DNA of 35,402 nt from Chloroflexota bacterium (GTDB lineage Bacteria > Chloroflexota > Anaerolineae > Promineifilales > Promineifilaceae), in contig JAJRVV010000082.1 of the NCBI GenBank assembly GCA_024277135.1, positions 1 to 35,402 on the forward strand. The letters run 5' to 3'. Below, piece after piece: positions 1-35,402 of this stretch. Position numbers and translations under genes: made by a program. The first letter of the stretch is position 1, and every line of letters begins with the position of its first letter. Below the pieces are notes generated by a model, which saw only the letters and a program-made list of their open reading frames with translations, did not search any database and was not told where the DNA came from.

Positions 1-1119
1 GTCATTCTCATCATCGTCATCATTGTTATTGCTATTGCTATCAGGGTCATCATCATTGTCATTGGCGTTGCCATTATCGTCGTTCGTGTTGCCATGATCG
101 GCATCATCATTGTCATTGACGTTGCCATTGTCATTGACGTTACCGTTGTCGTTGACGTTGCCATTGTCATTGACATTGCCGTTGTCATTGTCATCGCCGT
201 TGGTGTTGGCGTCGTTGTCATTGTCCATGTCATTGTCGGCCAGTTCAAGGCGCACGGCCGTTAACGAGCCATCTGCTTCCATAACCGCCCGCACTTCCAC
301 CATATCACCCACCACAATATCGTCCCGGATGTCTGTCTGGGCGACAATGGCGATTACTTGACCACTGATCGTCCAGGCGTCTCCCGTCATTTCTTCCACT
401 TGCCCGGTGAACCGGACTTCGTTGATCGCAGGCTCGATTTCGCGGGCGATGAGTGTGCCGTCAGTGGCCGTATAGGCATGTACTTTGACCAAGTCGCCAA
501 CGACCATCACCCCTTTGATTTGAGTGGTGGATGAAATAACGACAGTTTCAGCGCCAATTGTCCAACTATCAACCCCGATGAGTTCAACAATGCCCTGAAA
601 TTCAATTTCGCCCTGGTCGGGCTGATTGTTGTCATTGGCGTTGCTGTCATTCATGTTGTCATTGCCATTGCCGTTAACATTGGTATTGTCGTTAACATTG
701 CTATTGCTATTGCTATTGGTATTGGCATTGCTATTGGTGTTGGCATCATTGTCATTGCCCATGTTGTCATTGGCGTTGCCGGCCTGGGCAAACTGCACCC
801 GGCTGGCGGCAAAGACGCCGCCATTGCGCGCTACAGCCTGAATGGTAACGGCGTCGCCGATGGCCACGGCCGTTTCCCCTTGGGTCTGTTCTTCGATAAC
901 GACGGTACGGCCGTCCACTGTCCAGATGTTGCCGTTTACCGCCTCTACTTTGCCTTTGATTTCCGTTTCTACGACGGTTTCTACGCTGGCAACCGAGTCG
1001 CCGTCAGACACACTGGCGCTGTCAGCGCCGCTGCCGCTCGGTTCCACCGGGGCCGGGGAACATGCCGCCAACACAACCATGAACAAAACTACCAATACGA
1101 TCCATTTGTTTTTACGCAT
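1..1119 (-). CDS. DUF5666-domain lipoprotein, 3' end beyond window
   Basis: This gene is read leftwards and has no stop before base 1, so 373 codons are visible and the C-terminus is missing. The N-terminus is a lipoprotein signal: a basic start (MRKNKW), a hydrophobic core and the lipobox LAAC with Cys20, so the protein is probably anchored on the outer face of the membrane. Three DUF5666-like beta units follow (pattern: G-x-V-E-x-(5-8)-W-T-(V/I) ... V-G-D-x-V-x-V ... A). They are separated by Asn/Asp-rich linkers at about 615-765 and 1-235. Two ATGs are possible. GGAGAG directly abuts the upstream one (1125) but lies about 8 nt from ATG 1119, so I chose 1119. DUF5666 has no established reaction; an extracellular binding or structural role is inferred. 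Confidence 0.85.
   Translation of the reverse strand, partial: MRKNKWIVLVVLFMVVLAACSPAPVEPSGSGADSASVSDGDSVASVETVVETEIKGKVEAVNGNIWTVDGRTVVIEEQTQGETAVAIGDAVTIQAVARNGGVFAASRVQFAQAGNANDNMGNDNDANTNSNANTNSNSNSNVNDNTNVNGNGNDNMNDSNANDNNQPDQGEIEFQGIVELIGVDSWTIGAETVVISSTTQIKGVMVVGDLVKVHAYTATDGTLIAREIEPAINEVRFTGQVEEMTGDAWTISGQVIAIVAQTDIRDDIVVGDMVEVRAVMEADGSLTAVRLELADNDMDNDNDANTNGDDNDNGNVNDNGNVNDNGNVNDNGNVNDNDDADHGNTNDDNGNANDNDDDPDSNSNNNDDDDEND
121..192 (-). repeat. 18-bp tandem repeat encoding an Asn/Asp linker
   Basis: Four consecutive 18-bp units (121-138, 139-156, 157-174, 175-192) read on the minus strand as variants of the hexapeptide VNDNGN inside the DUF5666 lipoprotein. Differences between units are mostly synonymous. 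A looser Asn-rich stretch lies at 615-765 in the same gene. Confidence 0.85.
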
Positions 1120-1216
1120 TTTCATCTCTCCATAACTTGAATTTAACCGAATATCCGATTCATTGGTGTAGTCGCGGTACGGCCGTAAAAGTAACGGCCT
1201 ATTTCCAAATTCGACC

Positions 1217-1249
1217 AAAAAAGGCCGGAGGGTTTAATTCCTCCGGCCT
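1217..1249 (-). terminator. Rho-independent terminator of the cupin/methyltransferase operon
   Basis: A 10-bp stem (1222-1231 with 1240-1249) and an 8-nt loop are followed on the minus strand by six T (1217-1222). It lies just past the stop codon of the methyltransferase gene at 1267. Confidence 0.85.
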
Positions 1250-1266
1250 CATCACTCTGACCCTTT

Positions 1267-2049
1267 TTATTTTTGCCGCCAATATTTTCGCTTGACGCCA
1301 TCGCCCGGCTCTTCAAACCTGGCCCAGCGGCAGCCCTGCTGCACTAAAAAATCGTGATGGCCTTCGTCGTTATCATTGTTGCCGGGGCAAAGGATAACCC
1401 AGCCGCCAGGACGGGTCACGCGCATTAGTTCTGCCCATTCAGCTTCCGGGTTGTCGCCGAAAACATGGCCGCCCATCACGATGTGGGCGAAGTTGTTGGG
1501 GAAGGGAATGTCGGTGATGAGGCCGTCTACTGGAAAAAGATTGGTCGCGTTCAGCCGCCGCGCCTTCTCTTTCAGGTAAAGGCGCAAATTGGCGACCGGC
1601 TCAACGGCGACCACGGTTTGAGCGGCATCGGTCACGGCGAAGGCCAGCCGTCCGGTACCGCTGCCGATGTCCAGGACAATTTTGCCGGTGAAGTCGGTCA
1701 GATTGGTCAATTCGGCCGAATCCCAGCCGAGAAAGGGTTGGGCGTCGTAAACGGCCGGATCGAGAGCGTAGGTGAGCAAATCGTTAATGGATTGGAGGAC
1801 GGCCGTTTCTGCCAGCCTGACCTGTTCCGGTGAGGTTTCAGCCTGTGCCTGCGCCATTACCCGATCCAGCCAGCCGCCAATCTCCGGGCATTTGTGGCGC
1901 ATAAACCAGGCGACGGTCGGATTAGCCCGTAACGCCACCGCCAACTCCGGTTCTGGCAGCCAGCCGGGGAACCAGCTTAGCTGTATCCGTTCCAGCAAGA
2001 GCATGGCATTGAAAGAAAGAGAGCGTGTCTCAATCCAATTGACCGGCAT
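1267..2049 (-). CDS. Class I SAM-dependent methyltransferase (260 aa)
   Basis: The second half contains a Rossmann-type methyltransferase fold: motif I VLDIGSGTGRLAF, an acidic strand ending VVAVEP, a motif near PVDGLITDIPFP, and a late strand V-T-R-P-G-G-W-V-I-L. This order matches Methyltransf_11/25-type enzymes. The first ~110 residues are mostly helical and contain no motif I recognise. ATG 2049 starts one base after the stop of the upstream RlmD-like gene (TAATATG), which suggests translational coupling; an AAGA stretch is the only nearby Shine-Dalgarno-like sequence. A longer reading would begin inside the upstream gene and is unlikely. The substrate cannot be told from sequence. It is the last gene of the operon and ends before a strong terminator. 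Confidence 0.85.
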   Translation of the reverse strand: MPVNWIETRSLSFNAMLLLERIQLSWFPGWLPEPELAVALRANPTVAWFMRHKCPEIGGWLDRVMAQAQAETSPEQVRLAETAVLQSINDLLTYALDPAVYDAQPFLGWDSAELTNLTDFTGKIVLDIGSGTGRLAFAVTDAAQTVVAVEPVANLRLYLKEKARRLNATNLFPVDGLITDIPFPNNFAHIVMGGHVFGDNPEAEWAELMRVTRPGGWVILCPGNNDNDEGHHDFLVQQGCRWARFEEPGDGVKRKYWRQK

Positions 2050-2050
2050 A

Positions 2051-3283
2051 TTATCTTCTTTTTCGCCTCCATTTGGTGACGAGATTAATCTGGAAGGTTT
2101 GCGGAGCCATATCCACCGGCTGCACCTCTTCCAGCCAATAACCATAGCTGCGCAGCCGCTTGCTGTCCCGCGCCAGGGTAGCCACATCGGCGCCGACATA
2201 GATGAGCCGGGGCACGGCCGTCTGCCGCAGCGCTTTCAACGCTTGATTAGACAGACCGCTGGCCGGTGGATTCAGCGCCACCACGTCGTATGTGTCGTTT
2301 AGTAAGGGCAAAATCTCTTCCACTTTGCCTTGATACAGGGTGACGTTATCGAATTCATCCAGATTGACGGCCGTATCCGCCACCGCATCCAGGTTCATCT
2401 CCACCGCCGTCACCTGCGCCGCCTGTTCCGCCAAAAACGCCGTCAACATGCCCACGCCGCTGTACAGTTCCAACACCGATTCGGAACCGGACAAATCGGC
2501 GTAAGCCAGCGCCGCGTCTGCCAACGGCCCGGCCATCAAGGGGCTGGGCTGGAAGAAACAACCGGGCGATACGCGAAAATCACGGCCGTTGACCCGCTTG
2601 ACCACAAACCTGTCGCCGACCAGATTGGCGGCGGTGCGGTTAGGCATGACGATGGAGACAGACACCGGGAAATCCGCTTCTAGCTGCGGCGGCTCCACGT
2701 CATCCACTTCCAAAGCGGCTAACAGCGCCTCGTCATCCCCCAGGCGCAGGGTGAGTTTGCGCAGCCCGGGCAGTTCCAGGTCGAAATCGTGCCACAATGC
2801 CAGCAGGCGGGGGTGCAGGATGGGGCAGGTGGTGATGGAGATGACTCGCCGCTGGCCGGGCGACCAAAAGCCCAATCCGCCGTCAGCCACGGGGCTAAGT
2901 TCGACATCGTGCCGGTATTCCCAAGGGGCGGGATGGGGGATGGGCGGTTTGATGGCTGCGTTTTTGATGCCGCCGATGCGGTGTAACTGGTCGCGGATGA
3001 CGGCCGTCTTGGCCGCCAATTGGGCTTCATAGCGCATGTGCTGGAAATGGCAGCCGCCGCAGTCGCCAAAGTGGGAGCAGCGGGGCAGCGCCCGGTCGGG
3101 GGAGGGCTTGAGGATTTCGATGAGTTGGGCGCGGCCGTAACTCCGCTTTTCCGCCGTCAACCGCACCCGCGCTTTTTCGCCGGGGATGGCAAAGGGGACG
3201 AAAATCGGTCGTCCCTGCTTGTCTCGCCCCACCGCCGCGCCGCCGTGCGCCATATCCGTTAAATCCAAAATGAGTTCACGCAT
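2051..3283 (-). CDS. RlmD/TrmA-family RNA methyltransferase homologue lacking catalytic Cys and Glu
   Basis: The 410-residue protein matches the RumA/RlmD layout: N-terminal TRAM-like beta domain (1-60), iron-sulfur cysteines C69, C75, C78 (in DCGGC) and C153, then a SAM-binding domain with ELYSGVGMLTAFLA. In the family, which makes 5-methyluridine in rRNA or tRNA, the nucleophile lies in SCNPATLARD and the base in a conserved H-x-E motif near the end. Here the first motif reads GADVATLARD, with Ala365 at the Cys position, and DMAPQTFQIN places Asn400 at the Glu position. The usual DPPR is ALNPPASG. The fold, cluster and SAM site therefore appear kept while the uridine chemistry should be lost. 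It could be an RNA-binding pseudoenzyme or have a different target. No clear Shine-Dalgarno precedes ATG 3283. Confidence 0.85.
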   Translation of the reverse strand: MRELILDLTDMAHGGAAVGRDKQGRPIFVPFAIPGEKARVRLTAEKRSYGRAQLIEILKPSPDRALPRCSHFGDCGGCHFQHMRYEAQLAAKTAVIRDQLHRIGGIKNAAIKPPIPHPAPWEYRHDVELSPVADGGLGFWSPGQRRVISITTCPILHPRLLALWHDFDLELPGLRKLTLRLGDDEALLAALEVDDVEPPQLEADFPVSVSIVMPNRTAANLVGDRFVVKRVNGRDFRVSPGCFFQPSPLMAGPLADAALAYADLSGSESVLELYSGVGMLTAFLAEQAAQVTAVEMNLDAVADTAVNLDEFDNVTLYQGKVEEILPLLNDTYDVVALNPPASGLSNQALKALRQTAVPRLIYVGADVATLARDSKRLRSYGYWLEEVQPVDMAPQTFQINLVTKWRRKRR

Positions 3284-3294
3284 GATTTAATGAC

Positions 3295-3327
3295 TCAATC
3301 CAAAATCAAAAATCCCAAATCCCAAAA
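3295..3327. repeat. CAAAATCC-type simple repeat between two genes
   Basis: The 44-bp spacer between the CPBP gene and the RlmD-like gene is almost entirely degenerate copies of (C)CAAAATC / CCCAAATC. The same sequence type recurs at 10762-10815 and inside genes at 12245-12275 and 14228-14259. Confidence 0.75.
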
Positions 3328-3963
3328 TCACAACTGTCCCAGGGCGATGAGTTTGGTGAAAGTGGCGATGAACCAATGAATCAGCCAGGGATAAACGAAG
3401 GATTTGGACTTCCAGGCCACAAAGCCAAAGCCGATGCCGCCGAAAATGGCGCTGAGCGTCTCCACTTCCGGTTTGCCCAGGTGCATGAAGGCGAAAGGGA
3501 TGGCCTGGATGAGGATGGCCGGGCCGGGGCCAAGAATCCGCGCCAGGGCAAAGAGCAGGAAGCCGCGCCACATAAATTCCCAGCCGAATAAATCTACGCC
3601 GGTGAACCAGATGTTTTTGAGCAACTCTTGATCGCTGCGGGCTTCATAGTATTGCTGCATCGAGGGGGTACGGGCCACAAACCAGAGGATGACGGCCATG
3701 CCCAGAACGGCAACGGCCGTCCACGCCAGCCCAACTTTCCAATTGCCCCACTGCCAGCCGTAGTCAGACGGCCGTTCCCGGAACAGCAGCAAAATCACCA
3801 ACATGGGGATGATGAAATAGTAAATCATCCGGTCATATTCCTTCACGCCGGTGAAGCGGTGGTTATAACGATCAAGCATGGGGATGATGGTGGACATAAT
3901 GACGAGAAAGGTCAGCCGTAGATCAAACGGGATACCGCTAATGATAATAGTGCGGTTTTTCAT
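3328..3963 (-). CDS. CPBP (CAAX-protease-like) family membrane protein
   Basis: The 211-residue protein has about six hydrophobic helices. The C-terminal half shows the CPBP order of motifs: G-W-E-F-M-W-R-G (motif 1, normally EExxxR, here with Trp in place of the first Glu), F-A-F-M-H-L-G (motif 2, FxxxH), and a late Trp-Leu-Ile-His helix (motif 3). Family members are intramembrane glutamic peptidases involved in prenyl-protein or bacteriocin-related processing, but many bacterial ones are uncharacterised. The altered motif 1 makes activity uncertain. The start codon overlaps the stop of the cupin gene as ATGA (3960-3963), so the two are translationally coupled. The C-terminus runs directly into the CAAAATCC repeat. 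Confidence 0.8.
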   Translation of the reverse strand: MKNRTIIISGIPFDLRLTFLVIMSTIIPMLDRYNHRFTGVKEYDRMIYYFIIPMLVILLLFRERPSDYGWQWGNWKVGLAWTAVAVLGMAVILWFVARTPSMQQYYEARSDQELLKNIWFTGVDLFGWEFMWRGFLLFALARILGPGPAILIQAIPFAFMHLGKPEVETLSAIFGGIGFGFVAWKSKSFVYPWLIHWFIATFTKLIALGQL

Positions 3964-4280
3964 GGCGCGGGGGCGATGCCTACCAACAAGGTCAAACGGC
4001 CGCCCCCCTCATTAGCCACCCCATGTGCCACCCCCGCCGCCGCCCAGACCACTTCGCCGGATACGGCCGTCACCCGCTCCTCACCCAGCCAGAAATTACC
4101 CACGCCTTCCACCACAAAATAAAACTTATCCTGATCCGCATGATCATGCGGCTTTTGCGCCTGTCCCGGCTCCAGACAATTCAGGCCCAGTAGCAGCGCA
4201 TCGCTGCGAAACAACGTCGTTTTGTAAAATTTCTCCGCCTTAACCCCAATGTACTCATCAATCCGTTTCACCCAATCCAT
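3960..4280 (-). CDS. Small cupin-domain protein (106 aa)
   Basis: This is a single-domain beta-barrel cupin with motif 1 P-H-D-H-A-D-Q-D-K-F-Y-F-V-V-E-G and a second motif ending in a conserved His (A-G-V-A-H-G-V). The spaced histidines imply a bound metal. Small cupins of this sort are oxygenases, isomerases or sensors, so no reaction can be assigned. I chose ATG 4280 because GAGG lies 6 nt upstream; two earlier ATGs overlap that ribosome site. It is the first gene of the operon running to 1267. A 7-bp inverted repeat lies about 30 nt before the start. Confidence 0.8.
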   Translation of the reverse strand: MDWVKRIDEYIGVKAEKFYKTTLFRSDALLLGLNCLEPGQAQKPHDHADQDKFYFVVEGVGNFWLGEERVTAVSGEVVWAAAGVAHGVANEGGGRLTLLVGIAPAP

Positions 4281-4311
4281 CAAACACCTCATCATATTTT
4301 AACTGGATTCC

Positions 4312-4329
4312 AACCTGCGCAGGCAGGTT
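4312..4329. promoter_or_regulatory. Inverted repeat upstream of the cupin gene
   Basis: AACCTGC-GCAG-GCAGGTT is a perfect 7-bp stem with a 4-nt loop in the presumed 5' region of the cupin operon. It could be an operator or a leader hairpin; nothing distinguishes these. Confidence 0.35.
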
Positions 4330-4368
4330 TCGCAATTGTTGCCGCAAATTTATTCGCCGGATTATAAC

Positions 4369-4406
4369 AAAAAACCGCGCCCGCTTCTCAGCCGGGCGCG
4401 TTTTTT
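4369..4406. terminator. Bidirectional-looking terminator hairpin
   Basis: An 8-bp GC stem (4376-4383 with 4393-4400) is flanked by an A-run on the left and six T on the right, so it resembles an intrinsic terminator on either strand. It lies just beyond the stop of the SWIM gene (4439) and most likely ends that minus-strand transcript before the cupin operon. Confidence 0.75.
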
Positions 4407-4438
4407 AAGCCAGGTTCAGCCGAAATGTGGTTACTGGT

Positions 4439-4678
4439 TCAGCCTAGTTCAACCATTTCGGACAAAATGCGTTCTATCGCCATCGTATGGCTGCATCTGC
4501 CCCGCGTACCAAAAAAGCCACAGTCACAACTCCACGTCCCCGCATCATAACCAATCACATGCGGCGCTTCATTGTTGTCGCCTTGAATTTGAGCGCGAAA
4601 CGAATGAAACTGAATCCGGTTCCGCTCTTCAGCGTACATTTTCGCTTTTTCAATTTTGCTGATCATTCCATAATCCAT
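4439..4678 (-). CDS. SWIM zinc-finger protein (79 aa)
   Basis: The C-terminal half carries the SWIM signature C-x-C-x(8)-C-x-H: C51, C53, C62 and H64 in CDCGFFGTRGRCSH. SWIM modules bind zinc and mediate DNA or protein contacts. This protein is little more than the module plus an N-terminal helix of about 35 residues. A GAGGAG sequence lies 10-11 nt before ATG 4678. A consensus-like promoter (4817-4844) and a terminator-like hairpin (4730-4756) precede it, so expression may be set by attenuation. Function is unknown beyond nucleic-acid or protein binding inferred from the motif. Confidence 0.75.
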   Translation of the reverse strand: MDYGMISKIEKAKMYAEERNRIQFHSFRAQIQGDNNEAPHVIGYDAGTWSCDCGFFGTRGRCSHTMAIERILSEMVELG

Positions 4679-4729
4679 AATTTTTCACTCTCCTCTGCAA
4701 GAAAATGACTTCTCCTGGCGTAAAGCAAC

Positions 4730-4756
4730 AAAAAACGCACGCGGCTTCGCGTGCGT
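4730..4756 (-). terminator. Leader terminator or attenuator upstream of the SWIM gene
   Basis: A 9-bp perfect stem (4735-4743 with 4748-4756) with a GCTT loop is followed on the minus strand by six T. It lies between the promoter at 4817-4844 and the SWIM start codon, about 50 nt before that gene, so it would either end a short RNA or act as an attenuator. Confidence 0.7.
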
Positions 4757-4810
4757 TCAGGTCAAATTTATCGGCGCAAATTTGCGTGCTATGGGCGTTT
4801 TCAAGCTCAT
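4730..4810 (-). ncRNA. Possible ~80-nt small RNA or attenuated leader
   Basis: Transcription from the promoter at 4817-4844 and termination at 4730-4756 would give an RNA of about 80 nt. It contains a second self-complementary run around GCAAATTTGC. No known family is recognised; it may simply be the leader of the SWIM gene. Confidence 0.3.
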
Positions 4811-4816
4811 GATAAA

Positions 4817-4844
4817 AGTATAGCGGACAACTATTTCCTGTCAA
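4817..4844 (-). promoter_or_regulatory. Sigma-70-type promoter for the SWIM gene or small RNA
   Basis: On the minus strand TTGACA (4839-4844), a 16-bp spacer and TATACT (4817-4822). The match to the vegetative consensus is one of the best in the window. Confidence 0.7.
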
Positions 4845-4893
4845 TCGGTGAAAGCGACGAATCGCCTATGAATTGGCTGAACATGACCAATGG

Positions 4894-5004
4894 CCTAGCC
4901 GCCTGTCGGAAAAGCAACTGTAGTCGCGGTTTCTTACCGCGTTCCCAGAGGCGAGGTAAGGATACCTTGGCTGCAAAATGAGGTCCTCCGACAAACTGCT
5001 AGCC
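4894..5004. mobile_element. Short element with inverted ends (MITE-like)
   Basis: The left end CCTAGCCGCCTGTCGGA (4894-4910) is matched in inverted form on the right (4984-5004), which reads on the minus strand GGCTAGCAGTTTGTCGGAGGA. Similar ends occur at 35263-35280 and 35392-35402. The interior carries palindromic runs around TCGCGG/CCGCG and no ORF. The right end overlaps the last codons of the histidine kinase. Confidence 0.45.
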
Positions 5005-8000
5005 GCCGACTTGTGGGATAGCAAAGGCGAAGGTTGTCCCCTTGCCCAATTCGCTTTCCACCCAGATACGGCCGCCGTGCAGTTCCACAATCCCCTTGGT
5101 GATGGACAGCCCCAGGCCGGTGCCAGACGCTTTGCGAATGTTGGGATCGTCGGCGCGGAAGAATTTGGTGAACAACTTTTGCTGGTCTTCCTCAGAAATG
5201 CCGTACCCTTGATCTTTAACGGAACAAACCACCATCGCGGTCGGGGAACGGCCGTCCGCCATCACCATCTCCTCCACCCGCAATCGAATGTGTACTTCCG
5301 TATCCGGCGGCGAATATTTGCAGGCGTTGCTGACCAGATTGGTCAACACCTGCACCAGCCGTCCCTTGTCCCCCATCACCATCGGCAAATCGGCCGGCAA
5401 ATCAAGCTGCAACTCAATGTTCTTATTGTCGGCCGGCCCCCGCACCACCTGAAGCGTCTCGCTGACGATGTTGGTGAACGGCGTCGGCGCCGATTCCATG
5501 TGCAAACGGCCGGTTTCAATGCGGGAAATATCCGTCAAGTCCCGAATTTGCTGGCTCATCCGGGCGATGTTGGCCGAAATTGTCTCCAGGAACTTCTGCT
5601 GTTGGTCGCTCAATTCCCCCGTCATGCCCGACAACATCAAATCGGTATAGCCGCGCATGGAGGTCATTGGCGTCTTCAATTCATGCGACACCATCGAGAC
5701 AAATTCCGACTTGGCTAGATTGGCTTCGTTCACCTGCTCATACAAAAGGGCGTTGGCTATGGCGACGGCCGCATGGTTTGTCACCCGAATCGCCATCTCC
5801 ACCATTTGCGATTCAAACGCATCAAACTGGTCGCTCTCCACCGCAATGGCGCCAATGACATTTTGCTTGTGAATGATGGGCAGCGTCATTTGCGAATGGG
5901 TGCTATACGCCGCCGCCACATAATCCGGCTCTTCATGCACATTGCCCGAAACATGGGGCTTGCCATCCGCCAGCGTGTTGGCGATGATGCCCTCGGTCAG
6001 GAACACATCCTCCGATTTTCCAGCAAATGCGTCATCATAGCCCCGCGTCGCGCCAAACCGAATCTGCCCTTCTTCGTCCAGCAAAGCGATAGATCCGGCC
6101 GTCCCCCGGCATAGCTGCAGCACCCGATCCAATGTCAGGTTCACCACCGGCTCCAGCCGCAGCGTGGTGTTCAAATCCCGGTCTAATTGTTGCAGCATGA
6201 ACAATTCGTTGACGCGCTCTTGCAGCGCCTCGTCTGTTTGCGCCAGCAGCCGGGCGTTTTCCAACGCCACCACTGCTTGCCCGGCAAATGCGGTCAGCAA
6301 TGTTTGGTCTTCTGCCAAAAAGGGTGCGCCGTTTCGTTTGTTGATGACCTGCACCACGCCCAAAACGGTATTTTGCCGCAGCAGCGGCACCGTCAGGCTG
6401 GCCTGGGTCTGGAATTCTGACGCCTGATCAACCTGGGGGAACCAGCGTTCATCCTCTTGCACGTTGTTGACGATGATGGGCCGGCCCGTTTGGGCGGCCG
6501 TTCCCGCCAAACCGGTTCCCACAGGCAATCGCGTCCCCAACAAATTGGCGCTGGCCGGGCCGCGCACCACGCGAAATTCCAATTCGCCGGTATCTTCGAT
6601 CATGAGCATGAAAGTACCGGCTTCGGTGTCCAGCAGTTCCATAGCGCTGTCCAGGATAAGAGCCAGCAGCGGCTCCAGTTCGATGGTGGAAGTGAGGGAG
6701 TAGGTGATCTGGTTGATGGTTTCCAGCTGGCGGGCGCGGATTTCCAGTTGGCGGCGGGTTTGCAGCCGATCCAGGGCCACGGCCGCGCGGTCGGCAAACA
6801 TGGCGAACATCTGCTCTTCCCGCCGCCGCAAATTGTGGCTGGGTTGATGATAGCAGGTCTGGATGGCTCCCAACGTATCGGCTCCGGCATTGAGCGGCAC
6901 CCCAATCCAGAAACGGCCGTCTTCCAGTTCGGTCGTAATCGCTTGTCCCGTCTCGACAATTTGTCGGATGCGCGCATCTTCCACCAACTGATCCGACCCT
7001 TCACGCGCAAAAATTCGGTCGCCATCCATTACGTAGAACATGGTGTACAGCCGTTTGTTAGCCGGGTCACGCCAATAAACAAACAAATTATCAATACCTA
7101 GCAGCCGCTCATAATTGGTATAAACCAGTTCCAGTAAAGCATCCTGATCAATGGTAAAGTTGAGATATTGGGCGAACTGGCTGAGTAAATTGAGTTCGGC
7201 CACCCGCTGCTCTAACCGGTTGATGACGTTAGCCCGTTCCAGGCCAATCAGGGATTGGTCGGCCAGCGCGCTGAGAAAGGTGAGTTCGGCTCTGGAATAA
7301 CGTTGATTCCCCTCTTTGGGCGAGAGCGCCAGCCAACCTAAGAGTTCCTGAGTTCCCCGCATGGGCACCAACACGGCCGATTGTAAGGCTCGCACCGTCT
7401 CCCGGTTTTGCACAAAAACATCCGGCCAGGCTCGATCTTCCACCAGATCAACTACATCATGATGTTCCTGCATGTAGGCAACCAGCGGCGAATTGAACGG
7501 GAGCAGGGTATCGTTGCTGTTGTCATAGCTGCTGAACCCGCCCAGGCTGTGATCGGGCAGGTAAAGATAAGGGGTGGCTTCGGGCACGGCCGTCTGCACC
7601 GTACTCATCATCACGCCCGCCACCTCATTCACGTCAACGGCCATCGTCAAAGCCCGGTTATACTCTCGCAGCAATTTGTCAAATTCTACCGGCTGGCGGA
7701 ACAGATATTGATCCAACCCCGTCTGTACCCGGCCGCGTAACGGCTCAAAAACCGCCACTGCCAGGACGATGAGAATCGTAAGAACCAGCGGGTTTTCCAA
7801 GCCCACCAACGGCTCCAGGAAGGCGGCCAGACTCGTCACCAGCAGCGCCAGCGCGCCAATGAGCAAGGCATAGGTCAGACCGCGCCGCAGCGCGATGGAT
7901 GTGTCCAGCAAACGATAGCGAATGATGATGTAGCCGATAGCCAGCGGATAAATAACCAGCGGCGGGATCGCCATCTCCAGGGTGAGCCACTGCACGATAG

Positions 8001-8961
8001 ATGTGGTGGATATGATGATGAACAAAGCGATGACCGGCGTAAAAGCCAGAATACCGCCGATGAGAATGATGCGCCCTTGTTGGCGAACGGAGGGGGATAC
8101 GGACCAGAAGCCCCGGTAAGCCATCAAACCCAGGGCCATGATGAGGGACACGCCGTTGAGAATGTAAGCATATCGCCAGGGAATGGCATACATCCAGGGA
8201 TCAGTTGACGCGAACAACCAAAGCTGGCTCCAAACCGCCACTGCTAAACCAAACAGCAACACCAGCCAGCGAGCCTGCGGCCAGCGGATGATCCAACGCA
8301 CTTTATGGGGAAAAACGGCGGCTAAGATCAAATTGAGCGGCCCGGCAAATGATAAGGCTGCCAACCAGATACGCACAAAGCGCAAGGTGGTCACTTGATC
8401 GAACGTCAGGCTGGCGGCCAGCGCCGCGCTGGCTGTGAACAAGGCAAACCATTGCACCGCTTCCGCTTGCGGCCGTTCGCGGAAAGCCCAAATGCCAATT
8501 GCCAGAACAAACAAACCGGTAAAATACAACAATCCAAACTGCCGCCACAACGCTGCCGAATCAAATTTGATTAGTGGAACCGAAACAACCCGTTCCAACT
8601 GCTCCGGGCGGGAGGGGGTGATGCGGGAGTTCTGCGGTTGTACCAGCGTCAGGGTGGCGGTGTCTCCTACGGCTAATTGATCGAGCAGCGCCGCCACCTC
8701 ATCGTAGGTTTGCACCGGGTTGCCGTTGACGGCCGTTAAGCGTTCGGGGTAGGTAATCGGCGGATCGAGGTTTTTGGCCGGCCAATCGTTATCATCGCCG
8801 AGGGCGCTGACAACCAGGTTGGGATCCATGAAAAAACCGGGGAACGGCAGTTGTGCCCACGCCACCGCTCGAAACGGCATCAACGCAAAAACAACGGCCG
8901 TCAACGCCAAAATGGTGAAAACGATGCCGGTGCGAATTTGGGTTAAGCGTTCCTCGCTCAC
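4999..8961 (-). CDS. Membrane sensor histidine kinase with PDZ-like, 7TM-like and four GAF domains
   Basis: The 1320-residue protein starts with a membrane helix (about 13-35). An external stretch (about 40-120) resembles a degenerate PDZ fold (L-T-A-V-N-G-N-P-V-Q-T-Y-D-E-V). A block of about eight helices runs to ~395. Four GAF-type domains then follow (about 430-580, 595-735, 760-910 and 925-1075). The kinase core is complete: His1093 in VSHELKTPMTSM, N-box NLVSNACKYS, DQGYGIS and GTGLGLSI. It should autophosphorylate and pass phosphate to a response regulator, but none is nearby, so it is an orphan kinase here. GTG 8961 is preceded by AGGA. A promoter lies at 9049-9077. GAF ligands cannot be predicted. 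Confidence 0.9.
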   Translation of the reverse strand: MSEERLTQIRTGIVFTILALTAVVFALMPFRAVAWAQLPFPGFFMDPNLVVSALGDDNDWPAKNLDPPITYPERLTAVNGNPVQTYDEVAALLDQLAVGDTATLTLVQPQNSRITPSRPEQLERVVSVPLIKFDSAALWRQFGLLYFTGLFVLAIGIWAFRERPQAEAVQWFALFTASAALAASLTFDQVTTLRFVRIWLAALSFAGPLNLILAAVFPHKVRWIIRWPQARWLVLLFGLAVAVWSQLWLFASTDPWMYAIPWRYAYILNGVSLIMALGLMAYRGFWSVSPSVRQQGRIILIGGILAFTPVIALFIIISTTSIVQWLTLEMAIPPLVIYPLAIGYIIIRYRLLDTSIALRRGLTYALLIGALALLVTSLAAFLEPLVGLENPLVLTILIVLAVAVFEPLRGRVQTGLDQYLFRQPVEFDKLLREYNRALTMAVDVNEVAGVMMSTVQTAVPEATPYLYLPDHSLGGFSSYDNSNDTLLPFNSPLVAYMQEHHDVVDLVEDRAWPDVFVQNRETVRALQSAVLVPMRGTQELLGWLALSPKEGNQRYSRAELTFLSALADQSLIGLERANVINRLEQRVAELNLLSQFAQYLNFTIDQDALLELVYTNYERLLGIDNLFVYWRDPANKRLYTMFYVMDGDRIFAREGSDQLVEDARIRQIVETGQAITTELEDGRFWIGVPLNAGADTLGAIQTCYHQPSHNLRRREEQMFAMFADRAAVALDRLQTRRQLEIRARQLETINQITYSLTSTIELEPLLALILDSAMELLDTEAGTFMLMIEDTGELEFRVVRGPASANLLGTRLPVGTGLAGTAAQTGRPIIVNNVQEDERWFPQVDQASEFQTQASLTVPLLRQNTVLGVVQVINKRNGAPFLAEDQTLLTAFAGQAVVALENARLLAQTDEALQERVNELFMLQQLDRDLNTTLRLEPVVNLTLDRVLQLCRGTAGSIALLDEEGQIRFGATRGYDDAFAGKSEDVFLTEGIIANTLADGKPHVSGNVHEEPDYVAAAYSTHSQMTLPIIHKQNVIGAIAVESDQFDAFESQMVEMAIRVTNHAAVAIANALLYEQVNEANLAKSEFVSMVSHELKTPMTSMRGYTDLMLSGMTGELSDQQQKFLETISANIARMSQQIRDLTDISRIETGRLHMESAPTPFTNIVSETLQVVRGPADNKNIELQLDLPADLPMVMGDKGRLVQVLTNLVSNACKYSPPDTEVHIRLRVEEMVMADGRSPTAMVVCSVKDQGYGISEEDQQKLFTKFFRADDPNIRKASGTGLGLSITKGIVELHGGRIWVESELGKGTTFAFAIPQVGG

Positions 8962-9048
8962 AAAGGTGATCCTGGTATTTTGGTCGTGCTCACAGAATAG
9001 CCTGACTGACGGCCGTCACGACCAACGGTCGTCAGCCTCCACCAGTTT

Positions 9049-9077
9049 ATGATAAGCCATTCTCAAGCGAATGTCCA
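9049..9077 (-). promoter_or_regulatory. Promoter of the histidine kinase gene
   Basis: On the minus strand TGGACA (9072-9077), a 17-bp spacer and TATCAT (9049-9054). The ~80-nt leader contains nested inverted repeats (9005-9035) around one ACGGCCGT. Apart from this the 174-bp gap 8962-9135 shows nothing else. Confidence 0.55.
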
Positions 9078-9135
9078 TCCGCCAAAGATAAATTTACTGG
9101 CGCTTTAGTCATACCGTCCAATAACAAATCGTGAA

Positions 9136-10761
9136 TTAAGGGAATATGACGGCATCGGCCATCTCATTCCATGCCGAATCAGACACCCAGGGTATGATAC
9201 CCGTAGCGGTGCGTTCCGCCACAATCCGGTAGCCAACTGTCCAGCCATCCGCCCGCGTTAAGGGCAAAAGCGCATAATCAGCCAGCCGCTCATCATTCAA
9301 TTCCACCACATAGACAGGATGATCCGCCAATTCCGCCGCCGCCGCTTCCCAACGCAAATAGCCAGGCGGCGGCCCTGGCGTGTCCAGACCGGGCAGATAC
9401 ACCATTTGCAGGCCGTCCGCCTGCCCTTCCGTCAAATTTACATAACGCAAAGCCCAGCTTTGCACAAAGCCGTCCGTGGCTAAAGGCGGTGTCAACACCC
9501 AGGCGCCATCTTCCATCTGCGCCAGCAAATCCCGCGCCCACCAATGCCAGAGCATCTGGCCGCTTTGGTCAACCAGGGGGCGGTTGTTGCGGAAGGTGGC
9601 CGCCAAAAAAGCGATGGGCAAAATGAGCGTCACGCCTAATGCGATGGCGCCATACGGCCGTTTCCAATCCGCTGCCACCTCTTTCAACCATTCCCAAACC
9701 AGCCACATGCCCACCCCGGTCAGCGGCGCAAACAGCGCGTAAACCGGCGTCATAAAATCGCCCCAATCCACCACATCGTAAGAGACGACGAAAAACCAGG
9801 CGCCGCCCAGCCCCAAAATGAACAGCACGGCCGCGCGCCACTCCTTCCGCGCCAGATGCCACAACCCCGCCCCGGCCAGCATGATATTCACCGGCCAAAA
9901 CTGAAGCATGAGTTGATAGCCGGAATCAGCCCATCGTTGCAGCCAATACTGCCGCTGCACGCCAAAACTGATCCCCCACCACTCCTGCCCCGACAAAAAG
10001 GCGGGCGCTTCCGCCCAGCTTGTTGGGCAATAGTTGCAGATGGCTGGCGGGCCATAAACCAACGCCCGCAACGGAATATAGAGATATTGGCTGGCCGCCA
10101 GCAGCACGATGACGGCCGTCCCCGCCAAATTTCTCGGCTTCGTCAACATGCGGTGATCCGTAGCCAACACCGCAAACAGCCAGGCCGGCAGCAGCACAAT
10201 CGCCGGCGCATTCACGCCAAAACTGAGGGCGTAGACAGCGGCGCTGGCAAAGTAAAGCCACGCCCGCCGCGTCGCCATCCATTCCAGCAAAAGCAGAAAA
10301 GTCGCCACCGCCATCGTGGTGTAAACCGGGTACAACTCGGTGTACGACGCCTGATACCAAAAACGCACCGCTCCGGCCAGCGTCAGCGCGCCTAAAACAG
10401 CGACCCCGGTATTTCGCGTCAGCCGGTACGCCAGCCGCGCCGTCAGCAGTACCGTGATGCTGGAAAAGACGGCCGACATCATGTTCAGCCGCCACGCCGG
10501 GTTGTCGCCCCACGGCGCCAATCCCGGCCACCAGGGAATCAGCGAAAACAGTTTGCCCAAAAAGGTGTACAACGGGTAGCCCGGCGGATGGGAAACCCCC
10601 ATCACCGCCACCGTCGTCTGGTACTCGATGGAATCGAGGAAGGGGCCGACGCCAGGGTGTACCGTTTTTACATAGAACAGGAAGGCAATGACAGCCGTCC
10701 CCACCGCCGCCGCCCATGCCATCTTGTTAGAATGAAATCGCGTCATAACAGAACTAATCAT
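9136..10761 (-). CDS. DUF2723 / GT117-type polytopic glycosyltransferase
   Basis: The 541-residue integral membrane protein has about 11 helices and the DUF2723 hallmarks near the N-terminus: an acidic external loop with P-F-L-D-S-I-E-Y-Q, then V-S-H-P-P-G-Y-P-L-Y-T. The family is a GT-C-fold relative of protein O-mannosyltransferases and is thought to use lipid-linked sugars on the outer membrane face. The C-terminal ~150 residues form a soluble external domain. ATG 10761 shares one base with the stop of the upstream GT39 gene (TGATG); TTG 10764 and ATG 10746 are alternatives and none has a clear ribosome site. It is the last of three overlapping glycosyltransferase genes; the acceptor is unknown. 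Confidence 0.85.
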   Translation of the reverse strand: MISSVMTRFHSNKMAWAAAVGTAVIAFLFYVKTVHPGVGPFLDSIEYQTTVAVMGVSHPPGYPLYTFLGKLFSLIPWWPGLAPWGDNPAWRLNMMSAVFSSITVLLTARLAYRLTRNTGVAVLGALTLAGAVRFWYQASYTELYPVYTTMAVATFLLLLEWMATRRAWLYFASAAVYALSFGVNAPAIVLLPAWLFAVLATDHRMLTKPRNLAGTAVIVLLAASQYLYIPLRALVYGPPAICNYCPTSWAEAPAFLSGQEWWGISFGVQRQYWLQRWADSGYQLMLQFWPVNIMLAGAGLWHLARKEWRAAVLFILGLGGAWFFVVSYDVVDWGDFMTPVYALFAPLTGVGMWLVWEWLKEVAADWKRPYGAIALGVTLILPIAFLAATFRNNRPLVDQSGQMLWHWWARDLLAQMEDGAWVLTPPLATDGFVQSWALRYVNLTEGQADGLQMVYLPGLDTPGPPPGYLRWEAAAAELADHPVYVVELNDERLADYALLPLTRADGWTVGYRIVAERTATGIIPWVSDSAWNEMADAVIFP

Positions 10762-12752
10762 CAATCCAAAATCAAAAATCTTGTGCTGAGCAAAGCCGAA
10801 GTATCCGAAATCAAAAATCGCGCGCCATCACGGCCGTCCGTCGTCAACACTCGTTCGCCCGTCATCGGATCATACAGGCCAAAACTGACGGCCGTGCCGC
10901 CCGCCTGAACCGGCAGCCAATGCTGCTGTTGAAACAAATCGCCCGGTTGCAGCGTCGTCGGATCAATCCACAAACCATCATCCCCCGCCAGCCATTGTCC
11001 CTCATCATCCAGCAATTGGGCAAATATGCTCAACCTCGGCCCGGCATACACCCCCGGCGGCGGCGGATTGCTGATGAGCGGCAGCGACGGCAAAACCAAC
11101 GGCTCCGCCACCCGCCAGGTCAGCAGCGTCTGCCCCGTCGCTGCGTCATACGTCGCATCCAACAAACACAACCCATTGACGAAACAAGCCGCCGCCGACT
11201 CCGGCAGCACGGCCGTCCTCGCCTCATACAACTGAAACGCCCCCGCTGTCAATCCTGGGGAGGATAAGGCATAAAAATCGGCAAATTCAACGGCCGTCTG
11301 CGGGAACCCCATCCAGCTCAACGATGGCGACAGCAGCGCCACCCGTTCCGGATTGTACCAGCGCGGGCGGATAGCCGTCTCCGCGTCAATCGCCAGCGCC
11401 AGCCGGTCCCACGGCCCCGCCAACAAGCCCGTTACCCCGAAATCGGTCAGCGATGGCTGCGCCGCCAACACGTCCGCCAACGCCGCCACATCCGCCCGGT
11501 ACAAAAAGCGCACCATCCCCCGCTGCGGCCACGTCACAAAATAATCCGGCACATCCCGCGCCGCCACCGCCCCCGCCAATAGCAGCCCCAACAGCAACGC
11601 CCCGCCCCGTTTTTTGTTCATTGTTAATTGATAATTACTAATTGTTTTCACCGGCCACGCCGCCAGCAGGTAAACGGCCGGCTGCGCCAACAGCGTATGC
11701 CCCAGGCTGGCCGGGGGCACGCTGATGAAGGCGGGGGCGATTCCCGCCAGCCACCAGATCAGCAGGAAGGCAGCCGCCAGCGCATCCGGCGACGGCCGTC
11801 CCTGGCGAAACAACGCCAACGCCTGCCGCAACGCCAACGCTACGCCCGCCCAGAAAAAAACGCCCCCAACCGCGCCAAAAACAGGACGGCCGGGGATGTT
11901 ATACAAAAACTCATCGTCCCCGGCGGCGTGAAACATGCTCAGGGTGATAGCGACGTGCCGCCGCAGCGGTTCAAAATTGCCCCGCCCCGCCTCTACCAAC
12001 GGCACGGCCAGCTCCGCCACCCGCCCTTCCGCCGCTGGCTGCCGCGCCAGCGCCGCCGCCAGCGGCAAAGCCAGCGCCGCCGCCAGCCCCAGCCCCAACC
12101 CGATTTCCCGCCAGTGCGCCCGCAGCCGCGCCTGGTCAAACAGCGCCAGCGCTGCCGTCATCGCCAACAGGATCAACGGCAAGCCGCGCCCGGCGAAGTA
12201 GGTGTAAAAGCCGAGCGCCATGAACAACCCCATCAGGAGGGCGGATTTTCGGTTTTGGATTTTGGATTTTGGATTGGGGGTGAGGGTTTGCCAGAAAAAG
12301 ATGAAAGTGAGCAGCGTCAGCAGCGGCAGGGTGATGTGGCGCATGCCAAAGCGGGAATACATGAGCGACCAGAAGCTGAAGGCGAAGGCGGCGGCGGCCG
12401 TCAGAGCGACGGCCGTGCCTCCCAACTTTTTGCCCATCACAAACAAGGCGGGCACAGCCAGCGTGCCCAGGATGGCTGACAGCAGGCGGATGCCCAACGC
12501 ATTGGCGCCAAACAACGCCAGCATCCCGGCGTTTAGCGTGTGGAAAAACGGCTCGTGGCCTGACGCATCGGGGAAATAAACCGCCCACTCCCCATCCAAC
12601 ACCTTTTGCGAGATGATTAGCGAATTGATCAACTCATCATCCCGCCAGCCGGGGGGCACGCTGTCCAATTGCCAGACGCGCAGGGCAAAGGCCAGCAGGG
12701 TGAGGGCCAGGATGAGGAGGCGGGGAGCGGGGAGCGGGGAGCGGGTGATCAT
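10761..12752 (-). CDS. GT39-family membrane glycosyltransferase, paralogue 1
   Basis: The 663-residue protein resembles ArnT/PMT_2 GT-C enzymes, which move a sugar from a polyprenyl phosphate to an acceptor outside the membrane. The first helix is followed by P-P-G-W-R-D-D-E-L, the acidic catalytic loop, then G-H-E-P-F-F-H. About eleven helices follow, with a motif Y-N-I-P-G-R-P shared with the paralogues starting at 14722 and 19715. The C-terminal ~150 residues form a soluble beta-rich domain (L-Q-P-G-D-L-F ... G-L-Y-D). Several segments look repeat-derived: the N-terminus RSPLPAPRLL, loop NPKSKIQN, loop SNYQLTMNKK, and the last ~20 residues. Start and stop both overlap the neighbouring genes (ATGA at 12749-12752). 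Confidence 0.9.
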   Translation of the reverse strand: MITRSPLPAPRLLILALTLLAFALRVWQLDSVPPGWRDDELINSLIISQKVLDGEWAVYFPDASGHEPFFHTLNAGMLALFGANALGIRLLSAILGTLAVPALFVMGKKLGGTAVALTAAAAFAFSFWSLMYSRFGMRHITLPLLTLLTFIFFWQTLTPNPKSKIQNRKSALLMGLFMALGFYTYFAGRGLPLILLAMTAALALFDQARLRAHWREIGLGLGLAAALALPLAAALARQPAAEGRVAELAVPLVEAGRGNFEPLRRHVAITLSMFHAAGDDEFLYNIPGRPVFGAVGGVFFWAGVALALRQALALFRQGRPSPDALAAAFLLIWWLAGIAPAFISVPPASLGHTLLAQPAVYLLAAWPVKTISNYQLTMNKKRGGALLLGLLLAGAVAARDVPDYFVTWPQRGMVRFLYRADVAALADVLAAQPSLTDFGVTGLLAGPWDRLALAIDAETAIRPRWYNPERVALLSPSLSWMGFPQTAVEFADFYALSSPGLTAGAFQLYEARTAVLPESAAACFVNGLCLLDATYDAATGQTLLTWRVAEPLVLPSLPLISNPPPPGVYAGPRLSIFAQLLDDEGQWLAGDDGLWIDPTTLQPGDLFQQQHWLPVQAGGTAVSFGLYDPMTGERVLTTDGRDGARFLISDTSALLSTRFLILD
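10762..10815. repeat. Composite simple repeat at a gene junction
   Basis: Two CCAAAATCAAAAATC-like blocks flank a TTGTGCTGAGCAAAGCCGAA core that resembles a common intergenic repeat. The whole block is translated as the last residues of the upstream GT39 protein (RFLISDTS...RFLILD). Confidence 0.65.
11612..11650. repeat. AATTATCAATTAACAATGAA-type repeat inside a gene
   Basis: A low-complexity AT-rich block in otherwise GC-rich DNA is read as TISNYQLTMNKK within GT39 paralogue 1. A related sequence sits at 19711-19730, at the junction of the methyltransferase and GT39 paralogue 3. Confidence 0.65.
12245..12275. repeat. CAAAATCC repeat inside GT39 paralogue 1
   Basis: Tandem TTTTGGAT units (plus-strand reading) encode NPKSKIQN on the minus strand, in a loop after a membrane helix ending FFWQTL. 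Confidence 0.75.
12719..12747. repeat. CGGGGAG heptamer repeat at the start of GT39 paralogue 1
   Basis: Successive 7-bp units of CGGGGAG are read as the N-terminal RSPLPAPRLL. The period of seven gives changing residues rather than a peptide repeat. Confidence 0.6.
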
Positions 12753-14722
12753 GGGGTGGACACTATCGTCAACGTTAAAAATTCACGGCCGTCCGCCGCC
12801 GCCAAACGCACACAACCAGCCGCGGTTTGCTGGCACAGCCCCACTGCCAGGGGATACAAACCCATTGGCGTATCCGGCGGCAGGGTGATGGTGTGCAGTT
12901 GCAAGAATTGGTCGCCGGGCAGCCAGCCAGCGCCTGGCACATCCAGCCGGTCATCTTGGGCGATGGGCGGGCCGCCCGCCCCCTGCAGGTGAATGAACAG
13001 TTGAGCGTTGGGCAGCGGCCGTTCAATCCGCCACCAAGTCACCACCAAAATCGGTTTGCCCGCGCCGGATGAGAGGCTGAATCCCAACAGCGTCGCCGCC
13101 CCGCCCAACGTGGCCGGTTCCACCGCAATCAATTTTGTTCGCCAATCATCGATCATCGCCGCCTGGTTTACTTGGAACACCTGCAGCGGCCTGTCTGCAT
13201 CCGTCGGGCGCATGGGCAGCACATCAAACAGCACGGCCGTCTCCCAAAAATAGGCCAGCGCCAACGGCGTAAACCTGGGCACGATGACGACGCTTTCCGG
13301 CGCGTCTGGCAGCAGCAAACTGCCCCGGCCGTCAAAATAGCGCGGCGTCACCGCTTCGTTGCGCAGCGTCAGCAAAGCCAGCGCCGGGGTGTGTTCTGGA
13401 GCCGGGGTAATGGTGGAGATAGCCGCCGCTCCCGTCCCCTGCTCATTCAAATACGCCATCGCCGTCATCATCGCCGTCTCATACTGCACCCGCACTTCTG
13501 GCGCATTGGCCCAGGTGACGAAATAGTCGCGGAAGGCGAAGACGGCCGTGCCCCCAAACAAAAACAGCGCCACGATGATAGAAAAACGGCCCAATCGCCA
13601 ATCGCCAATCGCCAATTTCCCCAATCCCGCTAAAGCCAACGCCGGAAACAAATATAACACCGGCTGCATCCCAATCGCCTGCGTCGTCGCTAGTTCCGGC
13701 CCCGTCACCAGCGCCGGCGACAGCCCCAGCCCCAACCAAGCCAACGCCGTCAGCGCCGCCGCGCTTTGGCCGGGGCTTTGGCGGGCGCGGCAGATCAGCC
13801 AGACGGCCGCCCCCAATCCCGCCACAAACAACAGCGCCCACAGCGGCGGCAGCCACGGCCGGCCGGGGATGTTGTACCGCCAGGCTGAATCCCCCTCGAT
13901 GAAAAACAGGCGTAAACTGCCAGCCACATTCGTCCACAACGGCCGCCAATCACCGGCCATCGCCGTCCGCAGCGGGCTGCTCAACTCCGTCACCCGCGCT
14001 TCAACGCCGGGGTTGCGGGCCAGGTAGCGAAACAGGGGCCAAGCCGTCAAACCGGCCGTCGCCAGCGTCACGGCCGTTATCCATCCCACCCTTCGCGCTT
14101 GTCGCCGCGCTCGTTCCCGCTGTCGCCACGCCACCCATCCCGCCGGAACCAACAGCGCCAGCCACAATGCCCGCGCCGGGATGTAGACGTAAAAGGTCAA
14201 TCCCAAAAACAGCCCGGCCAGCAGGGAATTTTGGATTTTCGATTTTGGATTTTGGATTAGGGCGCGCCAGAAAAAGAGGAGGGAGAAGACGAATAGAGTG
14301 GGCAGCAGGGTGGAGCGCAGCATTTGCCGTCCCGTCATCAACGGCCAAAAGGAGACGGCCAGCCCGGCCGCTGTTAACACGGCCGTCCGCGCCCCAAACG
14401 CCAGCCGCGCCCAGGCCGCCATCGCCGCCAGCAGCAGCAAACTGGCATAGACAGATGTCAGCCGCCCTGCCAGAACCGTCGGCCCGATCAGGGCCATCAT
14501 CCCGGCGGTCGCATAATCAAACAACGGTTCGCGGCCGTACCCAATCGTGAAATAAATCGCTCGCTCCCCCTGCACAATCTCCCACGCCGTCAACCCGTGA
14601 TCCGCCTCGTCATGCGTCAAACCCGGCGGCGCGTCCGGCAAGCGATGTAAACGCAAAAAAGCCGCCGCCAGCAGCGCCAGCAGCAACCATCCTTTCAATC
14701 CGTGTACCCGTTGCCGCCTCAT
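12749..14722 (-). CDS. GT39-family membrane glycosyltransferase, paralogue 2
   Basis: The 657-residue protein has the same plan as paralogues 1 and 3: acidic loop P-P-G-L-T-H-D-E-A-D-H-G after helix 1, then G-R-E-P-L-F, about eleven helices, Y-N-I-P-G-R-P-W, the helix preceding D-Y-F-V-T-W, and a C-terminal external beta domain (P-G-D-Q-F-L-Q-L-H-T-I-T-L-P-P). It should transfer a sugar from a lipid-phosphate donor on the outer face. Loop NPKSKIQN is identical to that in paralogue 1. A second loop, AIGDWRLGRF, comes from CCAATCG repeats. ATG 14722 has no Shine-Dalgarno, but a promoter (14732-14760) ends 9 nt before it, so the mRNA may be nearly leaderless. First gene of the 9136-14722 operon. 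Confidence 0.9.
   Translation of the reverse strand: MRRQRVHGLKGWLLLALLAAAFLRLHRLPDAPPGLTHDEADHGLTAWEIVQGERAIYFTIGYGREPLFDYATAGMMALIGPTVLAGRLTSVYASLLLLAAMAAWARLAFGARTAVLTAAGLAVSFWPLMTGRQMLRSTLLPTLFVFSLLFFWRALIQNPKSKIQNSLLAGLFLGLTFYVYIPARALWLALLVPAGWVAWRQRERARRQARRVGWITAVTLATAGLTAWPLFRYLARNPGVEARVTELSSPLRTAMAGDWRPLWTNVAGSLRLFFIEGDSAWRYNIPGRPWLPPLWALLFVAGLGAAVWLICRARQSPGQSAAALTALAWLGLGLSPALVTGPELATTQAIGMQPVLYLFPALALAGLGKLAIGDWRLGRFSIIVALFLFGGTAVFAFRDYFVTWANAPEVRVQYETAMMTAMAYLNEQGTGAAAISTITPAPEHTPALALLTLRNEAVTPRYFDGRGSLLLPDAPESVVIVPRFTPLALAYFWETAVLFDVLPMRPTDADRPLQVFQVNQAAMIDDWRTKLIAVEPATLGGAATLLGFSLSSGAGKPILVVTWWRIERPLPNAQLFIHLQGAGGPPIAQDDRLDVPGAGWLPGDQFLQLHTITLPPDTPMGLYPLAVGLCQQTAAGCVRLAAADGREFLTLTIVSTP
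13590..13618. repeat. CCAATCG heptamer repeat inside GT39 paralogue 2
   Basis: Three to four CCAATCG units encode AIGDWRLGRF just before the helix preceding D-Y-F-V-T-W. This is the same protein position where paralogue 1 carries the SNYQLTMNKK repeat. Confidence 0.65.
14228..14259. repeat. CAAAATCC repeat inside GT39 paralogue 2
   Basis: TTTTGGAT units encode NPKSKIQN at the position equivalent to that in paralogue 1. Paralogue 3 has QKPKKW there and no such DNA repeat. Confidence 0.75.
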
Positions 14723-14731
14723 TGCCGTTGG

Positions 14732-14760
14732 ATGATACAGAAAGGGAGCAGATGGGACAA
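14732..14760 (-). promoter_or_regulatory. Promoter of the glycosyltransferase operon
   Basis: On the minus strand TTGTCC (14755-14760), a 17-bp spacer and TATCAT (14732-14737). The start codon of GT39 paralogue 2 follows 9 nt later, leaving almost no leader. Confidence 0.55.
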
Positions 14761-14789
14761 ATACGGCCGTCCACCGCTATCCCCCCAAA

Positions 14790-14818
14790 GAAAAAACGCC
14801 GCACTATGACAGCGCAGC
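14790..14818 (-). terminator. Terminator of the infC-rpmI-rplT operon
   Basis: A 7-bp stem with two G-U pairs (14798-14804 with 14812-14818) and a 7-nt loop is followed on the minus strand by GTTTTTTC. It lies about 45 nt beyond the rplT stop codon. Confidence 0.75.
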
Positions 14819-14861
14819 ATTTTCATTAAACTGAGAGGGTTAGAGCCAAAGTCTACCAGAT

Positions 14862-15215
14862 TCAGGCCAAAGCTTGTTTCGCAATTTCGACGACGGCCGT
14901 AAAAGCCTTCTCGTCGCGCACAGCCAGATCGGCCAATACCTTGCGGTTCAATTGCACATCAGCCAATTTCAGCCCATGAATGAAGCGGCTATAACTCATG
15001 CCATTTATCCGCGTACCCGCATTGATTCGGGTGATCCACAAACGGCGGAAGTCGCGGCGGCGTTGGCGGCGATCCCGATACGCATACCAATACGACTTCA
15101 TCATCGCTTCATTGGCCCGGCGGAACAGCGTGCTGCGCGTGCCCCACTGGCCTTTTGTCATTTGTAAAATTTTCTTGTGACGACGGCGTGTGACCGTACC
15201 ACCTTTAATTCTCAT
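14862..15215 (-). CDS. rplT: 50S ribosomal protein L20
   Basis: The 117-residue basic protein has the L20 pattern throughout: R-R-R-H-K-K-I-L near the N-terminus, then W[13 protein letters not shown], the Y-A-Y-R-D-R-R[16 protein letters not shown] block, and [11 protein letters not shown]20 is needed for early 50S assembly and in studied bacteria also represses its own operon by binding mRNA. GAGG sits 8 nt before ATG 15215. The 156-bp spacer to rpmI is unusually long and contains a 16-bp inverted repeat. It is last in the infC-rpmI-rplT operon, the classical gene order. Confidence 0.98.
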
Positions 15216-15292
15216 CGTTCAAACCTCGCATTTTCGGAGCCTGGACACTCAAGCCAGCGATGCTAACCGAGGCCAGGCAGCGATATTCGTCA

Positions 15293-15354
15293 AGACATCC
15301 GATTTCTCATCAATCATGATGTGGGCATACGCAACAGCGAGAAATCGGATGTCT
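15293..15354. promoter_or_regulatory. Long inverted repeat between rpmI and rplT
   Basis: Two perfect 16-bp arms (15293-15308 and 15339-15354) enclose 30 nt. There is no T-run, so it is not a simple terminator. It lies in the mRNA between L35 and L20 and could be a processing or L20-binding structure, or an intergenic repeat. Confidence 0.5.
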
Positions 15355-15371
15355 GTATTCAATCATCAAAA

Positions 15372-15620
15372 CTATGCCGGCGGATTCGCCTTATACTTTT
15401 TCAAATAAGGGGCCATGCGTCTGATCCGTCTGCGGTCGCCGGCCGACTCAACAACCAGCATTTTGGAAAATTGAGCCTTCGCGCGCTTCGATTTGCGGCG
15501 GCGCAAATGGCTTTTGCCACCCTTTGTCCGCACAATCTTGCCTGTGCCAGTCACCCGAAAACGTTTCGCCGCGGCCTTATACGTTTTGAGCTTATATTTT
15601 TTACTTTTTGCTTTTGGCAT
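15372..15620 (-). CDS. rpmI: 50S ribosomal protein L35
   Basis: The 82-residue basic protein matches L35: start MPKAKSKKYKLKTYKAAAKR, then F-R-V-T-G-T-G-K-I, H-L-R-R-R-K-S-K-R, and a C-terminal R-R-I-R-R-M-A-P-Y-L. At 82 residues it is longer than the usual ~65, with an extra C-terminal stretch. GAGGG lies 6 nt before ATG 15620, and a terminator-like hairpin ends only about 15 nt before the start codon. L35 is a structural component of the large subunit. Confidence 0.97.
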   Translation of the reverse strand: MPKAKSKKYKLKTYKAAAKRFRVTGTGKIVRTKGGKSHLRRRKSKRAKAQFSKMLVVESAGDRRRIRRMAPYLKKYKANPPA

Positions 15621-15634
15621 TTCTATCCCTCATG

Positions 15635-15655
15635 AAAAAACCCCCTCAGGGGTTT
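15635..15655 (-). terminator. Attenuator-like hairpin between infC and rpmI
   Basis: AAACCCC (15649-15655 read on the minus strand) pairs with GGGGTTT (15638-15644) and runs into six T just before the rpmI ribosome site. A second stem, 15681-15688 with 15722-15729 (CGAGGTTT/AAACCTCG), lies upstream in the same 120-nt spacer. The arrangement suits regulated read-through into rpmI-rplT. Confidence 0.55.
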
Positions 15656-15740
15656 GGTTATGATTATTTCTGGAAACCCGCGAGGTTTTGGCGCATTATT
15701 GGATATGTCTTTCTCTGGCGGAAACCTCGTAGGTCTGAGA

Positions 15741-16295
15741 CTATGTTGTTAAACTCTTTGGACTGAGCATGAGCGTCATAGACCAGCCTTCCAATTTCGG
15801 TCTTTGCTCCACATCAGCCACATCACTTAACTCTTCAGCCACTTTCAGCAAAGCATCCCGGCCAATTTCGGGATAAGTGATCTCTCGTGCCCGAAATCTC
15901 ACCTGAAACTTGACTTTTTTGCCTTCTTGCAACCATTCTCGCGCTTTACGCACATGAATATCCCGATGAAAATCAGATGTGCGCGGGGTCAATTTTAACG
16001 TCTTAATCTCAACCAGTTTTTGCCGTTTTCGCGCTTCCTTTTCCTTCTTGGTCTTTTCGTAGGCAAATTTACCATAATCGAGAATACGGCAAACAGGCGG
16101 TTTCGCATTTGGCGCAACTTCAACCAAATCCAAATCGGCCTCCTGTGCCATTGTCATTGCCTGTCTTGTTGGAACTACTCCGTGATTATCGCCATTTTGA
16201 TCAATGAGCCGTACTTCTGGCACACGGATCCGCCGATTGATGCGGTAGTTAATTTCACTTTTAAAGATAGGTTTACGTCTGCGTCGTTTTCTTAT
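15741..16295 (-). CDS. infC: Translation initiation factor IF-3, probable AUA start
   Basis: IF-3 keeps the ribosomal subunits apart and checks the start codon. Both domains are present: N-terminal RIN-RRIRV-PEVRLI ... V-A-P-N-A-K-P-P-V-C-R-I-L-D-Y-G-K-F, linker K-E-K-E-A-R-K-R-Q-K, and C-terminal F-R-A-R-E-I. The conserved N-terminus upstream of GTG 16223 is in frame back to a TGA at 16299-16301, with no ATG, GTG or TTG in that stretch. The best start is ATA at 16293-16295, 8 nt after GGAG (16304-16307), giving MRKRRRRKPIF and 184 residues. ATT 16250 lacks a ribosome site, and GTG 16223 would remove the conserved R-I-N-x-x-I-R. Rare starts are known for infC, where they allow self-control. 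Confidence 0.93.
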   Translation of the reverse strand: MRKRRRRKPIFKSEINYRINRRIRVPEVRLIDQNGDNHGVVPTRQAMTMAQEADLDLVEVAPNAKPPVCRILDYGKFAYEKTKKEKEARKRQKLVEIKTLKLTPRTSDFHRDIHVRKAREWLQEGKKVKFQVRFRAREITYPEIGRDALLKVAEELSDVADVEQRPKLEGWSMTLMLSPKSLTT

Positions 16296-16303
16296 ACTTC
16301 ATT

Positions 16304-16307
16304 CTCC
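16304..16307 (-). promoter_or_regulatory. Ribosome binding site deciding the infC start
   Basis: GGAG on the minus strand is placed 8 nt before ATA 16295. It is only 1 nt from an out-of-frame ATG (16302), which would give a nine-codon peptide. This spacing favours the non-canonical AUA start for IF-3. Confidence 0.6.
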
Positions 16308-16367
16308 AGTTTAATAGTTACCCATAAACAACAAATAATCCGACCGAAAAGACCGGATCAGCCTGGA

Positions 16368-16396
16368 ATGATAGCACAAGCCCAGAGGGGCGTCAA
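16368..16396 (-). promoter_or_regulatory. Promoter of the infC operon
   Basis: On the minus strand TTGACG (16391-16396), a 17-bp spacer and TATCAT (16368-16373). It lies just past the stop of the 58-residue membrane protein and gives a leader of about 65 nt with a small hairpin (ATCCG/CGGAT around 16340-16357). Confidence 0.7.
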
Positions 16397-16399
16397 ACG

Positions 16400-16576
16400 C
16401 TATTGCAGGAAAATGTTCAGGAGTATAAGCAACACGAACATGGCGGCAGCCAGCAGTAAAATATGGCGTAAATCTTTGATGACGTACGCATATTCAAGCT
16501 GGAAGCGCTCTTCAGCGCTGAGCCGGGGTTCGTCTGATTGTTTGCGGGCCGCGCGGCCGCGTCGTTTTTTGGACAT
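16400..16576 (-). CDS. Small single-helix membrane protein (58 aa)
   Basis: The 58-codon frame starts MSKKRRGRAARKQSDEP, continues with an amphipathic stretch (L-S-A-E-E-R-F-Q-L-E-Y-A-Y-V-I-K-D-L-R) and ends with one strongly hydrophobic helix (about residues 38-57, L-L-L-A-A-A-M-F-V-L-L). The positive N-terminus suggests it faces the cytoplasm. No enzyme motif is visible. It lies between the sortase and infC genes; a GAG sits about 7 nt before ATG 16576. The clean charge and helix pattern make it more likely real than chance. Function unknown. Confidence 0.65.
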   Translation of the reverse strand: MSKKRRGRAARKQSDEPRLSAEERFQLEYAYVIKDLRHILLLAAAMFVLLILLNIFLQ

Positions 16577-16675
16577 TTATTTCTCGCTTGCTGGGATTCG
16601 AATTCGCCGAAAAAAGCCGCTGAGAACACAGAAATTTCCTGTTATTCGTGCAATTCGCGTCTTTTTTCAGCGCAG

Positions 16676-17611
16676 TCAGGATTTTAAGTCGGCAAAAACA
16701 ATGATACGTTTATTGTTTACCCGATATGGATAACAGGAGATGAGGGTAGCGCTGGCATAATCCGTCTCTCCCATCACCCAAACATCGGTAGGGTCTACTA
16801 TCTCAATTTTAGTAATCACGTAAGTGTAACTCTGCCGCTCAGTAGAGACAATGATTTCATCTCCCGGAGATAGTCTATCCAAATAGCGAAACACTTCGCC
16901 ATAGATGTCATTGTGGCCGGAAAGCACCATGTTCCCCACCGTGCCCGGCAGCGCCGAACCGATATGCTGGCCCACCCCTTTTTTGAGCTGCTCCCAATCA
17001 TCTCCCTGGATGATAGGACTGTCTACATCAATGGCGGGAATTTGAATGCGGCGGGACTGTTCCACGCTGGGCGTAGGGATGGGCGGCGGCACGTAGGCGT
17101 TGATGATGGGCAGCAAGTGGGCCGGAATGTCGCCCGCTTCGCCGGGTTCGGGGGAACGGCCGTCAATCGGGGGCTTGTGGCCGCTGGGCAGCACCACCAC
17201 ATCAATCACCGGCGTCGCTGTTGGCGTGGGCAAAGCCAGCGACTGGCTCTCTTCCCGCTGGGCGATAGCCAACTCCTGGTTCAATTCATTGCTGGTATCC
17301 ACCAGGCTGATCAAAATGGCAAACAGGCCGATGACTGCCCCCACTTCCACCAGCAGCAGCAGCCAGTTGGCCCACCGCCGCCCGCGGCCCGGTTCTGGTT
17401 GGCGGCGCGCCGGTTTGGGTTCCGGTTCCGGCTCCCAATCTGGGTTAAGGACAAATTGGCGCATGGCGCCGGTGGGCATCGCCTGGGGGCGGGGCAAAGC
17501 GGGCGGTTGCGGATGAGGGGCTTCCAATCCTTCTATGTCAACCACGCGCCCCGCATCCCGCAGCCGCTGCAATCGGCGCAGCCGCCGCTGCCGCTTTTTG
17601 CGGTAAAGCAA
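16676..17611 (-). CDS. Class D/E-like sortase with disrupted 5' end
   Basis: The product has a basic, Pro-rich cytoplasmic N-terminus, one membrane helix (about residues 82-103: W-L-L-L-L-V-E-V-G), a Pro/Thr-rich stalk and a C-terminal sortase domain. The catalytic residues are visible: His233 in LSGHNDIYG, Cys293 in TLISCYPYR and Arg302 in NNKRIIV. Sortases cleave a sorting signal and join proteins to the cell surface; no substrate signal (LPxTG-like) is obvious in this window. The frame can start at TTG 17611 or CTG 17620, but no ribosome site is seen. Upstream, ATG 17662 is in the same frame but separated by one TAA (17621-17623). The start is therefore uncertain. Confidence 0.88.
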   Translation of the reverse strand: MLYRKKRQRRLRRLQRLRDAGRVVDIEGLEAPHPQPPALPRPQAMPTGAMRQFVLNPDWEPEPEPKPARRQPEPGRGRRWANWLLLLVEVGAVIGLFAILISLVDTSNELNQELAIAQREESQSLALPTPTATPVIDVVVLPSGHKPPIDGRSPEPGEAGDIPAHLLPIINAYVPPPIPTPSVEQSRRIQIPAIDVDSPIIQGDDWEQLKKGVGQHIGSALPGTVGNMVLSGHNDIYGEVFRYLDRLSPGDEIIVSTERQSYTYVITKIEIVDPTDVWVMGETDYASATLISCYPYRVNNKRIIVFADLKS

Positions 17612-17662
17612 TCGTTGCAGTTATTCAACAGATAGGGCGTCTAACGGCCGTTCCTCATTCAT
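17612..17662 (-). pseudogene. In-frame upstream part of the sortase gene, cut off by TAA
   Basis: ATG 17662 opens MNEERPLDALSVE, then TAA, then LQRLLYRKKRQ in the same frame. Read through the stop, this gives one continuous charged helix joining the annotated sortase. One base change (GAA to TAA) would explain it. A TAACAT box lies 7 nt before ATG 17662, supporting that ATG as the original start. Confidence 0.5.
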
Positions 17663-17714
17663 CCTGTTTATGTTATCCGTAAATCGCAAAAGGTAAAGGG
17701 TCGCTCAACCAGCT

Positions 17715-19715
17715 TTAAGGTGATTGGATTAGCAGCGGCGGCGCTTCGGCAAACATCACCCCTGGCTGTTCTACCACCGGCAAGCGGTTGCCGGAGAGCC
17801 GGTCATACACGCCCACAATCGTCTGGTAACGGCCGGGCGCGGCATCCGGCGGCAGTGTGATGGGGTGAATTTGGAAGATGATGTCGCCGCTCTGCCAGTC
17901 CCAGGAAGGGGCGTCCAGCGCGTCCCGCTGGGCCAACACCTGGCCCTCAGTCGTCAATACCTGGGTGAACAATACCACATCGGTTAAATTGGCAGGCGGC
18001 ACGCGCGGGCCAACCCGCGCCGGGTCTGTCACCTGCCAGATGGTGAGCATTTCGGCTGTGCTGCCGGGCGCGGTTGCCGGCGTCAGCCATTGCGCCGTTA
18101 ACAACATCACCCCATCCCCAAAATTTGCCAGCGGCGCCGGCGGCAGCCAGGATTGGGCCGCCGTCACATTCCATTGGTAGCGGGTGAAGCCGGGGTCCAA
18201 ATCATCAGGGCGCAGAGAAATGGCGTCTAACGGCCGTAACAACGCCGCCAACGCCGGATGCAATGGGGTGGAATCGGGGATGATGGCCTGCGCCGCCGCG
18301 CCGCCGGGCCAGATCAGGGCGTAGCGGGCATCCATCCAGCGCGCTGCCCAATCCGGCTGCGGCGCCAGCGCCAGGCTGATGGAGGGATCGTGCGCCGCAC
18401 TAGGATACACGGTGGAAAGCGACAGCGGCCCGGTGATGGCCTCTGCTTCGAGATAGGCGATGGTTTCGACCAGCGTGTGCTGGTATGCGCCGCGCACCTC
18501 TGGCGACTGCCCCCAACGCCCAAAGTAATCGCGGGCGGTAAAGAAACCGGCCAATCCAATCCAGACGGCCGTCACCCCCGCCAACAGATACGGCCGTCCC
18601 AGCGGGGACGGCCGTCGCTTCCCGCCCAATCCATCAACCAACGCCATAAAACCAACCGCCGGCAGCAGATGCACGGCCGACAGCGCCGCCAGATTGCGGG
18701 TTGTATTCGCCGTCGGCCCGGTGATGAGGGAAGGGATGATGCCCACGCCAAACCAGAGCAGCAAAAAGGCATATGGCCGTTGCCGCCACCGCGCCAGAGA
18801 AACCAGAATGCCGACCGCGAAGAAAACGGCCGTCACCCCATCGAACACCGGCCGTCCGGGAATGTTGTACGCCAAAAATTGATCGCCGTAACCGGGCCAG
18901 ACAAACGCCAGCAGCGCCGCCCATCCATTCTGCAGCAACGGCCGCCACTCCCCCCGCCGTAAATTTTGCAGCGGCCCATCCAACATTTCTAACCGGGTGA
19001 TGATGTCCGGGTTCTGCCGCAAATAAATGAACATGGGCGTCACCAAAATCCCGGCCCCCACTAACCCTATCATCATTGGCCGCCATGATTTTTGGAACGA
19101 GTCCCGGTGAATCAGCCACAGGTAAATCAGAAAAATGGGAAAAACCAGCCACGCCACCCGCGCCGCCAGGTAAATGTGGATGGTGAAGGCGACGCAAGCG
19201 GCAAAACCGACAACTGCCCATTTCTTAGGCTTTTGCAATATCTGCCAGAAAAACCAGACGGCCGCCGTCATGAAAAAGGGCAGCATCCCGGCCCGCAGCG
19301 CTTCCCGGCTGGAAGCGACCGGCCAAAAGGAGACGGCCGTCACCGCGGCGGCGATGAGAGCGGTGCGCCGGTCAAACGCTCGTTTGGACCACAAATAGGC
19401 GACGACCATCGCCCCCAGGCCAAACAAGACGTTGACCAGCCGCAGCGCCAACAAGTTTTCGCCAAAGAGGGCCATGCTGCCCGCCACCGTGTAGCTGTAT
19501 AACGGCTCGCTGCCGTAGTTGTAGGGGAAAAAGAAGGGAGTGACGCCATCCAGCACGCCCATCGCCTCACGGCCGTGATTGGCTTCATCATGGGTCAGGC
19601 CGGGGGGGACGGCCGTGAGTTGGTAGCTGCGCAGCGCCCACGCCAGCAAAAAGATGAGTAGCAATGGAAGAGAGCGTTTCAGAATTAAAGAGGGGAGAGG
19701 AGAGGGAATTGTCAA
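17715..19715 (-). CDS. GT39-family membrane glycosyltransferase, paralogue 3
   Basis: The 666-residue relative of paralogues 1 and 2 has the acidic loop P-P-G-L-T-H-D-E-A-N-H-G, then G-S-E-P-L-Y-S-Y, about eleven helices, A-Y-N-I-P-G-R-P-V, the helix before D-Y-F-G-R-W, and the external C-terminal beta domain (S-G-D-I-I-F-Q-I-H-P-I-T-L-P-P). It is predicted to transfer sugar from a polyprenyl-phosphate donor outside the cell. It lacks the NPKSKIQN loop. The loop before D-Y-F-G-R-W instead contains two ACGGCCGT copies (read as GRP and GRR). The start is TTG 19715, overlapping the methyltransferase stop (TTGA), so translation is probably coupled. No in-frame ATG occurs until well after helix 1. 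Confidence 0.88.
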   Translation of the reverse strand: MTIPSPLPSLILKRSLPLLLIFLLAWALRSYQLTAVPPGLTHDEANHGREAMGVLDGVTPFFFPYNYGSEPLYSYTVAGSMALFGENLLALRLVNVLFGLGAMVVAYLWSKRAFDRRTALIAAAVTAVSFWPVASSREALRAGMLPFFMTAAVWFFWQILQKPKKWAVVGFAACVAFTIHIYLAARVAWLVFPIFLIYLWLIHRDSFQKSWRPMMIGLVGAGILVTPMFIYLRQNPDIITRLEMLDGPLQNLRRGEWRPLLQNGWAALLAFVWPGYGDQFLAYNIPGRPVFDGVTAVFFAVGILVSLARWRQRPYAFLLLWFGVGIIPSLITGPTANTTRNLAALSAVHLLPAVGFMALVDGLGGKRRPSPLGRPYLLAGVTAVWIGLAGFFTARDYFGRWGQSPEVRGAYQHTLVETIAYLEAEAITGPLSLSTVYPSAAHDPSISLALAPQPDWAARWMDARYALIWPGGAAAQAIIPDSTPLHPALAALLRPLDAISLRPDDLDPGFTRYQWNVTAAQSWLPPAPLANFGDGVMLLTAQWLTPATAPGSTAEMLTIWQVTDPARVGPRVPPANLTDVVLFTQVLTTEGQVLAQRDALDAPSWDWQSGDIIFQIHPITLPPDAAPGRYQTIVGVYDRLSGNRLPVVEQPGVMFAEAPPLLIQSP

Positions 19716-20536
19716 TTGTTAATTGTTGATTTCTCAGCTACGGCGAACAGTTCCCGCTCAAAGAACCAGCGGAAGGGAGGCAGGTCGAAGGCGATGCGGC
19801 GCAGTCCGGCCATGACAAAACTCTCCTGCCGATTCTGGGGCGGCGAATCCAGCCACACTTTGCTCTTAAACCCGGCTTGACGCAGCGTCTGGCGCATACT
19901 GACGATGTCTTGCTCGTTCACATGCACATCCTGATTCACCGGGGTGATAGCGCGCGGGTCTTTGGGATACGCCCCGCCCTGTCCCAGCCAGGTACGCACC
20001 CGGCGCACCCAGGGGTAAGCATAGGCGTCGTACCAGCGATTGGGCGCGGTGTGGATGATGAAACGGCCGTCATCCCGCAACACCCGCCGCACCTCCACCA
20101 TCGCCTCATGCAGTTCCCACGGATACAGATGTTCCACCACGTCAAACATCAGCACCCGGTCGAAATAGCCGGTGGGAAAAGGCAGCTTCTTGGCGTCAGA
20201 GCGGCACACCCCGGCTTTGATGGCGTGATCGGCGGCGGCCGCGCGCTCCGAGGCGATCACATCCCGCGTCATCCTGGCGGCTGCCTCAGCATAATCCATG
20301 CCAAACGCAGCGATGCCCAGCCGCATACAATGGCGCACAATTTCCCCCCGGCCGCAACCCACGTCCAACAGCCGCATTCCCGGTTTCACCCCAGCCACGG
20401 CAAAAGCGTCATGCAGCCGCCGCGAAAGATGCTGTCCTTCTGATTCCAGAAACACATCATACCCTTCGCAGGCGGTCAAAAAATACTCCTCTGTGTACAA
20501 TTCAGAGGGCAACGATTTCTTTTGATTTGATGTCAT
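19712..20536 (-). CDS. SAM-dependent methyltransferase (Methyltransf_11/23 type)
   Basis: The 274-residue enzyme has motif I LLDVGCGRGEIVRH, motif II-like FGMDYAEAAARM, the conserved L-M-F-D-V-V-E-H-L-Y-P-W-E, and V-L-R-D-D-G-R-F-I-I-H-T-A-P-N-R-W-Y-D. This is the pattern of class I enzymes that often methylate sugars, lipids or quinones. Its coupling to a GT39 gene suggests a glycan or glycolipid substrate, which is inference. The last residues, AEKSTINN, arise from an AACAATTAACAATTGA-type repeat, so the original C-terminus may have been replaced or extended. The start is ATG at 20536. It heads the two-gene unit 17715-20536. Confidence 0.88.
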   Translation of the reverse strand: MTSNQKKSLPSELYTEEYFLTACEGYDVFLESEGQHLSRRLHDAFAVAGVKPGMRLLDVGCGRGEIVRHCMRLGIAAFGMDYAEAAARMTRDVIASERAAAADHAIKAGVCRSDAKKLPFPTGYFDRVLMFDVVEHLYPWELHEAMVEVRRVLRDDGRFIIHTAPNRWYDAYAYPWVRRVRTWLGQGGAYPKDPRAITPVNQDVHVNEQDIVSMRQTLRQAGFKSKVWLDSPPQNRQESFVMAGLRRIAFDLPPFRWFFERELFAVAEKSTINN

Positions 20537-20557
20537 AGTCCATTTGTAACTACTAAC

Positions 20558-20612
20558 CCTCCCGGAGGTTGGCTTCTCTAAATCAGCTAACTTCTCGTGA
20601 ACCTCCGGGAGG
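20558..20612. repeat. Paired palindromes between divergent genes
   Basis: CCTCCCGGAGGTT (20558-20570) and AACCTCCGGGAGG (20600-20612) form a 13-bp stem, and each arm is nearly self-complementary. The following TTTGGCGCATTAT (20618-20630) also occurs next to the AACCTCG hairpin at 15686-15700, so this looks like a dispersed intergenic repeat. The rest of 20537-20739 holds the LCP promoter. Confidence 0.6.
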
Positions 20613-20697
20613 ATGAGTTTGGCGCATTATAGAACAGCCGCCAATCAGCGTCAAAACGGCCGTCATCCGTTTACCCACCTGTCCCTTCAACGATTTA

Positions 20698-20706
20698 TGC
20701 TATAAT
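20698..20706 (+). promoter_or_regulatory. Extended -10 promoter of the LCP gene
   Basis: TGCTATAAT is a perfect extended -10 element, with no good -35 box at the right distance. It implies a leader of about 27 nt to ATG 20740. Confidence 0.65.
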
Positions 20707-20739
20707 TTCAGCCGTTAAATCGGCAAAGGTTTAAGCATA

Positions 20740-22173
20740 ATGACATCACGTTCCAACAAACGCCGCCAACGGTCGGGGATACGTCTGCCCCTATGGGCGC
20801 TTTTCACCATCGGCATCATCTTCACTGCCATCTTCATCGGCAGTTCCATTTGGTTGTTACGCACCGTCCAAACCATGGCCGCCACTTTTGAATTAAGCAA
20901 CCCGGAGTTCGGCGCAGTGACCGACCCCGTCCCCGGCGCCGCCATCACCATTGACGAAAATAACCCGGAAAGCGAAAGCGATCCGTTGCCCATCATCTCC
21001 ACCGACGCCCTCAAACCGTGGCCGGGAAAGGATCGCATCTCCATTTTGCTGCTGGGCATTGACCAGCGCTGCGAAGAAACCGGCCCCACCCACACCGACA
21101 GCATGATGGCGCTGACCATTGACCCCGTCGGTTTATCGGCGGCAATGGTGTCGCTGCCCCGCGATCTATGGGTGGAAATCCCCGACATTGGCCTGGATCG
21201 CATCAATCAGGCCCACTATTTTGGCGAATTGTATGAATTTCCCGGCGGCGGGCCGAGGTTGGCCATGGAAACTGTCGAGGCTACGCTGGGCGTCCCTCTG
21301 GATTATTTCGTGGCGGTTAATTTCGATGCTTTTGTCCAATTTGTGGATCAGATTGACGGCATTGATCTCGATGTGCCGGAAGCGATTGACGATCCCGATT
21401 ACCCAGACCGCTGTTATGGCTATGATCCATTTTACATTAAGGCTGGTTTTCAACATCTGGACGGCGAAACGGCGTTGAAATATGCTCGCACCCGGGCCAC
21501 TTTTGGCGGGGACGTAGACCGGGCCGCCCGGCAGCAAGCGGTGATCTTGGCCGTACGCGACCAGGTACTGCGGTTGGGTAAACTGACCGACCTCATCAGG
21601 GAGTCTCCCCAGCTATGGCAGAGCCTGCAACAAAATGTACGCACTAATTTATCGCTGGATGAGGCGCTGCAATTGGCGCTGCTGATGCAGGATATTCCCG
21701 CCAACAGCGTGCAATCGGCCGTCATTGATTACAGTTATGTCTACAACGAGACCACCCCGGACGGCCGTCAGGTGCTGGTTCCCAACCGGTCGGCCATCCG
21801 GGAGCTGCGCGACCTGCTGTTCACCCCGCCAGCCATCCCCACCCCGGTGATTGACAACTTGCCTGCCTTGATGCTAAATGAAAACGCGCGGGTGGCGCTT
21901 TACAACGGCACCAACGTTTTTGGCTTGGCCGCCGACACCCAGGCGTACTTAACTCAGTTCAACATCAATGTGACCGAGATTGGCAATGCTGATTCAGCCT
22001 CCTACCAGGCCAGCCAAATCATTGATTACGGCAATTATCCGCAGACAACACAATACCTGATCCAGTTGATGCACATTCCCCCGCTCAATGTCAGCGCCAG
22101 CAAAAACCCAGACGGCGAGTTTGACGTGCTGGTTATTATCGGCGCCGATTGGCAGGTTCCGGGAGCAGAATAA
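20740..22173 (+). CDS. LCP (LytR-CpsA-Psr) family glycopolymer ligase
   Basis: The 477-residue protein has a basic N-terminus, one membrane helix (about residues 17-40) and an external LCP domain (about 100-330) with I-L-L-L-G-I-D-Q-R, T-D-S-M-M-A-L, S-L-P-R-D-L-W-V, the R-I-N-Q-A-H-Y-F-G block and K-Y-A-R-T-R. The paired Asp and Arg residues that hold the polyprenyl pyrophosphate are present. A LytR_C-like domain follows (about 385-475: A-R-V-A-L-Y-N-G-T-N-V-F-G-L-A). LCP enzymes attach glycopolymers to peptidoglycan or proteins outside the cell, which fits the adjacent glycosyltransferases. AAAGG precedes ATG 20740 by about 9 nt. The 3' end overlaps the next gene by 25 bp. Confidence 0.92.
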   Translation: MTSRSNKRRQRSGIRLPLWALFTIGIIFTAIFIGSSIWLLRTVQTMAATFELSNPEFGAVTDPVPGAAITIDENNPESESDPLPIISTDALKPWPGKDRISILLLGIDQRCEETGPTHTDSMMALTIDPVGLSAAMVSLPRDLWVEIPDIGLDRINQAHYFGELYEFPGGGPRLAMETVEATLGVPLDYFVAVNFDAFVQFVDQIDGIDLDVPEAIDDPDYPDRCYGYDPFYIKAGFQHLDGETALKYARTRATFGGDVDRAARQQAVILAVRDQVLRLGKLTDLIRESPQLWQSLQQNVRTNLSLDEALQLALLMQDIPANSVQSAVIDYSYVYNETTPDGRQVLVPNRSAIRELRDLLFTPPAIPTPVIDNLPALMLNENARVALYNGTNVFGLAADTQAYLTQFNINVTEIGNADSASYQASQIIDYGNYPQTTQYLIQLMHIPPLNVSASKNPDGEFDVLVIIGADWQVPGAE

Positions 22174-24305
22174 TCGGAAAACGGCCGTCTTCACCAGAGC
22201 AGTTATGGCGCAGAATCGGACTGATTCTGCTGATCGCCGGATTTGCAGCCGCCTGCCGCCCGGCGGCAATAGAAGAAACGCCCACGCCGCCGCCCACGCC
22301 CAATACGCCTGAGCCGACGGTCGTCATCCCAAACGCCGTTCCCACTCCCACCCGCGCCCCCGAACAAACCAACACGCCGCCGCCCCGCCCCACCCCGGCC
22401 CCCACCAGCATCATCCCCGCCAATTGGCAGGATGTCGGCGGCGCATCAACCGGGGTCTCCCTCTCCATTCCGCCCGAATGGTTGGATGTTTCCACCCGCT
22501 TGGCAACGGCCGACGCCGCCAATCCGCTGGGGTTGGTTTTGTTGCTGCTCACCGATTCCGAACGCAGCGGCAGCGGCTTGCTGGCCGGAAAATCGTTGAC
22601 GGATGGCGCGTTCGTGATGGGGCTGCGCGTCACCCAGAGCTTTGCGTCAGACGACCCGGCCGTCGCGTTGCAGCAGTTGGTAGATTCACTGGCCGCCAAC
22701 AACCGGCTGCGCTCCTCTTTGACGGCCGTCCCCGATTTGAACGCGGCCGTGGTGGACATGAGCGGCGATCCGGCCCATTTCCTGGCAAACGGCGACGATT
22801 GGATAACCCGGCTCTTGCTCATTCTGCAGCCGCCAAACGGTAGCAGCTTGCCTGGCGGCTCACTCTTATTTCTCTTTTCCGCCCCGGCCGGTCAATGGGC
22901 TAACTTTGCCCCTCTTTTCGACCAGATGATGGCCGGCGTCGCGCCCCAGCAGAGCGGCACGGCCGTCGCCATCAGCGGCGGCGCGGCCCAGGTCAGCGGC
23001 GAATTATCAGCCGACGCCATGGTGGGGGGAAATTTGGCCGAAAACGGCCGCGAAGTGTGGTTATTCACCGCCGCTGCCAATCAATTCGTCACGCTGAATA
23101 TCAGCCCAAATGCGCCCACGCTGGATTTAACGCTGACGATTATCGGGCCGGACGGCCGGGCGCTGGCGCAAGTGGACAATGGGTTTGCCGGCGTAGACGA
23201 ACGACTGGTTGATTTTCCGCTGGCGCAGGGCGGCCGTTACCTGATCGAAGTCGCGGAGTATTTCGGGCAAGCCGGCCGGTATGACCTCACTTTGCAAATC
23301 AGCGACGAACCGACGCTGGCCGAAACGGGCCAGATTCAATTTGGACAAAGTTTGTGGGGCCAACTGCCGCCCAACACCCGCCATTATTGGACATTTGCAG
23401 GCGCGGCCGGTCAGCCTATCAGCATCGTCCTGGAACCGGCTCAAGAGCGGATGGACGTGATCCTCGACCTGTATAGCCCCGATGGCGAACGCATCGTGGC
23501 CCTGGACGAGGGCTTCAGCGGCGACGCCGAGGTCATTTCTGGCTTTGCCCTGCCCATCTCTGGCGTGTACACCATCCGCGTCTGGGTGTTTGACCACAAT
23601 GGCGGCCCCTACACCTTGTCGCTGGACGAAGGGGAGGAAGTGACGCTCAATTTCTACGATGCCGGCGATCTGGCTTATGGGGAAACCCGCCAGGAGACGT
23701 TGCAGCCGGGAGAAGTACACGCCTGGTTTTTTGACGGCCGTCGTCTCGACCAGATCACCCTCTCCGTCACCCCATTGGACGCCAGCCTGGATTTGGACGT
23801 GTGGCTGCTCGATCCCGCCATCATCCGCATCGCCGCCGCCGACAACTTCACCGCTGGTGAAACTGAGGTATTGACCGCCGATCTGACCCAAGATGGACAG
23901 TTTGTGGCGCTGGTGCGTGAGTTTGAGGGGGTTGCCGGCGATTACCAGATTGAATTAACGGCCGTGCCTGCCGCCGCCCCTATCGAAGCGGGCCGCCTGC
24001 GGTATGGGGACGAAATGAGCGGGAGTTTGCCAGAAGGAAAGACGGCCGTGTGGCGCTTCTTCGGCAACGTAGATGATGTCATAGATATCTTCCTCACCCC
24101 GGACGGAGAGGCTGATTTGATCTTCTGGCTCATCAATCCGCAAGGCATCCGCGTCCTGGAGTGGGATCAATCCCAGGCTGGAGAAGCGGAAACCATCGGC
24201 GGCGTCACCCTCACCGCCGATGGGTTTTGGGGCATTGTGGTCAAAGAGTTTTACGGCGCGGCCAGCGATTACGCCTTGCTTGCCAGACGCACGCCCCGTC
24301 AATGA
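22149..24305 (+). CDS. Lipoprotein with four PPC-like domains
   Basis: The 718-residue product has a long basic lead, a hydrophobic core (LILLIAGFAA) and a lipobox Cys at 36, so it is probably an anchored lipoprotein. A Pro/Thr-rich stalk (about 40-90) and a unique domain (about 95-270) follow. Four beta domains of ~100 residues come next (about 280-380, 395-495, 505-605 and 615-715). Each has the pre-peptidase C-terminal pattern: L-x-x-G-x-x-x-x-W-x-F, then L-D-(L/V)-x-L-x-(I/L)-x-x-P-(D/N)-G, then Y-x-(I/V)-x-V-x-(E/F). PPC domains usually bind substrates or pack beside secreted peptidases; no peptidase domain is present. The TTG 22149 start lies inside the LCP gene, suggesting coupling. 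The 3' end overlaps the convergent gene by 7 bp. Confidence 0.82.
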   Translation: MAGSGSRIIGKRPSSPEQLWRRIGLILLIAGFAAACRPAAIEETPTPPPTPNTPEPTVVIPNAVPTPTRAPEQTNTPPPRPTPAPTSIIPANWQDVGGASTGVSLSIPPEWLDVSTRLATADAANPLGLVLLLLTDSERSGSGLLAGKSLTDGAFVMGLRVTQSFASDDPAVALQQLVDSLAANNRLRSSLTAVPDLNAAVVDMSGDPAHFLANGDDWITRLLLILQPPNGSSLPGGSLLFLFSAPAGQWANFAPLFDQMMAGVAPQQSGTAVAISGGAAQVSGELSADAMVGGNLAENGREVWLFTAAANQFVTLNISPNAPTLDLTLTIIGPDGRALAQVDNGFAGVDERLVDFPLAQGGRYLIEVAEYFGQAGRYDLTLQISDEPTLAETGQIQFGQSLWGQLPPNTRHYWTFAGAAGQPISIVLEPAQERMDVILDLYSPDGERIVALDEGFSGDAEVISGFALPISGVYTIRVWVFDHNGGPYTLSLDEGEEVTLNFYDAGDLAYGETRQETLQPGEVHAWFFDGRRLDQITLSVTPLDASLDLDVWLLDPAIIRIAAADNFTAGETEVLTADLTQDGQFVALVREFEGVAGDYQIELTAVPAAAPIEAGRLRYGDEMSGSLPEGKTAVWRFFGNVDDVIDIFLTPDGEADLIFWLINPQGIRVLEWDQSQAGEAETIGGVTLTADGFWGIVVKEFYGAASDYALLARRTPRQ

Positions 24306-25114
24306 TTCTGAACAAAATCAAACCGGATTAAGTTTTCGGCGCAACTGTCCCGGCTCTGAAATGTGTAAACCTGGGAAACGGGCGTGCCATTGGTACTTTC
24401 CAACTGCACGTTGTAGGTATACACGATCGGCGACACTGCCAGGAACTGTTCCCAACCAGAGGGGCTATAAGCCGGTGCGCCACCGACCGGCACCCGCTGG
24501 TCAATTTGATCCGTCCACACATGCACCTTGTAACTGCCGGGAATAACCGGCCGTCGGTCCAGGTCGAGCACTTCGCCGGCCACGCCCATCCAGTTGCACC
24601 CGGCGCTGTTGGCGTAGTTTTGCAGATAGAAAGGGCTGGTGTCCGACTTGGTGAAGGGGAAGGCGGATAATGTTGGACTGGGGGTGGGGGTTGGTCCAAT
24701 CGGTGTTTCCGTGGGCGTGGCGGTAGGCGTATTGGTCGGCGTCGGCGTTGGCGTCTTGGTGGGGAAAACCAAGGTGGCGGATGGGGTCAGTGTGGGGGCG
24801 CGGGTATCGGTGGGAGCAAAGGTGACGGTGGGCGGCACCACCTGGGGCGTGAAGGTAGGTCCCAGAGCCGGCGTCGGGGTATGGGTCGGCGATGGGATTT
24901 CGGCGATGATGACCGGCGTCGGCAGTGCTGGGACCTCTGTTTCTGCATCGCCGAAGAGATTAGTCAACCCGGCGCTATCGAGCAGTTCCGGGGCAAACAA
25001 AACGGCCGCAAACCCCAAAATCACGATAAACGCCAGGGTAAAAAACATGGCTGTCAACACATTCGATAAAAATGAACCGCAGCCGCGACGCTGATTTCTA
25101 CTGTTTCCACTCAT
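24299..25114 (-). CDS. Membrane-anchored Thr/Pro-stalk protein with conserved C-terminal domain
   Basis: The ~271-residue protein has a short basic start, one membrane helix (about residues 17-42) and a 90-residue stalk rich in Thr-Pro. The external C-terminal domain is about 115 residues long. That domain has recognisable marks: C-N-W-M-G-V-A-G-E-V-L-D, a D-x-x-x-R-P-V-I-P-G turn, S-G-W-E-Q-F-L, V-Q-L and a final C-A-E-N-L-I-R-F-D-F-V-Q. I have the impression that this layout recurs in Chloroflexota surface proteins, but I know no assigned function. The two Cys could form a disulfide. ATG 25114 is preferred over GTG 25126 because GGTGGG lies just before it. Confidence 0.75.
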   Translation of the reverse strand: MSGNSRNQRRGCGSFLSNVLTAMFFTLAFIVILGFAAVLFAPELLDSAGLTNLFGDAETEVPALPTPVIIAEIPSPTHTPTPALGPTFTPQVVPPTVTFAPTDTRAPTLTPSATLVFPTKTPTPTPTNTPTATPTETPIGPTPTPSPTLSAFPFTKSDTSPFYLQNYANSAGCNWMGVAGEVLDLDRRPVIPGSYKVHVWTDQIDQRVPVGGAPAYSPSGWEQFLAVSPIVYTYNVQLESTNGTPVSQVYTFQSRDSCAENLIRFDFVQNH

Positions 25115-25137
25115 TTTATCACCCACCGGTTCTAAAG

Positions 25138-25151
25138 CGTAAAACGAAAAA
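25138..25151. repeat. CGTAAAACGAAAAA repeat, copy 1
   Basis: This copy has a direct partner at 26269-26282; the two flank the PpiC gene and its leader. The rest of the 25115-25219 gap is AT-rich with a partly inverted GTTTTTCGCTTTATGC copy. Confidence 0.5.
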
Positions 25152-25219
25152 CGAAATAGCGGTCGGGAAAGTCAGCCAGGTGATTGTTTTTCGCTTTATG
25201 CACAAACGGAGACCCCCGA

Positions 25220-26212
25220 TTAAGATTCTGTATTCACGAAACGAATGATATTGGCTTGTTCTTCTTGCGTTTGCAGCCACTCTTGAAATGTTTTATTTAA
25301 TAAAAGGTAGCGCATTCCTGGCGACAACGGCCGTTCCGCTTCTCGTTCTAATAGTTGCGCCAGGTAATAAGTCATCTGGCCGGTGGCGGCATCCGGCACG
25401 GCCACGACCTGGCTAATTTCATTCTCCTGCAGGGCAAAAGCGGCCGTGGCGATTTCAGGAACCAGCAAGCCCCATTCCGGGAAAAAGTCGAGGTCGCCGC
25501 CATTGACGGCCGTTCTCCGATCCAGCGAATACTGCTCCGCCAACGCCGCAAAATCAGCCCCATCTAGCAGTTGCCGCCGCAGCGAAGCCGCCAATTCGGC
25601 GTCATCTACCTGGATGTAACGGGCGTGAACCTGCTCTACGGCAAAGGGGACGTCGGCCACCACCGCGTCCCGCACCTGCGCGATCAACATCTCTTCGGCT
25701 AACGTCTGGCGGAACTCGTCCAGCGTGTATTGGTTGGCGTCCAGCCACGCTTCGAAGTTGCCGCCCTCATTCGAGGCGATTTGATACCGGGCTAACTCCG
25801 TCTCCACCTGCTCTGGCGTGACGCGAATGCCCAGGGCGTCGGCGGCCTGGGTGATTAGCGTCCGTTCGATCAAGGCGGTTAACACAGTTTGGGGATTATC
25901 AGAAGCGTCAGGCGGCGTCCCCAAAGCGGTTTGCGCCTGCTGGCGGCGGGCCAACTCTCTCTCGAAGTCGGCCAGGGAGATGGGCTGTTCGTTGACCAGC
26001 GCCGCCAATGGTTCGGAGGGCGTGGGCGAGGGCGGAATGGGGGTGGCTGTGGGCGGCGTTTGGGCAGGGACGGCCGTCGCCACCGGCGGGGATGGCGTGG
26101 GGTCGTTGGGTACGGCCGTAAGGCGCCCATTACCGGCCGACTCATCGCCGCAAGCCGCCAGGAGTAACAACAAAACCAAACTCCACAACACCCACACAGA
26201 CTGATTTTTCAT
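25220..26212 (-). CDS. PpiC-type peptidyl-prolyl isomerase lipoprotein (SurA/PrsA-like)
   Basis: The 330-residue protein begins MKNQSVWVLW and has a lipobox LLAAC with Cys21, then a Pro/Thr linker. A SurA-N-like helical region (about 70-185: V-N-E-Q-P-I-S-L-A-D-F-E ... L-I-E-R-T-L-I) is followed by a parvulin domain (about 190-300) with V-H-A-R-Y-I-Q-V, A-D-F-A-A-L-A-E-Q-Y-S, N-G-G-D-L-D-F-F and V-P-E-I-A-T-A-A-F-A-L. It should assist folding of exported proteins at the membrane surface. Upstream in-frame codons exist back to 26401 but run through a hairpin array and lack a signal peptide, so I chose ATG 26212. A promoter is not evident. Confidence 0.88.
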   Translation of the reverse strand: MKNQSVWVLWSLVLLLLLAACGDESAGNGRLTAVPNDPTPSPPVATAVPAQTPPTATPIPPSPTPSEPLAALVNEQPISLADFERELARRQQAQTALGTPPDASDNPQTVLTALIERTLITQAADALGIRVTPEQVETELARYQIASNEGGNFEAWLDANQYTLDEFRQTLAEEMLIAQVRDAVVADVPFAVEQVHARYIQVDDAELAASLRRQLLDGADFAALAEQYSLDRRTAVNGGDLDFFPEWGLLVPEIATAAFALQENEISQVVAVPDAATGQMTYYLAQLLEREAERPLSPGMRYLLLNKTFQEWLQTQEEQANIIRFVNTES

Positions 26213-26268
26213 CAATTCTCGACCTTGCTTCAACATTATGTCGTGCAAATCATACGGCACATTATAAC

Positions 26269-26282
26269 CGTAAAACGAAAAA
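26269..26282. repeat. CGTAAAACGAAAAA repeat, copy 2
   Basis: Same 14-bp sequence and orientation as 25138-25151. Confidence 0.5.
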
Positions 26283-26290
26283 TGAGAAAC

Positions 26291-26389
26291 GCGAATGAAT
26301 TCGCGGCAACAACTGCAAAACCGGCCTTCGCCGGTTAGCGCCCAGTCGGCGAAGGCCGACTTCGTAACCGTAGCCGCAGATTTATCTGC
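26291..26389. repeat. Array of four small hairpins upstream of the PpiC gene
   Basis: Four consecutive inverted repeats: 26291-26304 (GCGAAT/ATTCGC), 26319-26336 (AACCGGC/GCCGGTT), 26345-26360 (GTCGGC/GCCGAC) and 26376-26389 (GCAGA/TCTGC). They fill the gap between the PpiC gene and the upstream small membrane-protein gene and resemble a REP-type intergenic repeat. Confidence 0.6.
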
Positions 26390-26397
26390 CGTGTTGT

Positions 26398-26592
26398 TCA
26401 ATTCAACACGTTCAACAAAAATATTGCGCCCACGATGAACAGAACAGCCAGACAGCCGATACGAAAGAGCGCGGCCGTCAGCTTCAGCGCCATCCGCGCC
26501 AGAAACAGCCCTACCAGCAAAACCGCCGCCAAAATCACCATCTGCGTCAATTCGCCTGTCGTCAATCCGAAATTCGCTAATGAATCAGCCAT
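26398..26592 (-). CDS. Small membrane protein (64 aa)
   Basis: The product begins MADSLANFGLTTGELTQMV and then has two hydrophobic stretches (about 18-36 and 40-62) joined by a short basic turn (A-R-M-A-L-K-L). It is probably a two-helix hairpin in the membrane. AGGAGG lies 8 nt before ATG 26592 and only 2 nt before the alternative ATG 26598, so 26592 is chosen. No domain is recognised and the neighbours give no clear role. Confidence 0.7.
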   Translation of the reverse strand: MADSLANFGLTTGELTQMVILAAVLLVGLFLARMALKLTAALFRIGCLAVLFIVGAIFLLNVLN

Positions 26593-26616
26593 TTTCATAA
26601 CCTCCTGGCATTTGAC

Positions 26617-26708
26617 GGTATTCAGTTGGCAGTATTCAGTATCCAGTATTCAGTATTCAGTTGGCATTGTTACTGATTACTGAACACTGATTACTGCTTA
26701 CTGACCAC
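26617..26708. repeat. CAGTATTCAGT-type inverted repeat, copy 1
   Basis: Runs of CAGTATTCAGT on the left and ACTGATTACTGAACACTG on the right can fold back on each other. The right part supplies the last nine codons of the hutI gene. A second copy is at 30065-30155. Confidence 0.7.
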
Positions 26709-27953
26709 TGAACCCTGTTTGATGACCATTTTCACCAGATTTGTACCATAACGATAGCCTAACTGCCGGTAATCAGCTACGTCCAGAATGAGGATGTCCG
26801 CCTGTTTGCCTGGTTCCAAGCTGCCGATTTCATCCCCCCGGCCGATGGCGTGAGCGCTGTTGAGGGTGGCTGCCGCCAATGCCTGCGCCTGCGTCAGTCC
26901 CATGTAACGGCAGGCCAGCGCCATCACCATTTGCATGGATTCGCACCAGGTGGTGCCGGGGTTGAGGTCAGTTGCCAACGCCAATGCCCCGCCCGCCGCC
27001 AGAATGGCTTTGGCCGGGGTGTATTCGCTGTGTCCCAGGCCAAAAGGCGTACCCGGCAGGCCAACGGCGACGGTGTTCCCCTGCCCCAGGGCAGCGATGT
27101 CGGCGTCTGGCGTTTTCACCAGATGGTCGGCGGAAACCGCGCCCAGTTCGACGGCCAGTTTGGTTCCGCCCAGCCCTTCAAATTCGTCGGCGTGGACTTT
27201 GAGCCGGCAGCCCAGTTCGGCGGCGCGGGTGAAAATGCGCCGGGTTTGGGCCACGTCGAAGACGCCCGCTTCGCAAAATACGTCGCAAAAGAGGGTGGTT
27301 TGGCGGCGGCGCATCCAGTCGGCCCCGGCAGGCAGGAGTTCGGTGATGATGTGTTGCACGTAATCGTCGGTACGGCCGCTCCACTCTTCCGGCACAGCGT
27401 GAGCGGGCAAAAAGGTGGCGGCCAGTTCGATGGGTTGGCGTTGGTTTAGCTGCCAAATGGCGTCTAGCTGTTTTAACTCGGCCGCTTTTTCCAGACCGTA
27501 CCCCGTCTTGGCCTCGGCGCTGGTGGTGCCATGCGCCAGCATCCGCGCCAGGCGGGGCAGGTTTTGGACCACTAGCTGCTCCAGGCTGGCCGCCCGCGTC
27601 TGGTACACGGTGGACATGATGCCGCCGCCCGCCGCCATGATCTCCATGTACGTTGCGCCGCCCAGCCGCATCTCGAATTCGTGGGCGCGGTCGCCGGCCC
27701 AGGGCAGGTGGGTGTGCGGGTCCACAAAGCCGGGGGTGAGGCAGCGGCCGTGCGCATCAATGGTGGTTTCGGCGGTGTATCTGGCTCTCAGGTCAGCCGA
27801 GGGGCCGGTTTCCAGGATACGGCCGTCCGCCACCGCCACCGCCCCATTTTCGATGATGCCCAAATCCCCCAACCGTCCCCCCCGCTGCGGCCCATCATGG
27901 CCGGGAACCACGCAAACCTGACTGGCTGAATGAATTAACAAATCAATTTTCAT
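26691..27953 (-). CDS. hutI: Imidazolonepropionase
   Basis: The enzyme (420 residues, close to the family's ~410) hydrolyses 4-imidazolone-5-propionate to formiminoglutamate, the third step of histidine degradation in the cytoplasm. It has the amidohydrolase metal site D-P-H-T-H-L-P-W-A-G-D-R, T-Y-x-E-I-x-A-A-G-G-G-I, E-A-K-T-G-Y-G-L, V-H-A-D-E-F and A-T-D-L-N-P-G-T, all typical of HutI. ATG 27953 overlaps the MFS stop (ATGA) and is preferred over GTG 27962. The last residues, QGSVVSKQ, come from the CAGT repeat. No hutH, hutU or hutG is in the window, so the rest of the pathway must be elsewhere or absent. Confidence 0.95.
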   Translation of the reverse strand: MKIDLLIHSASQVCVVPGHDGPQRGGRLGDLGIIENGAVAVADGRILETGPSADLRARYTAETTIDAHGRCLTPGFVDPHTHLPWAGDRAHEFEMRLGGATYMEIMAAGGGIMSTVYQTRAASLEQLVVQNLPRLARMLAHGTTSAEAKTGYGLEKAAELKQLDAIWQLNQRQPIELAATFLPAHAVPEEWSGRTDDYVQHIITELLPAGADWMRRRQTTLFCDVFCEAGVFDVAQTRRIFTRAAELGCRLKVHADEFEGLGGTKLAVELGAVSADHLVKTPDADIAALGQGNTVAVGLPGTPFGLGHSEYTPAKAILAAGGALALATDLNPGTTWCESMQMVMALACRYMGLTQAQALAAATLNSAHAIGRGDEIGSLEPGKQADILILDVADYRQLGYRYGTNLVKMVIKQGSVVSKQ

Positions 27954-29173
27954 TGCTTCCACTCATTTTTCTCTCCTGTTTTCTCTATGTTCTCTGTGTC
28001 CTCTGTGGCTTCAGCTTCCTTTACCCAATACGCCAAAATCAACACCGAAATCAACATCAGCACGGCCGCCGTCACCCCATTGCCTAAAAACCCGGCGCGG
28101 AGGGACACTTCCGGCCCGATGAACGAACCCAGCGCCCGCCCCAGGGCAAAGGCGGCCACGTTGACCGACATGACCACGCTGCGGGCGCTGGGAACCAGCT
28201 CCGTCAGCAACGGAACGCCGCCGACGACCGTCACCTCGAAGGTGAAGAAGAGGAGGAATAATGTGACCAATGCCCCGGTGAGGGAGGCGGCCGTCATCGA
28301 GATCGCCACATAGAACAGCGCGTTCATCAACCCGGTGGTGATGATCACCCGCCGCTTACCGAAGCGATCCACCGACCATCCGGCAAACAGTTCGCCTGTG
28401 ATTTCTGCCATGCCGATCACCCCGGACGCCAGCCCCAAGCTGGTCAACGTCAGGTCATAGCTTTGCTCCATCCAATCGCCGAAGATGATGAACAAATTTT
28501 CATTAGCGGCCATTGACAGGGAAGTATAAGCCGCCATGGCCCAAATCACCCGGTTTTGGCGGATGATCCGCCACATTTGCCGAAAACCGGAGACGCGGCC
28601 GGTATGACGCGGGCTGGGGGGCAGGACGCGGCGCAGGCCAACAGCGGCCAGCACGGCCAACGCCGCCAGCCCGACGAAGGGGGATGACCAGCCCCAACGG
28701 GCGATGGCAAAGCCGACCGCCGGGCCGCCCAGCAACAATCCCGCCGACCAGGATATTTCGGTGATGGCAATCGCTTTGCCGCGCGCGGCGTAGGGGACGG
28801 CGTCGCCCACATAAGCCTGCATCGCCGGGTCGTAAATCACTTTGGCGATGGAGATGGCGATGAGGGCAATGCCCAGCGGCCAGTAGGCGGGCCAGAGGAA
28901 GATGAAGAGACAGCCGCCGCCTAACAGCAGTAAGGCGCCGACCATGACGACGCGACGGCCGTACCGCTCTGACATGGGGCCGAACAAGGGGCTGAGAAAA
29001 CCGGAAAAGTTGCGCAGGGTGATGAGCTGGTAGACGGCCGTCAATTCTACTCCCAGTCCCCGCGCCAACGCTGGCGCAAAGGGATACACCATGCGCAAAC
29101 CCGTGTTCATCAACAAGCGGGCCAGCGAAATCGCCGTCAACTGCATGGGGAGGGAACGCTGCTTTCCAGACAC
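27950..29173 (-). CDS. Major facilitator superfamily transporter
   Basis: The 407-residue protein has about 12 membrane helices. The conserved loop between helices 2 and 3 reads G-P-M-S-E-R-Y-G-R-R, and its counterpart in the second half reads G-W-S-V-D-R-F-G-K-R-R. It is coupled by ATGA overlap to hutI, so it could export or import a related metabolite, but MFS substrate cannot be read from sequence. The hydrophilic tail E-A-E-A-T-E-D-T-E-N-I-E-K-T-G-E is encoded by a CACAGAGGACACAGAG-type repeat and is probably not ancestral. The start is GTG 29173; ATG 29146 is an alternative. Neither has a good ribosome site. Confidence 0.88.
   Translation of the reverse strand: MSGKQRSLPMQLTAISLARLLMNTGLRMVYPFAPALARGLGVELTAVYQLITLRNFSGFLSPLFGPMSERYGRRVVMVGALLLLGGGCLFIFLWPAYWPLGIALIAISIAKVIYDPAMQAYVGDAVPYAARGKAIAITEISWSAGLLLGGPAVGFAIARWGWSSPFVGLAALAVLAAVGLRRVLPPSPRHTGRVSGFRQMWRIIRQNRVIWAMAAYTSLSMAANENLFIIFGDWMEQSYDLTLTSLGLASGVIGMAEITGELFAGWSVDRFGKRRVIITTGLMNALFYVAISMTAASLTGALVTLFLLFFTFEVTVVGGVPLLTELVPSARSVVMSVNVAAFALGRALGSFIGPEVSLRAGFLGNGVTAAVLMLISVLILAYWVKEAEATEDTENIEKTGEKNEWKQ
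27981..28009. repeat. CACAGAGGACACAGAG repeat in the MFS tail
   Basis: On the minus strand GCCACAGAGGACACAGAGAA forms the end of the MFS gene. A near-identical block is at 34372-34400 in an intergenic gap. Confidence 0.7.
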
Positions 29174-29201
29174 GGGCAGAGTGTAACCGACAGCGATACG
29201 G

Positions 29202-29269
29202 GCGACAAGCGCGGCGACAAGCGCGGCGACAAGCGCGGCGACAAGCGCGGCGACAAGCGGGCGACAAGC
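29202..29269. repeat. 12-bp tandem repeat in a divergent intergenic region
   Basis: Six copies of GCGACAAGC begin at 29202, 29214, 29226, 29238, 29250 and 29261. Five are spaced 12 bp apart with GCG between them; the last is 11 bp from its neighbour. The array lies between the MFS start (29173) and the -35 box of the plus-strand gene. Confidence 0.9.
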
Positions 29270-29274
29270 AGACC

Positions 29275-29303
29275 TTACTTTTTCCGCCCGCCGGTGTTAA
29301 AAT
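29275..29303 (+). promoter_or_regulatory. Promoter with -10 box 8 nt before ATG
   Basis: TTACTT (29275-29280), a 17-bp spacer and TAAAAT (29298-29303), with ATG at 29312. No ribosome site fits in the gap, so a leaderless or nearly leaderless transcript is likely. Confidence 0.5.
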
Positions 29304-29311
29304 CGAAACCT

Positions 29312-30061
29312 ATGAGCAAATCTAGATCATCTGTCTTTGCCAATTCGCCAACCGGGCGCATGGCCGTCGCCTTTTTAGTTCCTTTGTTGACGGCCGTCCT
29401 CCTCAGCGCCGTTTTCCTCAACCCCGACAACCCGCAGGCCACTGCCGCCGCCTTTTTTGCCGGGATGGGCATCGCCAGTTGGTTGATCGGCTGGCGTCGG
29501 TATGGGCTGCCAGGGCTGGGCTTGCGCGGGCGACGGCCGCTCTATGCCAGCATCGGTTTCGCCGCGTTAGGCTGGATCGTCTTCCTGTTGTTCCGCTTCA
29601 TCTTCGTCCGCGTCGTCGGCTTTGGCCCCGCCGATTCCACGCGCAGCTTCATCTTCCTGCTGTTGTTTGAGGCGTTTGCCGTCCAGTTGTGGGCGTATGG
29701 CCTGCTGTTCCGCGTCCTGGCCGACTGGCGCGGGCCGTTGGCGGCGGCGGTTGGCAGCGGCGTCATTTTTGGCGCCATCGCCTACCTGCTGTTTCAAGAA
29801 TCCTTTTTCGGCGACCTGACCAGTCTGCTCTACTTCATCCTGTGGGGCGTCTTTTACGGCGTCATCCGTCTGCGTACCGGCTCCATTTTGGGCAGCGTCG
29901 TCATTCAGGCGATGCACAGCTTTACCGCCTGGGTGGTCATGCCGCCGCAAACGCCGCCGGTCGTCAGCGAGGTGCAAACGTTGTATCTGGCGGCAGGCAT
30001 CGCCTATCTCATCTTCATCTGGCGACTCTGGCCCAAAGAAGAGGCGGATTATCGGGTATAA
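29312..30061 (+). CDS. CPBP-like polytopic membrane protein, degenerate motifs
   Basis: The ~249-residue protein has about seven hydrophobic helices. Its second half resembles the CPBP/Abi fold: F-E-A-F-A-V-Q-L-W-A-Y-G-L-L-F-R where EExxxR would lie, G-V-I-F-G-A-I-A-Y-L-L-F at motif 2 (no His), and L-G-S-V-V-I-Q-A-M-H-S-F at motif 3. Because motif residues are missing, peptidase activity is doubtful and the family call is tentative. ATG 29312 is chosen over GTG 29294 because GTG lies inside the promoter. A 12-bp tandem array sits upstream. No operon partner is evident; the next gene is separated by a CAGTATTCAGT repeat. Confidence 0.7.
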   Translation: MSKSRSSVFANSPTGRMAVAFLVPLLTAVLLSAVFLNPDNPQATAAAFFAGMGIASWLIGWRRYGLPGLGLRGRRPLYASIGFAALGWIVFLLFRFIFVRVVGFGPADSTRSFIFLLLFEAFAVQLWAYGLLFRVLADWRGPLAAAVGSGVIFGAIAYLLFQESFFGDLTSLLYFILWGVFYGVIRLRTGSILGSVVIQAMHSFTAWVVMPPQTPPVVSEVQTLYLAAGIAYLIFIWRLWPKEEADYRV

Positions 30062-30064
30062 CGC

Positions 30065-30155
30065 CAGTATTCAGTCATCCAGTATTCAGTTTTCAGTCAA
30101 GTTCGCCTCCAGCAAGCGCACACTGAAAACTGAAAACTGCCTGCTGAATACTGAC
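30065..30155. repeat. CAGTATTCAGT-type inverted repeat, copy 2
   Basis: CAGTATTCAGT units at the left and ACTGAAAACTGAAAACTG plus CTGAATACTGA at the right form a long imperfect hairpin filling the gap between two plus-strand genes. It may act as a terminator-like structure. Confidence 0.7.
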
Positions 30156-30169
30156 TTGGGAAGATTGAC

Positions 30170-31036
30170 ATGTTGAAGCTAAAAGTTGTGGTTGATGATC
30201 GGGCGCGGCTGGTGACGGCCGCTCTCGCCGCCAGCGATTGGCCCGTATACGAACAAGATCAAGCGCCCCACGCCGTCCATGCCCACAGCAAACAACTGCG
30301 CCAATTTATGCAGCCCTATCGCACCCATCCGGCGGTGGTGGGGGTGAATGTGGGGCTGGCGCAGGGCACGGCCGTATCCGACTTCTTCACCGCCGCTCTG
30401 CGCTGTACCTGGCCCGGGCTGGAGCCAACCGAACCCTTGCCTTACAGTTTGCGCGATGGCATTTGGCTGCAAGCGCTGGCCGATTTTGGGCGGGAAACGG
30501 CCGTTGCCGGATTCTGGAACGAACACGCCGCCCAATGGCAGGCAGCGCAGGCGGGATTAGCTCGAATTTTTGGCGAGAGCGACATCATCTCCTTCATCAG
30601 CCAGTTGTTGAGCAGCCCAGTTTCGCGCAAAACGGCCGTCATGCCCACCATCACCTACCCCATGCTCAACCCGGTATTGGCCAACACCGCCGAAGCGCTC
30701 TTTTTCATCCTGCCCCCGGCCAAAGCGTGGGGCGAGTCTCCGCCCTGGCCGCACGGCGAAGACCCCGGCTGGGCGGTGGCGCAGACCTGCCGCCATCTGG
30801 CCGCTCATTTCCTCAAGAGCAGCCTGGAGCCGCTGGATGAAACCGGGCAAAAGCTGCTGATTCATGCGGCCGTCACCCTTTGCCTGGCAAATGATTTCGA
30901 CGAGGCGGAAGCGATGGCCTACCTGGTACGCATCAAAAAAGAGCGAAATTTACCCCGCCTGCCCCTCATCGTGGAAAAACTGAGGGAGCATCTGGCGGCG
31001 GCGGACGGCCGTTCGCTGGCACATCTTTTTACGTGA
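30170..31036 (+). CDS. Conserved-looking cytoplasmic protein of unknown function (288 aa)
   Basis: I do not recognise the family. The product is soluble, with no signal peptide or membrane helix. It starts MLKLKVVVDDRARLVTAAL and has a His-rich stretch (H-A-V-H-A-H-S-K-Q-L-R-Q-F), a Trp-rich middle with F-W-N-E-H-A-A-Q-W, an M-P-T-I-T-Y-P-M-L-N-P segment and a helical C-terminus. The E-H and H-x-H groups could bind a metal, which is speculation. GGGAAG lies about 7 nt before ATG 30170. Four ACGGCCGT copies fall in the gene. It precedes the HigA-type gene but is separated from it by a strong hairpin. Confidence 0.65.
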   Translation: MLKLKVVVDDRARLVTAALAASDWPVYEQDQAPHAVHAHSKQLRQFMQPYRTHPAVVGVNVGLAQGTAVSDFFTAALRCTWPGLEPTEPLPYSLRDGIWLQALADFGRETAVAGFWNEHAAQWQAAQAGLARIFGESDIISFISQLLSSPVSRKTAVMPTITYPMLNPVLANTAEALFFILPPAKAWGESPPWPHGEDPGWAVAQTCRHLAAHFLKSSLEPLDETGQKLLIHAAVTLCLANDFDEAEAMAYLVRIKKERNLPRLPLIVEKLREHLAAADGRSLAHLFT

Positions 31037-31042
31037 CGTGAG

Positions 31043-31075
31043 AGACTACAAAAGTTTCCCAAACTTTTGTAGTCT
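31043..31075. promoter_or_regulatory. 15-bp perfect inverted repeat upstream of higA
   Basis: AGACTACAAAAGTTT and AAACTTTTGTAGTCT are separated by CCC. Without a following T-run it is a better operator or dispersed palindrome than a terminator. HigA-type proteins commonly bind a palindrome before their own gene. Confidence 0.55.
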
Positions 31076-31098
31076 ACCCCCCGAAATGGTGGTGTTTT

Positions 31099-31422
31099 AT
31101 GGCAACAAAACAAATTTCCCCCGTTCACCCCGGCGAGATATTGCTAGAAGAGTTTCTCAAGCCACTCGGCATCAGCCAATACCGGTTGGCAAAAGAATTG
31201 AAGGTATACCCGCGTAAAATCAATGAGATCGTTCACGGTAAGCGGGCTATAACGGCCGATACCGCCTTGCGGCTTAGTCTCTATTTCGGCACAACGGCGG
31301 AGTTGTGGATGAACCTGCAAACATTGTACGATCTAGAGAAAACCAGAGATTTGATCGCAGATCGGATAAAGCAAGAAGCGCAGCCATTGCTCCGCGAAGA
31401 TTTTATCCCGACAGCCGCTTGA
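31099..31422 (+). CDS. higA: HigA-type XRE-family antitoxin/regulator without a visible toxin
   Basis: The 107-residue protein matches the HigA/VapI addiction-module antidote family: V-H-P-G-E-I-L-L-E-E-F-L-K-P-L-G-I-S at the start, an XRE helix-turn-helix (about 25-80: S-Q-Y-R-L-A-K-E-L ... I-N-E-I-V-H-G-K-R-A-I-T-A-D-T-A-L-R-L), and Y-F-G-T-T-A-E-L-W-M-N-L-Q. HigA neutralises the mRNase HigB and represses the operon. HigB is normally directly upstream, but here that place holds a perfect 15-bp inverted repeat and an unrelated gene. It is therefore an orphan antitoxin or a stand-alone regulator. GGTGGTG sits 4 nt before ATG 31099. Confidence 0.88.
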   Translation: MATKQISPVHPGEILLEEFLKPLGISQYRLAKELKVYPRKINEIVHGKRAITADTALRLSLYFGTTAELWMNLQTLYDLEKTRDLIADRIKQEAQPLLREDFIPTAA

Positions 31423-31459
31423 TTCTGCTTTCCGCTCTCTGATTTCTGTCTGCAACGCA

Positions 31460-31488
31460 TTGACAACCAACCGCTGTCTGTTTACCCT
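31460..31488 (+). promoter_or_regulatory. Promoter with -10 box 6 nt before ATG
   Basis: TTGACA (31460-31465), a 17-bp spacer and TACCCT (31483-31488), then ATCAGT and ATG 31495. The start codon coincides with the expected transcription start, so the mRNA is probably leaderless. Confidence 0.55.
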
Positions 31489-31494
31489 ATCAGT

Positions 31495-34350
31495 ATGGCA
31501 CTTGGCAGACTTACTATCACGCCACCGTTGGCGGAAACGGCCGTCCACACTCTGGACGCGCCGGAACTCATCGTGGGCCGCTCCCCCCAGGCCGACATCA
31601 CCATCCCCGACCCGCTCATCTCGCAGCAGCACGCCCGCATCACCAGCGACGGCGACGCACTCTGGATCGAAGACCTCGGCTCCACCAACGGCGTCTTCGT
31701 CAACGGCTTGCGGCTGACGCCGGGCATCCCCGTGCCGCTGCCGGATGGGGCCAAGCTGGAAATGGGCGACTCGACGCTGCAATTCTCCGCCGCGCCGCTG
31801 ATGCCGTTGGACGCCACTCTGATCACCCGCTCCCCGCTCGATGACACCCTCACCCCCCAGCCCGACGCCCCATTTTGGAAAAATCGCTGGGTTCCGGCAG
31901 GGGGATTGGCTCTCCTGGGACTGCTCATCCTCATCGCCGCCTTCTTGCTCTGGCCCCGGCCGGACACGCCGCCCGCCATCACCGCTGACACCACCGCCAC
32001 GTCTACCGCAACCAGCACGCTGCCGCCGCCAGCCGTCAGCCGCACCCGGATTGAGCCATGCCCTGAGCCGCCGATGCTGCCCATTGTGCCGCCCTCCTTC
32101 ACGGCCGTCGCCGCCAACCAACCCGCCAACCCCGCCCTCTATGCCATCCCCCTGTTGGAACTGCCTTTTCCTTACGATGGCGGCAATGAAAATTTTGGCG
32201 GAACCGGCGCCCAATTCCGCGCCGCCGTACAGCGATCCTTCAGCGGCGGCCGCATCAACAGCTTTTTCGACCATTTCTACCCGCTTTACCCAGCGCCAAC
32301 CGATGCGTCCTCTCTCTTTGGCCGCGAACCGGCCGAACCCCCCATCGGCGGCAGCGTCCTCATGTTTGACGGCCAGTTGAGCGGCGGCGACTATTACAGC
32401 GGCCATCCCGCGTATGATTTTTCCACCTTCATCCCCCGCCAGCCCGCCACGCCGGTGTTTGCCGCCGCCGATGGCGTGGTTTACGACGTGGGCCAGCACT
32501 CCTCCGGCGCGTTGTTCGTCAAATTGGTACACGCCGTCCCCGATGTGGGTGATTTCCTCACCATCTACTGGCATCTAAATCCGGACGAATTTTTCCAGGC
32601 GATGCAGGGACGGCAGGGGGAAACGATTACGGCCGGAACCCGCATTGGCACCATGGGCAACACCGGCTGGAGCAGCGGCCATCACCTCCATTTTGAAGTG
32701 CGCTTTGACCGGAATGGGGATGGCGCATTTACCGCCGATGAGTCGGTAGACCCCTTTGGCTTCATCCCCAGCCCGACTTACCCCGCCGACCCCTGGGGAC
32801 AGCCCGTCAGCTTCACCGACGGCCGCGGCAATTTGTACACCCATGCCGCCAGCGTCAGCCCTTATCTGTGGCGGCATCCGTTGGGCGCGGCCGTCCAAAT
32901 CCTGGAAAGCGGCGGCGGCCAGGTTCCGTTGGCGGGCGTTGGCGGCGAAGGGGGGCTGTGCGCCCCGGCGCGTTCCCTGCCGCCCGGCGGTACCGTTTTC
33001 TACTCCTACGCCCCCGACCCGCCGCCCACGCCCAATCTGGCGGGGACAGGCGAAGGCTGCGTTCTGTCCGCCATCGCCCCGGATGGCAGCCCGGCGACTT
33101 CGTTTGACACGGCCGCGCGTGTGGAACTGCCCTACAATCCGGCCGAATTCTCCCATCTCGACCCGGACACCGTCGCCATTTACTGGCAGGACGCGGGCAG
33201 CAGCGATTGGTATCCGCTGCCCACCCAGTTTGATGAGGAACGGGGCGTCGCCGCCGCCGAATCGAGCAAGCCGGGCCACTGCGCCCTGCTGGGTCAACCC
33301 ACCCAGGACGTGACGAAGCCGCGAACCAGCATCGAAGTCAGCGGCGAGCGGGGAGTGGACGGCGCCTTTTACGACGTGGTGACGGTCAGCGCCAGCGCCA
33401 GCGACGCCGGGGGCGTGGCTAAAATCGAGTACAGCCTGGACGCGGGCGACACCTGGCGGTTGTACACCGGGCCATTCACGTTAGCGGCCAATGGCATCCC
33501 CGAACCGCTGCCGGACGAGATGGAGGAGGATTTTGGCAGCGGGCCGGGCCGGTTCCTGGTATTGTTTTCCACCACCGACACGGCGGGCAACGTGGAAGAG
33601 CCGCCCGCCTTTCGCCGGATTGTGATCGATCCGTCGAAAGCGCCGCCGCCGGAAACGACGCCGACGCCAACGCCGACTTTCACCCTCACGCCTTCACCGA
33701 CAACATGTGTGCCCAGAGTGACGGCCGTGCTCAATGCCAATGTGCGCTGGGGGCCGGGTCTGATCTACGAACCGCCGGTGGCGGCCATGGCTGTGGGCGA
33801 ATCGGCCCCCATTTTAGGCAAAAACAGCGATGGCAGTTGGTGGCAGATTGACCTGAACCCCAATGCGGCAACTCAATTTTGGGTGGCGGACTCGGTGGCG
33901 GAAATCAACTGTGGCCGGGAGGATGTGCCGGTGGCAGCCACGCCTGTGCCGCCCACCTTCACGCCCACGCCCACCCAGACGCCCACCTCCACGCCGACCA
34001 GCACGCCAACAACCACGCCCACGCCCACCCGTACTCGTATCCCGGACAAAAGGCCGCCCGGCGTCAGCGCCAGCCATTCGCCCACGCTGGTATGGGAAAA
34101 CAGTCAGGTCACATTCACGGCCACGGCGTCGGATAATGTGGGGGTGGCGCGGATGGAGATTTGGATACGGCCGTCTGCTAACGCACTTTGGGTAAAAGCC
34201 AAGACTTGTTTGGATGCCACTTTCTGCACCTATCTGGGCGGCCCCTACACGCCGGGCACGGTGACGTACATCGCTTATGCCTGGGATGCGGCCGACAATG
34301 TGGGCAACAGTGGTCAGATCAGTTTCAACGTCTTGTCTATTCCGCAGTAG
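31495..34350 (+). CDS. FHA-domain membrane protein with extracellular M23 peptidase and SH3/Ig-like repeats
   Basis: The 951-residue protein begins with a cytoplasmic FHA domain (about 20-98: G-R-S-P-Q-A-D-I, S-Q-Q-H-A-R-I, G-S-T-N-G-V-F-V-N-G), which binds phosphothreonine. One membrane helix (about 133-153) and a Thr/Ala-rich stalk follow. The external M23 (LytM-type) domain (about 285-430) carries the zinc ligands H304-x(3)-D308 and H399, with H397 and H360 also conserved (S-G-H-H-L-H-F-E-V). Beyond it come Ig-like domains with D-A-G-G-V-A-K-I-E-Y, an SH3-like unit (A-N-V-R-W-G-P-G), a Thr-Pro stalk and a final Ig-like domain. It should cut peptidoglycan cross-links, perhaps controlled by a Ser/Thr kinase elsewhere. 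No Shine-Dalgarno; leaderless start likely. Confidence 0.9.
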   Translation: MALGRLTITPPLAETAVHTLDAPELIVGRSPQADITIPDPLISQQHARITSDGDALWIEDLGSTNGVFVNGLRLTPGIPVPLPDGAKLEMGDSTLQFSAAPLMPLDATLITRSPLDDTLTPQPDAPFWKNRWVPAGGLALLGLLILIAAFLLWPRPDTPPAITADTTATSTATSTLPPPAVSRTRIEPCPEPPMLPIVPPSFTAVAANQPANPALYAIPLLELPFPYDGGNENFGGTGAQFRAAVQRSFSGGRINSFFDHFYPLYPAPTDASSLFGREPAEPPIGGSVLMFDGQLSGGDYYSGHPAYDFSTFIPRQPATPVFAAADGVVYDVGQHSSGALFVKLVHAVPDVGDFLTIYWHLNPDEFFQAMQGRQGETITAGTRIGTMGNTGWSSGHHLHFEVRFDRNGDGAFTADESVDPFGFIPSPTYPADPWGQPVSFTDGRGNLYTHAASVSPYLWRHPLGAAVQILESGGGQVPLAGVGGEGGLCAPARSLPPGGTVFYSYAPDPPPTPNLAGTGEGCVLSAIAPDGSPATSFDTAARVELPYNPAEFSHLDPDTVAIYWQDAGSSDWYPLPTQFDEERGVAAAESSKPGHCALLGQPTQDVTKPRTSIEVSGERGVDGAFYDVVTVSASASDAGGVAKIEYSLDAGDTWRLYTGPFTLAANGIPEPLPDEMEEDFGSGPGRFLVLFSTTDTAGNVEEPPAFRRIVIDPSKAPPPETTPTPTPTFTLTPSPTTCVPRVTAVLNANVRWGPGLIYEPPVAAMAVGESAPILGKNSDGSWWQIDLNPNAATQFWVADSVAEINCGREDVPVAATPVPPTFTPTPTQTPTSTPTSTPTTTPTPTRTRIPDKRPPGVSASHSPTLVWENSQVTFTATASDNVGVARMEIWIRPSANALWVKAKTCLDATFCTYLGGPYTPGTVTYIAYAWDAADNVGNSGQISFNVLSIPQ

Positions 34351-34371
34351 CGTTTCAATCTTTCCCGAAAA

Positions 34372-34429
34372 GCCACAGAGGACACAGAGAGCGCAGAGGG
34401 TTGTTTCTTTCTTTAGCGCTCTCTGTGGC
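34372..34429. repeat. CACAGAGGACACAGAG repeat with inverted arm
   Basis: The block at 34372-34400 matches the MFS-tail repeat. GCGCTCTCTGTGGC (34416-34429) can fold back on it. It lies between two convergent genes and may act as a shared terminator structure. Confidence 0.65.
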
Positions 34430-34438
34430 AAAAGTTCC

Positions 34439-34888
34439 CTAGCCAAATGGCAGCAACGGCCGTTGCCAGGGAATCGCCAGGAAAATCGCCGCCATCGCCA
34501 AACTAAACAAAATCGCCGTCTTTTTGTGCCGGGCGTTATCAGCCGTGGTGCGCTCGACCAGCGCTGTCCCAGCGTGTACCAGGGCCAGCGCCAAAATCAT
34601 GTAAAAGATGTGCTCAACGGCAAAGAAGCGCATTTCCGGGTCGGACATGGCTGCGCCAAAATCGTCAAACGCCGACTGTATCACCGGACTGAGAAAAGCA
34701 TACAGCATCAGTCCCAACAACATTTGCACATCCATGCTGATGGTAAAAGCCAGCCCTAATTTTTTATCCAGAATCGCCCATTCTTTTCCGTTGAGCCAGC
34801 CATAAATCGCCCGTCCGGCGGCGGCTAATCCGGCTAACACGACCAGCCAACGAATGATCGAATGCAGCGTTAACACTGTTGTATACAT
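34439..34888 (-). CDS. Four-helix membrane protein, cytochrome-b-like pattern
   Basis: The 149-residue protein has four hydrophobic helices and His residues at helix positions: L-H-S-I-I-R-W in helix 1, V-E-H-I-F-Y in helix 3 and L-V-H-A-G. This resembles small proteins in Bacteroidota and Chloroflexota that are sometimes annotated as cytochrome b, so heme binding is possible but unproven. ATG 34888 is preceded by GGAG 6-7 nt upstream, and the longer frame to 34939 is rejected. A perfect inverted repeat (34916-34935) lies directly upstream and may be an operator. The gene converges on the FHA-M23 gene. Confidence 0.75.
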   Translation of the reverse strand: MYTTVLTLHSIIRWLVVLAGLAAAGRAIYGWLNGKEWAILDKKLGLAFTISMDVQMLLGLMLYAFLSPVIQSAFDDFGAAMSDPEMRFFAVEHIFYMILALALVHAGTALVERTTADNARHKKTAILFSLAMAAIFLAIPWQRPLLPFG

Positions 34889-34915
34889 GTGGTTCTCCTC
34901 GTTTTCGTTTGATCC

Positions 34916-34935
34916 ATTCCCCGGTGTCGGGGAAT
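34916..34935. promoter_or_regulatory. ATTCCCCG inverted repeat, candidate operator
   Basis: ATTCCCCG-GTGT-CGGGGAAT is a perfect 8-bp stem about 28 nt upstream of ATG 34888. Two further CGGGGA copies follow at 35007-35050. Confidence 0.45.
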
Positions 34936-35006
34936 TCAAAAACGACTATATGCCATTAGTTCCGAATGTCAACCAACCGCCGCAGTCAACCTGTTTGATA
35001 CTAGAG

Positions 35007-35050
35007 TACCGGGGACAAAATGGCTATTCCCTACCGGGGAAAAAAGTGGC
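35007..35050. repeat. Imperfect direct repeat TACCGGGGA...GTGGC
   Basis: TACCGGGGACAAAATGGC (35007-35024) and TACCGGGGAAAAAAGTGGC (35032-35050) start 25 bp apart. They share the CGGGGA core with the inverted repeat at 34916-34935. Confidence 0.5.
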
Positions 35051-35084
35051 AAACTATGAGAACTTGGTGATAGAGGTATGTAAG

Positions 35085-35201
35085 ATGATGATTTTAATGG
35101 TATCTGTTTTCGCTTTTTTTTATATGGTATTGTTTTGGCAGAAAACACGGCAGTTACAGCTGGCGGCGCTCCATCACCAACAACGTGATCCCCGCCCCTA
35201 A
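35085..35201 (+). CDS. Tiny membrane peptide (38 aa), tentative
   Basis: The ORF starts MMILMVSVFAFFYMVLFW, one hydrophobic helix, then has a polar tail (Q-K-T-R-Q-L-Q-L). AGAGG lies 8 nt before ATG 35085, and a strong terminator follows 25 nt after the stop codon. This gene-like arrangement is the main support; there is no recognisable homologue and chance cannot be excluded. The rest of 34889-35084 holds the CGGGGA motifs. Confidence 0.4.
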   Translation: MMILMVSVFAFFYMVLFWQKTRQLQLAALHHQQRDPRP

Positions 35202-35226
35202 CATTCCCCACCCCTTTGCCGCCAGC

Positions 35227-35260
35227 AAACAGGCCGGTCAATTGACCGGCCTGTTTTTTT
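35227..35260 (+). terminator. Strong Rho-independent terminator
   Basis: A 15-bp perfect palindrome (35227-35241 with 35242-35256) ends in seven T (35254-35260). It implies plus-strand transcription through 35085-35201 or a small RNA there. Confidence 0.85.
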
Positions 35261-35262
35261 GT

Positions 35263-35402
35263 CTAGCAGGCTGTCGGAGAATGATTTAATGGATACACGG
35301 ATGATACGGATCTAACGGATTTACACGGATTTTCCCTTATTTTATCCGTGAAAATCCGTCCAATCCGTTCTACCCGTGTTGCTATTTCGACTCTTCCGAC
35401 AA
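35263..35402. mobile_element. Second MITE-like element with CTAGCAG...TGTCGGA ends
   Basis: It begins CTAGCAGGCTGTCGGAGA (35263-35280) and reaches TCTTCCGACAA (35392-35402) at the window edge, the inverted form of the same end. The interior is built of ACACGGAT/ATCCGT-type words that fold back on themselves. No ORF. It may continue past the window. Confidence 0.45.

Follow-up and report, generated by a model that had tools for sequence, protein, structure and literature searches.

The systems closest to the repeats reported here are the Rickettsia palindromic elements (RPEs) and their Wolbachia counterparts (Ogata et al. 2000, 2002, 2005; reviewed, along with other small mobile sequences, in PMC2229807), the heptameric tandem repeats of the STRR-like type, which the excerpts of PMC4692102 and PMC4679880 considered here place in Cyanobacteria (Nostoc), Xanthomonas, Beggiatoaceae, and others, and the REP elements of the GTAG and CGTC families. 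The latter families include intragenic units, the GTAG type being represented in Chloroflexi, and a nearly shared REP insertion site has been recorded in recB of two Xanthomonas species (PMC3733652). No paper linking heptamer repeats or highly iterated palindromes with Chloroflexi was found in the literature searched.

The window analyzed in this study, i.e., the whole stretch of 35,402 nucleotides from a Chloroflexota bacterium of the family Promineifilaceae (contig JAJRVV010000082.1, positions 1 to 35,402), harbors three reverse-strand paralogues of one glycosyltransferase family, namely, paralogue 1 (P1; 10761..12752; 663 aa; Pfam PF13231/PF02366), paralogue 2 (P2; 12749..14722; 657 aa; Pfam PF13231), whose stop overlaps the P1 start, and paralogue 3 (P3; 17715..19715; Pfam PMT_2). 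P1 and P2 are direct neighbors in most of the family genomes that were examined. The AlphaFold2 model of P1 (pLDDT of 90.9) returned AglB, ArnT, yeast OST, and Pmt4 as its best solved matches in Foldseek, and that of P2 (pLDDT of 89.7) displays a similar helix order. The combination of a PMT_2/PMT profile and a GT-C fold is that by which GT-C/PMT_2 (GT39-like) glycosyltransferases are recognized, and P1 and P2 are, by profile and modeled fold, predicted to be membrane enzymes of this class. The P1 gene appears functional, since D39 and E40, two acidic residues situated in the first outer loop, show no variation among 46 P1 orthologues.

A preliminary description of this DNA had proposed that simple repeats occupy the same two loops of the paralogous enzymes, an observation which is real and broader than first noted. 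In loop A, just after the helix ending FFW, both P1 (12246..12275, reverse strand; period-7 score of 17) and P2 (14228..14258, reverse strand; score of 18) carry AAAATCC (AATCCAA) heptamers which read NPKSKIQN, as had been described, the sites being the turns between helices 138-157 and 164-182 in P1 and between helices 139-156 and 159-179 in P2. The described CCAATCG heptamers of P2 loop B (13591..13616, reverse strand; unit AATCGCC; turn between helices 342-371 and 375-404) form a perfect array of 3.7 copies, which reads AIGDWRLG (TRF, 100% matches; period-7 score of 19). Loop B of P1 (11614..11643, reverse strand; turn between helices 354-375 and 379-410), which reads SNYQLTMN, is likewise repeat derived, being composed of four imperfect units of the AATTANC type (AATTAGT, AATTATC, AATTAAC, and AATGAAC), with 19 of 23 positions matching at shift 7 (binomial p of ~8e-8, for that segment only and before correction for choosing it). 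A fifth array, overlooked in the preliminary description, is situated at the start of P1 (12720..12745, reverse strand), where 3.7 copies of GCGGGGA read RSPLPAP (TRF, 100% matches; period-7 score of 19). Gene ends, too, are built by heptamer arrays: that at 19707-19731 of the window specifies a C-terminus (STINN and the stop codon), and others supply start or stop regions. Also in the window, two adjacent intergenic heptamer arrays, of the GTATTCA and TTACTGA types, occupy positions 26618-26711, and a near-perfect 12-nt tandem repeat, GGCGACAAGCGC, present in 5.8 copies, is located at 29201-29269, in the interval between two called genes, of which one ends at 29146 and the next starts at 29360.

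A genome search for these repeat families, which had been suggested as a check, places the heptamers mainly between genes, with a minority inside them. Array statistics were drawn from 429 kb of the 4.98-Mb assembly of the window's genome (G000; 251 contigs), in which 44 period-7 arrays reached a score of at least 14, compared with 0 in order-2 Markov sequence; counts at other periods were near 0, with the exception of period 14, which represents the double unit. The AAAATCC pattern has 168 genome matches at a maximum of one mismatch, compared with 0 for the reversed control. At a score of at least 12, the 429 kb contain 58 arrays, which our own simple gene caller divides into 36 intergenic, 10 gene-end, and 12 gene-internal arrays, and array density is approximately 20-fold higher between genes (0.67 per kb) than in coding sequence (0.032 per kb). 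Such overrepresentation of tandem 7-nt units relative to other periods, at mostly intergenic positions, is the hallmark of STRR-type repeats. The annotated internal arrays are located between Pfam domains (xanthine dehydrogenase-like, LeuRS, and GT4 proteins) or in membrane proteins (YfhO and PMT), and one internal-array protein was without a match to any Pfam family.

The label "intergenic" of the preliminary description consequently holds for the heptamers but not for the palindromic octamer ACGGCCGT, 64 of whose 69 copies in the 35-kb window (order-0 expectation of 0.9) are inside genes, with eight in P3. Two of these copies are indeed present in P3 loop B (18590-18597 and 18608-18615), as had been described; they are, however, part of the octamer background, and P3, which falls outside the interval that the preliminary description covered, bears no heptamer array in the window's genome. 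P3 was, therefore, dismissed as an instance of loop-filling repeats, the octamer being a matter separate from the heptamer arrays. ACGGCCGT is the commonest palindrome at the loci of most family genomes, and TCGGCCGA, TGCCGGCA, or GCGGCCGC replaces it in this capacity in some relatives. We take it to resemble the HIP1 type of cyanobacteria, and its behavior here would presumably be HIP1-like behavior outside that phylum.

Among 49 P1 and 39 P2 orthologues, retrieved from relatives that are mostly metagenome-derived assemblies, 84 period-7 arrays were identified (51 in P1 and 33 in P2), and 49 of the 51 and 32 of the 33 are located at the N-terminus or at residues ~140-180, 300-340, and 360-400. 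Mapping onto predicted structures, also suggested beforehand, places the array sites in turns between helices, loops A, C, and B corresponding to inter-helix turns 158-163, 316-321, and 376-378 of the P1 model. If the helices are counted from an N-terminus placed in the cytoplasm, in line with other GT-C enzymes, all three loops are predicted to lie on the cytoplasmic side, at a distance from the active site. The variable stretches in the C-terminal part of P1 (residues 482-515) contained no arrays among the orthologues, and arrays in the C-terminal part were found in four of the other GT39-like paralogues.

The occurrence of NPKSKIQN at equivalent positions of P1 and P2 might suggest ordinary protein conservation, in which such peptides would be functional motifs of GT39 enzymes and the DNA repeat a side effect, yet this reading is extremely improbable. 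Orthologues at 45 to 60% identity carry unrelated loop peptides or none, and the same peptides are missing from homologues of other genera as well as from those found within the order or class, the loops of which are short or filled with unrelated repeats. Furthermore, shuffling of synonymous codons, which preserves the protein, leaves 0 to 1 arrays, thus abolishing the periodicity, and the same loops contain GDWRLEI as well as PISNLQS, the peptides read from the two strands of a single repeat. Protein conservation was dismissed on the basis of the shuffling and of the orthologue comparison. The arrays are of DNA-level origin, and the earlier proposal that DNA repeats act as a source of peptide sequence at recurrent loops is borne out by the loss of signal upon shuffling and by the match between the loop unit tested and the genome's repeats.

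The loops are occupied by a considerable variety of repeats. Arrays of period 7 to 11 were present in loops A, C, and B of 19 of 47, 11 of 49, and 12 of 49 P1 orthologues, respectively, and of 16 of 35, 3 of 37, and 11 of 39 P2 orthologues. Distinct units, some of which are close variants, numbered 18 (A), 6 (C), and 8 (B) in P1 and 18, 4, and 13 in P2, with at least 40 different units of 7 to 11 nt across these loops; 8-nt units are used by one high-G+C genus. When mapped onto a P1 tree computed from the sequence outside the loops, array presence or absence changed at least 8 (loop A), 5 (loop C), and 4 (loop B) times, according to calls which hinge on the score threshold and miss decayed arrays. 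Different repeat families at an equivalent loop, a central point of the preliminary description, are encountered even within one genus: loop B in genus g22 holds an AATCTCC hairpin (G049 and G047), an AATGGTC array (G044), a AATTACCC hairpin (G021 and G034), or none, G040 having what appears to be a decayed remnant. The sister species G014 and G029 also carry differing loop repeats. Recurrence at these loops extends to further GT39-like paralogues, with arrays at loop A or B in 11 of 44; these include 4 of the 12 P3 orthologues examined, whose arrays are of period 7/8. As a separate observation, P2 loops B/C of G014, G021, G044, G047, G049, G051, G023, and G050 contain other hairpin types, with 9- to 10-nt units such as CGCGGAT and CACAGATT and with GAAACCGGGTTTC-like stems.

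Glycosyltransferases are classic phase-variable genes, and the units do not amount to whole codons, so that the arrays could be envisaged as contingency loci, in which gain or loss of a 7-nt unit would shift the frame and switch the enzyme on or off. This is very unlikely, given that the arrays are short (3 to 5 units), that they frequently are imperfect or belong to a hairpin, and that no frame break was seen at a loop array among the orthologues, which were themselves chosen by their open reading frames. In one split P2 orthologue, N bases are present close to the break.

In many of the loops, a pair of inverted arms is present, e.g., GGAGATT...AATCTCC, at a level above that of codon shuffles. 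The 78-nt hairpin of G049 loop B has approximately 40 relatives in its own genome (query positions ~1 to 70; 83 to 90% identity), and the 20 copies read out are composed of two arms of approximately four units each and a short spacer which differs by copy, within unrelated flanks. This hairpin is, as is characteristic of RPEs, a palindromic element dispersed in many copies per genome; the notion of a conserved body around an invariable spacer was ruled out for this family, as the spacers vary. Five of the 20 copies are in-frame inserts in long reading frames, three of which specify membrane-looking proteins, and in-frame insertion with the frame kept, a further RPE characteristic, was found in the P1/P2 loops, a hydantoinase, a helicase, and other membrane proteins. 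At the hydantoinase and helicase sites, relatives were found without a hairpin, with the same hairpin type, or with another family. The array-bearing loop of the helicase is similar in length to its counterpart in G023, which has no array, and this match in length appears to suit overwriting more than insertion. The hydantoinase-like protein (L271/L289 in G049) contains three separate heptamer-derived segments, at which relatives have other families or none.

For the unit tested, AATCTCC, the loops are linked to the genome's own repeats: all eight genomes with this unit in a loop have at least 17 copies genome-wide, compared with 4 of the 29 genomes without loop AATCTCC (Fisher p = 1.3e-5). 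Similarly, ACGCATC arrays are abundant in the five g22 genomes which carry them in loops and absent from G040. Such observations bear on purely local replication slippage, whereby each loop would expand its own short seed without copying between sites. Although the blending of arrays into unit-like flanking codons (helicase and loop B) and the mixed, drifting units within arrays are as slippage would produce them, this explanation is unlikely: shared units would not be expected, whereas, in 340 kb of G036, AATCTCC/AATCTCT accounts for 14 of the 18 arrays; the presence of AATCTCC in loops goes along with its abundance across the genome; and dispersal is seen for hairpin elements, which consist of two arms in inverted orientation. 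Because units are common across the genome, copying or a common template is needed, and local slippage alone is insufficient.

Such copying would presumably be performed by a template-based mobile or recombination process. The insertion act itself was unseen, as no clean pair of empty and filled sites with target duplication was found, and exact target-site duplication was not established because the aligned orthologues are too different at their edges. When the G036 loops were compared by BLAST with 340 kb of their own genome, arm matches were obtained, and a copy including the spacer was not among the matches listed. By eye, no GTAG or CGTC tag was common to the ends of the 20 G049 copies. 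A RAYT/Y1 transposase was considered as the driver and is unsupported by the counts, as Y1 genes do not appear to track repeat abundance: Y1_Tnp was detected in 27 of 28 genomes, while none was found in G022, where a single unit is present in 218 copies.

It is proposed, with a probability of roughly 80%, that permissive loops of the GT-C enzymes have time and again received copies of dispersed repeats and exchanged them for others. The loop peptides would derive from the translation of fragments of repeat DNA which is scattered, mostly between genes, and is built of tandem 7-nt units (8-nt units in one high-GC genus) and commonly laid out as a G-rich array, a short variable spacer, and an inverted C-rich array, which together would form a hairpin. 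As neither 7 nor 8 is divisible by 3, a tandem array specifies one and the same cyclic peptide in whichever of its three frames a strand is read; each repeat therefore has two possible peptides, and a peptide free of stops in one frame is free of them in the other two. The repeats of a given genome would, at low frequency, be copied into its genes and survive only where they leave the reading frame uninterrupted and where additional residues are tolerated by the protein. In the GT-C family, such places would be three short turns on one membrane side (loops A, C, and B) and the N-terminus. Once inside, arrays would decay, expand, or be replaced by other families, such that sister species come to differ in the repeats at the same loop.

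The preliminary description had regarded these insertions as tolerated, and tolerance would account for the depletion of arrays in genes and their loop positions; the loop arrays may, indeed, be nearly neutral for protein function. Tolerance may not be the whole story, however, because the P1-P2 pair of G036 is denser in arrays than intergenic DNA (1.66 compared with 0.09 per kb), its 4.2 kb holding 7 of the 18 arrays of 340 kb (binomial p of 1.3e-9), an excess that would not be expected if random insertions were simply tolerated. The loops may be preferred rather than only tolerant, through targeted insertion or through selection, e.g., for translation pausing between membrane helices or for flexible cytoplasmic linkers, and a preference is possible, if rather doubtful. 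It would agree with the convergence of unrelated families (7-, 8-, 9-, and 10-nt units) on the same loops, with the P1-P2 pair of G000, which holds 3 of the 12 internal arrays (p of 2e-4), and with G044 (p of 8e-4 for P1-P2, in a region chosen around P1-P2). Against this, the G000 P1-P2 density is approximately equal to the intergenic density, many orthologues are without any repeat in these loops, unrelated enzymes bear the same elements, and the density could also be raised if in-frame inserts were retained for longer.

Repeated copying into permissive loops would make this gene family a natural series in which repeat DNA has become protein sequence at the same sites many times. Related genomes offer donor repeats as well as occupied, empty, and decayed loops, and the manner in which selfish or neutral repeats create protein segments, and the sites at which they do so, is testable within one gene family. 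For annotation purposes, GDWRLEI, PISNLQS, NPKSKIQ, HASRITD, and SRGAGEQ in this group should be regarded as repeat derived and not as conserved motifs.

When compared with the known systems, the repeats may be likened to RPEs in that both are dispersed palindromes located between and, in frame, inside protein genes, the RPEs being translated and apparently tolerated (PMC2229807). They differ in construction, since RPEs are elements of 105 to 146 bp (PMC2229807), whereas here arms of tandem heptamers flank a variable spacer; unlike RPEs, many families are present per genome, and the same orthologous loops are occupied repeatedly by different families. With the STRR-like heptamers, as presented in the excerpts of PMC4692102 and PMC4679880, they share the 7-nt unit, dispersal, a mostly intergenic location with few copies inside open reading frames, and a repertoire which differs by genome. 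Those excerpts describe such heptamers mainly as intergenic or regulatory and report no recurrent use of homologous protein loops; the Chloroflexota host, the hairpin arrangement, and the stop-free reading set the present repeats apart from what is presented there. Like REP elements, they are small palindromes of high copy number that are sometimes intragenic (PMC3733652); unlike REP elements, their copies are without a GTAG/CGTC tag at the ends read, their arms of ~28 nt are built of repeats, and their abundance does not appear to follow Y1 transposase genes. The present system combines features of RPEs, REP elements, and heptamer repeats and goes beyond them in that different families have settled repeatedly in the same loops, in several paralogues and genera.
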